Source of the DNA: Oscillospiraceae bacterium
Lineage (GTDB): Bacteria; Bacillota; Clostridia; Oscillospirales; CAG-272
NCBI GenBank assembly: GCA_015064725.1
Contig: SVRQ01000002.1
Coordinates: 1 to 64,000 of the forward strand
Reading direction: 5' to 3'
DNA: 64,000 bases
The notes under the pieces were generated by a model. The model had not been told where the DNA came from. It ran no database searches and was given only the letters and a program-made list of their open reading frames with translations. A program made the translations under genes and the position numbers. This document shows positions 1 through 64,000 of the stretch, one piece after another (within the stretch, counting starts at the first letter, position 1; the number at the start of each line of letters is the position of its first letter).

Positions 1-117
1 AATTAAACCCATTTTCAGATGGTCTATTGAAAGATAGGGGTATTTATATTTTTCAAGCAGTTTTTGAGCAAGGGCGGTTTTGCCTGTATGCGATGCTCCG
101 GTAATTAAAATAATCAT
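1..117 (-). CDS. P-loop ATPase/kinase-like protein, N-terminus only (continues past window start)
   Basis: Reverse-strand translation MIILITGASHTGKTALAQKLLEKYKYPYLSIDHLKMGLI; Walker A GASHTGKT. Confidence 0.6.
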   Translation of the reverse strand, partial: MIILITGASHTGKTALAQKLLEKYKYPYLSIDHLKMGLI

Positions 118-245
118 TATCTCACCTGCAAATTCTTATTTATGGTTTTGTTTTATCGCCAGTTTCGCCTTTGTATTACAAAGACTTCGGGCAAAGCCCA
201 TACCCCTATTCATTATATAACAAATCAGCAGAGAAAGCAAGAGTT

Positions 246-410
246 ATATTCCGACTTCGTCGGAGTGATATGATCGCGTACGCGATCGTGATATTGAAGC
301 CTTACGGCTTCAGTGATATTTTATTCGCCTCCAAACTCGCGTAGCGAATACCACTCGGCGATAGCCGAATATCACTGCGAAGCAATAGAACTCGCCGCAG
401 GCGAATAAAA
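246..410. repeat. Array of short variable hairpins with constant GTGATATT-type linkers
   Basis: CCGACttcGTCGG-AGTGATAT-GATCGCGtaCGCGATC-GTGATATT-GAAGCCttacGGCTTC-AGTGATATT, then ATTCGC..GCGAAT, TCGGCgataGCCGA-ATATCAC, TCGCCgcaGGCGA. Confidence 0.7.
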
Positions 411-411
411 C

Positions 412-440
412 TGCCCAACTTCTTTATGAGAAGTTGGGCA
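412..440. terminator. Strong hairpin TGCCCAACTTCT-ttatg-AGAAGTTGGGCA
   Basis: 12-bp perfect stem at the end of the array, downstream of the minus-strand CDS at 478. Confidence 0.6.
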
Positions 441-477
441 AGGGAGGCTTTTTATGTAATGTAAATTTATTAAAACC

Positions 478-1662
478 TTAATTATACTTGCTTTTTACCT
501 CTATGCAGTCAAGCTCAAGGGAGCGCAAAAATCCCGTGGCGTTAAAAAGCTTATAGCCCCAAAATTCCTCGCCCGTGTCGATGGGGCGCGTTCTGCCGCC
601 TTCGCCAACGAAAATTTTAAGCGGAGTGGGGCAAACTATAAGTATTTTGCGCTTTTCGCTTTCAAAGGAATATTTCGTGCTGTGCATATAGCTGAAAAGC
701 TCGAACTGCCTGAATTTGAGCGTGTGAACGTAAACGGCGTTGCCTTCGCTGTCGAATATCATCCTTGCGCCGCGGCTTACGCTTGCAAGCAGCTCGCAGG
801 AGTAGGTCTTGCCGTTTGCCGTGACCGTAAAATTCTCTCCCGCACGCGGGAAGAATATGGAACGATACGGCTTTTTCACCTCGGAAAGCTCGAAGCCTTC
901 CTCCTTGCAGGTCTTTCTAAGATTTTTGAGGAATTTTTGCCTTATTTTTATCGCTCTTATATAATGTATTGCAAGGATAAGCACGATGACGGCGATTATC
1001 GTCGGCAAAAATGACTTTACAAGGAAAACGGCTATGCTCGCGCCGGCGAAAACGAACGGTATTAGCTGAAAGCCTACGGGGTAAACAAAGCATATGAGAG
1101 CTATCCTGCCCAAAAAACGCAAATATTCAAAAATGCGCTTTTTCTGTTTTCCTGCGGATATGCGCGAAGCGAGCCAATTTTTGCGTACAGACGCTCTTAC
1201 AAGTATCTGTACTGTAAATATAAGAGGCAGCATCACCGCCCACGATACAAGGCTTGCATAGAGCGCGCTCTCCGCAGGAAGCAGGATCTTTGCTATATCT
1301 GCGTATAAAAGCTCATAAGGGGTGAGCATAACGAAAGCAAATATACATATCGTTTCTATCCAAAAATCCGGGGAGCGCAATATGCCGGAACATTCACGCC
1401 AAAAACCCTGCGTGCGCCGATCTCCTTGGAGAAACGCTTCCTTTGCGGAAAGATCGAACTCATAGAAGGCGCGAACAGAGCTTTGAAGAGAAAGGAGTAT
1501 TGCAAGCACGCCTCCTGCCGGCAATATATTCTCCGAAAGCATATCCTCAAACCTATCGCGGAATACGTTGATGGAGGCACAGGCCACGAGCGCGAACAAA
1601 AGGTAACAGGCAAGAGCGCGCAGGATATGTGTAAATATAAATTTTACGTTAAATGTTCTCAT
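478..1662 (-). CDS. Hypothetical multi-pass membrane protein
   Basis: ORF with several hydrophobic segments; start placed at MRTFNVK behind an AAAGGAC-like RBS. Confidence 0.65.
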   Translation of the reverse strand: MRTFNVKFIFTHILRALACYLLFALVACASINVFRDRFEDMLSENILPAGGVLAILLSLQSSVRAFYEFDLSAKEAFLQGDRRTQGFWRECSGILRSPDFWIETICIFAFVMLTPYELLYADIAKILLPAESALYASLVSWAVMLPLIFTVQILVRASVRKNWLASRISAGKQKKRIFEYLRFLGRIALICFVYPVGFQLIPFVFAGASIAVFLVKSFLPTIIAVIVLILAIHYIRAIKIRQKFLKNLRKTCKEEGFELSEVKKPYRSIFFPRAGENFTVTANGKTYSCELLASVSRGARMIFDSEGNAVYVHTLKFRQFELFSYMHSTKYSFESEKRKILIVCPTPLKIFVGEGGRTRPIDTGEEFWGYKLFNATGFLRSLELDCIEVKSKYN

Positions 1663-1738
1663 ATAATGTCCTTTTAAATATATAACGAAAAACTCCATAG
1701 GCGTGCGCCTATGGAGTTTTAAAAAAGCTTATAATAAA

Positions 1739-2119
1739 TTATTTTGCTTTTGTGAAAGTAATACCGTTGATCTTGATAGTGCCTGCATCTTTGTCTTCAG
1801 CGAAAGAAAATGTACCGCTGTAAACCTTGCTGTCTTCAATATCGAAAACGATAGAGAGAGTACCGTCTGTAGCTTCTGTGATCTCGTATGTGCCCTGGTA
1901 TTCATCAGTATCGGAGCCTGTGATGAAGTTAGAAGTTGTAACTGTGATAGTTACTTTGCTGCCGCTGAATGTGTAGGACGTTTTTGCACCTGCAAGGCCG
2001 AGGAAGTCACCTTCGGAAGAATATGTACCGGAGAGCGTCTTACCGCAGGATGCGAGAGCGAGGCAAGCCATAGCCATAACGAGTGCGAGAGCGATAACTC
2101 TTGTGATTTTCTTTGTCAT
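1739..2119 (-). CDS. Small secreted lipoprotein
   Basis: MTKKITRVIALALVMAMACLALASC lipobox, then a short beta-rich domain. Confidence 0.75.
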   Translation of the reverse strand: MTKKITRVIALALVMAMACLALASCGKTLSGTYSSEGDFLGLAGAKTSYTFSGSKVTITVTTSNFITGSDTDEYQGTYEITEATDGTLSIVFDIEDSKVYSGTFSFAEDKDAGTIKINGITFTKAK

Positions 2120-2265
2120 AACAAAATCCTCCATATAATATAGTTTTTCCGATATTTTATCGGTTAATAATATTATATACTAAATTAAGATTTTGTCAAG
2201 CAATCAAATCTTACGAAAGTCTTAATTATTTGTTCACAAATTTAATCGTTTGTTAACAAACCGTG

Positions 2266-2964
2266 TTAAATTCTCTTACCTGCCTTTACGTTTTCGATAA
2301 CGTGGTTGATGTCATCGCAAAGTCTGTCGGAGGCGGATACCTTTTCCGTGGGTATGCGGACAAGCTCTTTTTCGCCCGCTGTGATAACGATGAAGGAAAG
2401 CTTGGATTTCGTTCCGTCCTCAAAGGTCTTTTCTTCCGTTACCGTGCCGACGTTATCTATATCCTCGTAAACGTACTCCGCTGTTGTTTCCGTTTCGGTC
2501 TCGTCGATAAGAGAGATCTTCTTCTGCGCTGTGAAGATGCCCGTGTTCGTGAAGATAAGAGCCGTTGCGGTATATATGGAGGTGCGCATACGTCTGTCCG
2601 TTCTTTCGCGGCGGAAGAGCGCGCCCTCGTCATAAGTATAATCGCCTACGACCGTGGGCTTGACAGTGCGGATGAGGGAATCTTCAAGCCCTGTTTCTTC
2701 CGCAGTCTTTTCCTCGTATTTTTCAAGCTTGCGTGCCACCGCTTCGTCAAGCTCTCTGCCGGAGGAACGGTAGGAAAGCGGAACGAATGCGATAGCCGCG
2801 CCTGCCGCTATCATAAGCACTGCGGGCGTCATAAGGAAGCGTCCGAAGCCGCGGAAGACGAAGTTGAATGCGAAAAGCACAAGACCCAGACCGAGAATAC
2901 AAACGCCTATGTAAAAATGCTTATCGTTGCTTTGGAAATACTTTAAATTCTTTTTAAGATCCAT
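2266..2964 (-). CDS. Hypothetical membrane protein
   Basis: Two adjacent TM segments (IGVCILGLGLVLFAFNFVF, MTPAVLMIAAGAAIAFVPL) plus a soluble C-terminal domain. Confidence 0.6.
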   Translation of the reverse strand: MDLKKNLKYFQSNDKHFYIGVCILGLGLVLFAFNFVFRGFGRFLMTPAVLMIAAGAAIAFVPLSYRSSGRELDEAVARKLEKYEEKTAEETGLEDSLIRTVKPTVVGDYTYDEGALFRRERTDRRMRTSIYTATALIFTNTGIFTAQKKISLIDETETETTAEYVYEDIDNVGTVTEEKTFEDGTKSKLSFIVITAGEKELVRIPTEKVSASDRLCDDINHVIENVKAGKRI

Positions 2965-3112
2965 AATTTGCTCCTTTCGGGAAACGTAAAAAATATTGTC
3001 ACACTTTAAAGAGTGTTAAAATGGGATTTAGGTTGGCTTTTTTGAAAAAAACAAAGTTAGCCTATGCATAATTTCATTTTACCAAAAGCTTCCCTGTAAA
3101 TCAAGAAAAATT

Positions 3113-4006
3113 TTACTGTTTTTTTGTTTTTTCCGGGAGCTGGGAAACGATGGTTGCGGTGAACATAAGCAAGCATCCCACAGCCTCGTAAGCGGAAGGT
3201 ATCTGAGAAAGGATGATAGCGCCGCCGAGGATAGCGAAAACGGATTCGAGGCTCATAATTATGGAGGCAACGGTGGGGCTTGCGTATTTTTGCCCGATTA
3301 TCTGCATCGTATAAGCCACACCGCAGGAAAGAACGCCCGCGTATCCGATGGGAAGCCAGGAGGAAAGTATTGCGGAAACGGAGGGTTCTTCAAAGATAAA
3401 CGTGCAGGCAAGGGAGATAAGACCCGCCGTGAGCATCTGTATCATAGAGATACGCACGCCGTCAAGCCCTTTTGCAAACTTATCCACGGCAAGTATATGG
3501 AAGGAGAAAACGAGCGCGCAGAGCGTTACGAGAATATCGCCCACGGACATAGAGAAGCCCTCCCCCGTCATACAGAGAAGATAAAGACCGACAAGCGCAA
3601 GAGCAATGCAGAACCAAAGGCGTCCGCCGACCTTTTTGCCTGCGAAAAGACCGAGCAGCGGAACTATCAGGATATAGAGCGCTGTCAGAAAGCCGGCGTG
3701 GCCGACGCTTGTGTAAAGTATGCCTATCTGCTGGAGCGCGGCGGCGGCAAAAAGGAACACGCCGCATATCATACCTGCAAAAAGTGTTTTTTTATCCAAA
3801 AAGCGTTCGCTTTCGTCTTTCTTTTTCCTTACATTGTAGGAAACTAGCGAAACGGGAAGCAGAACAAGCGCGGCAAGGAGCATTCTGGATGCCTGAAAGG
3901 TAAAAGGACCTATCTTTTCCATACCCTCGCTTTGCGCCACGAACGCAAAGCCCCATATCATAGCGGTCAACAGCAATATTATGCTGCCGCGAAAATTGTT
4001 TTTCAT
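3113..4006 (-). CDS. DMT superfamily transporter (EamA-type)
   Basis: About ten TM segments; typical start GSIILLLTAMIWGFAFVAQSEGMEKIGPFTFQASRMLLA. Confidence 0.85.
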   Translation of the reverse strand: MKNNFRGSIILLLTAMIWGFAFVAQSEGMEKIGPFTFQASRMLLAALVLLPVSLVSYNVRKKKDESERFLDKKTLFAGMICGVFLFAAAALQQIGILYTSVGHAGFLTALYILIVPLLGLFAGKKVGGRLWFCIALALVGLYLLCMTGEGFSMSVGDILVTLCALVFSFHILAVDKFAKGLDGVRISMIQMLTAGLISLACTFIFEEPSVSAILSSWLPIGYAGVLSCGVAYTMQIIGQKYASPTVASIIMSLESVFAILGGAIILSQIPSAYEAVGCLLMFTATIVSQLPEKTKKQ

Positions 4007-4145
4007 AGTATTATCTCTCTTCCGATGAAAATTTCGTATAAAATTTTATCACAGCGGTAAAATAAAATCAAGTGTTTAGGCGTATTGATTTTGTCCCTCG
4101 GTCGTGATATTATTAAATTAAAATAAATTGAAAAAAGGTAATACA

Positions 4146-4283
4146 ATGGGAATTTCAACATATATTATTTTGGGTATAATAATATCGCTTGTCTGTCTTT
4201 CGGTATATTCAACGGTCAGCTTCAACAGAAAATGCGAAAAAAGAGAGCGCGAGGAACGTGAAAAACGTGATAATGACAAGTAA
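4146..4283 (+). CDS. Small single-pass membrane protein (45 aa)
   Basis: MGISTYIILGIIISLVCLSVYSTVSFNRKCEKREREEREKRDNDK; preceding AAAAAGGTA RBS; absent from the ORF track. Confidence 0.45.
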   Translation: MGISTYIILGIIISLVCLSVYSTVSFNRKCEKREREEREKRDNDK

Positions 4284-4430
4284 AAAAATGTGTGTAGAAA
4301 AAAATCGTTGTTTTTTGTTGGAAAAGACAATTAAATAATACTTGAAAGAAATCACTCTGCGGTATATACTATAAACATAAAAGCACTTAGCTTATAATTC
4401 ATTAACAGATTTTAAAGGAGAAATAATTTT

Positions 4431-4595
4431 ATGAAATACGTATGCACACTTTGCGGCTATATTTACGATGAAGCTACAGGCGACGAACACGAAGGCATCG
4501 AACCCGGCACGGAATGGGAAGAACTCCCCGAAGATTTTGAATGCCCTCTCTGCGGCGCAGATAAGTCCCTTTTTGAAGAAGCCGAAGAAGAATAA
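4431..4595 (+). CDS. Rubredoxin
   Basis: [54 protein letters not shown]; two CxxCG motifs; RBS AAAGGAGAAATAATTTT; missed by the ORF track. Confidence 0.95.
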
Positions 4596-4599
4596 ATTA

Positions 4600-4627
4600 C
4601 AAGACCGCGCAAGCGGTCTTGATTTTT
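4600..4627 (+). terminator. Intrinsic terminator after rubredoxin
   Basis: CAAGACCGC-gcaa-GCGGTCTTG followed by ATTTTT. Confidence 0.85.
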
Positions 4628-4690
4628 GTATATTTTCAGAAAATCTTTTTGCAAAATAAAAATGCCCCGAAGGGCATTTTTATTTTGCGA

Positions 4691-6391
4691 TCATTCAACC
4701 GTTACGCCTATTCTTGCAAAGAGCGTCTTCCAGAAGAGCTGAGTATTCTGCCAATAATCGCTCTCGAGGTCGAGCTTGCCTTCGTACCAATTTTCGTTGT
4801 ACAAATGTCTTGTTTCGTAGAATTTTTGGTAGTCATACGAACCGTTCTCGTTCGTAAATCTTTCGAGATTGAGGAAAGGACCTTCGTACGTTCCGTAATG
4901 CTCGGAATACGGTCTTGTTTCGAGTAAATACTTATATTCATCGGATTCAAGATATTCGTTATATGCATCTTCCATATATATGGTTTCGAATACAAAGGCT
5001 GTGCTGAAAAGCTCTTTCACAAGCTCCTCGTCGGAAAGCACTCTTATTTCAACCGTACCGTCGGGCATATCGACTATGTCAACTCCGATACCGTTTGCGG
5101 CAAGAGCGGGACGGGCATCGCTTTGTACTTTCCAATTCTCCCCGTTGTGCTGGATGAGGAGAATGGTTTTTCCGTTGTATTTCCACGTCTGATCGCTTAA
5201 TTCGTGTATCTGACCTTGGCTCAGACCGTAAGGCGTGGAGGTATTGAAATAGCGGTCGGCGAGCTCTTCTTTTTCCTCGTCGTTGTATCCGTAAAGGCTC
5301 AGCTCCTCCCAACCGAGGAATTGATCCTTTATATCCTGCTCGGAAAGTACGTTTGCTTCTTCCGTTGCATTGTTGGAAGCGGGAACAACGGCGGCGTAAA
5401 CCACGGAGGAGATAAGCGTGAGCGCAAGCACCGTGGCGATGGCGAACGCGGTCAATTTTTTGCTTTTTTGAGTTAATATATTGTCAAGTCGTTTTTTCAT
5501 TTGGACTTTACCTCCTTTAAAAGTATTAAATATGAAGCTTTTGTTTACGGAGGCGGTCGTAACAAGCAAGCGGCAATAGCGCTTTCTTTCCTCAAGATCG
5601 CCTCCGCTTAAAAATTCTTCGTCGCAGGCTTGCTCCAAAAGATTTCCCATAGCGCGGATAAATACGTGCATTATCGGGTTAAACCAATAAAGAGAGAAGA
5701 GAAGTGCCAAGAACGCTTTTGCAAAATTATCTTTTCTTTTGCAGTGCGTAAGCTCGTGCCCGAGAATGTAGGCGGCATCCTCTTTTGTTATCTTATCCGA
5801 AATGACGATAGTCTTTTGGCAAAAGCCGAACGTAAGGGAAGAGCCGACGGCATAGTATGGGCAAACGAGAAGGCGAGGGGCTTTTTTCACGCAGAGCTTT
5901 TTGCAAAGCTTGCTATATTCGCTCGCTTCTTCCTCTTTTGGTGCGCGTCCGCACCTCTGCAATACCTTTGCCGCTCTGCAGTAGCGGAAAAGCGTGCAGG
6001 AAAGAGCAAGAAAAAAGCCGATGATATAGAGTGCAAAAATTACTGCTTCTGCGGGAAATGCGTGCTCGTTTCCGTTTGGTGCGGATGCTTGCGGCATCTG
6101 CTCTCGCTCCGCCGGAACGGCTTGATCTTCGTCCGCCGGAATGTCGAAAACGTAGGGCGGGGAAAGCGGCACGTCCGTTTCCGCTTCATAGCCGAGAGCA
6201 GTAAGCGCACTTTCGGGTATCTCCACGCGGAAAAGCGGTATTTTTATCGGCAGGATAAAGCCGATAACGAGCAGCCAGCCTATAAAATACCTGCCCACGG
6301 CGCATATCTTGCTTTGCAGCGCGCTGTTTGCAAGCAGGAAAACGAGTGCTGCCGCACTTGCAAGAGCTATATGCGTTATGACGGTATGCAT
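4691..6391 (-). CDS. BlaR1/MecR1-type M56 peptidase sensor with a non-penicillin-binding extracellular domain
   Basis: HELTHCKRKDN zinc protease motif in a TM-rich N-terminal half; TM then unfamiliar C-terminal domain; downstream of a BlaI-like gene. Confidence 0.85.
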   Translation of the reverse strand: MHTVITHIALASAAALVFLLANSALQSKICAVGRYFIGWLLVIGFILPIKIPLFRVEIPESALTALGYEAETDVPLSPPYVFDIPADEDQAVPAEREQMPQASAPNGNEHAFPAEAVIFALYIIGFFLALSCTLFRYCRAAKVLQRCGRAPKEEEASEYSKLCKKLCVKKAPRLLVCPYYAVGSSLTFGFCQKTIVISDKITKEDAAYILGHELTHCKRKDNFAKAFLALLFSLYWFNPIMHVFIRAMGNLLEQACDEEFLSGGDLEERKRYCRLLVTTASVNKSFIFNTFKGGKVQMKKRLDNILTQKSKKLTAFAIATVLALTLISSVVYAAVVPASNNATEEANVLSEQDIKDQFLGWEELSLYGYNDEEKEELADRYFNTSTPYGLSQGQIHELSDQTWKYNGKTILLIQHNGENWKVQSDARPALAANGIGVDIVDMPDGTVEIRVLSDEELVKELFSTAFVFETIYMEDAYNEYLESDEYKYLLETRPYSEHYGTYEGPFLNLERFTNENGSYDYQKFYETRHLYNENWYEGKLDLESDYWQNTQLFWKTLFARIGVTVE

Positions 6392-6395
6392 AAGC

Positions 6396-6782
6396 TCACC
6401 CTTTCCTTTCCGTTTTTTTGTCTATCCATTCAAGAAGCTCTTTGGAGTCTTCCTCGGAAAGACCTTTGCCATCGTAAAATGCGTTGATAAGGCCCATAAA
6501 AGAGCCGCCGTAAAGCTTGTTTACGATCTTTTTTGCCTCGGAGGAGTGGTACGCATCCTCTGCGACCTCCGCTTTCCAAAGGCGCTCTTTTCCTTTCTTC
6601 ACGGAAGAAAGGAAGCCCTTTTCCGTAAGGCGCGAAAGCATTGTAAGAACCGTCGGCGCTTTCTTGTCCGTTTGCATTTTTGAAAGTATCTCCGTCGTGG
6701 GTACAAATTCCTTGCCGCATTTCCATACGGCGTCCATAACCTCAAATTCCGCATCCGGAAGGCTTATAAGTTCTTTTTTCAT
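6396..6782 (-). CDS. BlaI/MecI/CopY family repressor
   Basis: DAEFEVMDAVWKCGKEFVPTTEILSKMQTDKKAPTVLTMLSRLTEKGFLSSVKKGKERLW wHTH. Confidence 0.9.
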   Translation of the reverse strand: MKKELISLPDAEFEVMDAVWKCGKEFVPTTEILSKMQTDKKAPTVLTMLSRLTEKGFLSSVKKGKERLWKAEVAEDAYHSSEAKKIVNKLYGGSFMGLINAFYDGKGLSEEDSKELLEWIDKKTERKG

Positions 6783-6827
6783 ATGCATCGCTCCTATCGC
6801 ATTTTGTTTTTCTCTTCACTTATATTT

Positions 6828-6837
6828 TACACTTGTA
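6828..6837. promoter_or_regulatory. BlaI-type operator half-site dyad TACACTTGTA
   Basis: TACA-N2-TGTA dyad directly upstream of the BlaI-like gene. Confidence 0.65.
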
Positions 6838-6862
6838 GAAAATAAAAGTCAAGCACATTTTT

Positions 6863-6872
6863 TACAAATGTA
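6863..6872. promoter_or_regulatory. Second BlaI-type operator TACAAATGTA
   Basis: TACA-N2-TGTA dyad, 35 bp from the first. Confidence 0.65.
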
Positions 6873-6997
6873 GAAAAACAGCCGTTTGCATAAACGGTGC
6901 TTGGATGTTTTGTGTATTTCCCACAGAGCTTTTCGGAAGAACGCATTGGAGCTTTAGAATAAAACTGAAAAATATTGCATATTTTTTGTGAAAATTA

Positions 6998-7026
6998 TTG
7001 ACATATAAATATCAAGTGTGTATAAT
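6998..7026 (+). promoter_or_regulatory. Perfect-consensus sigma-A promoter TTGACA-17-TATAAT
   Basis: TTGACA at 6998-7003, 17-nt spacer, TATAAT at 7021-7026. Confidence 0.85.
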
Positions 7027-7072
7027 TAAACAAAAAGCGGGCAAAAAAGCCGCATAAAGAAAGGGCAATATA

Positions 7073-7126
7073 ATGAAAACTATGTATTATTATTCTATGC
7101 GATTTTATTATACTGCATCTTTGTGA
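7073..7126 (+). CDS. Putative Tyr/Phe attenuator leader peptide MKTMYYYSMRFYYTASL
   Basis: 17-aa ORF with five Tyr and one Phe, ~47 nt after the -10 box and before the aromatic amino acid operon. Confidence 0.75.
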   Translation: MKTMYYYSMRFYYTASL

Positions 7127-7174
7127 GGGCAGTCTGTTTCCGCATAGTTTTTTAGAGCAAAAGACGATATGTGC

Positions 7175-7258
7175 CGCAGAATGCCTCGCGCTTTTTGCGG
7201 TACTCTATTTTTTCGCGGAGTGCCACGCAGAAAGGGCATTCTGCGATTTTTATTTTTA
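7175..7258 (+). promoter_or_regulatory. Transcription attenuator structure of the aromatic operon
   Basis: CGCAGAA(7226-7232)-agggca-TTCTGCG(7239-7245)-ATTTTTATTTTT; competing arm CGCAGAATGCC(7175-7185) complementary to GGCATTCTGCG(7235-7245). Confidence 0.65.
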
Positions 7259-7290
7259 CGGCGTTCGCCGCGTATTTGGGAGAATATATT

Positions 7291-8478
7291 ATGATTTCTG
7301 AAAAGATGCTTGCGCTTGGCAAAAAAAGCTCTGCCATCCGCGCGATATTTGAATACGGCAAAAAAAGAAAGGCGGAGATCGGGGAAGAAAACGTTTTTGA
7401 TTTTAGCCTCGGCAACCCCAGCGTCTGCCCCCCGCCAGTTGTAAACGAAACGATAAAAAAGCTTATTGAAGAGGCAGACCCCATAGATCTTCACGGTTAC
7501 ACCTCCGCCCCCGGCGATATGGACACAAGAAGCGCTATCGGCGCATACCTTGCAAGGACCTACGGCACGGATGACACAGCGGAAAATATCTATATGACCG
7601 TTGGTGCGGCGGCTTCTCTTACCATCACTCTCGGTGCGCTTGTTTGCAAAGGGGACGAGGTCATCGTGCTTGCACCGTATTTTCCCGAATACCGCGTTTT
7701 TGCCGAGCACGCCGGTGCAAAACTTTGCGAAGTACCTTGCCGCGCAGGAGATTTTCAGCTTGATACGCAGGCGCTTTCGGCGGCGGTGAACGAGCATACC
7801 AAAGCGATAATCGTAAACTCTCCGAACAATCCCACGGGAGTCGTACTTTCGCAGGAGAGCGTAAAGTCCCTTGCACAGATACTTTCGGAAAAAGAAAAAG
7901 AGTACGGACATCCTATATATATAATATCGGACGAGCCGTACCGCGAGCTCGTTTACGGCGGAGAGGCTCCGTATATACCTAATTATTATAACAACACGGT
8001 TTCCTGCTATTCGTTCAGCAAGTCCCTCTCTCTGCCCGGGGAGAGAATAGGATATATCTGCGTATCCAAAAGGTGCGTGGATTGGCGAGAGCTCTTCTTC
8101 GCTGTCTGCGGTGCGGGACGCGCACTCGGATTTGTCTGTGCGCCCAGCCTTATGCAAAAGGTCGTTCCCGCGTGCCTTGGCAAGACGGCGGATACTTCCA
8201 TATACGATACGAACAGAAAGCTTCTTTACAATGAGCTTACGCGCTACGGTTACGAATGTGTTTACCCGGACGGGGCTTTTTATATGTTCGTAAAAGCTTT
8301 TGAGGATGATGCGGGCGCATTTTGCGAAAAAGCTAAGGAGCACGAGCTTTTGCTCGTCCCCTCCGATTCCTTCGGCGTTGCAGGCTACGTCAGGATCTCA
8401 TATTGCGTTAAAACAGAGCAGATAGAACGCGCGCTTCCTGCGTTTTGCGCCCTTGCAAAAGATTACGGAAAGATTTGA
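7291..8478 (+). CDS. Class I/II PLP-dependent aminotransferase (probable aromatic/aspartate aminotransferase)
   Basis: NSPNNPTGVV, SDEPYRELVY and SFSKSLSLPGERIGY motifs; first gene of the aromatic operon. Confidence 0.9.
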   Translation: MISEKMLALGKKSSAIRAIFEYGKKRKAEIGEENVFDFSLGNPSVCPPPVVNETIKKLIEEADPIDLHGYTSAPGDMDTRSAIGAYLARTYGTDDTAENIYMTVGAAASLTITLGALVCKGDEVIVLAPYFPEYRVFAEHAGAKLCEVPCRAGDFQLDTQALSAAVNEHTKAIIVNSPNNPTGVVLSQESVKSLAQILSEKEKEYGHPIYIISDEPYRELVYGGEAPYIPNYYNNTVSCYSFSKSLSLPGERIGYICVSKRCVDWRELFFAVCGAGRALGFVCAPSLMQKVVPACLGKTADTSIYDTNRKLLYNELTRYGYECVYPDGAFYMFVKAFEDDAGAFCEKAKEHELLLVPSDSFGVAGYVRISYCVKTEQIERALPAFCALAKDYGKI

Positions 8479-8491
8479 ACGGAGAATAACA

Positions 8492-9574
8492 ATGGATAAA
8501 CTTGAAAAAGCAAGAATAGAGATAAACGAAGCGGACAAGGGTATCGCAGAGCTTTTCTGCAAGAGAATGAATGCGGTGCGCACCGTTGCGGAATATAAGA
8601 TGGAGCGCGGTCTTCCCATACTCGATGCCGCACGCGAGGAGGCTGTCGTTATAAAAAACAGCGCGCTTGTGGAGGACGAGGAGCTTCGCGCTTACTACGT
8701 AAACTTTATAAAATATACGATGGAGCTTTCCAGAAACTTTCAGCATAAGCTCATAAGTGGCGCAAGGATAGCGTACAGCGGTATTCCCGGGGCATTTGCC
8801 TCCCTTGCCGCGCGTAAGCTTTTCCCGGACGGAGAGCACGTTGCATACCCGAACTTCGAGGCGGCTTACAACGCCGTTGTGAACGGCGAGTGCGACAGCG
8901 TGGTGCTTCCCATCGAAAACAGCTATGCCGGCGAGGTTGGTCAGGTTATGGACCTTATATTCTTCGGCTCGCTTTACATAAATAACGTAATGAGTCTTGC
9001 GGTGACGCAGAACCTTCTCGGTGTTCCGGGCGCAAGACTTGAGGATATAAAGCAGGCGGTGAGCCATCCGCAGGCAATAGAGCAGTCCTCCGTTTATTTG
9101 CATGAGCATAATATCACGCCCGTGCAGTTTTCCAATACGGCGCTTGCGGCGAAGCACGTTGCAGAGCTTGGGGATAAGAGCGTTGCCGCTATCGCGGGCG
9201 ACGAGGCGGCAAAGATATACGGGCTTAACGTGCTTGCCCACGGCATTAACGAAAGCGGTATGAATACGACGCGCTTTGCAACTCTTTCCCGTGTGGAAAA
9301 CAAGCGCGAGGGCAGACCCGATGATAACTTTATGCTCGTTTTCACGGTTAAAAACGAGGCGGGCGCTCTTGCCAAGGCGATGGATATTATCGGTAAGTAC
9401 GGATACAATATGCGCGGACTTCACTCCCGCCCGATGAAATCGCTTATGTGGCAGTATTACTTCTATCTTGAAGCAGAAGGAAACGTAAGGACGGAAAACG
9501 GCAAAAAGATGATGGAGGAGCTGAAAGCGGTTTGCGATAAGCTCAAGCTCGTCGGCTCTTACGCGGTGAAGTGA
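8492..9574 (+). CDS. pheA: Bifunctional chorismate mutase/prephenate dehydratase
   Basis: N-terminal chorismate mutase helix; PDT domain (RIAYSGIPGAFASLAARKLFP...NTTRFATLS) and C-terminal ACT domain (GALAKAMDIIGKYGYNMRGLHSRP). Confidence 0.93.
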   Translation: MDKLEKARIEINEADKGIAELFCKRMNAVRTVAEYKMERGLPILDAAREEAVVIKNSALVEDEELRAYYVNFIKYTMELSRNFQHKLISGARIAYSGIPGAFASLAARKLFPDGEHVAYPNFEAAYNAVVNGECDSVVLPIENSYAGEVGQVMDLIFFGSLYINNVMSLAVTQNLLGVPGARLEDIKQAVSHPQAIEQSSVYLHEHNITPVQFSNTALAAKHVAELGDKSVAAIAGDEAAKIYGLNVLAHGINESGMNTTRFATLSRVENKREGRPDDNFMLVFTVKNEAGALAKAMDIIGKYGYNMRGLHSRPMKSLMWQYYFYLEAEGNVRTENGKKMMEELKAVCDKLKLVGSYAVK

Positions 9575-9621
9575 TAGAAAAAGCCTTACCCAATGGGGGA
9601 GGCTTACGGAAAGGATTTTTT

Positions 9622-10641
9622 ATGACAATACACGTTGAGCTCGGTGTATCGAGCTATGATATAGAACTCTCCCGCGGTGCGCTCCGCCGCGCAGGCGAGC
9701 TTATCCCTATGCAGAGGAAGGTACTTGTCGTAACGGACAGCGGCGTTCCCGCGGAATATGCGGACACGGTAGCCTCCTTTGCAAAGACCGCCGTCAAGGC
9801 GGTCATCCCCGAGGGTGAGGCAAGCAAAAATTTCGATTCCTTAGAGATGCTCCTTGCAAAAATGCTTGATGCAGGCTTTACGCGCAAGGATGCGGTAATT
9901 GCCGTCGGCGGCGGTGTTGTCGGTGACCTTGCCGGATTTGCCGCATCGATGTATATGCGCGGAATAGATTTTTATAATATCCCCACAACGCTTCTCTCCC
10001 AGGTGGACTCCTCCATCGGCGGAAAGACGGCGGTGGATTTTCACGGATACAAAAACGTTATCGGCGCGTTCTATCAGCCCAAAAAGGTCATTATCGACCC
10101 GAACGTGCTTAAAACTCTCGAAAAACGTCAAGTCGCCGCAGGTATGGCGGAGGCAATAAAAATGTCCGCAACGTCGGATGCCAAAATGTTTGCCTCTCTC
10201 GAGAGCGCGGACGATATTTATGCGGATATAGACACGGTTATAGAAAAAGCGCTTCGTATTAAAAAATACGTTGTGGAATGCGATGAAAAGGAAGCGGGAC
10301 TTCGCAAGATACTCAATTTCGGCCATACCGTGGGTCACGGAATAGAAACGCAGCAGGAAGGCGCTCTTTACCACGGAGAATGTGTGGCACTTGGTATGCT
10401 TCCCATGTGCTCCGAGGGCGTGAGAGAAAGACTTATCCCCGTGCTCAAAAAGGCGGGGCTTTCCACAGAGCTTTCTCTTTCGGAGGATGAGCTTAAAAAT
10501 GTTATGACGGCGGTCTCTCACGATAAAAAGAGTGCTGCCGACGGTATTGATGCTGTACTTGTAAACGAGATAGGAAGCTTTGAAATAAAGAAGCTTACAC
10601 TTTCCGAAATAGAAGAAAAAACAAAAAAGATCTTTGCATAA
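9622..10641 (+). CDS. aroB: 3-dehydroquinate synthase
   Basis: GGGVVGDLAGFAASMYMRGIDFYNIPTTLLSQVDSSIGGKTAVD. Confidence 0.97.
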   Translation: MTIHVELGVSSYDIELSRGALRRAGELIPMQRKVLVVTDSGVPAEYADTVASFAKTAVKAVIPEGEASKNFDSLEMLLAKMLDAGFTRKDAVIAVGGGVVGDLAGFAASMYMRGIDFYNIPTTLLSQVDSSIGGKTAVDFHGYKNVIGAFYQPKKVIIDPNVLKTLEKRQVAAGMAEAIKMSATSDAKMFASLESADDIYADIDTVIEKALRIKKYVVECDEKEAGLRKILNFGHTVGHGIETQQEGALYHGECVALGMLPMCSEGVRERLIPVLKKAGLSTELSLSEDELKNVMTAVSHDKKSAADGIDAVLVNEIGSFEIKKLTLSEIEEKTKKIFA

Positions 10642-10652
10642 GGAGAAATAAT

Positions 10653-11744
10653 ATGAAAAATACCTTCGGAACCTCTGTAAGCCTTACCGTTTTCGGAGAG
10701 AGCCACGGTCCGTTCATAGGCGCTGTGCTTGACGGACTTGCCCCCGGTATCGAGGTAAACGAGGAGGATATAAAACACGCACTAACGCTTCGCCGCCCTG
10801 CGGGAAGGATCTCCACGTCAAGACAGGAGAAGGATGAGTACGTTATAGCAAGCGGAGTTTTCGAGGGGAAGACCACGGGAACTCCCATTGCGATAATCAT
10901 TCCCAATGCGGATACAAGAAGCAAGGATTATAAGAAAACTTACGGTCTTGCGCGCCCGGGTCACGCGGATTTTGCGGCTTTTTGCAAATATCACGGCTTT
11001 GAGGACTATCGCGGAGGCGGCCATTTTTCGGGTAGAGTAACCTCTGCACTCGTTGCGGCGGGCGCTGTTGCGCGCGCCGCCCTTGCAAAAAAGGAGATAT
11101 ACCTTGGAACGCACATAAAAGAGCTTGCGGGCGTGCCGGACAGAGCCTTTGAAGACCTTAAAGCGGATATAGACGAGCTTTACGGCAAGGTTTTCCCCGT
11201 GCTTTCCTCCGAAGCGGAGGAAAAAATGCGCGCCGAGATAGAAAAGGCGGCGGCAGAGGGCGACAGCGTCGGCGCACTTCTTGAAACAGTCGTTATAGGT
11301 ATGCCTGCCGGCGTGGGAGAGCCTTATTTTGACTCTGTTGAAAGCGTTATCTCCCATATGATGTTCTCCATACCCGGTGTCAAAGGCGTGCTCTTTGGCG
11401 CGGGAACGGATTTTGCAAAGATGCGTGGAAGCGAAGCCAACGATGCTTTCCGTATGGACGGAAACGGAAACGTATATACGAAAACGAACAACAACGGCGG
11501 CGTGAACGGCGGCATTACGAACGGAAGCCCCCTCCGCTTTACAACGGTCATAAAGCCCACGCCGTCTATTTATAAAAAACAGGAAACGATAGATTTTATA
11601 AACGGCGAAGAAAAAGATATTTCAATAGAAGGCCGCCACGACCCCTGCATTGCCCACAGAGCAAGGATCGTTGCAGACAGCTTGACGGCGATAGCGCTTT
11701 GCGATATACTTTCCGGCAGATACGGCACGGACTTTTTTGCGTGA
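10653..11744 (+). CDS. aroC: Chorismate synthase
   Basis: FGESHGPFIGAVLDGLAPGIEV, RPGHADFAAFCKY, GRVTSALVAAGAVARAAL, HDPCIAHRARIV. Confidence 0.97.
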   Translation: MKNTFGTSVSLTVFGESHGPFIGAVLDGLAPGIEVNEEDIKHALTLRRPAGRISTSRQEKDEYVIASGVFEGKTTGTPIAIIIPNADTRSKDYKKTYGLARPGHADFAAFCKYHGFEDYRGGGHFSGRVTSALVAAGAVARAALAKKEIYLGTHIKELAGVPDRAFEDLKADIDELYGKVFPVLSSEAEEKMRAEIEKAAAEGDSVGALLETVVIGMPAGVGEPYFDSVESVISHMMFSIPGVKGVLFGAGTDFAKMRGSEANDAFRMDGNGNVYTKTNNNGGVNGGITNGSPLRFTTVIKPTPSIYKKQETIDFINGEEKDISIEGRHDPCIAHRARIVADSLTAIALCDILSGRYGTDFFA

Positions 11745-11760
11745 GCCAAAGGAGAAGATT

Positions 11761-13014
11761 ATGAGATACGGTTTACTCGGAGAAAAGCTGCCGCACAGCT
11801 TTTCCAAGGAGATACACGAAAAGCTCGGCAGATATAAATACGAGCTTATAGAAGTTGCAAAAGAGGATTTTCCTTCTTTTGCGGAGAAAAGAGATTTTAC
11901 GGCTATAAATGTCACCATCCCTTATAAGCGCGATATTATCCCTTACCTCGAAACGATAAGCGAGCAGGCGGAGAAGATAGGTGCTGTAAACGTAGCGATA
12001 AACAAGGATGGCAAGCTCCACGGCTATAACACGGACTTTGCAGGTCTTCGCGGACTTATACTTCGCGCGGGCTTTGACCTTAAAGGTAAGACGGTGCTCA
12101 TCCTCGGATATGGCGGCACGAGCAGAACGGCAAACGCCGTTTGCGCGGATCTCGGTGCAAAATGCGTGAAATTTGTAAAAAGAAGTGCATCAGACGGCAT
12201 CATCTCCTATGCGGACGCGGCGCGCGATTATGCGGATGCCGAATATATCATAAACACATCCCCTGCGGGAATGTATCCGAGTACGGATGCAAGCCCGTTT
12301 GACGGAAGCGGTGTGAGCCTTGCGGATTTTCCGCGCCTTTGCGGTGTGGTTGATGTAATATACAATCCGCTTCGCACGAAGCTCGTTACAGAGGCACAGC
12401 TTCGCGGTGTTCCCGCCGTGGGCGGCCTTTATATGCTTGTTGCACAGGCAACGGCGGCGGCAGAGCTTTTTACGGGAGAGAGCGTTGCGGACGAGGCAAC
12501 GGAAGGAATATTCAAGGATCTTCTTCTTGCAAAGCAGAACTTGGTGCTTACCGGTATGCCGGGAAGCGGCAAAAGCACCGTCGGCGCGCTCCTTGCACAG
12601 AAGCTTTGCAGAAAGTTTTATGATACGGATGAAGAATTTACGAAAAAATACGGCACACCTGCCGATTATATAAGGGAGAACGGCGAGAGCGCCTTCCGCG
12701 ATGCGGAAAGCGCCGTTATTGCAGAGCTTTGTGCGGGCGTTACGGGCGCGGTCATCTCTACGGGCGGCGGCGCGATACTTCGCAGAGAGAATATATATGC
12801 GCTTCGCGCAAACGGCAGGATATATTTTATAGATAGAGATATAAGCACGATAGTTCCCACAAGCGACCGTCCTCTTTCCTCCGATATGGATATGCTCCGC
12901 AAGAGATATGAGGAAAGATATCCCATCTACACGGGCACGTGCGACGTTCACGTTATAAATGACGGCACGGCACAGGAAACGGCGCAAAAAATCACGGAGG
13001 ATTTTACAAAATGA
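11761..13014 (+). CDS. Shikimate dehydrogenase - shikimate kinase fusion
   Basis: AroE motifs (LPHSFSKEIHE, INVTIPYKRDI, GYNTDFAG, YNPLRTKLV) followed in frame by AroK (LTGMPGSGKSTVGALLA, DTDEEF, ISTGGGAILR). Confidence 0.95.
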   Translation: MRYGLLGEKLPHSFSKEIHEKLGRYKYELIEVAKEDFPSFAEKRDFTAINVTIPYKRDIIPYLETISEQAEKIGAVNVAINKDGKLHGYNTDFAGLRGLILRAGFDLKGKTVLILGYGGTSRTANAVCADLGAKCVKFVKRSASDGIISYADAARDYADAEYIINTSPAGMYPSTDASPFDGSGVSLADFPRLCGVVDVIYNPLRTKLVTEAQLRGVPAVGGLYMLVAQATAAAELFTGESVADEATEGIFKDLLLAKQNLVLTGMPGSGKSTVGALLAQKLCRKFYDTDEEFTKKYGTPADYIRENGESAFRDAESAVIAELCAGVTGAVISTGGGAILRRENIYALRANGRIYFIDRDISTIVPTSDRPLSSDMDMLRKRYEERYPIYTGTCDVHVINDGTAQETAQKITEDFTK

Positions 13015-13454
13015 AGATACTTGTTATAAACGGACCAAATCTTAATATGCTCGGCATACGAGAGCCCGATATTTACGGAAAGAGCACTTATGCGGACCTT
13101 TGCAAAATGATAGAGGAACATTGCGCCGAAAAAGGCGTTGAGGTCGAGATATACCAATCCAACTACGAGGGCGACCTTGTAACGAAGATACAGAAGGCGC
13201 TCGGCGTTTTCGACGGCATAGTTATCAATCCTGCGGCTTACACGCATACGAGCGTTGCGCTTCTCGATGCGCTCAAGGCGGTTGCCATCCGTGCGGTGGA
13301 GGTGCATATCTCCGACGTTTCCAAGCGCGAGGGCTTCAGAAGCATCAGCTTCGTGCGCGAATACTGCGAAAAGACCATCGCGGGACACGGATTTGCGGGC
13401 TACCTTGAGGCGATAGACGCGCTTCTTGCCCCTCCTGCGGAAATGAGAGCGTAA
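13011..13454 (+). CDS. aroQ: Type II 3-dehydroquinate dehydratase
   Basis: INGPNLNMLGIREPDIYG, YQSNYEGDLV, INPAAYTHTSVAL. Confidence 0.97.
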   Translation: MKILVINGPNLNMLGIREPDIYGKSTYADLCKMIEEHCAEKGVEVEIYQSNYEGDLVTKIQKALGVFDGIVINPAAYTHTSVALLDALKAVAIRAVEVHISDVSKREGFRSISFVREYCEKTIAGHGFAGYLEAIDALLAPPAEMRA

Positions 13455-13455
13455 T

Positions 13456-14676
13456 ATGGACGTTATTATAGAAAAAAGCAAGGCGAACGGAACTGTCGAT
13501 GCGCCCCCCTCCAAAAGCTTTGCACACAGGCTTATAATCTGTGCCGCCCTTGCGGGAAAAAGCGAGGTGCGCGGTGTTGAGGGAAGCGAGGATATTCTTG
13601 CTACTCTTGACTGTGCCGCCGCTTGCTTTGGTGCGAAATACGAAAAAAACGGGGAAAACTACGTATTCTCCGAAAGCGACGTTCGCGGCAAGGCGCAGGG
13701 CGCGCTTATGTGCCGCGAAAGCGGAAGCACGATGCGCTTTTTTATCCCACTCTGTCTTGTAAAAAATACAGAGTGCGTGCTTTACGGCAGCGAAAAGCTC
13801 TTGACCCGTCCCCTTACGGTATATGAGGACATCTGCCGAGAGCAGGGAATAACGTTTTCCCACGAGGGAGACCGTATCCGCGTTTGCGGTCCTCTTAAAT
13901 CGGGCAAGTTTACCGTTCCCGGCAACATTTCAAGTCAGTTTATAAGCGGACTTATGTTTGCGCTCCCGTTGCTTTCGGGCGACAGCGAGATATGCATTCT
14001 CCCTCCGCTTGACAGCAAGCCGTATATCGATATAACGATGGAAGCCCTTGAAAGATTCGGCGTGAGTGCCGTTTGGAAGGATGAGCTTACCATTTATATA
14101 AAAGGAAACCAAAAATACACTCCCGCGTGCGAGCGTGTGGAGGGGGATTTTTCAAATGCCGCGTTTCTTTCCGCGCTTGATGTTCTCGGTGGGGACGTTA
14201 CCGTGGAAAACCTTAACGAAAACAGCACACAGGGCGATAAAGCCTATATAGAGCAGTTCCGCGCTCTCTGCGAAGGCTCGCCCACGATAAATATTTCGGA
14301 TTGTCCGGATCTTGCACCCATCCTTATGAGTGTGGCGGCGGTCAAAAACGGTGTGACCCTCACGGGAACGGCGCGTCTTAAAATAAAAGAGAGCGACAGA
14401 GGCGCGGTTATGGCACGGGAGCTTGCCAAATTCGGAGTTCCCGTTACCGTGAACGAGGATACCATCACGGTGGAGGGCGGACACTTCCGCGCACCGAACG
14501 AGCCGCTTGACGGCCACAACGATCACAGGGTCGTTATGTCTATGGCGGTGCTGTGTACGCTTACGGGCGGAAAAATACTTGGGGCGCAGGCGGTGAAAAA
14601 GAGCTACCCCACGTTCTTTGAAACAATAAAGAAGCTTGGAATAGAGGTTTTTGAAAGTGGAAATTCAGAAGGATAA
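13456..14676 (+). CDS. aroA: 3-phosphoshikimate 1-carboxyvinyltransferase (EPSP synthase)
   Basis: PPSKSFAHRLIICAALA, CRESGSTMRFFIPL, DHRVVMSMAVL. Confidence 0.96.
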   Translation: MDVIIEKSKANGTVDAPPSKSFAHRLIICAALAGKSEVRGVEGSEDILATLDCAAACFGAKYEKNGENYVFSESDVRGKAQGALMCRESGSTMRFFIPLCLVKNTECVLYGSEKLLTRPLTVYEDICREQGITFSHEGDRIRVCGPLKSGKFTVPGNISSQFISGLMFALPLLSGDSEICILPPLDSKPYIDITMEALERFGVSAVWKDELTIYIKGNQKYTPACERVEGDFSNAAFLSALDVLGGDVTVENLNENSTQGDKAYIEQFRALCEGSPTINISDCPDLAPILMSVAAVKNGVTLTGTARLKIKESDRGAVMARELAKFGVPVTVNEDTITVEGGHFRAPNEPLDGHNDHRVVMSMAVLCTLTGGKILGAQAVKKSYPTFFETIKKLGIEVFESGNSEG

Positions 14677-15514
14677 AAAAATACTCATCGTAGGTCTTGG
14701 ACTTCTCGGCGGCAGCTACGCGCAATCGCTCACACGTCAGGGCTACGAGGTATATGCGATAACAAGAAAGCAGAGCACGATAGACTATGCGCTCGAACAC
14801 GGTATGATAAAAGCCGGAACAACACAGATCGATGAAAAGATGATCGCCGATGCCGATATCGCCGTTTTTGCGCTCTATCCCCATATTTTTATCGAGTGGA
14901 TAGAGCAGAACGGAAAGTATTTCAAAAAAGGCGCGATAATCACGGACGTTACGGGTGTTAAATGCGGGATCGTGGATAAGATACAGGCGCTTCTCCCCGA
15001 GGGAGTGGAGTTCATCGGCGCACACCCGATGGCGGGTAAAGAGGTTTACGGTATTGAAAACAGCAACGAGGAAATGTTCAAGGGTGCAAACTATATCGTT
15101 ACGCCTACGGAGAAGAACAGCCGCGAGGCTGTTGAGATCTGCAAGGAGCTTGGAAGAATGCTTGGCTTTGGCAACGTAACGGAGCTTACCCCCCAGAAGC
15201 ACGACAGAATGATAGGATTTCTTTCCCAGCTTACGCACTGTATCGCCGTTGCGCTTATGACCTGCAACGATGACGCAAACCTTTGCAAATATACGGGCGA
15301 CTCCTTCCGCGATCTTACAAGGATAGCACGCATCAACGAGGATATGTGGAGCGAGCTCTTTATGCTCAACAAGGATATACTTATTTCCGAAATGAAGGCG
15401 TTCGGCGGAGAGCTTGAAAAGCTTCGCCGCGCTATGGAAACGGACGACGTGGAAACTATGAAGAAGATGATGCGCGTTTCCACAGAGCGCCGTGCAATGT
15501 TTGACAAAAAGTGA
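14651..15514 (+). CDS. tyrA: Prephenate dehydrogenase
   Basis: ILIVGLGLLGGSYAQSL Rossmann motif, FIGAHPMAGKEVYGIENS; TTG 14651 or GTG 14657 start. Confidence 0.9.
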   Translation: MKVEIQKDKKILIVGLGLLGGSYAQSLTRQGYEVYAITRKQSTIDYALEHGMIKAGTTQIDEKMIADADIAVFALYPHIFIEWIEQNGKYFKKGAIITDVTGVKCGIVDKIQALLPEGVEFIGAHPMAGKEVYGIENSNEEMFKGANYIVTPTEKNSREAVEICKELGRMLGFGNVTELTPQKHDRMIGFLSQLTHCIAVALMTCNDDANLCKYTGDSFRDLTRIARINEDMWSELFMLNKDILISEMKAFGGELEKLRRAMETDDVETMKKMMRVSTERRAMFDKK

Positions 15515-15655
15515 TATTACAGTGTTTATAATATTTAACCGAGGTTTATGCTTAAAACGCGGCGGTTTTTGCTTCTTTTTTGTAACTTTTTTCTTTCAAA
15601 AAGAAAAAAGTTAACTGAAAAACAAAATTTTAAAAATCTCAGGAGAATTTTTATT

Positions 15656-16687
15656 ATGAATATGAATTTTAAGAAAAAGCTTCCCGTTCCTATGGAAGTT
15701 AAGGAAATGTACCCTCTTTCCCTTGAGCTTGCCGAAAAGAAGGCTGCGCGCGACAAGGCCATCAAGGACGTTTTTGCCGGTAAGAGCGATAAGATGCTTC
15801 TCGTTATCGGACCCTGCTCCGCAGATAACGAGGATTCCGTAATGGACTACATATGCAGACTTAAAAACGTACAGGACAAGGTTGCGGATAAGCTTATCAT
15901 CATTCCCCGTATCTACACGGGTAAGCCCAGAACCATTGGCGACGGCTACAAGGGTATGGTACACCAGCCCAACCCCAACGAAGCTCCCGATGCTTTCAAG
16001 GGCATCGTTGCTATACGTCAGCTTCATATGAGAGCACTTGCGGAAACGGGTCTTTCCACGGCGGACGAAATGCTCTACCCCGAAAACCACCGTTACCTTT
16101 CCGACCTTCTTTCCTACGTTGCGATCGGCGCGCGCAGTGTTGAAGACCAGCACCACAGACTTACGGCAAGCGGTCTTGATATCCCCGTTGGTATGAAGAA
16201 CCCCACAAGCGGCGATATTTCCGTTATGATGAACTCTATTACGGCGGGTCAGCACGCGCACCAGTTTATCTACCGCGGCTGGGAGGTTGAAAGCCAGGGC
16301 AACGAATACGTTCACGCTATCCTTCGCGGATATGTGAACAAGCACGGTCAGTCCCTGCCCAACTACCATTACGAGGACCTTATCAACCTTTATGAGGAAT
16401 ATGCGAAGAAGCCCGATCTCAAGAATCCTGCCGTTATCGTGGACACGAACCACGCAAACTCCGGCAAGAAGCACCTGGAGCAGGTTCGTATCGCGAAAGA
16501 AGTTCTTCACTCTTGCAGATACAACAAGGATATTCGCTCCATCGTCAAGGGCTTTATGATCGAAAGCTATATCGAGGACGGCGCACAGAAGATAGGCGAA
16601 GGCGTTTACGGTAAGTCTATCACAGATCCGTGCCTCGGATGGGAAAAGACGGAGAAGCTCATCCTCGACATCGCGGACGTGCTTTAA
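15656..16687 (+). CDS. Class I 3-deoxy-7-phosphoheptulonate synthase (DAHP synthase)
   Basis: LLVIGPCSADNEDSVMDY, IPRIYTGKPRTIGDGYKGMVHQPNP, IVDTNHANSGKKHLEQ; RBS CAGGAGAA before MNMNF. Confidence 0.95.
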   Translation: MNMNFKKKLPVPMEVKEMYPLSLELAEKKAARDKAIKDVFAGKSDKMLLVIGPCSADNEDSVMDYICRLKNVQDKVADKLIIIPRIYTGKPRTIGDGYKGMVHQPNPNEAPDAFKGIVAIRQLHMRALAETGLSTADEMLYPENHRYLSDLLSYVAIGARSVEDQHHRLTASGLDIPVGMKNPTSGDISVMMNSITAGQHAHQFIYRGWEVESQGNEYVHAILRGYVNKHGQSLPNYHYEDLINLYEEYAKKPDLKNPAVIVDTNHANSGKKHLEQVRIAKEVLHSCRYNKDIRSIVKGFMIESYIEDGAQKIGEGVYGKSITDPCLGWEKTEKLILDIADVL

Positions 16688-16700
16688 TAAAAAGCTTTAA

Positions 16701-16725
16701 AAAACGCACCGAAAGGTGCGTTTTT
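16701..16725 (+). terminator. Intrinsic terminator of the aromatic operon
   Basis: AAAACGCACC-gaaa-GGTGCGTTTTT. Confidence 0.85.
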
Positions 16726-16773
16726 GCATCGTATAAGGTTTCTTTGGTTCTTTCTTTTTAAGAAAGAAGAGGT

Positions 16774-17388
16774 GTTAAAACGCTTTGCGTTTTAACAAAT
16801 TATTTAACTAACTTTTTCTTTTTGAAAGAAAAAGTTACAAAAAGAAGCAAAAACCCTGCAGGTTTATCGGCTTGTGCAGACTTGAACCTATGACAATTTC
16901 AGCTCCCCGAGCAGTTTTCACTCGCGAACTCGCAAAAACTACTCGGAACCACGCTGAAGATTACGGAGTGCAAGTTTAGGCTGAAAACGCGAGATAGCAA
17001 ATATCAAAATTTTTGCTTTCTTCATCACGCGCTTTCAGTAAAAAGCTGCACAGCAAATGACCTCGGCGTTACGCCTTCAAATTCGTAGAATTTGAATTTT
17101 GCTTTGTAAAAAAACTTTGCTAAAGTACAAAAGGCAATAGATTTGTTCGCACTATGGGATTCGGCATATTTTTTGCGAGTTCGCGAGTGAAAAATGTGGC
17201 GTAGCCGACAACGAACCATTAAAATTTTCGATAACGATAAACCGGAACGGTTTTTTATCTTTTTGCGAGCAAACACGGCTTCGCCTTTCGCTAGATACAA
17301 ACAGCCATTTAGGCTGTTTGTATCTGCTCACTTTAAACAAGAAAAAGCGGTATAAAATAATTTTTGTTAAAACACAACGTGTTTTAAC
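16774..17388 (-). repeat. ~0.6 kb non-coding element, copy A (inverted relative to copy B at 23669-24171)
   Basis: Bounded by GTTAAAAC..GTTTTAAC palindromes; shares blocks such as GCTCGCAAAAAGATAAAAAACCGTTCCGGTTTATCGTTATCGAAAA and CGCCGAGGTCATTTGCT with copy B. Confidence 0.75.
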
Positions 17389-17512
17389 ACTTCTTTTTTC
17401 TAAAAAGAAAAAAGTTAATAAAATAAATGCAATAAAACGTGCGCGTTTTATTGCATAACGTGTTTTTTTGTGATAAAATATAAATAATATAACTCTTCGG
17501 GAGGAACAAAAG

Positions 17513-18256
17513 ATGTATAAATTTGACGTGAAAAAAGCCACGGACGGCTGCATTGCCTGGATACAGGATTGGTTTGAAAAAAACGGTAAGGGCTGCAACG
17601 CCATAATCGGTATTTCCGGCGGTAAGGACAGCTCCGTTGTTGCCGCGCTTTGCTGCCGCGCTCTCGGAAAAGAGAGGGTCTTCGGCGTGCTTATGCCCGA
17701 CGGCGAGCAGTGCGATATAGATTATTCCCACGATCTTTGCGAATTTCTTGAAATAGAAAATATCGTTGTTGACATACACCCTGCGGTTGCAGGCGTTTAT
17801 GAAGCCTTGGGCGGCAGGATAGAGATCTCCGAGCAATCGAGAATTAACCTCCCTCCCAGGATCCGTATGACAACGCTTTACGCTATTTCGCAATCCAAAA
17901 ACGGCAGAGTTGCAAACACCTGCAACCTTTCGGAGGATTGGGTCGGCTACTCTACAAGATACGGCGACAGCGCGGGCGATTTCGGCCCCATATCCCGTCT
18001 TACCGTGGCGGAGGTCAAGGAAATGGGCAGATACCTGGGTCTTCCCGAAAAATTTATCGAAAAAGCCCCCTCGGACGGTCTTTCCGGCAAAACGGATGAG
18101 GACAAGCTCGGTTTTACATACGCTATGCTTGATAAGTACATCCGCGAGGGTGTTATAGACGACGAAGAAAAGAAAGCCAAAATAGACAGACTCCACGTTA
18201 TCAATAAATTCAAGCTCGAAACGCTTCCCGTTTACGAGTTCGACCCCGCAGAATAA
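17513..18256 (+). CDS. nadE: Ammonia-dependent NAD+ synthetase
   Basis: IIGISGGKDSSVVAAL PP-loop, GRVANTCNLSEDWVGYSTRYGDSAGDFGPISRLT; RBS GGGAGGA. Confidence 0.93.
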   Translation: MYKFDVKKATDGCIAWIQDWFEKNGKGCNAIIGISGGKDSSVVAALCCRALGKERVFGVLMPDGEQCDIDYSHDLCEFLEIENIVVDIHPAVAGVYEALGGRIEISEQSRINLPPRIRMTTLYAISQSKNGRVANTCNLSEDWVGYSTRYGDSAGDFGPISRLTVAEVKEMGRYLGLPEKFIEKAPSDGLSGKTDEDKLGFTYAMLDKYIREGVIDDEEKKAKIDRLHVINKFKLETLPVYEFDPAE

Positions 18257-18276
18257 ATTTTACGGAGAGTAACGAT

Positions 18277-18774
18277 ATGTCACCTTTGAAACGCCCCGAC
18301 AAGGAAAACTACTATCTTGATATAGCGCAGACCGTGGCGCAGAGAAGCACTTGCCTTCGCCGTGCGTTTGGCGCAATTATTGTCAAAAACGATATAATAA
18401 TATCGACAGGGTATAACGGAGCCCCCAGAGGACGCAAAAACTGTACGGATATAAATTTTTGTATGCGCGACCACCTCGGTATTCCGCGCGGAGAAAGATA
18501 TGAGATGTGCCGTTCCGTCCACGCGGAGGCGAACGCGATAATCGCCGCCTCGCGTGATCAGATGCTCGGCGCAACGCTCTATATGGCGTGTCTTGACGCT
18601 AAAACGGGAGAGCTTATGCCCGGGACCTGCTCTTGTATGATGTGCAAGCGTCAAGTGATCAATGCCGGCATCGAGCGCGTTATCGTGCGCGATACGCAGG
18701 AGAAATATTCCGTTTATAACGTAGCGGATTGGATAGAGAATGACGACAGCCTCAGCGGCAAGTTCGGATATTGA
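18277..18774 (+). CDS. Deoxycytidylate deaminase family protein (ComEB-like)
   Basis: HAEANAIIAA, GTCSCMMCKRQVINAGIERVI zinc deaminase motifs. Confidence 0.9.
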   Translation: MSPLKRPDKENYYLDIAQTVAQRSTCLRRAFGAIIVKNDIIISTGYNGAPRGRKNCTDINFCMRDHLGIPRGERYEMCRSVHAEANAIIAASRDQMLGATLYMACLDAKTGELMPGTCSCMMCKRQVINAGIERVIVRDTQEKYSVYNVADWIENDDSLSGKFGY

Positions 18775-18841
18775 CGCGAAGCGTATTAAAACGAAATAAA
18801 ACCGCCATAATAATGCAATGTCATTAAGTTAACAAAAGAAA

Positions 18842-18959
18842 AGGCTCTCCCTTGGGGAGAGCACCCGGCGTAGGAGGGTGAGAGGGCGATATTCCTATGG
18901 TAAGCGCCCTCTCCGTCACGCTTCTCGTGCCACCTCCCCCAAAAAGGGGGGAGGTTTAA
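18842..18959. repeat. Dispersed palindromic intergenic repeat (CTCTCCCTTGGGGAGAG... CCTCCCCCAAAAAGGGGGGAGG)
   Basis: Two GC-rich hairpins flanking GAGAGGGCGATATT..GCCCTCTC. Confidence 0.6.
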
Positions 18960-19008
18960 CTTAAATGCTACGCATAATAATGGCGGTTTTCTTTCAGGAA
19001 AGAGCACC

Positions 19009-19335
19009 TCAGTCTGCAAATGCTTCTATATACTCATCCTTGTAAGAGTTGGGGTGGGGTATCACGCCGTCCTCAATATCTTTGAGATATTTGAAGTAAG
19101 CACCGATAACCGTATCTTCAAGCGTTATGCGCATAGCCGAGTTGATGGGATGGACGATATCGCGGTATGTGCCGTCGGGATTTTTTCTTGAGGGCATAAC
19201 AACGAAGAATTTGTCCCTTGCGTTGATGACCTTAACGTCATGAAGCGCGAGCATATTATCGAACGTGATGGATACAACTGCTTTCATAGGACCTTCGTCA
19301 AAAATTTTTCTGATTTTTACATCTGTGATCTGCAT
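19009..19335 (-). CDS. spoVG: Septation regulator SpoVG
   Basis: MQITDVKIRKIFDEGPMKAVVSITFDNMLALHDVKVINARDKFFVVMPSRK. Confidence 0.95.
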   Translation of the reverse strand: MQITDVKIRKIFDEGPMKAVVSITFDNMLALHDVKVINARDKFFVVMPSRKNPDGTYRDIVHPINSAMRITLEDTVIGAYFKYLKDIEDGVIPHPNSYKDEYIEAFAD

Positions 19336-19511
19336 TTGTGTTTTCTCCTTGAAATTGTTTATTTTTCATTGTTTGGCTATATTTTACTACCTAATTGTGA
19401 ACTTTATTCAAATGAATGGTTAGTAAATTTTAAATTTTTTTAAACATATGTGTGATTTTTGCGTTACATATATGTTAACGGTACATTTTTTTATAAAAAA
19501 GAGGTTTCAAT

Positions 19512-20885
19512 ATGTCTTTTGAAAAAACAACCGTTCTGCCGCAGGACGTGCGCACTTTCTTTTTTGTCGGCATCGGCGGAATAAGTATGTCTAGCATCGC
19601 TTTCGTGCTTGCATCCAAGGGATACACGGTGCGCGGCTCGGACAGAACGGAAAGCGATATGACGCAAAGGCTGCGCGATGCGGGCATAGAGGTATTTATA
19701 GGGCACGATGCAGCGCACGTAGAGGGCGCGGACGTCATCATATACACGGGTGCTGTGAATGAGCAGAATCCGGAGATAGCGGAAGCAAAGAAACGCGGCA
19801 TACCGCTTGTTTACCGTGCAGATGCCATCGGCTATCTTATGCAGAAATACAAAACGCGCATAGGTGTTTCCGGCTCCCACGGTAAATCCACCTGCACGGC
19901 GATGATCTCTCACATTCTTATCGCATCGGGAAAGGACCCCACGGTCATGTGCGGCGCGCAGACCGCGGAGATGGGCGGCGCGTACCGCGTCGGCAAAAGG
20001 GAAGATTTCGTTTTCGAGGCTTGCGAATATAAGGATTCGTTCCTCGGCTTTTTCCCCTCCGTTTCCGTTGTGCTGAATATAGACCTGGACCACACGGATT
20101 ATTTCACGGGCGGACTTGAACAGATAAAGGAGTCCTTCCGCCAATACGCATTGCTCGCCTTCGCGCAGGAGGAGCCGCTTGTGGTCTCCAATGCGGACGA
20201 CGGAAACACGGCGCGTGCGCTCTTCGGCGTTGAAAAAACGACCTTCGGTATAGTGAATGATGCGGATTTTTGCGCCGTTAACATTACCTATAACAACGGC
20301 TGCGCAGAGTTCGATATTGCAAGAAAAGGAGAGTTTTTTTGCCACGCCGCGCTCAGCGTGCCTGGCAGGCACAACGTGTATAACGCGCTTGCAGCGGCGG
20401 TTGCTTGCTTCCACGCGGGTGTCCTTCCTGCCGATATCGGAAAATATCTTTCCGATTTTGCGGGTCTTGCCAGAAGATTTGAGAAAAAAGGAAGCGTGAA
20501 CGGGGCAGACGTGTATATAGATTACGCGCACCACCCAAGGGAGATCGTTTCCTCCATAGCCGCGGCAAAAAAAATGACGCAGGGCAGGGTGATCTGCGTT
20601 TTCGAGCCGCATACCTATTCGCGCGCGTCTGCGCTGTTTTCGGAGTTTGCCGCGTCCTTTGCAGACTCGGATAAGACGTTTTTCGTCGATATTTATGCCG
20701 CGCGAGAGGTGAACACATACGGCGTTTCCTCCGCACAGCTTGCAGAAGCAACGGACGGCGGAGAATACACCCCCTCCTATGAGGATGCCGCGCGCAGACT
20801 GCGCGAGTATGCAAGAAAAGGCGATACGGTGCTTATACTCGGCGCGGGAACGGTGACCGAGGTGGCATCGATGCTTGCTTGTTAA
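19512..20885 (+). CDS. murC: UDP-N-acetylmuramate--L-alanine ligase
   Basis: FVGIGGISMSSIAFVLASKGYTVRGSD, GSHGKSTCTAMI, DYAHHPREI. Confidence 0.96.
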   Translation: MSFEKTTVLPQDVRTFFFVGIGGISMSSIAFVLASKGYTVRGSDRTESDMTQRLRDAGIEVFIGHDAAHVEGADVIIYTGAVNEQNPEIAEAKKRGIPLVYRADAIGYLMQKYKTRIGVSGSHGKSTCTAMISHILIASGKDPTVMCGAQTAEMGGAYRVGKREDFVFEACEYKDSFLGFFPSVSVVLNIDLDHTDYFTGGLEQIKESFRQYALLAFAQEEPLVVSNADDGNTARALFGVEKTTFGIVNDADFCAVNITYNNGCAEFDIARKGEFFCHAALSVPGRHNVYNALAAAVACFHAGVLPADIGKYLSDFAGLARRFEKKGSVNGADVYIDYAHHPREIVSSIAAAKKMTQGRVICVFEPHTYSRASALFSEFAASFADSDKTFFVDIYAAREVNTYGVSSAQLAEATDGGEYTPSYEDAARRLREYARKGDTVLILGAGTVTEVASMLAC

Positions 20886-21033
20886 GTTCTTCTGAAAATT
20901 TATGCAGTCAAAAGCGCAATTTTTGCGCTTTTGACGAATATTTTTGCAATTTTATGTTGACAAATCAGCACAGTTAAACTATAATTACACATACTATCCT
21001 ATTTAAAATTATATATTACGGAGGAAATAGAAA

Positions 21034-21891
21034 ATGAAAAAAATCATTAGCATTGTTCTCGCAGCAGCTCTTATGCTCTGCACACTTTTCGCTCTCGCTT
21101 CCTGCGGCGGCGCAAACTATAAGGTAGGCGTTCAGTCCGGTACAACAGGCTGGAGCTTTATGTCCGGTGACGCTGACTGGGGCTTTACAGGCTTCCCCAC
21201 GATCGACGTTGCTTCCTATGACAACGGTTCTCTTGCTGTTTCTGCTCTTAAAGCAGGCAACGTTGACTTCGTTGTAATCGACGCAGACGTTGCAAAGGCT
21301 CTCGTTGCTGAAAACGCCGGCACAAAGGTTATCGACATCGCTCTTACAACAGAATCCTACGGTATTGCTGTTGACAAGAAGCAGACAGAGCTTCTTGCAA
21401 GCATCAACGGTGTTCTCGCTTCCAAAAAAGCTGAGATCGACGCTATCTTCACAAAATATGCAAACGTTGACGACAGCAACGCTGCAAACTGGACAGGTGA
21501 CGTTATCCCCGCCGGTACATACGATTCTTCCAAGAACCAGCTCGTTGTTGCTACAAACGCAGCATTCGCTCCCTTTGAATTTACTGTAGGTAACGGCTTT
21601 GCAGGTATCGATATGGAGATCGCTAAGCTCGTTGCAGACGAACTCGGTATGGAGCTCGTTATCAAGGATATGGACTTCGATGCTATCACAACATCTCTCG
21701 GTGTAAACGGCATTGACGTTGGTATTGCAGCTATGACAATCAACCCTGCACGTCAGGAAGTTGTAAACTTCTCCGATTCCTACTACACAGACGCTTACCA
21801 GGTTATCATCGTTAAAGAAGGCGATACAACGTTTGACGCTTGCAAGACAACGGAAGACGTTCTCAAGACCTTCGACACTCTTTCCAAATAA
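21034..21891 (+). CDS. Amino-acid ABC transporter substrate-binding lipoprotein with apparently circularly permuted lobe order
   Basis: Lipobox LFALASC; lobe-2 sequence (KVGVQSGTTG...TESYGIAVDKKQTELLASINGVLASKKAEIDAIFTKY) precedes lobe-1 sequence (LVVATNAAFAPFEF...GIDVGIAAMTINPARQEVVNFSDSYY). Confidence 0.85.
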   Translation: MKKIISIVLAAALMLCTLFALASCGGANYKVGVQSGTTGWSFMSGDADWGFTGFPTIDVASYDNGSLAVSALKAGNVDFVVIDADVAKALVAENAGTKVIDIALTTESYGIAVDKKQTELLASINGVLASKKAEIDAIFTKYANVDDSNAANWTGDVIPAGTYDSSKNQLVVATNAAFAPFEFTVGNGFAGIDMEIAKLVADELGMELVIKDMDFDAITTSLGVNGIDVGIAAMTINPARQEVVNFSDSYYTDAYQVIIVKEGDTTFDACKTTEDVLKTFDTLSK

Positions 21892-22592
21892 TGCAAAAAG
21901 AGTGGGAATTATTTTACAGAAAATTCATAACGTACGGCGGTTATGAAAACGTATTGAACGGTCTTTGGATCACGGTTCAGATAGCCGTCCTCGGTCTTGT
22001 TATCGGTATCCTCATCGGTATGGTCATTGCCGTTATCAAGATGATACCCAAAAACAGGACTGCTCCGAAGATATTCTCGTTCATATGCGATATATACATA
22101 GGCTTCTTCCGCGGAACGCCTATCGTGGTTCAGCTTCTTATCGGTTATTTCGTACTTATGCCCGCACTCGGACTTAACCTTCCGAACGTAGCGGTTGCCA
22201 TTGCCGTTTTCGGTATGAACAGCGGCGCGTACGTTTCCGAAATTATGCGAAGCGGTATTCAGGCGGTCGATCCCGGTCAGCTGGAGGCTGCCCGTGCGCT
22301 CGGTCTTAATTACCCCACGTCTATGATAAAGGTAGTTATCCCCCAGGCTGTTAAGAATATTATGCCTACGCTCGGTAACGAATTTATCTCCCTTATTAAA
22401 GAAACGTCCGTTGTAAGCTTTATCGCCATCGTTGACCTTACAAAGGCCTTCAGACAGATAGGCGACTCCAACTACGAGTACATAATCCCGTATCTTATGC
22501 TTGCGGCCGTTTACCTTGTGATAGTTTATATCATCTCCCAACTTGTCAAACTCCTTGAAAGGAGGCTGAAAAAAGTTGATAGAAATAGTTAA
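21891..22592 (+). CDS. Amino-acid ABC transporter permease
   Basis: HisM/GlnP-type [51 protein letters not shown] overlaps the upstream TAA. Confidence 0.93.
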
Positions 22593-23505
22593 TCTTACAA
22601 AGCAGTACGGCGACCACGTTGTTCTCAACAACATTTCCGCGACTATTGCGGACGGCGAAAAGGTTGCCATAGTAGGTCCTTCCGGCGGCGGTAAGAGCAC
22701 GCTTTTGCGTTGCCTTAACTGTATGGAAGAGCCCACAAGCGGCGAGGTTCACTTCGACGGAAAGCTCGTTTCGGACCTTGACCCGTATCTTCACGATGAG
22801 CTTATCGTTGCTTCAAAAACCTTTAAAAAGGTTTTTGCCAAGATCGTTCTTGAAAATCCCGCACTTACCGAGGATGAAGCAAGAAGCGCCGCTGTATTTA
22901 AGATAAAAGCAGAAAAGCTTCTTCGCAAAAACGAAGGCTCTGCTTTCAAAAAGGAATTCAAACGCATTGAAAAGGAGATCGCCATAGACCTCAATATCGC
23001 CCGCCGCGATATCGGTATGGTGTTCCAGCACTTTAACCTTTTCAATAACCTTACGGTTATGGAAAACCTCACGCTCGCTCCCGTTCACCTCAAGCTCAAA
23101 ACGAAAGAGGAAGCGGAAGCAAAGGCAACGGAGCTTTTGCACCGTATAGGTCTTTACGATAAAAAAGATGCGTATCCCTCCACCCTTTCGGGCGGTCAGA
23201 AGCAGCGTATCGCCATCATCCGTGCGCTTGCTATGAATCCGAAGGTAATGCTCTTTGACGAACCGACGAGCGCGCTCGACCCCGAAATGGTAGGCGAGGT
23301 TCTCGATCTTATCAAGCAGCTTGCGGACGAGGGTATGACGATGGTCATCGTAACTCACGAAATGGGATTTGCACGCGAGGTTGCAACGAGAATGCTTTTC
23401 GTTGCGGACGGCGACATCCGCGAAAGCGCGCCCCCCGCAGAGTTCTTCGACTCTCCCAAGCATCCCAGACTTAAAGAGTTCCTTTCCAAGGTTATAAAGA
23501 ACTAA
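22576..23505 (+). CDS. Amino-acid ABC transporter ATP-binding protein with ~65-aa insertion before the Q-loop
   Basis: Walker [39 protein letters not shown]; extra helical segment between GKLVSDLDP and [12 protein letters not shown] start. Confidence 0.93.
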
Positions 23506-23510
23506 GAAAA

Positions 23511-23535
23511 AACCGCTCGAAAGAGCGGTTTTCTT
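23511..23535 (+). terminator. Intrinsic terminator of the ABC transporter operon
   Basis: AAAACCGCTC-gaaa-GAGCGGTTTTCTTTT. Confidence 0.85.
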
Positions 23536-23668
23536 TTGTTTTAACTGTAATTAGCCTTCCCCTCCGGGGAGGGGGGAGCGCTTTGCGGTGGATGAGGTGA
23601 AGAAAAAATGTTAAAATTCGCAGAGTTTTAAATAAAGAGGTAAAAACGCCCAAGCGTTTTTAAGAGGA

Positions 23669-24171
23669 GTTAAAACGCTTTGCGTTTTAACAAATTTATT
23701 TTATACCGCTTTTTCTTGTTTAAAGAAAAAGCTCGCAAAAAGATAAAAAACCGTTCCGGTTTATCGTTATCGAAAAGTTAAATGGTTCGGTATCGGCTAC
23801 CGCACATTTTTCACTCGCAAGCTCGCAAAAAACGCACGGAATCCCGCCGAGGTCATTTGCTCTGCTGCTTTTAACTGAGCGCGTGATAACAAAGAGATAG
23901 TTTTGATTAAAAATATCACGCGGCTTTACAAAACTCAGAACTTGCTTCCCTACGTTCGAGTTGAGCGCAAATACATCGACTATTGAAGTGAATTTTTTTC
24001 GCAAACTGCACGTCGATGTGTGCAGCGCGATTGTTTGAGAACGATATATAAACCCCAAGTCAGAACAAGCGGATAAAGCGAAGGGCTTTTTGCTTCTTTT
24101 TGTCACTTTTTCTTTCAAAAAGAAAAAGTGAGTATAATAAATATTTTTGTTAAAATACAACGTGTTTTAAC
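23669..24171 (+). repeat. ~0.5 kb non-coding element, copy B
   Basis: Starts GTTAAAACGCTTTGCGTTTTAAC..TTTTATACCGCTTTTTCTTGTTTAAAG, ends TTTTTGCTTCTTTTTGTCACTTTTTCTTTCAAAAAGAAAAAGTGA..GTTAAAATACAACGTGTTTTAAC; homologous to the reverse complement of 16774-17388. Confidence 0.75.
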
Positions 24172-24210
24172 GCAAAAAAACAAGACCTTCGGGGTCTTGT
24201 TTTTGCGGTT

Positions 24211-25491
24211 TTATTCCATAAAGTCCATTATATCAAGACCCATCATAGGCATAAGTCTTGTTATAAGCAAGCGATAGCGCATATAGCTGTGGTAACGGAG
24301 AGCGTTTTCAAGAAGCTCCTCTCCAACGTTAACTTCTTCGGGCGTGGTTGCAGCACCCGCTGCTTTCATAAGCTTCATAAGATGCTCGTCCGAGGGAAGT
24401 GTTTCAAGTATTATCTTGCGTATTTCGGGCCAGAGTGCCTTGAGCTTTTCGGGGTCAACCTTATCCGTGATGGTGGGGGAGTTGACTCTCTTTACGTCCG
24501 CGTGCATACATTCATCGTATTTGGAGTAAACAACGTCCCAATCCGTGGGGTCTTTCGTGGGGTTTATCTCCTCCACGCGCTCTGCAAGGTTGCGGTATGC
24601 GCGGTTGAGAAGTACCGTGACAACGCCAACTTTTTTGCCGTGGAATTCGGGCCAAATGCCGCGGTTTACCTTGTAACATTCAAGGTAGTGGGAAACAACG
24701 TGCTCCGCACCGGAAGCAGGACGGGAGCATCCCGCAAGCTTCATTGCAAGGCCTGTGAGAACGAGGGATTCCATAACCGCGCCCGCGGCTTCCTCGCTGT
24801 TTTCGCAGATCTTGTCCGCAAGGGCAGAGATCTTTTCAACGGCTTCCTTTGTGATGGCGGCTACGTTTTCGCAGTAATATTCGCCGATAAGCAGATTTGC
24901 TATCTTCCATTCCGCAAGACCTACGTATTTTGCGACCATATCGCCAAAGCCGGAGGCTTTAAGCTCTGCGGGGGAGGCGGCAAGCACCTTTGTATCGCCA
25001 ATGATAACAAGCGGCTGTTCCGCCTGCCAGGATTCTTTGAAATTATTTTTGATGATGGGTGCTGTATCGGAAGCAAAGCCGTCCATACTGGGCGCGGTTG
25101 CGAAGATACAGAACTTTTTGTCCGCCTGATATGCCGTTACGCGGCAGATATCGTTGAGCGAGCCAGTGCCGACGGAGATGATGCCCTTCACATCCTTGGA
25201 AAGCTCAAGAAGCTCTTCCACCTGCTCCGCACGCGCGTACATAAGGTTGTCGTAGATTTTTTCTTTAACGGCAAAGCCTGCCTCGTGAAGGCTTTCGCGC
25301 ACGCCGCTTGCCGCGGATATCGTGTTTTCGTCCGCAACGAGAAGAAGCTCGTCCTCAAAGCCGTTGTCACGCAGTATCTTACCCGTGTTCTTTGTAATTC
25401 CGCTGCCTATTTCTATGGCTTTGGTGAAAAATGTATGTTTTTTGCCGCAGGGGCAGTTTTCGAGTTTGGAAAGAATTTTGTTAAGATCCAT
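24211..25491 (-). CDS. sn-Glycerol-1-phosphate dehydrogenase (AraM/EgsA-like)
   Basis: CPCGKKHTF N-terminus, GTGSLNDICR, ATAPSMDGFAS, SRPASGAEHVVSHYLE. Confidence 0.88.
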   Translation of the reverse strand: MDLNKILSKLENCPCGKKHTFFTKAIEIGSGITKNTGKILRDNGFEDELLLVADENTISAASGVRESLHEAGFAVKEKIYDNLMYARAEQVEELLELSKDVKGIISVGTGSLNDICRVTAYQADKKFCIFATAPSMDGFASDTAPIIKNNFKESWQAEQPLVIIGDTKVLAASPAELKASGFGDMVAKYVGLAEWKIANLLIGEYYCENVAAITKEAVEKISALADKICENSEEAAGAVMESLVLTGLAMKLAGCSRPASGAEHVVSHYLECYKVNRGIWPEFHGKKVGVVTVLLNRAYRNLAERVEEINPTKDPTDWDVVYSKYDECMHADVKRVNSPTITDKVDPEKLKALWPEIRKIILETLPSDEHLMKLMKAAGAATTPEEVNVGEELLENALRYHSYMRYRLLITRLMPMMGLDIMDFME

Positions 25492-25650
25492 AAAAATCAC
25501 CCTCAATTTAAGTTTCTATAATAAAAGTGTACTTTAAAAACGGCAACTTGTCAAGCAAATGTAAACAAAATTAACTTTCTTTCTTTTCCTATTGTGTTTT
25601 GTGTATTTTTATGATAAAATACAGCATAACGTTTTGAAAGGAGAAAGAAA

Positions 25651-26502
25651 ATGGTTTTTCGTGCAAAGCGTACCTCGGAGAATATGGCGCTTGCGCTTTT
25701 TTGCGCCGTTATCCTTTATTTTATACACGGTTTTATGAGCGAAATATCCTTCGGAGCGATAGAGGATAAGCTTATATCCCTCGTCTTCGCGGCAATGCGT
25801 CTGCTGATCCCGGTGCTTGTATTTACGGGATTGCAAAAAAATGCCCGATTCGAGAAAATATCGCTTGAGAGCTCGCCAAAGCAACCCGTTATATCCAATA
25901 TAAGAATAACGTTTATCGGCTTTTCCGTTGTGTTCGTATTCGGCATTTTTTACGGAATGGCGTTTCCGTCTGCGGCAGTATCATATGCTTATACCGATCC
26001 GATCTCGATGATCTTGACGTTTGTGTCTGCCGTTGCCGTCCCTGCTTTCCTTGAGGAATATCTTTACAGAGAGCTTTTTTGCAGGGAGCTGACCGTTCAC
26101 GGCAACCTTTTTGCTATTATCAGCTCGGCTCTTCTCTTCGGACTTATGCATTTTTCCTATTACTCTTTCCCGTATGCCTTTATATGCGGTCTTGTGATAG
26201 GCTTTGTGTATTTGAAGACCGGCTCCGTCAAATATACGATTGCGCTGCATTTTGCCCAAAATCTTTTTTCATACGTCCTTTCCGTTATCGGCTCGCTCGT
26301 TGCCGGGGATATATACTTTAAAATACTTATGGGAACGGTCGTTGTCGTAAGTGCTGCGGCACTTCCGACGGTGTATTTCCTTATCCCGAGCAATTACGGA
26401 AAATTTACCGAAAAGGAATACGGAAACGTCACCTCCTCTGCGTTTCTCACGTTCCCGATGGTGATCCTCATTGCCTGCATCCTTATACTTAATTTCATAT
26501 GA
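25651..26502 (+). CDS. CPBP family (Abi/CAAX-like) intramembrane metalloprotease
   Basis: EEYLYRELFCREL, SSALLFGLMHFSYYSFPYAFICGLVIGFVYLKTGS, HFAQNLFS. Confidence 0.9.
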   Translation: MVFRAKRTSENMALALFCAVILYFIHGFMSEISFGAIEDKLISLVFAAMRLLIPVLVFTGLQKNARFEKISLESSPKQPVISNIRITFIGFSVVFVFGIFYGMAFPSAAVSYAYTDPISMILTFVSAVAVPAFLEEYLYRELFCRELTVHGNLFAIISSALLFGLMHFSYYSFPYAFICGLVIGFVYLKTGSVKYTIALHFAQNLFSYVLSVIGSLVAGDIYFKILMGTVVVVSAAALPTVYFLIPSNYGKFTEKEYGNVTSSAFLTFPMVILIACILILNFI

Positions 26503-27017
26503 CGGAAAAGGCTTTGGATGAACAGACCCTGAACCGTTTTATGGGTCTTGCCATAGAGGAGGCAAAAAAATCTCTTGCGCTTGTGGAGGTGCCTGTCGGT
26601 GCCGTTGTCGTGTGCGAGGGAGAGGTGGTGTCTGCGGCGTACAACACCAGAGAAACGGAGAAAAACGCCGTAAATCACGCAGAGCTGCTTGCAATATCCG
26701 CCGCCTGCCAAAAGCTTGGCGGATGGCGTCTTCACAAATGCGACCTGTACGTGACCCTGGAGCCTTGCCCTATGTGTGCGGGCGCGATAGTCAACTCCAG
26801 GATAAAGAGGGTCGTGTTCGGCGCGAAGGACCCGAAAAGCGGTGCTTTCGGCTCTGTTATCGATCTCAACGCGCATCCCTTCAATCATAAGCCCGAAATT
26901 ATAAGCGGCGTGCGGGAAGAGGAATGTGCGGCGATGCTTTCGGATTTTTTCCGCGCCCTGAGGGAAAAAAATAATTATGACAAAAAAATCCGAAATTCTG
27001 CACAGCACAAGGATTAA
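26499..27017 (+). CDS. tadA: tRNA-specific adenosine deaminase
   Basis: HAELLAISAACQKLGGWRLHKCDLYVTLEPCPMCAGAIVNSRIKRVVFGAKDPKSGA; ATGA overlap with upstream gene. Confidence 0.93.
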   Translation: MTEKALDEQTLNRFMGLAIEEAKKSLALVEVPVGAVVVCEGEVVSAAYNTRETEKNAVNHAELLAISAACQKLGGWRLHKCDLYVTLEPCPMCAGAIVNSRIKRVVFGAKDPKSGAFGSVIDLNAHPFNHKPEIISGVREEECAAMLSDFFRALREKNNYDKKIRNSAQHKD

Positions 27018-27219
27018 CTTGCATAAAAATGCAGTATGAAGTAAAAAACTGATGTAAAAAGGTTTTAAAATATACTTGAATTTTTAATACCCTTGTGTTA
27101 TACTATGACTACGATTTAATAAAAATTTTCTTTTTTGATTTTTGTTTTGATACGAAACAAAAAAGAAGGACGCTTTTGCGGTTTCCAACCCGCATAAAAA
27201 AATATTAAGGAGAGAAAAA

Positions 27220-28524
27220 ATGAAGAAAGAAATCAGAAGAATCGCACTCGTTTTCGCTGTTATTTTCACATTTATGGCAGTAAGCTTTTGCTTGGTTTCC
27301 TGCGGTGACGGCGGCGCAGACAGCACAACAAAAAATCCCGTTCTTCCCACCCTTACAACAGGCGGAGATGCAACAACGGGAGGCACAACATCCGCAAACA
27401 CAACTACAACCAATAACGTTGTTCCCGGTACAAGCGGCACAACGACAACACCTGTTACACCCCCCACAGGCGAATATGTAAACCCCCTTACGGGTCTTAA
27501 AACTACATATGATGCTTCCCAGAAGCGTCCCGTTGCCATCGTAGTTGACAACATCGGTCTTGCTCTTGCACACCAGACAGGTCTTAACCAGGCAGACGTT
27601 CTTTACGAAACACTCGTTGCTCCCGGCATCACACGTTTCCTTATGGTAGTTTCCAACTACACAAACCTTTCCAACGTTTGCAACGTTCGTTCCGCAAGAA
27701 TCTTCCACATCGACCTTGCCGCTAACCACAATGCTATCCTCGTTTGCCACGGTGGTTCTACATACGAAGCTTTCGCAACGGTTGCTTCTATGCGTCTTGG
27801 CGGTGCTTGGAACGAAGAGCTTGGCAAGAATACATACGGCTACATCAACACAAAGGATGAATACGCTTTCGGTACACAGGAAGGCGGCCTTAAATACGGT
27901 ACTATCAAGTATTACACAGGCGCATACAACTCCGGTCGTGTTGACCTTAAATACGATACACTCGTTACTGCAGGCGCGCTTATCGCAACACTCCAGTCCA
28001 ACACGAGCCGCTTCCGTCTTTCCGGCAACTCCGTTGACGGCTTGACAAAGCAGTCCCTCAAGTTTGCAGCCGCAGGCACGGAAAGCGCTGTTATGAACGG
28101 TGCAAGCACAGCTACAAACGTTATCCTCAACTTCACGATGGACAACTTTGAAGGCGACAAGAACGTTTCCTATATGCTCAAGAACGGCAAATACTACCGT
28201 TACCAGAACGGCACAGCTCATACAGACTCCGTTACAGGCGAACAGCTCTGCTTCACAAACCTCGTTACGCTCTTTACAGACGTTACAAGAGTTCAGGGTA
28301 CTATTGAAGACCCCAACGTAGCTTCCGTAAGAACAACAGGTTCCGGCTCCGGCTACTACTTCTACAACGGTAAGTGCATCCCGATCAACTGGAGCAAGCT
28401 TACAGGCGACAGCGCACTCGTTCTTACAACGATTACGGGCGCAGAGCTCACACTTGCAACAGGTAACACATACATCGCTTACCTCGATAACACAAACACT
28501 TCTTCCGCTGTTATCTACAACTGA
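27220..28524 (+). CDS. DUF3048 family secreted lipoprotein (YerB-like)
   Basis: Lipobox VSFCLVSC, Thr-rich linker, RPVAIVVDNIGLALAHQTGLNQADVLYETLVAPGITRFLMVVSN...VRSARIFHID. Confidence 0.88.
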   Translation: MKKEIRRIALVFAVIFTFMAVSFCLVSCGDGGADSTTKNPVLPTLTTGGDATTGGTTSANTTTTNNVVPGTSGTTTTPVTPPTGEYVNPLTGLKTTYDASQKRPVAIVVDNIGLALAHQTGLNQADVLYETLVAPGITRFLMVVSNYTNLSNVCNVRSARIFHIDLAANHNAILVCHGGSTYEAFATVASMRLGGAWNEELGKNTYGYINTKDEYAFGTQEGGLKYGTIKYYTGAYNSGRVDLKYDTLVTAGALIATLQSNTSRFRLSGNSVDGLTKQSLKFAAAGTESAVMNGASTATNVILNFTMDNFEGDKNVSYMLKNGKYYRYQNGTAHTDSVTGEQLCFTNLVTLFTDVTRVQGTIEDPNVASVRTTGSGSGYYFYNGKCIPINWSKLTGDSALVLTTITGAELTLATGNTYIAYLDNTNTSSAVIYN

Positions 28525-28540
28525 TAAGTAAATAATAAAA

Positions 28541-28567
28541 GGCACTTCAAAATGAAGTGCCTTTTTT
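28541..28567 (+). terminator. Intrinsic terminator after the DUF3048 gene
   Basis: GGCACTTCA-aaa-TGAAGTGCC-TTTTTT. Confidence 0.88.
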
Positions 28568-28598
28568 ATGTTTTGAAGAAATCGAGCAAAGCGCGATC

Positions 28599-30020
28599 TT
28601 AAATATTATTTACCACGCCGACGAAAAGGGGAAGACCCACTTGGGACGTTATAACGAATATAAACGGTCTGTCAAGAACGAAATCAACAAAATCGTCGGG
28701 AGGCGGGGGAGAGCCCGCGTATTCAAGCATCGTAAAGGCAACTGCCTTGCAGCCTTCCTCATCTATCATAACGCGCGCGCCGTGTGTCGCCTTTGAAACG
28801 GCAACCGCCGTGTCATCCGTCAAAGGGGAAAAGTCGGACTCTTTAAACGAGAATATATCCGTAACTCCAAGATTTTGGAGGCCTTCTGTAAGGTTTATGG
28901 TGGAGGCAACGTCAAACTTTGGAATGCTTCTGTTCACTTTGATATAGGTGTTGTTTTTTCTGTTCGTTCCTATGATAAAATCCATAGCTTCCTTGTTATC
29001 GAAAAGCTCTTCTGCGCTCACGCCCTCGTCGGGGAGGATAAAGTACATTTCTCCTCCGTCGGTGAAGCTTTGCGATATAGCGGAAAATTTTTCGCCCCAA
29101 TAATATGTGTCATCGTAGGAGGCATACATAAAATCGCAGGTCTTATCTCCGCTTGTGCCGTGGAATGTTGCTTCCTCGGTCTTTTCTTTTTTGAATTCCG
29201 TGTTCCAACGGGCATAGAAGTTTACCGTCGTTGCAAGAGCCATAACTGTTTCGGGGGAAAATTCAAGCTGTTCTATGGAATCATCAAGAAGTCCGTCCGT
29301 CTGATCGCTCAGCCATTTGCGAAAAGCTTTCGTATATTCTTCGGATGTCACGTCGCCGCTGAAAGAGGAGGCGTAATAATTTTCCGCCGCCCGTTCGAGC
29401 GTGTCCTGCTTGAAGGATACGTCCTTGTTGAGCCAAAGGGAGCTTGCAAGCACGGTCTTTTTGGAGCCATCATCAACGTAGCTCGCGTTCCATACCGTGT
29501 TTGCTTCGCGGCGAAGCGTTTCTATGTCGGAAGCCCCCAGGAGAGAGAGTATCTGCTCTCGGCTGTTTCCGTCCGTAAACTCCGCCGTCATAGCAAGCGC
29601 CATATATACGTTGAGAGGGGAATAAACACGGTTCTCTCCGTCCGTGTCGGAAAGGAACTCGCGTATCGTTGCACTGAAAAATGAGCCAAGGTCTATGTCC
29701 AGCGCATAATATGCGTTTCTTTTATCCCTGCGGTAATCTGCCCACTTTTCATATTTTGCTTCGTTGTTCCCTCTGCCGGGATAATCGGGCATATCGGGAT
29801 ACTGTGCAAGGGCAAGCGCATAGGCTTTCGGGGAAACGGAGCTCCAACCGGGGAGAAATACTGCTCCCAAAACGAGGAACAGCGCAAGGCACGCGGCTAT
29901 TGCCGCAGTCCATTTAACTTTTTTTGATTTTTTTGTTTGCTTTGGAATTTCTTTTGCTTCATTTACAAGATCTTCGCCCACCATACCGATGGCATCCTGT
30001 AATTTTTCTGTTTTTTTCAT
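28599..30020 (-). CDS. Membrane-anchored serpin (cytoplasmic N-terminus + TM + serpin domain)
   Basis: KKVKWTAAIAACLALFLVLGAVFLPG TM; NRVYSPLNVYMALAMTAEFTDGNSREQIL, ATTVNFYARWNTEF, MIDEEGCKAVAFT hinge, DRPFIFVITSQVGLPLFVGVV. Confidence 0.9.
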   Translation of the reverse strand: MKKTEKLQDAIGMVGEDLVNEAKEIPKQTKKSKKVKWTAAIAACLALFLVLGAVFLPGWSSVSPKAYALALAQYPDMPDYPGRGNNEAKYEKWADYRRDKRNAYYALDIDLGSFFSATIREFLSDTDGENRVYSPLNVYMALAMTAEFTDGNSREQILSLLGASDIETLRREANTVWNASYVDDGSKKTVLASSLWLNKDVSFKQDTLERAAENYYASSFSGDVTSEEYTKAFRKWLSDQTDGLLDDSIEQLEFSPETVMALATTVNFYARWNTEFKKEKTEEATFHGTSGDKTCDFMYASYDDTYYWGEKFSAISQSFTDGGEMYFILPDEGVSAEELFDNKEAMDFIIGTNRKNNTYIKVNRSIPKFDVASTINLTEGLQNLGVTDIFSFKESDFSPLTDDTAVAVSKATHGARVMIDEEGCKAVAFTMLEYAGSPPPPDDFVDFVLDRPFIFVITSQVGLPLFVGVVNNI

Positions 30021-30574
30021 AGATAGATACCCTCCTTTATAAGTTCGCTTAAAAGTTTTTGCCTTGTGCGAAGAAGCATCATCTTGACCTTGCTTTGTCC
30101 AAATCCAAGCTTGCGTGCGATATCGCCGATGGGGTCCATATACCAATACCTGCGGATAAAAACAATGCGCTGTGTTTTTTCAAGCGACCGCAGGAATTTG
30201 TCTATTATAACGGAAAGCTCTTTTGCGCTTATTTCCTCCTCAACGCTTTCTTTTGCGGGGATACACTCCGAAAGCTCCGCGTCAAATCCGCCGTGAATAC
30301 CGCCGCGTTTTTGCGCGGTACGGGCGCGCAACTTTTTGAGAGCCAGTTTTCTGGTTATTCCGCAGATAAAAGCGCAAAGAAACTGCGGCTTTTCGGGTGG
30401 GATGGCGTTCCACAGGGCAAGATAGGCATCGCTTACCACCTCTTCCGCATCCTGCGTGTTGCCGAGGATATTGTAAGCGAGAGAGCTGCAGGCAGAGCCG
30501 AATTTTTCGCTTGTTTCGCGTATGGCTCGTTCATCGCGGGCAAAAAACATATCGAGAATAGAATTGTCATCCAT
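30017..30574 (-). CDS. ECF-type RNA polymerase sigma factor
   Basis: LAYNILGNTQDAEEVVSDAYLALWNAIP, FLCAFICGITRKLALKKLR, TQRIVFIRRYWYMDPIGDIARKLGFGQSKVKMMLLRTRQKL; ATGA overlap with the serpin gene. Confidence 0.93.
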   Translation of the reverse strand: MDDNSILDMFFARDERAIRETSEKFGSACSSLAYNILGNTQDAEEVVSDAYLALWNAIPPEKPQFLCAFICGITRKLALKKLRARTAQKRGGIHGGFDAELSECIPAKESVEEEISAKELSVIIDKFLRSLEKTQRIVFIRRYWYMDPIGDIARKLGFGQSKVKMMLLRTRQKLLSELIKEGIYL

Positions 30575-30634
30575 AATGCTGCCTCCTTTCACTATATAAG
30601 TACCGTTTTGCCTTGCCTGCGTCACGCAGAAAAT

Positions 30635-30666
30635 AAAATAAAGTTGACTTTTGTCAACTTTATTTT
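30635..30666 (-). terminator. Perfect 14-bp hairpin AAAATAAAGTTGAC-tttt-GTCAACTTTATTTT
   Basis: Lies between the response regulator stop (30750) and the sigma factor start. Confidence 0.65.
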
Positions 30667-30749
30667 GTGAATTTGCGCAGAAAGAGACAGTCGGGGGACG
30701 CCTGCTGCTTCAAAAAATGATCTGTTTTTTGCAGCAGCTTAAAAAGAGC

Positions 30750-31412
30750 TTATTCCGCTTTTATTGTGTAGCCCACGCCGCGAACTGTAGAGATTATCTT
30801 TATTCCGAAGCGTTCGTCAAGCTTTTCTCTGAGGTAGCGGACGTAAACGTCCACGACGTTTGTTTCGCCTTCCTCCTCCTTGCCCCAGACCTCCTTTGCC
30901 GCCTGCGCGCGCGTAACGGTCTGCCCCTTGTTTTTGATAAGGAGCAGAAGCAGGGCAAACTCCCTCTGGGTAAGCTCCACGGTTTCTTTTCTGTATGAAA
31001 CGGTGTGGTTCTTTTCCCCGAGGATAAGGGAGTCCGCTGCGCTTTTTCTGCGCTTTGCGGGGCGCACTCCGAGCAGAGCCTCGTCTGCGCGCTCAAAGAT
31101 CGTTCCAAGAAACTCCTGAACGCAGAACGGACGCTCGAAAACGCGAAAGCCCGAGGGGATCTTCGTTTCGAGCCTTGAAAGCTCGCTTTTATATCCGAAA
31201 AGGATTATCTGCGTGAGTTCAAGGTTGGATATCTCTTCCGTGTAATAATCGAATATTTCGGCGCCGATCACGGCGAAGTCCGCATCAAAGGCGTCCTTTG
31301 CGGCTTCCTCCGAAAGTTCCTCGAAAACCGTTACCTGCGCTCCGAAAAGGCTTATATCCCAAAAGAGCATACGGGAAAACACTGCGTCTTTTGTAATTAT
31401 CGTTATTTTCAT
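30750..31412 (-). CDS. OmpR-type winged-helix response regulator with degenerate receiver domain
   Basis: C-terminal ELTQREFALLLLLIKNKGQTVTRAQAAKEVWG...NVVDVYVRYLREKLDERFGIKIISTVRGVGYTI; receiver lacks the usual acidic pocket and DL.LPD. Confidence 0.88.
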   Translation of the reverse strand: MKITIITKDAVFSRMLFWDISLFGAQVTVFEELSEEAAKDAFDADFAVIGAEIFDYYTEEISNLELTQIILFGYKSELSRLETKIPSGFRVFERPFCVQEFLGTIFERADEALLGVRPAKRRKSAADSLILGEKNHTVSYRKETVELTQREFALLLLLIKNKGQTVTRAQAAKEVWGKEEEGETNVVDVYVRYLREKLDERFGIKIISTVRGVGYTIKAE

Positions 31413-31427
31413 ATCAAGCTCCGCACG

Positions 31428-33638
31428 TTATTTTTTTATCGGGGAGGGAACTGTCGGCACTTTTACCTTGCGAAGCCCCGACGTGTCCGGGAACTGCTTT
31501 TCAAAATCCTTTAGGGCAAACGCTACCTCGTCATCCTTTTTGAGAGTGAGAAGCGTTACTCCGGAGCTTGTTCGCGTTGTCTTGACGGGAATAAGCTTTG
31601 TATTGATAATACAGCCCTTGCCCGATCTTGTGCCGATGAATATTTCAAAAGGCTTATCCTCGTATATCGCGGCGATAAGCGGGGAGGCATCCGAGTAAGC
31701 TTTTACAAGCTTTTTACGGTTTGCCTTTGTTTCGTAGGATGAAACGGGTATCTTTACGCCCTTGCCGTTTGCGAAGATGTAGATGAGGTTGTGCGTTTCA
31801 TCGTATTTTTTGAGCGCTTTCATAGCTATAACGCGCTCGCCGTCATCAAAATCGAGCTTCGCAGGGACAAATTCACCGAGGGAGGAAGCCTTTACCTGAT
31901 CGAAATCCGCCACGCGGGATTTGTATATCTGCGCATTGCTGCCGATGAAGATAAGCTCGTCAGCGTTCTCGGCATCTTCCTCTTGAATAACAACGTCCCC
32001 TTCCTTGAGCTTATGCTCGTCGCTTCCGCGAAGCGTGCTTGCGCGCAGGGAATTGTGCGTTATCTTTTTGAAGAAGCCATCGCGGGAGAGCACGAGGCGC
32101 ACGGGGTAGTTTTCCACGTGGTCTTCTTCTTCGTAATTCGTAATATCTTCCTCGTAGATAAGGCGCGTTTGGCGCGGAATGGCGTATTTATCTTTTATCT
32201 TTGCAAGCTGCTTTGCGATATATCGCTTTGTTTTTGCCTCGGATTCGATAATGGAGGTAAGCTCCTCTATCTCCTTCTGAAGGTCATTTATCTCGGAAAT
32301 GCGCTGCATAATGTATTCACGGTTGAGGTGTCGGAGCTTTATTTCCGCGATGTATTCCGCCTGCACCTCGTCAAGGCTGAAGCCTTTCATAAGGTTGGGA
32401 ACAACGTCCGCTTCCTTTTCCGTTTCGCGGACGATCTTTATTGCTTTGTCTATATCAAGCAGTATTTCGCCAAGACCCAGCAGGAGGTGGAGCTTATCCT
32501 TTTTCTTGCCGAGGTCAAAGGTGAGCTCGCGCTTAACGCACGTCATACGGAAGCGTATCCACTCCGTAAGTATTTCGCGTATGCCCATCGTGCGCGGGGT
32601 GCCGTCGATGAGGATGTTGAAGTTGCAGGCGAAATTATCCTGCAAGGGCGTTTTCTTGAAAAGCTTTGCCATAAGCTTTTCGGGGTCTGTGCCGCGCTTC
32701 AGGTCGAGCGTGAGCTTGAAACCGTGAAGGTCGATCTCGTTTCGCGCATCCGTCACTTCCTTGAGAGAGCCATCTTTTATCATATCCGTTATCTTTTTAA
32801 GAATGAGCTCTATCGTTGTGGAATAGGGGATCTCAAGAATATCTATGCAGTTTTCCGCTTTATCGTAAACGTAGCGTGCGCGAAGCGTAAAGCTGCCTTC
32901 GCCCGTTTCGTATATGTGGCGAAGCTTATCTCTGTCATAGATGATACCTGCACCGCCCGAAAAATCGGGCGCTTTTATAATATCGAGAAGGTCTTCCGTG
33001 GTGGTGTCTTTGTTTTTAAGCAGGGCTATCGTGCCGTCACATATCTCGCCCAAGTTGAAAGAGCAAATCTTACTTGCCATACCGACGGCGATACCCATAT
33101 TCGGGGAGACAAGCACGTTCGGGAACGCCGTGGGAAGGAGCACGGGCTCCTTCATCGTAGCATCGTAGTTGTCCGTCATATCGACGGCATCTTTATCTAT
33201 ACCGCCGAATATTTCATTACAAAACGTGTCCAGCTTTGCTTCCGTATAACGCGATGCCGCGTATGCCATATCGGAGCTGTACTGCTTGCCGAAGTTACCC
33301 TTGGAATCCACAAACGGGTGAAGCAGCGCACCGTTGCCGCGGGTAAGGCGGACCATAGTTTCGTATATTGCCGCATCTCCGTGCGGGTTGAGCTTCATCG
33401 TCGCGCCGACGATGTTGGTGCTTTTCGTTCGCGGTCCCGTGAGAAGCCCCATTTTGTACATTGTGTAAAGAAGCTTTCTGTGGGAGGGCTTAAAGCCGTC
33501 TATCTCCGGGATAGCACGGGAGACTATGACCGTCATAACGTAGGGCATATAGTTTTTTTCTATCGTTTCCGTTATGGGCTGCGGAGTTACGGGGGCGTGG
33601 GGGAGGTTTTCTGTTATATTGTTTTTCTTTTTTGCCAT
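31428..33638 (-). CDS. Type IIA DNA topoisomerase subunit A (ParC/GyrA-like)
   Basis: SRAIPEIDGFKPSHRKLLYTMYKMG, KLNPHGDAAIYETMVRLTRGNGALLHPFVDSKGNFG, AAASRYTEAKL-type active-site Tyr region. Confidence 0.92.
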   Translation of the reverse strand: MAKKKNNITENLPHAPVTPQPITETIEKNYMPYVMTVIVSRAIPEIDGFKPSHRKLLYTMYKMGLLTGPRTKSTNIVGATMKLNPHGDAAIYETMVRLTRGNGALLHPFVDSKGNFGKQYSSDMAYAASRYTEAKLDTFCNEIFGGIDKDAVDMTDNYDATMKEPVLLPTAFPNVLVSPNMGIAVGMASKICSFNLGEICDGTIALLKNKDTTTEDLLDIIKAPDFSGGAGIIYDRDKLRHIYETGEGSFTLRARYVYDKAENCIDILEIPYSTTIELILKKITDMIKDGSLKEVTDARNEIDLHGFKLTLDLKRGTDPEKLMAKLFKKTPLQDNFACNFNILIDGTPRTMGIREILTEWIRFRMTCVKRELTFDLGKKKDKLHLLLGLGEILLDIDKAIKIVRETEKEADVVPNLMKGFSLDEVQAEYIAEIKLRHLNREYIMQRISEINDLQKEIEELTSIIESEAKTKRYIAKQLAKIKDKYAIPRQTRLIYEEDITNYEEEDHVENYPVRLVLSRDGFFKKITHNSLRASTLRGSDEHKLKEGDVVIQEEDAENADELIFIGSNAQIYKSRVADFDQVKASSLGEFVPAKLDFDDGERVIAMKALKKYDETHNLIYIFANGKGVKIPVSSYETKANRKKLVKAYSDASPLIAAIYEDKPFEIFIGTRSGKGCIINTKLIPVKTTRTSSGVTLLTLKKDDEVAFALKDFEKQFPDTSGLRKVKVPTVPSPIKK

Positions 33639-33680
33639 TATTTTCACTCCGGATTTTAAATTGTGGAAGAGTTTAAGAGC

Positions 33681-35672
33681 TTATATATCGGCATCCTTGA
33701 GGTAGAATCTGCCGTTTTCTTTTATGAATTTTTTGCGCTCGGCAAGATCGTCGCCAAGAAGCGTTTCAAAAATATACGCTGTTTTTTCCGCATCCGTAGG
33801 GCTTACGCGGATAAGGCGACGTGTGGCAGGGTTCATCGTTGTCTGCCACATCATTTCGGGTTCGTTTTCACCAAGACCCTTGGAGCGCTGGATAGTATGC
33901 TTTTTGTTGCCTATCTTGGAGAGTATCTCCGCTTTTTCCTGTTCGTTGTATGCAAAGAACGTGTCCTTTCCGCAGGTGATCTCAAAAAGAGGGGATTCCG
34001 CGATATAGACCTTGCCCTCCTTTATAAGCGTGGGAAGCAGTCGGTAAAAGAGCGTGAGCAGGAGCGTGCGTATTTGGAATCCGTCCTCGTCCGCATCGGT
34101 GCAGATGATTATCTTGCTCCATTTGAGAAGGGAGAGGTCAAAGGTGTTTTGAGCCGCTTTGCTCTTTCCTTGTATTTCCGCGCCGCAGCCGATGACTTTG
34201 AGCAGGTCGACTATAACTTCGCTTTTGAATATCTTATCGTATCCGCATTTAAGACAGTTGAGCGTTTTGCCTCTTACGGGGATTATTGCCTGAAATTCGG
34301 AATCGCGCCCCTGGATACAGGAGCCCATCGCGGAGTCGCCCTCCACGATATAGACCTCACGCTTTTCGGGGTCCTTGGAACGGCAGGAAACGAATTTTTC
34401 AACCCTGTTTGCAACGTCCGTGCCGGAGGATGTGAGCTTTTTCTTGATGTCAACGCGCGTTTTTTCCGCGGTTTCGCGGCTGCGCTTGTTTACAAGCACT
34501 TGAGCTGCTATCTTGTCCGCTTCCGCGGGGCGTTCCGCAAAATATACCTCAAGGGCGTGCTTCAGGTAATTTGTAAGCGCTTCCTTGATAAATTCGTTTG
34601 TTATGGCTTTTTTTGTCTGGTTCGCGTAGGAAACCATCGTAGAAAAGCTGTTTATAACGATGAGCAGGCTGTCCTCTATATCGGAAAAGCCTATTTTGGA
34701 TTCGTTTTTGTTGTATTTTCCGGTTGCTTTGATGTATTTATCGATAGCGTAGGTGAAAGCGGTCTTCGTTGCGCTGTCGGGAGAGCCGCCGTGCTCCAGG
34801 AAGCTTGCGTTGTGGTAATATTCAGTTTTGCTTACCTCGTTGGAAAAGCAGAAGGCGATCTCCGCTTTGAAGTTATACTCCGGCTTGTCCGCGCGGTCGC
34901 GCCCGCGCGCCTCTGTTTGCCAAAATACGGGAGGGGTGATGTACGTTTCGCCCGCAAGGCCCGCAACGTAATCCGCGATGCCGTTTTCATAGAGGAAGGT
35001 CTTTTCATAGAACGAGCCGTCCTCAAGCTGGAAGCGGAAGACAAAGGAGATGCCCTTGTTGGAAACGGCTTGGCGTTCGAGCATAGTTTCGTAAAATTCG
35101 CGCGGGATGGCGGTGTCCGTAAAGACCTCAAGGTCGGGGCGCCACGTTACCACCGTGCCGTGCTGTTTTTCTTTTTTTGCAAGCGTGCGGCGCATAAGCT
35201 CGCCGTCCGGCTTGCCTTTTTTAAAGTGCATTTCCAAAAGCTCGCCGCCGCGGTAGGATTTTACCTGCATAAACTCGGAGCTGTACTGTGTGGAGGCGGC
35301 ACCGAGGCCGTTAAGACCGAGGGAGTATTTATAGTTCGCACCGTCGTTGTTATTGTTGTATTTTCCGCCTGCGTAAAGCTCGCAATAAACAAGCTCCCAG
35401 TTGTATTTGCCTTCTTTTTCGTTATAGTCAAGCGGTACTCCGCGCCCCTCGTCCTCTATGGAGATGACGCCGTCCTTGGTAACGGTTATATGAATGATGT
35501 TGCCGTAGCCCTCGCGCGCTTCGTCAACGGAGTTTGAGAGTATTTCAAAAACGGAATGCTCGCAGCCCTCGATACCGTCGGAGCCGAAAATGACCGCAGG
35601 GCGTTTGCGCACGCGGTCTGCACCTTTAAGAGAGGTGATGCTGGCATTATCGTATATTGGTGTTTTGGGCAT
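33681..35672 (-). CDS. Type IIA DNA topoisomerase subunit B (ParE/GyrB-like)
   Basis: EILSNSVDEAREGYGNIIHITV, GRGVPLD, GLNGLGAAS, YIVEGDSAMGSCIQGRDSEFQAIIPVRGKTLN, DADEDGFQIRTLLLTLFYR, RSKGLGENEP. Confidence 0.92.
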   Translation of the reverse strand: MPKTPIYDNASITSLKGADRVRKRPAVIFGSDGIEGCEHSVFEILSNSVDEAREGYGNIIHITVTKDGVISIEDEGRGVPLDYNEKEGKYNWELVYCELYAGGKYNNNNDGANYKYSLGLNGLGAASTQYSSEFMQVKSYRGGELLEMHFKKGKPDGELMRRTLAKKEKQHGTVVTWRPDLEVFTDTAIPREFYETMLERQAVSNKGISFVFRFQLEDGSFYEKTFLYENGIADYVAGLAGETYITPPVFWQTEARGRDRADKPEYNFKAEIAFCFSNEVSKTEYYHNASFLEHGGSPDSATKTAFTYAIDKYIKATGKYNKNESKIGFSDIEDSLLIVINSFSTMVSYANQTKKAITNEFIKEALTNYLKHALEVYFAERPAEADKIAAQVLVNKRSRETAEKTRVDIKKKLTSSGTDVANRVEKFVSCRSKDPEKREVYIVEGDSAMGSCIQGRDSEFQAIIPVRGKTLNCLKCGYDKIFKSEVIVDLLKVIGCGAEIQGKSKAAQNTFDLSLLKWSKIIICTDADEDGFQIRTLLLTLFYRLLPTLIKEGKVYIAESPLFEITCGKDTFFAYNEQEKAEILSKIGNKKHTIQRSKGLGENEPEMMWQTTMNPATRRLIRVSPTDAEKTAYIFETLLGDDLAERKKFIKENGRFYLKDADI

Positions 35673-35893
35673 ATATGCCTCCTTTTGAAATTTTTCTGCT
35701 ATTGCCAAAAACATATTTTCGTGTTTCCGCAAAGAAAATAAAGCGGGGGTTGCTTTATGCGAAAAAATTTGATAAAATAATATAAAACGCAGAAAAACGA
35801 ATTTTAATGTCATTCTAATCTTAGAGTTTTATTATAACACAAAAATTTGACAAAATCAATTAGTGCTTTTGACGGAAATGGGGGACTGAATTT

Positions 35894-36709
35894 ATGTATC
35901 GTGAAATTTTGGGCGAGTACGGTATAGAATATGCCGGGGCTGTTCCTTTTTCCGTGTGCCGCGTTTTCGATGAGGATATCATCACACGGCGCGGTGTGGC
36001 AGTTTCCGAAATAAAAAGTGCGATCCTTTTCCTTGTGCCTTATTATTGCCGCGACGAGGGTGAGGCAAACGTATCTGTCTATGCCCGTGCCCACGATTAT
36101 CATCTCTTTTTCGATGCACTTTATACACAGCTCGTTCCAAGGCTTGAAAAGACCTACGGCGCACGCTTTTGGGGCTTTGCGGATAAATCCGCCATTGGCG
36201 AGGTTGGTGCGGCTTCCTTGGCGGGGCTTGGGAAGATAGGCGATAACGGGCTTATAATAAACGAAAAATACGGCTCCTTCGTCTTTATAGGGGAGCTCCT
36301 TTCCGATGCAGAGCCGGAAAGCTTCGGCTGCTCTGCGGCGGCGGAATACAAACCGAGCTTTTGCACGCACTGCGGTGCGTGCCGCGCCGCCTGCCCTATG
36401 AAGGAGGGGCAGGGCTGCCTTTCTTTCGTAACGCAGAAAAAAGGGGAGCTTACGGAGGAGGAAAAAGCGCTTATCCTTAAATACGGCTTTGCGTGGGGGT
36501 GCGACATATGCGCCGCCGTTTGCCCATTTACAAAAAAGGCGATAGCGGCAGGGAACACCACTCCGATAGAATTTTTCAAAAATGACAGAATTGCTTTTCT
36601 CACAAGCGAAATGCTTGATGGAATGGATAAGCAGACCTTCCGCCGCCGTGCGTTTTCCTGGCGCGGGAAGAAAACGATAGCAAGAAACCTTGAAATTTTC
36701 GGAAAATGA
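35894..36709 (+). CDS. Epoxyqueuosine reductase-like (QueG family) 4Fe-4S protein, short form
   Basis: ASLAGLGKIGDNGLIINEKYGSFVFIGELLSD, CTHCGACRAACP, GCDICAAVCPFTKK. Confidence 0.75.
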   Translation: MYREILGEYGIEYAGAVPFSVCRVFDEDIITRRGVAVSEIKSAILFLVPYYCRDEGEANVSVYARAHDYHLFFDALYTQLVPRLEKTYGARFWGFADKSAIGEVGAASLAGLGKIGDNGLIINEKYGSFVFIGELLSDAEPESFGCSAAAEYKPSFCTHCGACRAACPMKEGQGCLSFVTQKKGELTEEEKALILKYGFAWGCDICAAVCPFTKKAIAAGNTTPIEFFKNDRIAFLTSEMLDGMDKQTFRRRAFSWRGKKTIARNLEIFGK

Positions 36710-36761
36710 GAGTTTTTTTGAAGAACAGGGGCAAAATATATAGGACTTAACGAGGTTGCCG

Positions 36762-37229
36762 ATGATCATAAGAAGCTATAAACAAACAGACTGCGAGGGA
36801 ATGTACGCTCTTTTTTGCGATACGGTCCGTTCGGTGAACTGCGCGGACTATACAGAGGAGCAGCTTGCCGCCTGGGTGGGCGCGGATATATCGCTTGAGG
36901 AGTGGGACCTTGCCTTTACGCGGAATTATACCGTGGTCGCGCTTGAAAACGGGCAGATAGTCGGCTTTGGGGAGATAGATAAAACGGGTTATCTCGATAA
37001 GCTGTATGTTCACAAGGATTTTTTGCGCCGCGGTATCGGAAGCGCGATATGCGATATGCTGGAGCAGAATTTTTGGGAGGGAAAGATAACCGTTCACGCT
37101 TCCATCACGGCAAGACCTTTTTTTGCTTCTCGCGGATATGCGCTTATTAAGGAGCAGACGGTTGTAAGGAACGGCATACACCTTACGAACTTCGTTATGG
37201 AAAAAGAATGTTCTATGTTTGATGAATAA
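36762..37229 (+). CDS. GNAT family N-acetyltransferase
   Basis: IVGFGEIDKTGYLDKLYVHKDFLRRGIGSAICDML acetyl-CoA binding motif. Confidence 0.9.
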   Translation: MIIRSYKQTDCEGMYALFCDTVRSVNCADYTEEQLAAWVGADISLEEWDLAFTRNYTVVALENGQIVGFGEIDKTGYLDKLYVHKDFLRRGIGSAICDMLEQNFWEGKITVHASITARPFFASRGYALIKEQTVVRNGIHLTNFVMEKECSMFDE

Positions 37230-37244
37230 ATACGGAGGGCTTGT

Positions 37245-37946
37245 TTGGCTTATAAATTTGGCGAAAACGAAATAGAACGCCTTAAAAAAGAGAATAGAAG
37301 GCTCAGGCGCGAAAACGCCTATCTTTCCTACCGCTTGGAGCGTATTTCGCCGCGCGAGGGGAAAAATACTTCTCGCGAGAGGGAGCTTTTCCTAAAATCG
37401 GAGCGCGTGGAGCGCGCACACGGCTATTTTCGGTATGTTTTCGGACTTTTTAAGCTGACTTTGATATACAGAATATACGACAGGATATTTTTTGCTCTGC
37501 GCAAATATATCCTTGCTTCAAGGATATGGCGAAATATCCTTATAATCTTTGCAATATTCGGAACATCGCTCCAGGCAATTATTACTTTCGGCTCTGTACT
37601 TGTGCTTTTGCCGACAGCGGCGCTTTCGGTGCTGGTGTTTGCTGTTTTTTCCGCATATTCGTATAAAAAACAGACGGGAAAGCTTCTTGCCCTAATTTCG
37701 GGCAAGAAGGCGTATTTTCTTTACCCTGCGGCAGTACCGCAAAAGGGCAGAGCGTTTTACGAAAGTATGCGCCTTTTTTCCGCGGACGGCGCGGTCTTTG
37801 CCGTTACACATTCGTTTTCACTTTGCAAATGGAGAGCTGTGCGAAAGCTTTACGGCAACGTTTACTTTATTCACACGAGCTTTTACTATACGCTTATAAA
37901 AGCGATGATTAAAAACGGTAAAAACGAGATAATTAAGATATTTTAA
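37245..37946 (+). CDS. Hypothetical membrane protein with N-terminal coiled coil
   Basis: NEIERLKKENRRLRRENAYLSYRLE coiled coil; TM hairpin NILIIFAIFGTSLQAIITFGSVLVLLPTAALSVLVFAVF; TTG start. Confidence 0.6.
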   Translation: MAYKFGENEIERLKKENRRLRRENAYLSYRLERISPREGKNTSRERELFLKSERVERAHGYFRYVFGLFKLTLIYRIYDRIFFALRKYILASRIWRNILIIFAIFGTSLQAIITFGSVLVLLPTAALSVLVFAVFSAYSYKKQTGKLLALISGKKAYFLYPAAVPQKGRAFYESMRLFSADGAVFAVTHSFSLCKWRAVRKLYGNVYFIHTSFYYTLIKAMIKNGKNEIIKIF

Positions 37947-37974
37947 ATGAAGATTTTAAAGGAAGGAGAAAGAT

Positions 37975-40900
37975 ATGGTAAGCTTTATATACGGAAGAAC
38001 GGGCAGCGGAAAAAGCTCATATATCTATGAAAAAGCCGCGAATACTATAGGCAAGCATATTTTTGTCCTTGTCCCGGACCGCGCGGCGGTCCTTGCGGAA
38101 ACGCGCTTTGCCGCCGCACCGAACGCGGGCGATATAGACGTTATCACGTTCCGCAGGCTTTGCAATTTTGTTTTCCGGCGTTACGGCGGCATTTGCGAAA
38201 ATTATATTTCTCGCGGCGCGAAGAAGGTAATGATGCATAATACCGTGCGTGCGCTTTCCGGGCTTCTTTCTTCGTATAAAGACATTGGCGCGGGAGATAC
38301 CGCCGCCACGGAAAAGCTTATAAGTATGCGCACGGAGCTTGCGAGAAGCGGTGCTTCGCTTTCGCGTCTTGAGCTTGCGGCGCAAAAAAGCGATGGTGAG
38401 GCAGGCAAAAAATTTGCCGATATGGCGCTTCTTTTCACTGCGTTCGATGCCGAGGTAGGCGCACGCTTTACCGACCCCGACGGAATGATAGCGAAAATGA
38501 ACGCACTTCTTTCCGCAAACGATTTTTTTTGCGGCTGCGACGTTTACATAGATTCCTTCGCTTCCTTTTCGGGCGAACAGCTTGAAACCGTGAAGCAGAT
38601 AATAAAAAGTGCGGACAACGTATATATCACGCTTCCGTTTGTTCCGAGAGAGGATGCGCGCACGCCATGCTTTTTCGGCGTGAACGATACAAGAGCGCGT
38701 CTTTTTGCCGCCGTTAACGAGGCTGGCGGACAAATTTCAGAGCAAACCGTGCTTTTTGACGTAAAACGATTTAAAAACGAGGAGCTTTCCTTCCTTTCGC
38801 GCAACCTTTTTCCGGGAAACGCAAATGTAAAGGCTGTTTTTGAAAAAGAGCCCGAGCATATTCACGCCGTCTATGCCGCCAACGCTTTTGCGGAGAGCGA
38901 GGCTGTCTGCCTTGATATAGCGCGGCGCGTTCGCGGCGGTGCGCGTTACCGCGACCTCGCCGTTATCGTGCGCGATACGGCATCATACGCCGGCGTTATA
39001 GATGCGATGATGAGAAAATACGGCATACCGTACTTCATATCATCGCGCACGGATATTGCACAGTGTGCTTTTATAAAATTTTTGCTTTGCGCTCTTGCCG
39101 TGTGCGAGCGCGGATTTGGCAGAGAGCTTGTTATATCATATATAAAAACCGATCTTGCGGGTATTACGCCCGATGAAATAAATCTTTTTGAAAACTACGT
39201 TCGAAAATGGAATATAACGGGCGCACGCTTTTACGATGAATACGAATGGAATATGGACCCGGAGGGCTTCCGCGGAGAGATGAGTGAGCAGAGCGCAAAC
39301 ACGCTCCTTCGCCTTTCCGATATACGAAAGCGTGCAATAAGCCCTTTGCGCGCCTTTTGCGAGGATGTTTCCGGCAAACACAGCGTGCGCTATTTCTGCG
39401 AAAAGCTGTATGATTTTGCCGTGTCTATGGGTGCGCCCGAAAAAATCGATGCGGACGCACGCGCGGCTGCGGAAAGGGGAGAGAAAGCGCTCTCCTTGGA
39501 GCTTGCACAGCTTTTCTCCGTTTTCTGCGACGTGCTTGATGCGCTTGTGAGCGCGAGCGCCGAGGCAGAGGTCAATGCGGCGGAGTTTACCTCTCTTTTA
39601 AGACTTGTTCTTTCCGAAACGGATATAGGAAAAATTCCCACCTCGCTCGATGAGGTGACGGTTTACGATGCTTCCGCCGGCGGATACGGCGAGTTTGAAG
39701 TGGCGTATCTTATGGGGGCGTGCGAGGGTGCTTTTCCTGCATCCGTTTCGGACGACGGGCTCTTTTCCGACAAGGAAAAGGAGATGCTCGCAAGCTCCGG
39801 AATTGAGATCACCTCCACCGTGGAAAGAAGGATATGCGATGAGCTGTATTATTTTTACTGTGCCGCCTGTGCGCCGTCGAGTGAGCTTTACCTGACCTAC
39901 CCGATATATGATAAGTCAGGCAAAAAAACGCGGCGTTCCCCGGCGCTTGCAAGCATTATGCAGATGTTCCCGAATATGCGCGAGGTCTGCTTTGAAGCCG
40001 TGCCGAGATACGAAATGATAGAGCGTGCATGCGCTTCCTTTGAGCATATAATGAAAAAAGACAGTGCGCTTTCCCGTGCGCTTGCCGCATATTATGCGGA
40101 AACGGAAGATTACGCGGACAAAATGAAATATATATTCACGCCGCTTTCATCTGCTTCCTGCCGTATTCCCTCGGAGGATGCGGTAAGGATATTCCCGCCC
40201 GATATGCAAACAAGCTATTCAAGGCTTGAACGATATATAGTTTGCAATTTCGCCTATTTTTGCGAGTATGAGCTAAAGCTCAAGGACAGCTCCCCTGTGA
40301 AGTTCGGGGCTCTTGACGTGGGCAACTTTATGCACAAAATACTTGAGGTTTCCGTGAAATACGCTCTTTCCCACCCGGACGCTACGGACGAGGAGATGAA
40401 AAAAGAGATAAACTCCGTCTGCCGAGAGTACGTGGAAAGCCTTTGCCGGGAAAAATACGCGGCGGTATCTCCGCGCCTTGTGCGACTTACGGATTACCTT
40501 GCAGCCTCTTCGGAACGCTTTGTTGCAAGCATACGGGAGGAATTTCGCGAAAGCAAGTTCCGCGCACGCGATTTTGAAATAGTTATCGGTAAGGGCGCGG
40601 ATATAGAGCCGATACGCCTCAAAAACGAAAACGGCAGCGTGGAGCTGCGCGGCAAGGTCGATCGCGTGGACACCTACGAGGACGGCGATGGCAAGATATA
40701 CGTGCGCGTTGCGGATTACAAGACGGGCAGCAAAAAATTCGACCTTGCAAACGTGGAAAAGGGCAGGGACCTTCAAATGCTCCTGTATCTTTTCTCCATA
40801 TGCGAAAACGGAAAGAAAAGATACGGCGAGGACCTCTCCCCTGCGGGCGTGATGTACGTTTCCGTGCGCCCTGCGGCGGCGGACGTGGACCTTGGTACGG

Positions 40901-41196
40901 TACCGCCCGATGAAAAAAACAAAAACAGCGGTCTTCTTCTTGATAACGAGGAGGTCCTTACCGCTATGGAGCCTTCGCTTGAGGGAAGATTTATCCCCGT
41001 TTCTGTCGCCAAGGGAGGAAAAAAGAAAGGCAATCTTATTGCAAGCGAGGCTTTCGAGGAGCTTAAAAACACCGTTGTGGAAACGGTGCTCCGCGCCTCG
41101 GACGCTCTGCGTTCCGGCAAGGCGGACGCCGCGCCGTGCGAGCAAACGGCTTGCGACTACTGCAAGATGCACGCCGTTTGCAGAGTGAAGAAATAA
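37975..41196 (+). CDS. addB: ATP-dependent helicase/nuclease subunit AddB
   Basis: YGRTGSGKSSYIYE Walker A; RGKVDRVDTY...YVRVADYKTGSKKFDL nuclease motif; C-terminal CEQTACDYCKMHAVC Fe-S cysteines. Confidence 0.92.
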   Translation: MVSFIYGRTGSGKSSYIYEKAANTIGKHIFVLVPDRAAVLAETRFAAAPNAGDIDVITFRRLCNFVFRRYGGICENYISRGAKKVMMHNTVRALSGLLSSYKDIGAGDTAATEKLISMRTELARSGASLSRLELAAQKSDGEAGKKFADMALLFTAFDAEVGARFTDPDGMIAKMNALLSANDFFCGCDVYIDSFASFSGEQLETVKQIIKSADNVYITLPFVPREDARTPCFFGVNDTRARLFAAVNEAGGQISEQTVLFDVKRFKNEELSFLSRNLFPGNANVKAVFEKEPEHIHAVYAANAFAESEAVCLDIARRVRGGARYRDLAVIVRDTASYAGVIDAMMRKYGIPYFISSRTDIAQCAFIKFLLCALAVCERGFGRELVISYIKTDLAGITPDEINLFENYVRKWNITGARFYDEYEWNMDPEGFRGEMSEQSANTLLRLSDIRKRAISPLRAFCEDVSGKHSVRYFCEKLYDFAVSMGAPEKIDADARAAAERGEKALSLELAQLFSVFCDVLDALVSASAEAEVNAAEFTSLLRLVLSETDIGKIPTSLDEVTVYDASAGGYGEFEVAYLMGACEGAFPASVSDDGLFSDKEKEMLASSGIEITSTVERRICDELYYFYCAACAPSSELYLTYPIYDKSGKKTRRSPALASIMQMFPNMREVCFEAVPRYEMIERACASFEHIMKKDSALSRALAAYYAETEDYADKMKYIFTPLSSASCRIPSEDAVRIFPPDMQTSYSRLERYIVCNFAYFCEYELKLKDSSPVKFGALDVGNFMHKILEVSVKYALSHPDATDEEMKKEINSVCREYVESLCREKYAAVSPRLVRLTDYLAASSERFVASIREEFRESKFRARDFEIVIGKGADIEPIRLKNENGSVELRGKVDRVDTYEDGDGKIYVRVADYKTGSKKFDLANVEKGRDLQMLLYLFSICENGKKRYGEDLSPAGVMYVSVRPAAADVDLGTVPPDEKNKNSGLLLDNEEVLTAMEPSLEGRFIPVSVAKGGKKKGNLIASEAFEELKNTVVETVLRASDALRSGKADAAPCEQTACDYCKMHAVCRVKK

Positions 41197-41227
41197 GTGA
41201 AAAATTCTCTGAAAGGAATGAAATAAA

Positions 41228-43069
41228 TTGAAAATACCCGAAAGTATTCTTAAACAAGTTGAAAAACCCGGCCGCTATACCGGCGGCGAATGGGGCGAGG
41301 TCATAAAAGACCCGAAAAGTGTGGACGTGCGCTTCGCTTTTTGCTTCCCGGATACATATGAGATAGGTATGTCCAACCTCGGTGTACGCATACTTTACAA
41401 TATCCTCAACGAGCGAGAGGACGTTTGGTGCGAGCGCGGTTATGCTCCGTGGGCGGATATGGAAGAGAAGCTTCGAGAGCATAAGCTGCCGCTTTGCTCT
41501 ATTGAAAGCGGCACTCCTCTTTCAGAGTTCGATTTCGTCGGATTCTCGCTCCAATACGAGCTTTGCTATACGAATATGCTCAATATGCTGGATCTTGGCG
41601 GTATAGAGCTTGAAAGCGCAAAGAGAGCGAACGATGCCCCGATCGTTGTTTGCGGCGGTCCTTGCACCTATAACAGCGAGCCTTTTGCGGATTTCGCGGA
41701 TATCTGCCTTATCGGCGAGGGCGAGGACGAGCTTCCCGAGCTTATGGATATTTACAAAAAGCACAAAGCTATGGGTTTTGACCGCGCGGCGTTTTTGCGC
41801 GAGGTATCGCATCAGCAGAGTATGTACGTTCCCTCTCTTTATGACGTGGAATATAACGGGGACGGCACGATAAAGAGCTTCACACCCAAATTCCCCGACG
41901 TTCCCGCAAAGGTGCAGAAGAGAATTGTTAATGATATGGATAAAGCCCCGTTCCCCAAAAACCTCGTTATGCCCTTTATTCAAACGGTGCAGGACAGAAT
42001 AGTGCTGGAGGTTTACCGCGGCTGTATCCGCGGCTGCCGCTTCTGCCAGGCGGGTATGGTGTATCGCCCCGTAAGAGAAAAAACGCCCGAGGTACTTAAC
42101 GAGCAGGCAAAGATACTTGCGGATGCAACGGGTTATTCCGAAATTTCGCTCTCCTCCCTTTCCATCAGCGACTATTCCTGCATAGAAAAGCTTACGGACG
42201 AGCTTCTTTCCTGGACGGATGACCGCAAAATATCGCTCAATCTGCCCTCGCTTCGCGTGGACAGCTTTACAAAAGAGCTTATGGATAAGATATCCACCAT
42301 CCGCACGGGCGGCATTACCTTTGCGCCCGAGGCCGGTACGCAAAGACTGCGCGACGTTATCAACAAGAACGTGGAAAAAGCGGATCTTCTCCGTGCTTGC
42401 CGCGTAGCTTTCGAGGGCGGCAAGACACAAGTCAAGCTCTACTTTATGCAGGGCTTGCCAACGGAAACGGACGAGGACCTTGAGGGAATCAACGAGCTTG
42501 CCGAAAGCGTTATAGACGAATTTTACGCAACGCCGGGCAGACCCAAAAAATCTCCGCAGGTAACTCTTTCCACGGCTTGCTTTATCCCCAAGCCGTTTAC
42601 ACCGTTCCAGTGGGAGGCGCAGTGTGACCTTGAGGAGCTTCAGCGTAAGCAGAAATACCTTATGGGTAAGGTTATGAACAGAAAGATAAAATACAACTAT
42701 CACGATGCCAAGGTGAGCCGTATCGAAGCAATTTTTGCGCGCGGCGACAGAAAGCTTTGCCGCGTACTTCTTGAAGCGGCAAAGAGAGGCATACGTCTTG
42801 ACGGTTGGGAAGAATTTTTCGATTACGATAAATGGATGGAGGTTTTCGCAGACCTTGGTATAGACCCCGCATTCTATGCAAACCGCGAATTCGGAGAAGA
42901 AGAAATATTGCCGTGGGATAACATCGACATCGGCGTTACAAAAGCATTCCTCTTGCGTGAGCGCCACAAGGCTTACGAAGAGAAAACAACGCCCAACTGC
43001 AGGCTTCAGTGCAGCGGCTGCGGCGCAAATAAACTCGGAGGTGAAAGATCGTGTTGCCCGAAAGCGTAA
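41228..43069 (+). CDS. B12-binding-domain/radical SAM protein (TIGR03960-like)
   Basis: RIVLEVYRGCIRGCRFCQAGMVYRPVREKTPE radical SAM CxxxCxxC; FCFPDTYEIGMSNLGVRILYNILN. Confidence 0.92.
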   Translation: MKIPESILKQVEKPGRYTGGEWGEVIKDPKSVDVRFAFCFPDTYEIGMSNLGVRILYNILNEREDVWCERGYAPWADMEEKLREHKLPLCSIESGTPLSEFDFVGFSLQYELCYTNMLNMLDLGGIELESAKRANDAPIVVCGGPCTYNSEPFADFADICLIGEGEDELPELMDIYKKHKAMGFDRAAFLREVSHQQSMYVPSLYDVEYNGDGTIKSFTPKFPDVPAKVQKRIVNDMDKAPFPKNLVMPFIQTVQDRIVLEVYRGCIRGCRFCQAGMVYRPVREKTPEVLNEQAKILADATGYSEISLSSLSISDYSCIEKLTDELLSWTDDRKISLNLPSLRVDSFTKELMDKISTIRTGGITFAPEAGTQRLRDVINKNVEKADLLRACRVAFEGGKTQVKLYFMQGLPTETDEDLEGINELAESVIDEFYATPGRPKKSPQVTLSTACFIPKPFTPFQWEAQCDLEELQRKQKYLMGKVMNRKIKYNYHDAKVSRIEAIFARGDRKLCRVLLEAAKRGIRLDGWEEFFDYDKWMEVFADLGIDPAFYANREFGEEEILPWDNIDIGVTKAFLLRERHKAYEEKTTPNCRLQCSGCGANKLGGERSCCPKA

Positions 43070-43755
43070 ACGCTGTTAAAACAGATATAAAAGTTCGTGT
43101 TAAATTTTCAAAAACGGGAAGCCTTAAATTTATTTCCCATCTTGACCTCAATCGCACGATGCAGTCCGCTTTCCTCAGAAGCAAGCTGCCCGTATGGTAT
43201 TCCGAGGGCTTTAATCCCCATCCCAGAGTTGCCTTTACGCCCCCTCTTTCCGTCGGCGTTTCCAGCCTTACGGAATTTATGGATTTTAAAATGGTGGAGG
43301 AAGTCGAGCCGGAAACGATAGTTGAAAGACTCAACGCTTCTTTCCCTGCGGGGCTGCGCGCAAGCCTTTGCTATGCGCCGAAAGCACATTTCCGCGATAT
43401 AAAATGGAGCCTTTACGAAATAAAATTCGAGCTTTCGGGAAATGCACCCGAGAATATTGAAGAAAAGACGAAAGCGGCCCTTTCCGCAGATGAAATATTC
43501 ATCGAAAAATACAGCAAAAAGGGCGAACCCAAGATCGTGAATATCGCACAGGGCATTCGTTTTTGCTCCTCGGTGCTCGATGGAAACGTATTCACGGTAA
43601 ACGTGAAGCTTTCCTGCGATGAAATGGCGTTCGTAAACCCGAAGTACATCGCGGAGGTCCTTGAAAAAGCAATGCCGGAGTGCTTCGCGGGGGCTGAAAA
43701 CGAGGTCTGCCGTATGGAGGTATATCTTGCGGACGGCGAAACGCTTTTTGCGTAA
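43051..43755 (+). CDS. TIGR03936/DUF2344 radical SAM-associated protein
   Basis: KFSKTGSLKFISHLDLNRTMQSAFLRSKLPVWYSEGFNPHPRVAFTPPLSVGVSS. Confidence 0.92.
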   Translation: MLPESVNAVKTDIKVRVKFSKTGSLKFISHLDLNRTMQSAFLRSKLPVWYSEGFNPHPRVAFTPPLSVGVSSLTEFMDFKMVEEVEPETIVERLNASFPAGLRASLCYAPKAHFRDIKWSLYEIKFELSGNAPENIEEKTKAALSADEIFIEKYSKKGEPKIVNIAQGIRFCSSVLDGNVFTVNVKLSCDEMAFVNPKYIAEVLEKAMPECFAGAENEVCRMEVYLADGETLFA

Positions 43756-43877
43756 TAGAAAATGAAAATTTAGAAATGAGCCTCCAAATAAGGATGGCTC
43801 ATTTTTTGTAAACCTTATTAGTTCGACTCTCTTCGGCTATATCGATAAGCGAAGGATAAGCACGAACAAAAAATATG

Positions 43878-44042
43878 TGTAGGGACAGGCGTCCTAGACT
43901 GTCCAAGAAAATTACGGATAAAAGACAAACTTAAATTGAGGATATAAATATTGTTTTAAAAGGTAGGGGAGCGGCTTGCTGCTCCCGTAAGTGAAAAAAT
44001 ATTTTATTCCAAAACGGACAGTCGAGGACGCCTGTCCCTACA
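43878..44042. mobile_element. 165-bp MITE-like element with 27-bp terminal inverted repeats
   Basis: Left TGTAGGGACAGGCGTCCTAGACTGTCC (43878-43904); right GGACAGTCGAGGACGCCTGTCCCTACA (44016-44042), one mismatch; internal GGGAGC..GCTCCC hairpin. Confidence 0.65.
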
Positions 44043-44174
44043 ATATATGGCAAATTTCAAAGAGAGCCCATTTATGTGTGGATATCTATTCGTTTTATAT
44101 TGTTGTCTTGACTTTTAGTTGCAAAAGAACTATAATTATTTTAGATTCTATTATATATTATAAGGAGTGAAGTT

Positions 44175-45500
44175 ATGAAAAAAGTAATAATCATATTTTT
44201 GGTGTTATTTATTGCAGTTGCTTTTTGTGCGTGCGTGAATACCGATATTCCAAGCGTAACAACATATAACAGCAGTATCGATATGACGTCGGAAACTTTT
44301 ATTACTACTGTAAATACAACATCCGATGTAGTTACGACAACTGCGATTTCCGATACAACTAATACAACCACCGCAGAAACCACGACTGCAACAACCGTAC
44401 AAACGGAATCTGAGGAAGAAAAAGCTTTGAAGGCTCGCTACGAAGCGGCAAAATCGCACTTGGCGGAATACGTTGATAAGGGATCTTTCGTCGTTGAAGA
44501 AGAATATAAGTACGGCGCGGCGGCAAAATATCTTTATGATGAATTTGAAGCGTTGGGCGATTATAAAGATTGCAAAGAAATTTTGACCGGGTTTACGGTG
44601 CTTCCCAATATGCTTACAAGCATTACTGCGAAGCAAACCAATCCTCTCGGATATGAGATTGAAACAGTATATGCATCTTACATGTACGATGAAAACGGAA
44701 ATTTAAAAAATAACGAAGGTCCCTTTGATTTGAGAATACTCGGTTTTGATGACTATTCTTCTGTATACGCAAACGATTATTTAGAATATGAATTTGATGA
44801 TGCCGGAAAGTTGGTGTTGGCAAATTTGATTGTAAGAGAAAAAACGATTGCGGTAATAACTCCCGAATACGATGAAAAAGGTAATATCGTAAAAGTTACT
44901 ACTTTGGGAAAGAAAAAAACTTATACGCAAGCTTATGAATATGATGATCAAAATAGATTGATTTCGAAGAGTAGCGAGACATATTATTTTGATGAGTACG
45001 GAAACTTTTCAAAAATGGAATTGATTACTCATTATACGTATTCCTATGATGAAAATGGTAGACTTGTTGAGGAAACGAGCAAGAGGCCTTCTTCTCAATA
45101 TCCCGTGAAGACAACGTATTGTTATAACGATGCTGGAAAAGTGACCGAAAAAACTATTTGGTCCGTTTCATCCAATAACCTTATCTGGCACAGTTCGGAT
45201 TATAAAAACGTTGTTTATAACGCTTCAAGAACAACAACATATACCTACGATGAAAACGGAAATTTAACGTTGGAATCGTATTTGACTAATTATACAGAAT
45301 ATTTTTACGATGATAACGGTTATCTTGTAAAAGAAACGGAAAAATTGGGTGAAAAATTTTATGATCGTGTTTATGTCAATGATGAAGAGGGAAAACATAT
45401 TTCTGCAGAAATCACCGAAACGCAAAACGGAGAACAGATAAGTAATCCGCAGACACTTACATATAATTACGAAACCCTCTATTTCTACGTTGCAAAATAA
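44175..45500 (+). CDS. Secreted lipoprotein with Thr-rich linker and YD/RHS-like repeats
   Basis: Lipobox FIAVAFCAC; TTNTTTAETTTATTVQTE linker; repeated YDENGNL/YDDQNRL/YDENGRL/YDDNGYL motifs. Confidence 0.8.
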   Translation: MKKVIIIFLVLFIAVAFCACVNTDIPSVTTYNSSIDMTSETFITTVNTTSDVVTTTAISDTTNTTTAETTTATTVQTESEEEKALKARYEAAKSHLAEYVDKGSFVVEEEYKYGAAAKYLYDEFEALGDYKDCKEILTGFTVLPNMLTSITAKQTNPLGYEIETVYASYMYDENGNLKNNEGPFDLRILGFDDYSSVYANDYLEYEFDDAGKLVLANLIVREKTIAVITPEYDEKGNIVKVTTLGKKKTYTQAYEYDDQNRLISKSSETYYFDEYGNFSKMELITHYTYSYDENGRLVEETSKRPSSQYPVKTTYCYNDAGKVTEKTIWSVSSNNLIWHSSDYKNVVYNASRTTTYTYDENGNLTLESYLTNYTEYFYDDNGYLVKETEKLGEKFYDRVYVNDEEGKHISAEITETQNGEQISNPQTLTYNYETLYFYVAK

Positions 45501-45593
45501 ATTTCTTTCATAAAAACAAAGGGAAATTGCTCTTGCAATTTCCCTTAAAATATGGCATTATAGTATTAAAGTAAGTCAAAGGCAGGCAAAAAT

Positions 45594-45890
45594 ATGGCGG
45601 AAATAATCAGAGATGAAAATAAAGACCTCCTTTTCAAAGCAATACTTTCCCTTGAAGATACGGAGCAGTGCTACGCTTTTTTCGAGGATCTTTGCACGAA
45701 GGCGGAGCTGCGCGAAATGGCGCGCCGTTTCCTTGCGGCAAGGCTTATTTGCGAGGGAGAAAAATATACCACCATCGTTGAAAGAACGGGGCTCAGTACG
45801 GCAACCATAACCCGCGTCAACGGCGCTTTGCGCGAGGGCTGCGGCGGATATGCGCGTGCGCTCGGCGTTTTGGGGGCGGATAAAAAATGA
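45594..45890 (+). CDS. YerC/YecD family TrpR-related protein
   Basis: DTEQCYAFFEDLCTKAELREMARRFLAARLICEGEKYTTIVERTGLSTATITRVNGAL. Confidence 0.9.
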   Translation: MAEIIRDENKDLLFKAILSLEDTEQCYAFFEDLCTKAELREMARRFLAARLICEGEKYTTIVERTGLSTATITRVNGALREGCGGYARALGVLGADKK

Positions 45891-46636
45891 GCGGACAGTA
45901 TTCTTCTCTTTCTTTTTTCTATGACGCTTTTATGCAGGACGTGGACTACGGCGCGTGGTGCGATTTTTATGCGGAGTGCTTTCGCCGCTTTTCGGACGTA
46001 CCCGTGCAGAGCGTTGTTGACGTCGGCTGCGGAACGGGAAGCATCACCGTGCCGATGTGCGCGCGCGGATATAAGATGACGGGTATCGATATAAGCGAAG
46101 AGATGCTCACCCTTGCCGCCAAAAAAGCAGAGGAAGCGGGGCAGAGCGTGCGCTTCCTTGCCTCGGATATGCGTTCCTTTAATCTCGGTTTCAGGGCGGA
46201 CGGGGCGATATCCTCTTTCGATTGTATGAATTATCTGCTCAAAACGGGTGACGTGGCGGCTTCTCTTTACCGTGTTCACGAAAACATCGAAAAGGGCGGC
46301 ATATTCGTTTTTGACGTGTCAACTCCGTATAAATACAAAAATATCCTTGCAGACAACACCTTCGTGTTTGAAAACGAGGATGCTTTTATGACGTGGGAGA
46401 ATTACTTTAACGAAAAAACGGGAGTTTGCGATTTTTACCTTACGTTCTTTATCCGCGAGGGCGGGCTCTACCGCCGCGAGGACGAGGAGCAAAGGCAGAG
46501 GTGCTATTCTCTCCGGACGATAAGAAAAGCCATACAAAACGCAGGCTTTTCCATCGTTTGCGAATGTGCGGACGTGGATTTTTCGCCCCTTATGGAAGAG
46601 AGCGAAAGATGCTTCTTCATATGCAAAGCGGAATAG
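45887..46636 (+). CDS. Class I SAM-dependent methyltransferase
   Basis: VVDVGCGTGSITVPMCARGYKMTGIDISEEML; ATGA overlap with upstream gene. Confidence 0.9.
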   Translation: MSGQYSSLSFFYDAFMQDVDYGAWCDFYAECFRRFSDVPVQSVVDVGCGTGSITVPMCARGYKMTGIDISEEMLTLAAKKAEEAGQSVRFLASDMRSFNLGFRADGAISSFDCMNYLLKTGDVAASLYRVHENIEKGGIFVFDVSTPYKYKNILADNTFVFENEDAFMTWENYFNEKTGVCDFYLTFFIREGGLYRREDEEQRQRCYSLRTIRKAIQNAGFSIVCECADVDFSPLMEESERCFFICKAE

Positions 46637-46861
46637 ATATAAGGATATATTTCAAAATTGAAAAACCAATGCAAGAATACCTCGTCGAATTTTTCCAACG
46701 AGGTATTTTTCTTATGCGATAGAAACGCTCCGTAAACGGAGCGCACGCCCCAACGCTATACTTTTTTTGCATACGACCAATACTTTTTTTCAAAACTATT
46801 GAAAATAAATTTATAATGTGATAAAATATTTTTGATAAAATTTTTTTGGAGGTTGAAAAAA

Positions 46862-48175
46862 ATGACTTACAATAAGAAAACAATCGAAGACATTGATGTC
46901 AAAGGCAAAAAAGTCCTCGTAAGATGCGACTTTAACGTACCCGTAAAGGACGGCGTTATCACAAGCGACAAGAGAATCGTAGAAGCTCTTCCCACGATCA
47001 AATACCTTGTTGCACAGGGCGCAAAAGTAGTTCTTTGCTCTCATATGGGCAAGCCCCACGCTATCTTTGAAAAGAGCTTCAAGCTCACAAAGAAAGAGCT
47101 TGCTAAGATCGCAGAGCTTCCCGCAGAAGAACAGGAAGCAGCTACTGCAAAAGCTTTTGAAAAAGCTCAGGGCGACGTTACAAAATTCTCCCTCAAGATC
47201 GTTGCAGACAGACTCAATGAGCTTCTCGGCGGCATCGTAACATTTGCTGCAGACACAGTTGGCGCAGATGCACAGGCAAAGGTTGCTGCTCTTGAAGAAG
47301 GCAAGATCGTTCTTCTCGAAAACACACGCTTCAATGCAGGCGAAACAAAGAACGACGAAGAATTCTCCAAGAAGCTTGCTGCTTTCGGTGACGTATTTGT
47401 AAACGATGCTTTCGGCTCCGCACACAGAGCGCACGCTTCCACAGCAGGCGTTACACAGTTCGGCGGTCTTCCCGCAGTTTGCGGCTACCTTATCCAGAAA
47501 GAGATCTCCATTATGGGCAAGGCTCTTGAAGATCCCAAGCGTCCTTTCGTTGCAATCCTCGGCGGCGCTAAGGTTTCCGATAAGCTCAACGTTATCAAGA
47601 ACCTCCTTACAAAGGTTGATACGCTTATCATCGGCGGCGGTATGGCTTACACGTTCCTCAAGACAAAGGGCTATGAGATCGGTACATCCCTCTTCGACGA
47701 AGAAAAGGTTGACTATTGCCGCGAAATGCTCGAGCTTGCAGAAAAGAACGGCGTAAAACTCCTCCTCCCCATCGATACAGTTGTTGCTAAGGACTTCCCC
47801 AACCCCATCGATGCAGAGATCGAAGTTACAACAGTTCCTTCCGATGCTATTCCCGCAGATATGATGGGTCTTGACATCGGCGAACAGACAAGAGCTCTCT
47901 TTGCAGACGCTGTTAAGAACGCACAGACAGTTGTTTGGAACGGACCTATGGGCGTATTTGAAAACCCCACACTTGCTAAGGGTACGATCGCTGTAGCTCA
48001 GGCTCTTGCAGATTCCGATGCCATTACTATCGTTGGCGGCGGTGACTCTGCGGCTGCTTGCGAACAGCTCGGCTTTGCTTCCCAGATCACACACATTTCC
48101 ACAGGCGGCGGCGCATCTCTCGAACTTCTTGAAGGTCTTGAGCTTCCCGGTATCGCTTGCCTCGAAAACAAATAA
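46862..48175 (+). CDS. pgk: Phosphoglycerate kinase
   Basis: [56 protein letters not shown]. Confidence 0.97.
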
Positions 48176-48197
48176 TTTTTAGAAGGAAGACGTTAAA

Positions 48198-48965
48198 ATG
48201 AATAAAGCTAAGAGAAACGTTGTTATTGCGGGCAACTGGAAAATGAATATGACACCTGCTCAGACAACGGAATTTATAACAACACTTGCTCCTATGGTTG
48301 CAGGTATGGACGGCTGCAAAGTAGTTCTCTGCGTTCCCTACGTTGATATCGCTGCTGCTGTTGCTGCTGCAAACGGCACAAATATCGAGATCGGCGCAGA
48401 AAACGTTCATATGGAAGCTAAAGGTGCTTACACAGGCGAGATCTCCGGCGAAATGCTCGCTGCTTGCGGCGTTAAATACGTTATCGTTGGTCACAGCGAA
48501 CGCAGACAGTACTTCGGCGAAACAGACGTTACTGTAAACGGCAGACTCAAAGCAGGTCTTGCAAACGGTCTTAAAGTTATCCTCTGCGTTGGTGAAACTC
48601 TCACAGAGCGCGAACAGGGCATCACATTTGAAACTGTTGCAAAGCAGACAAAGATCGCTCTTCTCGGCGTAACTGCAGAAGAACTCAAGAACGTTATCAT
48701 CGCTTACGAACCCGTTTGGGCTATCGGCACAGGCAAAACAGCTACTTCCGCACAGGCAGAAGAAGTTTGCGCTGACATCCGCGGTGTTGTTGCAGGTCTT
48801 TACGGTGCAGAAGCTGCAGAAGCTGTTACTATCCAGTACGGCGGTTCTATGAACGCAGGCAATGCGGCTGAACTCCTTTCTATGGAAAACATCGACGGCG
48901 GTCTTATCGGCGGTGCTTCCCTTAAGACAGCGGACTTCACAACTATCGTTAAAGCTGCTCAGTAA
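48198..48965 (+). CDS. tpiA: Triosephosphate isomerase
   Basis: VIAGNWKMNMTPAQT, VIVGHSERRQYFGETD, AYEPVWAIGTGKTATS, YGGSMNAGNAAEL. Confidence 0.97.
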   Translation: MNKAKRNVVIAGNWKMNMTPAQTTEFITTLAPMVAGMDGCKVVLCVPYVDIAAAVAAANGTNIEIGAENVHMEAKGAYTGEISGEMLAACGVKYVIVGHSERRQYFGETDVTVNGRLKAGLANGLKVILCVGETLTEREQGITFETVAKQTKIALLGVTAEELKNVIIAYEPVWAIGTGKTATSAQAEEVCADIRGVVAGLYGAEAAEAVTIQYGGSMNAGNAAELLSMENIDGGLIGGASLKTADFTTIVKAAQ

Positions 48966-49018
48966 CTTACTTTTTCTTTCGGAGAAAAAGTAAGCAAAAA
49001 GAACTTTGCTCAAATGAT

Positions 49019-49081
49019 TTTGCCTTCCCTCGCGACAGCGAGATGGGGAAGGTGGACCGCTTGCGGTGGATGAGGTTTGTG
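49019..49081. repeat. Dispersed intergenic repeat (CCTTCCCTCGCGACAGCGAGATGGGGAAGG-TGGACCGCTTGCGGTGGATGAGG)
   Basis: Same consensus tail (TTTGCGGTGGATGAGG / TTTGCGGCGGATCGGG) as 23553-23602 and 62987-63030. Confidence 0.6.
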
Positions 49082-49099
49082 CAAATTTTAATCTTTTTG

Positions 49100-49124
49100 C
49101 AGGGACAGGCGTCCTCGACTGTCC
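49100..49124. repeat. Solo copy of the 43878-44042 terminal repeat
   Basis: CAGGGACAGGCGTCCTCGACTGTCC. Confidence 0.65.
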
Positions 49125-49316
49125 GATATACATTTTGTCAATAAAAAACTTCCCTTGAAAAAGGGAAGTTTTTTGCGTTTTGTTTGATTTTTATAAAAAT
49201 TTAATTTTCGCTCATTTTTGCAGACGACCAATGGTCGCCCCTACGGATAATAATGAATTTTCACAAAAATTATGGATTTTTAAGCAAAATTCATTTTCCG
49301 CAATTTTCTTTGCTTT

Positions 49317-50132
49317 TTATTTGGATTTTTGCTGTTTGGAAGTTTGTCTTTTTTCTTTCGCATATTCCGTTGGGGAAAGACCGGTTATCTGCGAAAATTG
49401 CCTGTTGAACGTGCGAACACAGGTGTATCCCACCTCATACGCAATATCCGTCACGCTCATATTCGTGCTGCGCAAAAGGCGTCTTGCCGCGTGTATGCGA
49501 AGTCCGCGCAGATAATCCGTAAAGCTTGTTTTAATATCCCCGGAAAAAACGCGGGAGATATAATATTTGCTGTAGCCCAGCTCCGCGGAAAGCGTATCTA
49601 GGTTGATATTTCTTTTATAGTTCATATCGCAGAAGGCAAGTATCTTTTGCGCGGCGGTCAGATCCTTTTCCCTCTCCGGCGGCTCTGCGTCCGCACGGAG
49701 TAAAAGCTCGGATATTATCGCGGCGGCGTACGATATTGCGCCTTGTGATGCCGTCGGCTTCGTGCTCTGCACAAGTGCTTCCATCCTCAGGAACAATTGC
49801 TTGGCAAAATCCAGGTCTTCAAGGTGTATTACGGGACAAGCGGTGTTGTATGCCGCCGTTTCCCCGAATAGCGGCGCGATATCCTCCGGAGGACAGATCA
49901 AAAGATGTGCCCAAACCTCCTCTTTGTCTTCATAGGAATGGATGGTGTTCGGCGGCACAAAGAAAGCATCGCCCTCTTTCACGGTATATTTTTTGCCGTG
50001 GATGAACATATTTGAGCTGCCTTTGATAATCAAGCCCGCTTCTATCCTGCTGTGAAGATGCGGAAAGCACGAAAGCTTGTTTTTGAGAATTGCGGTAAGA
50101 GTGCCTTTTCCCGCCGTTTCGTAGAGTACCAT
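49317..50132 (-). CDS. AraC family transcriptional regulator with cupin domain
   Basis: N-terminal cupin (HLHSRIEAGLIIKG...VKEGDAFFVPPNTIHSY); C-terminal NINLDTLSAELGYSKYYISRVF...VTDIAYEVGYTCVRTFNRQFSQITGLSPTEYA. Confidence 0.92.
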   Translation of the reverse strand: MVLYETAGKGTLTAILKNKLSCFPHLHSRIEAGLIIKGSSNMFIHGKKYTVKEGDAFFVPPNTIHSYEDKEEVWAHLLICPPEDIAPLFGETAAYNTACPVIHLEDLDFAKQLFLRMEALVQSTKPTASQGAISYAAAIISELLLRADAEPPEREKDLTAAQKILAFCDMNYKRNINLDTLSAELGYSKYYISRVFSGDIKTSFTDYLRGLRIHAARRLLRSTNMSVTDIAYEVGYTCVRTFNRQFSQITGLSPTEYAKEKRQTSKQQKSK

Positions 50133-50141
50133 AAGCGCACC

Positions 50142-50891
50142 TTAAAAAATTTCTATTCCCACGGGGCAATGGTCGCTTCCCATAACGTCCGTAAGAATGA
50201 AGCTGTCCTTGACGTTTTCCATAATGCGGCTTGAAACCACAAAATAGTCTATGCGCCATCCAGCGTTTTTTTCTCTTGCCTTAAACATATAGCTCCACCA
50301 GGAGTATTTTACCGTATCGGGGTAGAGCGTGCGGAACGTATCGCAAAAGCCGCTTTCGAGAAGCTTTGTAAATTTTTCGCGTTCCTCGTCGGAAAAGCCT
50401 GCGTTGAAATGATTTGTTTTAGGATTTTTGAGGTCTATTTCGTTATGAGCCACGTTGAGGTCGCCGCAGTAGATGACGGGCTTTTTCGCATCAAGCGCGA
50501 GAATATATGCGCGAAGTGCATCCTCCCACTCCATACGGTAGGAAAGACGTGCAAGCTCGCGCTGTGCGTTGGGCGTATAGACGCACAAAAGGTAAAAATC
50601 CTCATATTCGAGCGTGATTGCTCTGCCCTCCGTATCGTGCTCCGGAACACCGATCCCGTAATTTACGGAGAGGGGCTGATGCTTTGTGAATATTGCCGTG
50701 CCCGAATATCCCTTTTTCTCTGCGCTGTTCCAGTATTGAAAATATCCTTCGGGGGCGAACTCTGCCTGACCTTGTTGCATCTTCGTTTCCTGCAGGCATA
50801 CAAAATCTGCGTTTTGCTCCTTAAAAAAGTCCGCAAAGCCTTTTTCAAGGCAGGCGCGAAAGCCGTTTACGTTCCAAGAAATAAATTTCAT
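50142..50891 (-). CDS. Exodeoxyribonuclease III
   Basis: MKFISWNVNGFRACLEKGF, DFVCLQETKMQQGQ, YCGDLNVAHNEIDLKNPK, IDYFVVS, GSDHCPV. Confidence 0.95.
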   Translation of the reverse strand: MKFISWNVNGFRACLEKGFADFFKEQNADFVCLQETKMQQGQAEFAPEGYFQYWNSAEKKGYSGTAIFTKHQPLSVNYGIGVPEHDTEGRAITLEYEDFYLLCVYTPNAQRELARLSYRMEWEDALRAYILALDAKKPVIYCGDLNVAHNEIDLKNPKTNHFNAGFSDEEREKFTKLLESGFCDTFRTLYPDTVKYSWWSYMFKAREKNAGWRIDYFVVSSRIMENVKDSFILTDVMGSDHCPVGIEIF

Positions 50892-51061
50892 ATTTTTCTC
50901 CTTGTTATAGCCGTGCCGATAATCCTTTCGGCTATAGGGTTGATACCTCTATTATAATACATTTGCTCTTTAAAAGCGAGGTTATTTTTCAAAATATTAT
51001 TGGATTTTTGCTCACAAAGCGATATAATATAAACGTATAAAATAAAAAAGCGGTGATCGAT

Positions 51062-51943
51062 ATGAAAATGAATAAGAATTGTGAAAAATGTCTTTTTGAT
51101 AAAAACGAAAAGCGCATACCCTGCGGTGTTTCGGCGGAAAAAAGGGAGGCTTTTCTTGCATCCCTTGCCTGCGTGATAAATGAAAACCGAGAAAAGAGCG
51201 CGCCCGAGGTAGTGGAAAAAATAAATGAATTAAGGTGTGAATTTTTCGGCGGGACGGAGGATTACACAGAGATAAAAAAGCATTTCAACGCTCTTATGCT
51301 GGGGCTTGAGGAAGAGCTTTGGCAAAACGTAAATGATTCAAAAGACCCTCTTATGCTTGCCGTGCAGTATGCTATGGCGGGGAATTTTATCGATTTCGGT
51401 GCTTCCGAGCGCGTGGATGACGAAAAGCTTCAAGAATTTCTTTCGGCGGCAAAGACGGCGAAGGCGGACGAGGCTGCCGTAGAAAAGCTTCGCTTTGATA
51501 TATTCAAAGCAAAAGAGATCGTCTTTTTTACGGACAACTGCGGGGAGATAGTTGCGGATAAAGTGCTTATCCGCGCGATGAAAAAGCTTAACCCGAATGT
51601 CCGCATTACAGCGATCGTGCGCGGCTCTCCGGTGCTTAACGATGCCACGCGGGAGGATGCAGAGCAGGTGCGCCTTGATTCTGTTTGCGACAGAGTGCTT
51701 GACAACGGCACCGCTATTGCGGGAACAGTAATGGAACGGATGAGCGAGGACGCAAAAAAAGCCGCACTTTCTGCGGACGTGATAATTGCAAAGGGGCAGG
51801 GAAATTACGAATCCCTTTGCGGATGCGGTCTTCCCGTTCATTATATTTTTATGTGCAAGTGCGAGCTTTTTGTAAACCGCTTCCGCGTACCGCGATACAG
51901 CGGTATCATCACCAAGGAGGGGGAGCACGGCGCGGAAGAATAA
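51062..51943 (+). CDS. DUF89 / ARMT1-like protein
   Basis: CEKCLFDKNEKR N-terminus, FFTDNCGEIVADKVLIRAM, RGSPVLNDATREDA, IIAKGQGNYE. Confidence 0.88.
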   Translation: MKMNKNCEKCLFDKNEKRIPCGVSAEKREAFLASLACVINENREKSAPEVVEKINELRCEFFGGTEDYTEIKKHFNALMLGLEEELWQNVNDSKDPLMLAVQYAMAGNFIDFGASERVDDEKLQEFLSAAKTAKADEAAVEKLRFDIFKAKEIVFFTDNCGEIVADKVLIRAMKKLNPNVRITAIVRGSPVLNDATREDAEQVRLDSVCDRVLDNGTAIAGTVMERMSEDAKKAALSADVIIAKGQGNYESLCGCGLPVHYIFMCKCELFVNRFRVPRYSGIITKEGEHGAEE

Positions 51944-52011
51944 AAAAGTAAAACAGTCTATTCCGCTGATATGCACCGCCAAAAGAGTCTGACTTTTGGC
52001 GGTGCATATTT

Positions 52012-52431
52012 TTACGAATTCAGCTTTTTGAGTGTTTCTTTTATTGCCGCAAGCGCTTCTTCCGGGGAGGAGCAGTTCATTGTTGCCTGCTCCATCGGGC
52101 AAAAGCCCGTGTCCGTTCTGTTGCGTATCATCGGAACGAGCGTATCGTATGAAACGGCAACTCCGTTCCCGAGAAGGAGCGAGAGCGCGTGCTCGCTTAT
52201 AACAAGCGCGTGAAGCTTTTTTACGCCGAGCAACAGATAGAGAAACGCGGCGGCTTTGCCCACGACCTTATCTGCCGCGCAAAAGCTTTCAAGGCTTTTG
52301 CTCTGCGAGAGCAAAGCCAAAAGCGGTTTTACGCCGCGCTCGGAAAAGGAGATAACTTCATCTCCTTTTACCAGAACACAGGTGAACGCACCGTTTTCAA
52401 GAATTTCTTTTGCTTTTATTAAATCGTTCAT
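52012..52431 (-). CDS. DUF1893 family protein
   Basis: LIKAKEILENGAFTCVLVKGDEVISFSERGVKPLLALL...VVGKAAAFLYLLLGVKKLHALVISEHALSLL. Confidence 0.8.
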   Translation of the reverse strand: MNDLIKAKEILENGAFTCVLVKGDEVISFSERGVKPLLALLSQSKSLESFCAADKVVGKAAAFLYLLLGVKKLHALVISEHALSLLLGNGVAVSYDTLVPMIRNRTDTGFCPMEQATMNCSSPEEALAAIKETLKKLNS

Positions 52432-52434
52432 AGC

Positions 52435-53550
52435 TTATTTTTTCTCAAATGCGGCGGCAACGTCGCGAAGGAGCTTGCGGATGGGCAGCTTCTGCGGGCA
52501 GGCGGCTTCGCACGCGCCGCAACCGATACAATCGCTTGCTTTGGCACCGCCCTCCGTATGTACGCCGTAGTAATAGCCGGAGTTCCAGTTATTAAAGGCT
52601 ATTTTATCGTTCATACAAGAGAAGAGGGAGGGGATGGGAATGTTTTTCGGGCAGCGCTCCGTGCAGTATTTGCAATCCGTGCAGGGAATGAGGTTTTGCG
52701 CGTGGAATATCTTGCAGACCTTGCCCACGGCTTCCATCTCTTTTTCGTCAAGCGGACGGAAATCCTTCATATATCCGATGTTATCGCGCACCATTTCGAG
52801 GTTGCCCATACCGGAAAGCGTCATAAAAATGCCCTCGAAGCTTGCGGCAAAGCGGATGGCGTAGCTTGCGTTGGAGCCACCGCCAAGCTCTGCGAAGATC
52901 GCCTGCGCTTCCGCAGGGAGATTTACAAGGCTTCCGCCCTTTACGGGTTCCATAACGATGACGGGCTTTTTGAATTTACGGCAGACCTCGTAAACCTTAC
53001 GGGATTGAACGCTTGCGTCCTCAAAATCCGCGTAGTTGAACTGTATCTGAACCACTTCCACCTCGGGGTATGCGGTAAGTATTTCTTCCAGCACCTCTGC
53101 CGTGTCGTGGAAGGAGATACCGAGGTGCTTTATCTTGCCCTCTTTTTTCAGCTCTGCCGCCGTTTCGTATGCGCGGCATTTTTTGTATTTTTCAAAAAGC
53201 TTTTTGTTTTGCGCGTGCATAAGGTAAAAATCGAAGTAATCCACGCCGCAGATACGGAGCTGTTCTTCAAGGAAGGGGCGAATGTCCTCTTGCTTTTCAA
53301 AAAAGTTGGAGGAAAGCTTGTTTGTAAGGATATAGCTTTCTCTTGGGTAACGGGAGGTAAGGCATTCTCTTACGGCGATCTCGCTCTTTCCGCCGAGGTA
53401 TCCGTGCGCGGTATCAAAATAATTAAAGCCTGCCTCCATAAACTCATCCACCATTTGGCAGAAGAGCTCGTTATCTACGTTTCCGTCTTTCATCGGAAGT
53501 CTCATACATCCGAAGCCGAAATTTTTCTTTATATCAGGGAATGTTTGCAT
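52435..53550 (-). CDS. Aldo/keto reductase with C-terminal 4Fe-4S domain
   Basis: FGFGCMRLPMKDGNVD, NYFDTAHGYLGGKSE; CTDCKYCTERCPKNIPIP and CIGCGACEAACPQKLPI. Confidence 0.93.
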   Translation of the reverse strand: MQTFPDIKKNFGFGCMRLPMKDGNVDNELFCQMVDEFMEAGFNYFDTAHGYLGGKSEIAVRECLTSRYPRESYILTNKLSSNFFEKQEDIRPFLEEQLRICGVDYFDFYLMHAQNKKLFEKYKKCRAYETAAELKKEGKIKHLGISFHDTAEVLEEILTAYPEVEVVQIQFNYADFEDASVQSRKVYEVCRKFKKPVIVMEPVKGGSLVNLPAEAQAIFAELGGGSNASYAIRFAASFEGIFMTLSGMGNLEMVRDNIGYMKDFRPLDEKEMEAVGKVCKIFHAQNLIPCTDCKYCTERCPKNIPIPSLFSCMNDKIAFNNWNSGYYYGVHTEGGAKASDCIGCGACEAACPQKLPIRKLLRDVAAAFEKK

Positions 53551-53725
53551 ATCATTTCTCCTTATTGCGGTTTTATCTATATTATACAACCGGGCAGGGT
53601 GTTCCTGCAAGTGATTTTGATAAAAACATCAAATTAAAACAAAAATACTGTTGGAAAATATTCGCAGATATGTTATACTGTTTTTGTAATGTAAGAAAGA
53701 ATATTATTTATCAAGGAGTGATATT

Positions 53726-54937
53726 ATGAAATACGATTTTACGTCTATTATAGACCGCAGGGGAAAGGATGCCCTTGCAATAGATGCGCTTGGCGTCGGC
53801 TTTGCGCCCGGTGCGCCCCAAGAAGGCTTCGATGCTATCCCTATGTGGGTTGCGGATATGAACTTTGCAACCGCCCCCACGGTAGTAAATGCGATAATCG
53901 AGCGCGCCGCTCACCCTATGTTCGGCTACTTTTCCACAAGGGACGAATATTACGATTCGATAATAAAATGGCACGAAACGCGCAACGGCGTTACGGGGCT
54001 TTCGCGCGAGCATATCGGGTATGAGAACGGCGTTCTCGGCGGTCTTATGAGTGCGCTTTCCATCCTTTGCTCTATGGGTGAGAGTGTACTTGTCCACTCT
54101 CCCACTTATATGGGCTTTACGGGCTCTCTCAAAAATGCTGGATATAAAATAGTCCACAGCCCTCTTGTGCTTGATGAAAACAACGTATATCGTATGGATT
54201 TTGAAGATATGGAGCGTAAGATAGAAGAAAACCGCATCCACGCGGCGATCTTCTGCTCCCCCCACAACCCCACGGGAAGAGTTTGGGAGCGTTGGGAGAT
54301 AGAAAAAGCGATGGAGATATACAAAAAACACGACGTTTACGTTGTGTCCGACGAGATATGGTCCGATATAATCCTGTTCGGCAATAAGCACGTTCCAACG
54401 CAGTCCGTAAGCGAGGATGCGAGAAACAGAACCATAGCTCTTTACGCGCCCTCCAAGACGTTCAACCTTGCAGGTCTTATAGGTTCATATCATATAATAT
54501 ATAATAAACTCCTGCGCGACAGACACAGAAAAGCATCTTCGCTTTCTCATTATAACTCCCTCAACGTGCTTTCGCAGCACGCGCTTATCGGGGCTTATAA
54601 GGATGAGGGTCACGAATGGGTGGACGAGCTTTGCACGGTGCTTTCCGGCAACGTGGACTACGCCTGCAACTATATAAAAGAGCATTTCAAAGGTGTTCAC
54701 GTTTCAAGACCGCAGGGAACTTATATGGTGTTTATGGACTGCCGCGAGTGGATGGAGGAGCACGGCAAAGATCTTCACGATCTCCTTAAAGCCGGCTGGG
54801 ACGTTGGCGTTGCTTGGCAGGACGGCACACAGCACGGCGGCACGACGCACATAAGGCTCAATCTTGCGCTGCCGCTTTCAAGGGTAAAAGAAGCCTTTGA
54901 CCGTATGGACAAGTACGTTATTAATGTGCAAAAATGA
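53726..54937 (+). CDS. MalY/PatB family PLP-dependent aminotransferase (C-S lyase-like)
   Basis: DAIPMWVADMNFATAPTVVNAI, FCSPHNPTGRVW, VVSDEIWSDIILFGNKHVP, YAPSKTFNLAGL. Confidence 0.93.
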   Translation: MKYDFTSIIDRRGKDALAIDALGVGFAPGAPQEGFDAIPMWVADMNFATAPTVVNAIIERAAHPMFGYFSTRDEYYDSIIKWHETRNGVTGLSREHIGYENGVLGGLMSALSILCSMGESVLVHSPTYMGFTGSLKNAGYKIVHSPLVLDENNVYRMDFEDMERKIEENRIHAAIFCSPHNPTGRVWERWEIEKAMEIYKKHDVYVVSDEIWSDIILFGNKHVPTQSVSEDARNRTIALYAPSKTFNLAGLIGSYHIIYNKLLRDRHRKASSLSHYNSLNVLSQHALIGAYKDEGHEWVDELCTVLSGNVDYACNYIKEHFKGVHVSRPQGTYMVFMDCREWMEEHGKDLHDLLKAGWDVGVAWQDGTQHGGTTHIRLNLALPLSRVKEAFDRMDKYVINVQK

Positions 54938-55782
54938 GCAGAGTAAACAAGATAAAAAGAAATATAAAAAATATACCGCGTCCGCCGCTTTCAATACTCG
55001 ATAAATTTATATATTTTTTTATGATAGCGTTTTTAGCCGTATTGTGGTTTGTTTTGATGTATTCTTTTGCATTGCCGATACCTATGTCACACGCTTTTTC
55101 TTACGAGGGAACTGTGGCGGCTGTTAATGAGTGGGGGCTTCTATTTGTTTTTCCGCTTGAAATATTGATAATGGTTCCTGTAATTGCCGTTGGAATGAGT
55201 TGGCAGAAAAAACAACCTATTTTCGGCAACAAAAAGTTTTATACAACGCAAAAGTTTAAAGCAATGTATCAAACGGCAACGGTACACCCGATATTTTCTG
55301 AGGAATTTAAGAAAAATCTGCCCGAAAAGAAAAAACGCAGTATAAAGAGAGCTGTCTGCATATGCCTTGTCTTGCTTGTCGTGTTCTCTTTATTATCGAT
55401 TTTGGGTATATGTCCGAGATATGTGCTTGATGAAAACAACAATATATTGAAATATAATTCATTTGACAAAAACACGGCTACATTTGATATTACAGATGCG
55501 GACAAAGTGATAATAGGTATTGATCATATTAACCATAAAGGCAAAAGTAGGTATTATGTTCAAATACAATTTGTTTTTGATGATGAAACCTATACCTTCA
55601 GCGAAGGTAGTTTCTGTGAAATGAATACGGAAGAAATGCTTCGCTATATGCTTTATTTAAAAAACTTCTTCCTCGGCAGATGCAAGATAATCGGCGAGGA
55701 CTATGCGAATGTAGTTATAGGAAGAAAAAAGTATAACTCGACAGAAGCCTATCTTTTATATGAACTGCTCGATTTGAATTAA
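54934..55782 (+). CDS. Hypothetical membrane protein
   Basis: Three TM segments; ATGA overlap with the PatB-like gene. Confidence 0.6.
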   Translation: MSRVNKIKRNIKNIPRPPLSILDKFIYFFMIAFLAVLWFVLMYSFALPIPMSHAFSYEGTVAAVNEWGLLFVFPLEILIMVPVIAVGMSWQKKQPIFGNKKFYTTQKFKAMYQTATVHPIFSEEFKKNLPEKKKRSIKRAVCICLVLLVVFSLLSILGICPRYVLDENNNILKYNSFDKNTATFDITDADKVIIGIDHINHKGKSRYYVQIQFVFDDETYTFSEGSFCEMNTEEMLRYMLYLKNFFLGRCKIIGEDYANVVIGRKKYNSTEAYLLYELLDLN

Positions 55783-55793
55783 AGGAGATTTTT

Positions 55794-57149
55794 ATGAAAA
55801 TAGCAATTATAAACGGAAGCCCCAAGGGAAAATACAGCATAACCTTGCAGACCTCTCTCTATCTTGAGAAAAAATATCCCGAGCACGAATTTTGCGTGCT
55901 TCACGCCGGGCAGACGATAAAGGCGCTTGAAAAGGATTTTTCTGCGGCAAAAGAGCTGCTGTCTTCTTGCGATGCGGTGGTGTTCTCCTACCCCGTATAT
56001 ACGTTCCTTGCCCCCTCTCAGCTCCACAGATTTATAGAGCTTATGAAAGAGAACGGTGCGGACGTGTGCGGAAAATACGCAACTCAGATATCTACCTCCA
56101 AGCATTTCTATGACGTTACAGCGCACAAATATATCGAAGAAAATGCGCTCGATATGGGAATGCGCTATATCCGTGGGCTTTCTGCGGATATGGAGGACTT
56201 GCTTTCTGAAAAAGGACAAAATGATGCGGAAAAATTCTTTGAACGCTTCCTTTGGTCCGTAAAAGAGGGCATTTACACATCACAACAAGGCGAAAAGACG
56301 GAGTTTTGCCCCGTCCCCGCGACTGTGCCTGAAATTTTATCCGCAGAAAAGAAAACCGGCAAGGATATTCTTATCCTTACCGACAACACGGATGCACAGT
56401 CCGCGCTTGCTTCTATGATAGCTCGCTTCCGTGCGGTATTCCCGTACGAAACAAGAGTCGTAAACATTTCAGAATATCCGCTTGCAGGCGGTTGTCTTGG
56501 CTGCTTCCGCTGTGCCGTTTCCGAAAAATGCGTATATCGCGACGGATTTGACACGTTCCTGCGCGAAAATATTCAAAAAGCGGATGCGATAGTCTATGCT
56601 TTTAATATTTCGGACCACTCCATGGGTTCGCGCTTCAAAATGTACGATGACAGAAACTTCTGCAACGGACACAGGACTGTGACCGTCGGTATGCCGGTGG
56701 GCTATCTTGTTTGCGGCAAATATTCCGAGGAAAACAATCTTCGTACCGTTATAGAGGCAAGGAGCGAAACGGGCGGCAACTTCCTTTCGGGTGTTGCCAC
56801 TAACGAATTCAGTACGGATGCGGAAATTGATGCGCTTTCAAAGAGTCTTTGCTTCGCGCTTGAAACGGGTCATACCGTGCCGCAGAATTTCTGGGGCGTG
56901 GGCGGAATGAAGATATTCCGTGACCTTATCTATCAGATGCGCGGAATGATGCGTGCGGATCATAAATTCTATAAAAAACAGGGAATATACGATTTCCCAC
57001 AGAAAAAACGATTGACGTCTATGAAAATGTATCTTGTGGGAATGCTTCTTTCAAGCGATAAGATACTTTCCAAAATGGGTAACAAGATGAATGAAGGAAT
57101 GATCGCTCCGTACAAAAAACTGTTTGAAAAAATGGAAAATAAAAAGTAA
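55794..57149 (+). CDS. Tandem flavodoxin-like/NAD(P)H-dependent FMN oxidoreductase
   Basis: MKIAIINGSPKGKYSITLQTSLYL N-terminal flavodoxin fold; second domain ILILTDNTDAQSALASM...CLGCFRCAVSEKCVYRDGFD (iron-sulfur flavoprotein-like). Confidence 0.8.
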   Translation: MKIAIINGSPKGKYSITLQTSLYLEKKYPEHEFCVLHAGQTIKALEKDFSAAKELLSSCDAVVFSYPVYTFLAPSQLHRFIELMKENGADVCGKYATQISTSKHFYDVTAHKYIEENALDMGMRYIRGLSADMEDLLSEKGQNDAEKFFERFLWSVKEGIYTSQQGEKTEFCPVPATVPEILSAEKKTGKDILILTDNTDAQSALASMIARFRAVFPYETRVVNISEYPLAGGCLGCFRCAVSEKCVYRDGFDTFLRENIQKADAIVYAFNISDHSMGSRFKMYDDRNFCNGHRTVTVGMPVGYLVCGKYSEENNLRTVIEARSETGGNFLSGVATNEFSTDAEIDALSKSLCFALETGHTVPQNFWGVGGMKIFRDLIYQMRGMMRADHKFYKKQGIYDFPQKKRLTSMKMYLVGMLLSSDKILSKMGNKMNEGMIAPYKKLFEKMENKK

Positions 57150-57165
57150 AAGCGCTTTTGCGCTT

Positions 57166-57534
57166 TTACTTTTTCTTTTTGCTGAGCGTCAGCTCAAAGC
57201 TTATATCGGTAAGATAGCGCAGAAAGTCCGCGTCCGTGCCATCCCCCAAGGATGCGCTTATCCAATGCCCCTTGTTCATATGGTAAGCGGGAAAAAATCC
57301 TTTTTCCTGCCAGAGGGAGCAAAGCAGCCCTTGCTCGCATTTTAGGTTTACTATGTCTATATCTCCGCTTTCTGCGATACCGAGCTTGCTCTTGGGTATA
57401 GTCATAACAACGGCGAACCATTTTTTGCTTCCCGCGTGGCGGAAAACGGCAAAATTCGGGTATTTTTCAAAAGGATATTCCGCGGATACGCCAAAGCTTT
57501 CTTCAATAAATTTTTCAAATTCCGTTCTGTTCAT
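57166..57534 (-). CDS. MmcQ/YjbR family DNA-binding-like protein
   Basis: FGVSAEYPFEKYPNFAVFRHAGSKKWFAVVMTIPKSKLG...HMNKGHWISASLGDG. Confidence 0.88.
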   Translation of the reverse strand: MNRTEFEKFIEESFGVSAEYPFEKYPNFAVFRHAGSKKWFAVVMTIPKSKLGIAESGDIDIVNLKCEQGLLCSLWQEKGFFPAYHMNKGHWISASLGDGTDADFLRYLTDISFELTLSKKKK

Positions 57535-57727
57535 AGCACACCTCTTCTCCTATATGAGATAATTATACCACGTTTGGGGGAATTTTTCAAAAAAATCCAC
57601 AAAATGAAGCCGATATTATTGTAATACACCCTTGTTGACAGCACAACAAGCGGATGTTATAATATTTATATATTTGTTATATTTATACACTTTGCAAGTT
57701 GAAATATCTACGAAAGGATAATTTATT

Positions 57728-59797
57728 ATGAATCAGATCGACAAAAAATACGAGGCGCTGTTTACCCCTTGGAAGATCGGCAATGTGGAGATTAAGAACC
57801 GCATAGTTATGTGTCCTATGGGCGGAACGTCGCTTTTCGGCTGGTTCGAGCTTGGCGGCTGCCACTTTGACAAAGAGGCGGCAAAGCTTTTCCTTGAACG
57901 AGCAAAAAACAACGTGGGACTCATCATCCCCGGAATCGCGCCCCTGCGCGACACCTTCTGGGGCAAATGGCTCTGGCAGAACCCAAAAATGTTTGAAGAG
58001 CTTAAAGTCTTTATGGAGGAGATACATAAAACGGGCGCAAAGCTGTTTATTCAGCTTACGGCGGGTATGGGACGTTCCTGGGCGATAACGGAGCTTGTTG
58101 CGCCCTTGCACAAAAATAAGTTTACGCGCGCGCTCATCAAGCCTATCATAGATACTTCCCACGAGCTTGCAAGTCCCAGCCCGCAGAAGTCCCGCTGGGC
58201 ACACGATATTGAATGCCCCGAAATGACCGTGGAGCAGATACACGAAATTATAGAAGCTTTCGCGAAGACGGCGAAGCTCTGCCGCGATGCGGGCGTTGAC
58301 GGTGTAGAAGTCCACGCCGTTCACGAGGGCTACCTTCTTGACCAGTTTGCAATAGAGTTTTTCAACAAACGCACGGACGATTACGGCGGCAGCTTTGAAA
58401 ACCGCTACCGCTTTGCAACGGACGTTGTAAAGGCTATAAAAGAAGCGTGCGGAGAAGATTTCCCCGTTTCGCTCCGCTACTCCGTAGAATCCAAGATGAA
58501 GGGCTTCTGCGAAGGCGCTATGCCCGGCGAGGATTACGTTGAAGTCGGCAGAAATATGGAAGAATCCGAAAAAGCCGCAAAATATCTTCAGGATGCCGGC
58601 TACGATATGCTCAACGCGGATAACGGTACGTACGACTCCTGGTATTGGGCTCATCCGCCGATGTATATGCCCGAAAACTGCAACCTCGATGACGTTGCAC
58701 ATATTAAGAAATTCGTTGATATCCCCGTTGTTTGTGCGGGCAGAATGGATGCCGAGGTCGGTGCTGCCGCCGTTGCACAGGGCAGGATAGACGCTGTCGG
58801 CGTTGCACGCCAATTCCTTACTGATCCCGAATGGGTAACAAAGATGATAGAGGACAGGGTAGAGGACATCAAGCCTTGCATATGCTGCCACGCAGGCTGC
58901 TTTAACTTCTCCTCCTCCAAGGGTCATGCAAACACGCAGGACCTTACGGATACGATGGGACTTGCGCGCTGCGCTCTCAACCCCGAAACGATGCAATCGA
59001 AGAAATATTACGTAGAGCCTGCAAAGAAGCAGAAGAAGATAGCCGTTATCGGCGGCGGTATCGGCGGTATGGAGGCTGCTATCCTCCTTGCCAAGCGCGG
59101 CCATAAGGTAACTCTCTACGAAAAGAGCGATAAGCTTGGCGGCGTATTTATCGCGGCGGCAGCCCCCTCCTTCAAGGAAAAGGACAGAGCTCTTATCGCG
59201 TGGTACATCCGCGAGCTTGCAAAATATCCCATCGATGTGAAGATGAACACCGAAATTACGGACGTGAAAGCGCTCGACGCAGATGAAATTATCGTTGCAA
59301 CGGGTGCTAAAGCCAAGAAGATCCCCATTAAAGGCGCGGACACGGCTATAGAAGCTGTAGATTTCCTCCTTGGCAAAGCCGAGGTCGGAGAAAACGTTAC
59401 CGTTATCGGCGGCGGTCTTACGGGCTGTGAAATAGCATATGAGCTTTACCTTAACGGCAAAAAGCCCACTATCGTGGAAATGCAGGATGACCTTATCACA
59501 ACAAAGGGCATCTGCCTTGCCAACACAAGCTACCTTCGTGATTTCTTCAAAACGAACAAGGTTCCCGTTCACCTTGAAACATCCCTCTGCGAGATAGGAG
59601 AGGGCAAGGTTACGGTTAAAGATAAAGACGGCAAGACGTTTGATATTGCCGCAGATTCCGTTATTATGTCCGTGGGCTACAACCCCGCGCCCGTTGTTTC
59701 CAAGGGCAAAAACGTTCACGTTATCGGCGATGCCGCTTCCGTGGGCAACCTCAGAACAGTTATCTGGGGCGCTTGGGACGTATGTATGAAGCTGTAA
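57728..59797 (+). CDS. Old-yellow-enzyme/2-enoate reductase family flavoprotein (NADH:flavin oxidoreductase, Fe-S, FAD)
   Basis: VEIKNRIVMCPMG, GVEVHAVHEGYLLDQFAIEFFNKRTDDYGGSFENRYRF, CICCHAGCFN Fe-S motif, KIAVIGGGIGGMEAAILLAKRGH, VTVIGGGLTGCEIAYEL. Confidence 0.92.
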   Translation: MNQIDKKYEALFTPWKIGNVEIKNRIVMCPMGGTSLFGWFELGGCHFDKEAAKLFLERAKNNVGLIIPGIAPLRDTFWGKWLWQNPKMFEELKVFMEEIHKTGAKLFIQLTAGMGRSWAITELVAPLHKNKFTRALIKPIIDTSHELASPSPQKSRWAHDIECPEMTVEQIHEIIEAFAKTAKLCRDAGVDGVEVHAVHEGYLLDQFAIEFFNKRTDDYGGSFENRYRFATDVVKAIKEACGEDFPVSLRYSVESKMKGFCEGAMPGEDYVEVGRNMEESEKAAKYLQDAGYDMLNADNGTYDSWYWAHPPMYMPENCNLDDVAHIKKFVDIPVVCAGRMDAEVGAAAVAQGRIDAVGVARQFLTDPEWVTKMIEDRVEDIKPCICCHAGCFNFSSSKGHANTQDLTDTMGLARCALNPETMQSKKYYVEPAKKQKKIAVIGGGIGGMEAAILLAKRGHKVTLYEKSDKLGGVFIAAAAPSFKEKDRALIAWYIRELAKYPIDVKMNTEITDVKALDADEIIVATGAKAKKIPIKGADTAIEAVDFLLGKAEVGENVTVIGGGLTGCEIAYELYLNGKKPTIVEMQDDLITTKGICLANTSYLRDFFKTNKVPVHLETSLCEIGEGKVTVKDKDGKTFDIAADSVIMSVGYNPAPVVSKGKNVHVIGDAASVGNLRTVIWGAWDVCMKL

Positions 59798-59931
59798 GCT
59801 TCATACAGTGAAATTGCGGCTTTGCCGCAGTGAAATTCGCCTTCAGCGAATGAAATGTTGCTTTGCAACGTGAAATATTTCTCTTCGGGAAATGTTTAGG
59901 TTGATATTCCGCGCATATGCGCGGAATATCA
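59783..59931. repeat. Array of variable hairpins with constant GTGAAAT linkers, between the OYE and AcnX genes
   Basis: TGTATGAAGCtgtaaGCTTCATACA-GTGAAAT-TGCGGCtttGCCGCA-GTGAAAT-TCGCcttcaGCGA-ATGAAAT-GTTGCtttGCAAC-GTGAAAT-..., ending in TGATATTCCGCGCAT/ATGCGCGGAATATCA. Confidence 0.75.
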
Positions 59932-59961
59932 AAAATTAAATTATAAAGAAAGGTATTTGAT

Positions 59962-61236
59962 ATGATCCTTACTAAAGAACAGCAGGCTATACTTGATGGG
60001 GAAAAGGGCGAAACTCTTGCCAAGGTAATGAAAACGCTCGTTATGTACGGCGACGCTTTTGAAGCGGAAAAGCTTGTACCCATCACTTCAAAATACAATC
60101 ACCTTGTAACATCCTTCGGACTTAAAGTAATGTCCCCTGTGTATGATCTTATGCAAAAGCTCCTTGACGCGGGCGTGGCAAGCGGACAGAAATTCTCCGT
60201 TGACCCAAGACCCCTTGATAAAAACGTCCCCGCAAACTTCCTGCAGAACCTTGTGTTCAACAAATTTATGTACACAAAGCAGGATTTTTACGAAGAACAG
60301 CTTGAAAAGCTCGGCCTTATGGATAAGGACGCATTCTCCTGCGCCTGCTATATGGACGAGGTTGGCAACAAGCCGCAGAAGGGCGAGGTGCTTTCCTGGG
60401 CGGAATCAAGTGCGGTAGTTTACGCAAACTCCGTTCTCGGCGCAAGATGCAACCGTAACTCCGGTATTATCGATATTATGGGCTCTATCGTCGGATACGT
60501 TCCTTATTTCGGACTTCTCACGGACGAGGGAAGAAAAGCTACTTGGGTAGTAAAAGTGAACACAACGAAGAAACCGGAAGCACAGCTTCTCGGTTCTGCC
60601 ATCGGTATGAAGGTTATGGAGGACGTTCCCTACGTTGTGGGCCTTGACAAGTGGATAGGAACAGAGCTTAACGATGCCGCTTGCGCTTACCTTAAAGATT
60701 TCGGCGCGGCAACAGCCTCTAACGGTGCTGTCGGCCTTTATCACATCGAAAACCTCACTCCCGAAGCTGTAGAGCTTGGCGAAAAGCTTATTGCAGAGGG
60801 TGCGAAGGAATATATCATCGACGATGCCGAGCTTGAAAGAGTTCAGAAAAATTACCCCGTTATTTGGAAAGATCCCGATGCCGCACCAAAGCTTTGCTTT
60901 GTTGGCTGCCCTCACCTCTCCCTTGAACAGCTCAAGGATTGGACGGTAAAGATAGAAGCTTCCCTTAAAGAAAACGGCGCAAAGAAGGTTTGCATTCCCA
61001 CTGTGCTTACAGCCGCCCCCAAGGTGCTGGAAGCGTTTGAAAAAACGGAATATGCCGCAAAACTCAAGGCAACGGGTGTTATCACGTCGTATATCTGCCC
61101 GCTTATGTATATGAACAATCCGCTTTGCAAGAAGATGCCCGTTATAACATCCTCCAACAAGCTTCGCACTTATACAAGCGCAAGATACTATACGGATGCG
61201 GAAATTCTCAAAGCCATCACAGGAGGTAAAAAGTAA
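59962..61236 (+). CDS. Aconitase X catalytic (large) subunit, DUF521 family
   Basis: LSWAESSAVVYANSVLGARCNRNSG, VALYHIENLTPEA-like region (GAVGLYHIENLTPEA), FVGCPHLSLEQLKDW. Confidence 0.9.
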   Translation: MILTKEQQAILDGEKGETLAKVMKTLVMYGDAFEAEKLVPITSKYNHLVTSFGLKVMSPVYDLMQKLLDAGVASGQKFSVDPRPLDKNVPANFLQNLVFNKFMYTKQDFYEEQLEKLGLMDKDAFSCACYMDEVGNKPQKGEVLSWAESSAVVYANSVLGARCNRNSGIIDIMGSIVGYVPYFGLLTDEGRKATWVVKVNTTKKPEAQLLGSAIGMKVMEDVPYVVGLDKWIGTELNDAACAYLKDFGAATASNGAVGLYHIENLTPEAVELGEKLIAEGAKEYIIDDAELERVQKNYPVIWKDPDAAPKLCFVGCPHLSLEQLKDWTVKIEASLKENGAKKVCIPTVLTAAPKVLEAFEKTEYAAKLKATGVITSYICPLMYMNNPLCKKMPVITSSNKLRTYTSARYYTDAEILKAITGGKK

Positions 61237-61682
61237 TGAAACAGTTTAAAGGAAGAGTAATAGCCCCCGGAGAAGTAACGGCAGAGGCTGTTGTAACAAC
61301 GCAGGGCTTCAATACGCTTGCATCTTTCCAGATGGCGCTCCAATTCGGAGATAAAGAGGTAAAATGCGGCGATCAGAATAATGCGGAGCTTCACGGCAAG
61401 CCCCTTATCGGCAAGGCGCTCTGCCTTCCGCAGACCATCGGCTCTACCACGGGCGGCCTTGTTCTCTACTGCGCTTGCGCGATGGAAAGAAACCCCGCTT
61501 GTATGCTTTTCGCAAATCATATAGATTCCCTTGCGGCGGCTGGCGCTATCCTTGCGGACGTTTGGGTGGACGGCGTTTCTATGCCCGTTGTGGACTGCCT
61601 CGGTGATGAATTTTTGAACTACGTTAAGGACGGAATGAAAGTTACCGTAAAAGCAGACGGCGTGGTTGAAGTAGAAGAATGA
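61236..61682 (+). CDS. Aconitase X swivel (small) subunit, DUF126 family
   Basis: FKGRVIAPGEVTAEAVVT, GKPLIGKALCLPQTIGSTTGGLVLYC, ILADVWVDGVSMPVVD; adjacent and overlapping the large subunit. Confidence 0.88.
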   Translation: MKQFKGRVIAPGEVTAEAVVTTQGFNTLASFQMALQFGDKEVKCGDQNNAELHGKPLIGKALCLPQTIGSTTGGLVLYCACAMERNPACMLFANHIDSLAAAGAILADVWVDGVSMPVVDCLGDEFLNYVKDGMKVTVKADGVVEVEE

Positions 61683-62695
61683 GAAGATATGCGATTTACG
61701 GCGCGGGCTCGCTCGGAACGGTGCTCGGCGCATATATTACCCAAAACGGCGGCAAGATAGACCTTATCAACCGCAATAAAGCTCACGTTGAAGCGCTTCG
61801 CAAGAACGGCGCGAGGATCACGGGAACGGTGGAAATGACCGTGCCTGTGAACGCTCTTACTCCGGACGAGATGGACGGAAAATACAACGTCATATTGCTT
61901 ATGACAAAACAGCTTTTCAATAAAGAAGTTGTGGCGTTTTTGAAGGATCATCTTTCCGAGGACGGCGTTATCGTAACGCTCCAGAACGGGCTTCCCGAGC
62001 CCAGTATTGCGGAGATAATCGGCGCGGACAGAACTATGGGCTGCGTTGTTGAGTGGGGCGCGGCATTGACTGCTCCCGGCGTTTGCACGCTTACAAGCGA
62101 GGAGTCCGGTCTTTCCTTCCATATGGGCAAGATGGACGGCATTACGCAATCTCAGTTCAACGAGGTAAAAGAGCTGCTTGAGCTTATGTGTCCGGTACAC
62201 GAAGAACCCAATCTTATCGGCGCGCGCTGGTCCAAGCTGCTTATAAATGCCACTTTTTCCGGACTCGGTACGGTCGTTGGCGGCGTTTTCGGCGACGTTT
62301 CCGAAAACCGCGCGGCACGCAAGGTTGCGGTGCGCTGTATGAAAGAGTGTATAGACGTGGGTCACGCGGCGGGTGCGGAATTTGCACCCGTGCAGGGCAA
62401 GAACATCACGGCGCTCTTTTATTACAAGGGTGCTCTCAAACGCGCCGTTGCTACGGCTCTTATTCCCATTGCTATGAAGAAGCACCGCAAGATCGAACCC
62501 TCTATGCTTCAGGACCTGAAGAAAAACAAGCCCTGCGAGATAGATGCGATAAACGGTATCGTTTGCGAATGGGGCAAAAAATGCGGTGTTGCAACGCCTA
62601 TCAATGACAGAATAGTCGATATAGTTAAAAAATGCGAAAACGGCACGCTCAAGCCTTGCGCGGAAAACATCAAGTTATTTGACGATCTGCTTTAA
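61679..62695 (+). CDS. Ketopantoate reductase (PanE/ApbA) family dehydrogenase
   Basis: YAIYGAGSLGTVLGAYITQNGGKIDLINRN, VILLMTKQLFNKEV, VTLQNGLPEPSIAEIIG, KLLINATFSGLGTVVGG; ATGA overlap with AcnX small subunit. Confidence 0.9.
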   Translation: MRRYAIYGAGSLGTVLGAYITQNGGKIDLINRNKAHVEALRKNGARITGTVEMTVPVNALTPDEMDGKYNVILLMTKQLFNKEVVAFLKDHLSEDGVIVTLQNGLPEPSIAEIIGADRTMGCVVEWGAALTAPGVCTLTSEESGLSFHMGKMDGITQSQFNEVKELLELMCPVHEEPNLIGARWSKLLINATFSGLGTVVGGVFGDVSENRAARKVAVRCMKECIDVGHAAGAEFAPVQGKNITALFYYKGALKRAVATALIPIAMKKHRKIEPSMLQDLKKNKPCEIDAINGIVCEWGKKCGVATPINDRIVDIVKKCENGTLKPCAENIKLFDDLL

Positions 62696-62735
62696 AAAGT
62701 GAATATACTTCCGTAAACCAACGGTTGATGAAAAT

Positions 62736-62767
62736 ATTCCCCCCGATAATTGACAATCGGGGGGAAT
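62736..62767 (+). terminator. Perfect 12-bp hairpin ATTCCCCCCGAT-aattgaca-ATCGGGGGGAAT
   Basis: Downstream of the KPR gene; no clear T-run; loop contains the -35 box of the next promoter. Confidence 0.6.
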
Positions 62768-62778
62768 TATGCTATACT
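62750..62778 (+). promoter_or_regulatory. Sigma-A promoter TTGACA-17-TATACT overlapping the upstream hairpin
   Basis: TTGACA 62750-62755, TATACT 62773-62778, 17-nt spacer. Confidence 0.8.
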
Positions 62779-62822
62779 GTAAGTGCAGTAAGATGCAAAT
62801 ACAGCCAAAGGAGGCGATTATT

Positions 62823-62876
62823 ATGATCAAAACTTATATTATCGGATGTCATATTTATCGCCTGCAAACACTTTAA
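62823..62876 (+). CDS. Putative leader peptide MIKTYIIGCHIYRLQTL
   Basis: 17-aa ORF with RBS AAAGGAGG, ~45 nt after the -10 box; followed by competing hairpins. Confidence 0.65.
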   Translation: MIKTYIIGCHIYRLQTL

Positions 62877-62932
62877 GGCAGGTATTTTCACATAGCTTTT
62901 TTATGCACATCCGATCTCGGGTGTGTTTTTTT
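62841..62932 (+). promoter_or_regulatory. Attenuator-like module: antiterminator versus intrinsic terminator
   Basis: ATCGGATGT (62841-62849) is complementary to ACATCCGAT (62907-62915); the latter overlaps terminator CACATCCG-atct-CGGGTGTG-TTTTTTT (62906-62932). Confidence 0.65.
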
Positions 62933-63061
62933 GTTATGGGAATTTACCTTGAAAAAATGGAAAGCCTCTTCCGCCTGCGCAAGCTGACACCTTCCCCGAA
63001 AGGGAAGGCTTTGCGGCGGATCGGGTGAAGTGTATCATTCCCATATAAATTTATTTGCGAA

Positions 63062-63090
63062 AGCACCCGAAGAGGGTGCTTTTTGTTTTT
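63062..63090 (+). terminator. Intrinsic terminator AGCACCC-gaaga-GGGTGCT-TTTTGTTTTT
   Basis: 7-bp stem plus T-rich tract. Confidence 0.75.
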
Positions 63091-63210
63091 CGTGGAAACG
63101 CCCCTTTAATATAAGTCATAACGGAAAATCCGGAAGCTTGAAAGGAGAATTTTTTATGAATTATATTATAACTTTTACATCATTTTTGAAAAAAGAAAGA
63201 GGGGATGCCC

Positions 63211-64000
63211 ATGAAGAGATTAAAAAACAAATTATTGGCTATGGAAACAAGTACAACAACGTACAAGGAAATGTACGAGGGCTATATGCTCGTTTACGAC
63301 CCTGCGTATGATATGGATCCTGTGGACGAATATAACCCGACTTATTATAACGAAAGAATTGGTTTTCAGATAACGGGAACGCACAAGCTCGCGCAGGATA
63401 AGCCGACCGTGACCATAAGCATACCCTGTGATATGCTCGGTATCGATACGATGGAGGCGGATATGAAGACCGCAGCGGCGGACTTTTGCCTTCGTGCCTT
63501 CGGAAAATACATCGAGGAGCTTAACGAGGAGCTTTACAACAGAAGCCGCCCCGATAACGAAAACGGAAAATATTATTTGTGCCGCCCGGGCGGCGAGGTG
63601 CTGAAGCGAAACACGGCGTACTTCGCTCTTTGTCCGCAGAAGGATTACAGATATTGGCACGGCTCTGATGTTGTGCTTTTGAAAGACGGAGTTTCCCGTC
63701 CTCCGCTTATGTGCCTTTGCATAAGGATGCAGGTCCAGCTTCCCAAAAAGAAGCTTCGCAAAACGGTGCAGATGCTCTGCCGCGACCTGCCGGATGCGGT
63801 CGATCGCTTTATAATGAATTTTGACGGCGGTGCGCTTGAAAAGAGCCTCTCTCTTGCAAGAAAGCAGAGCGATATTCGCAAAAGCCTTAAAGAAAGCGAA
63901 TATTGCGCTTTCGTTGCCAACGGCAGCATATTGCCGCGTGCCAAGGGAACCGACCTTCCTATGCTTGATGCCGTCCCGTTCAAGTCCACGCCCGACGATG
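63211..64000 (+). CDS. Predicted ATPase of the ABC class (PF09818-like), N-terminal part, truncated by window end
   Basis: CRPGGEVLKRNTAYFALCPQKD, LCRDLPDAVDRFIMNF, SEYCAFVANGSILPRAKGTDLPMLDAVPFKSTPDD; RBS AGAGGGG. Confidence 0.8.
   Translation, partial: MKRLKNKLLAMETSTTTYKEMYEGYMLVYDPAYDMDPVDEYNPTYYNERIGFQITGTHKLAQDKPTVTISIPCDMLGIDTMEADMKTAAADFCLRAFGKYIEELNEELYNRSRPDNENGKYYLCRPGGEVLKRNTAYFALCPQKDYRYWHGSDVVLLKDGVSRPPLMCLCIRMQVQLPKKKLRKTVQMLCRDLPDAVDRFIMNFDGGALEKSLSLARKQSDIRKSLKESEYCAFVANGSILPRAKGTDLPMLDAVPFKSTPDD

Follow-up and report, generated by a model that had tools for sequence, protein, structure and literature searches.

The window analysed here, a 64,000-nt stretch of the genome (1.6 Mb, 70% complete) of an uncultured gut bacterium of the Oscillospiraceae, carries a nine-gene shikimate/Phe/Tyr operon (7291–16684), and the DNA between its promoter and its first gene raises the question of how transcription of the operon is switched. 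A sequence-only reading of this region had proposed an attenuator in which a ribosome on a short leader peptide senses Tyr (and Phe) charging on behalf of the whole operon. That proposal is supported by the conservation of the leader, the compensated complementarity of its RNA segments and folding calculations, and we consider it highly probable (about 0.88) that a ribosome-mediated transcription attenuator responsive to Tyr- and Phe-tRNA charging governs the entire shikimate-to-Phe/Tyr operon.

The locus and its leader ORF

NCBIfam identified the genes of the operon, in order, as those for a PLP aminotransferase, a chorismate mutase–prephenate dehydratase, aroB, aroC, an aroE–aroK fusion, aroQ, aroA, tyrA and DAHP synthase, confirming the gene order given earlier from the sequence; the genes 3′ of the leader make the amino acids that it is presumed to sense. 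The perfect TTGACA-17-TATAAT promoter and the 17-codon Tyr/Phe ORF that had been described are likewise present (Table 1). The ORF is short and promoter-proximal, has a Shine–Dalgarno sequence and is enriched in codons for the end products. Only 4 of the 281 ATG-started ORFs of 10–30 codons in the window are as rich in Tyr and Phe as the leader (itself one of the four), and among these only the leader ORF has a Shine–Dalgarno sequence; the binomial probability of at least 5 Tyr in 16 codons is 3.6 × 10−4.

Table 1. Coordinates of the leader features and the operon in the window
Feature	Position	Strand	Details
Sigma-70-type promoter	6998–7026	+	−35 TTGACA at 6998–7003, 17-bp spacer, −10 TATAAT at 7021–7026; 12/12 match to consensus
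Shine–Dalgarno AAAGGG of leader ORF	7060–7065	+	GAAAGG/GGAGG at the corresponding place in relatives
Leader ORF MKTMYYYSMRFYYTASL, 17 codons	7073–7126	+	Includes TGA (7124–7126); conserved in six genus species
First Tyr run, codons 5–7	7085–7093	+	Genus-specific, weaker predicted control position; stall gives antiterminator in 4/6 species
Rare Arg codon CGA	7100–7102	+	Directly 5′ of control run; CGA in 20/20 Arg-bearing leaders
Predicted control codons Phe-Tyr-Tyr (TTT TAT TAT), codons 11–13	7103–7111	+	Codon scan, 6/6 species; conserved across families
Segment B (GGGCAGTCTG)	7127–7136	+	Folding: under the ribosome at the stop codon, would pair with D when free
Segment D (GTGCCGCAGAATGCC)	7171–7185	+	Folding: 5′ arm of first hairpin D:E, partner of B
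Segment E	7191–7206	+	Folding: 3′ arm of D:E or, in the antiterminator, partner of F
U-rich tail 3′ of D:E	7204–7213	+	Candidate first terminator T1
Segment F	7214–7234	+	5′ arm of main terminator (7214–7224) and partner of E
Segment G (7235–7245) and U-tract	7235–7257	+	3′ arm of main terminator T2
PLP-dependent (probably aromatic) aminotransferase, first structural gene	7291–8475	+	NF005305, E = 1e-161
pheA (CM-PDT), aroB, aroC, aroE-aroK, aroQ, aroA, tyrA, DAHP synthase	8498–16684	+	

Two further features of the window were recorded. Divergent genes upstream of the operon (4694–6788, − strand) encode a BlaI-type repressor (PF03965) and a BlaR1-type M56 peptidase (PF05569), and two TACA-N4-TGTA sites (6828–6839 and 6863–6874) look like a candidate operator of these genes. 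The sole Rfam match within the window is a Gut-1 RNA (RF01706; 59806–59881, + strand, 71.8 bits), a family without known function.

Conservation of the leader in the genus and the order

Short AT-rich ORFs readily encode Tyr and Phe, and a simple alternative is that the ORF arose by chance in AT-rich DNA, the leader being unregulated or ending in a constitutive terminator. The six genomes of the genus (the source genome of the window included) speak against this: in 6/6, a promoter, a Shine–Dalgarno sequence, a Tyr/Phe ORF and a terminator precede the orthologous operon, the first gene of which is 79–93% identical to that of the window in the relatives. Their leader peptides are MKTMYYYSMRFYYTASL, MKMMYYYSMRFYYTASL, MNTMFYFAMRFYYYAFSFVRQAV, MNTMFYYAMRFYYYAVTFVGQAV, MNTMFYYAMRFYYYAVSFVGQAV and MKKMYYSYFRFYYYAASL.

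To look beyond the genus, we used protein similarity to gather first-gene orthologues from the order's other families, and the DNA upstream of each was searched for Tyr/Phe ORFs whatever their codon choice. Tyr/Phe leaders, always before the aminotransferase, turned up in families f10, f17, f19 and f22, as well as in another genus of the window's own family (L013) and in L082, a 'Clostridia bacterium' from goat caecum (RGIG1702); examples from beyond the genus are MKQFLYSTRFYYFTVADCLCSEK, MILTARFYYYMGTDRRNSVEELVRG, MFKIFNRFYYGKTDFLSTAGCVR, MLLNTAYRFYYYTEKANCLFTCKTAAV, MAGFYFYYFMNADCRNAD and MLQKFYYYYYYFNKDCLFSSKEQHA. Wherever longer stretches could be read, the gene order downstream matches that of the window, and in L073, L074 and L076 the operon order is identical. 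A TTGACA-type promoter lies 57–76 nt 5′ of the start codon in 24 of the 25 leaders printed, which together contain 91 Tyr, 64 Phe and 0 Trp codons out of 541. The Tyr/Phe run kept across families is the second one, whereas the first, YYY, is confined to the genus.

Many orthologous operons of the order had no such Tyr/Phe leader in the upstream-region scan, and a scan of 292 genomes of the class with the pattern CGATTTTATTA gave no convincing leader outside the order. Three in-frame-looking hits outside it (L276–L278) lie inside or antisense to unrelated genes; within the order, plain pattern hits were mostly chance and were retained only if in frame and before the operon. Because the class-wide scan yielded no convincing case elsewhere, we see the Tyr/Phe leader as an order-level feature, patchily kept. 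Judged by sequence comparison, the fact that six species and several families keep it, in every case ahead of the same operon, is the decisive evidence that it is more than chance, and pattern hits of the kind that chance produces are what the scan returned outside the order. Relatives had been named in the sequence-only reading as the place to look for the Tyr-rich ORF, and there it is found. We therefore regard a chance ORF as extremely improbable.

In one genome without the leader, G030 (locus L010), a promoter of this operon is succeeded by a palindrome, GGTTAACACTGTTAACC, about 25–80 bases 5′ of the aminotransferase gene, which suggests a repressor in place of the leader.

The content of the leaders can be set beside that of the genomes. 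Neither any genus genome (two of them 97–98% complete) nor most leader-bearing relatives yielded trpE (PF04715); most relatives that lack the leader likewise gave no trpE, and it was found in only 4 of the 48 order genomes tested, with the shikimate pathway present. From this gene content, widespread Trp auxotrophy in the order is probable. The absence of trpE fits, though weakly given its spread through leaderless relatives, chorismate going chiefly to Phe and Tyr, and also fits the lack of Trp codons in the leaders; as an explanation of where the leader occurs, its loss is uninformative, being order-wide.

The leader is strongly structured and T-boxes are common in the genus genomes, both of which could point to an RNA-only or protein-bound attenuator (a riboswitch, a T-box or a TRAP-like system) in which the ORF is incidental. 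However, the T-box covariance model (RF00230) gave no match to 6950–7300 even at an E value of 10, so that the T-box which had been named earlier as evidence against peptide attenuation was not found in the region, and no Rfam family, known amino acid leaders included, matched the leader at gathering score, weaker searches returning hits at chance level. Moreover, families that differ in RNA sequence have the Shine–Dalgarno sequence, the frame and the Tyr/Phe content in common, and an attenuator with an incidental ORF is very unlikely. T-boxes occur elsewhere in every genus genome, G000 included, and peptide attenuation would therefore coexist with them.

A codon-dependent switch predicted by folding

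A predicted intrinsic terminator lies between the ORF and the first gene, as judged by sequence and folding. It is the hairpin F:G, an 11-bp stem in the window (7214–7224/7235–7245) that is kept in 6/6 species, with energies of −12.6 to −18.4 kcal/mol and a U-tract with 10–11 T of 12. The CGCAGAA-AGGGCA-TTCTGCG hairpin of the sequence-only reading is present with ATTTTTATTTTT, but it is not the conserved terminator: the 5′ arm of this 7-bp hairpin (7226–7245) is gone in L003–L007. The pairing of CGCAGAATGCC (7175–7185) with GGCATTCTGCG (7235–7245) noted in the same reading is exact, and it is the minimum-energy structure at full length; as the antiterminator it was rejected, in that the long hairpin still adjoins the U-tract and would itself be predicted to terminate.

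Further upstream, hairpin D:E (−15.9 to −21.3 kcal/mol across the six species) contains segment D, identical in 6/6 species, and is followed by a tail with 7–10 T of 12, again in 6/6. The ORFs differ in length among the six species, yet segment B adjoins or overlaps the stop codon in each. A candidate first hairpin, CTATGCG (7096–7102) with CGCATAG (7142–7148), is lost in L007 and was not relied on.

Transcripts were folded up to a 3′ end just before G, because the decision falls as G emerges, with the A-site placed at a chosen codon and the sequence 5′ of the ribosome's front edge removed. The predicted antiterminator combines B:D (7127–7136/7175–7185) with E:F (7191–7206/~7217–7234). Placing the A-site on the codons of the F-Y-Y(-Y) run gives E:F 9–16 expected base pairs versus 0–4 for D:E, together with B:D, in 6/6 species; with the ribosome at the stop codon, D:E is favoured in 5/6, the exception being L007. 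In L006 the antiterminator is on at the four codons of the F-Y-Y-Y run and at no others, and in L007 it begins exactly at the Phe of the second run. A stall at the first run (codons 5–7) gives the antiterminator in only 4/6 species, and for this reason the folding model identifies Phe11-Tyr12-Tyr13, not the first YYY, as the control codons. By calculation, then, the switch is codon-dependent: an antiterminator set by ribosome position excludes the terminator in silico, with an ambiguous stop-codon state in L007. A simple shuffle statistic on F-arm accessibility was not significant, and the switch was assessed instead by base-pair states and the codon scan. In the full-length equilibrium fold, a stalled ribosome does not leave G unpaired, and the model therefore needs co-transcriptional folding, on which attenuators generally depend.

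We infer the following course for leader translation, stalling and termination. On shortage of Tyr or Phe, the leading ribosome would stall at Phe11-Tyr12-Tyr13 and leave B, at the stop codon, free to pair with D; B:D would free E to pair with F, G would be unpaired while RNA polymerase crosses the U-tract, and transcription would continue. With an ample supply of both amino acids, the ribosome would reach the stop codon and cover B, so that D:E and F:G form and transcription stops.

A shorter version of the switch is predicted outside the genus. In 21 leaders, the segment just 3′ of the Tyr/Phe run complements the 5′ arm of the terminator, and the paired sequences differ between families (GCGGAC:GTCCGC, CGGATCGC:GCGGTCCG, GGACTTTCTG:CAGAAAGCCC and GTCAGACTT:AGGTCTGAC), changes that are compensatory. 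True partners form duplexes of −16.6 kcal/mol on average, versus −12.2 kcal/mol for partners from different families, and 0 of 20,000 permuted pairings reached the observed energy sum, a test inflated by relatedness; complementarity in excess of permuted partners also counts against a chance ORF. A ribosome stalled early in the run would leave the segment free to pair with the terminator 5′ arm as an antiterminator. For termination in f10, simple masking at the stop fails because the ORF arm lies ~30 nt 5′ of the stop codon, beyond the cover of a ribosome there; such a ribosome may instead open an internal hairpin spanning the stop codon.

The codon directly before the run is a second conserved element. 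Where Arg stands there, it is encoded by CGA in 20/20 leaders (the ortholog scan was codon-blind), and CGA makes up 2% of the Arg codons of genes in the window and 4% of those in the first genes at leader-bearing loci. A study of the Salmonella his leader found slower translation at CGA than at CGC or CGU, accompanied by de-attenuation (PMC4046918). A pause at CGA just before the control codons is plausible here, but the codon is absent from five leaders.

Conservation of the R-F-Y-Y word and its codons across families, beyond the needs of a simple Tyr run, would also be expected if a free small molecule, and not uncharged tRNA, caused the nascent peptide to arrest the ribosome, as in TnaC, an arrest peptide responding to tryptophan. 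Yet the Arg is missing in five leaders (L192, L193, L198, L222 and L223), F and Y interchange, and different families have unrelated residues ahead of the run, whereas arrest peptides usually conserve a larger part of the chain; nascent-chain arrest appears improbable.

Returning to attenuation through tRNA charging, we read the genus leader as tandem terminators because D:E, like F:G, has a U-rich tail on its 3′ side in 6/6 species. In the resulting relay, B:D would open terminator 1 (D:E, in its presumed role) and the released E would open terminator 2 (F:G). The relatives have three segments and one terminator, and the genus leader, apparently by way of an additional hairpin, has five segments; with an odd chain in either case, the sense of the switch would be preserved. 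Tentatively, and at somewhat less than even odds, we suggest a relay attenuator derived from a three-segment ancestor by addition of a second terminator hairpin, with CGA as a built-in pause that tunes ribosome/polymerase timing.

Comparison with known attenuators

In the attenuators of E. coli pheA, pheST and trp, a short ORF with many codons for the regulated amino acid is combined with alternative hairpins and an intrinsic terminator, and the present leader resembles them in having such an ORF, alternative hairpins and a terminator before biosynthetic genes. It differs in that Tyr dominates, with Phe, and in that one leader serves the common shikimate pathway and both branches. In E. coli trp, four segments are used and the stalled ribosome masks segment 1; here the control codons precede the first pairing segment, which the stalled ribosome leaves free, and the segments number three in the relatives and five in the genus.

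The switch is thus of a known kind, and for an aromatic operon in a Clostridia-type order it is apparently undescribed; the open-access literature, which set the scope of the search, yielded no report of this Tyr/Phe leader. A Tyr/Phe leader-peptide attenuator would here span at least five families and control the common aromatic pathway as one unit. Its three- to five-segment forms offer a natural series for following attenuator evolution, and the conserved rare CGA beside the control codons is a clue to ribosome–polymerase timing.

Two groups of described leaders come closest. The uORFC-13-1 motif before aroF in Acholeplasma is a candidate uORF attenuator that includes a terminator and one or more Phe codons (PMC8632094), and is alike in that it would attenuate an aromatic pathway gene; compared by description only, it differs in belonging to another lineage, in preceding aroF alone and in involving Phe only, with no described Tyr run. 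Histidine leader peptides occur in Firmicutes before hisS/hisZ in bacilli (PMC2965389) and before the his operons of the B. cereus group, Peptostreptococcaceae and Erysipelotrichales (PMC9413887). These sense histidine and belong to other lineages, unlike the Tyr/Phe leader, and share with it leader-peptide attenuation in Gram-positive bacteria that also use T-boxes.
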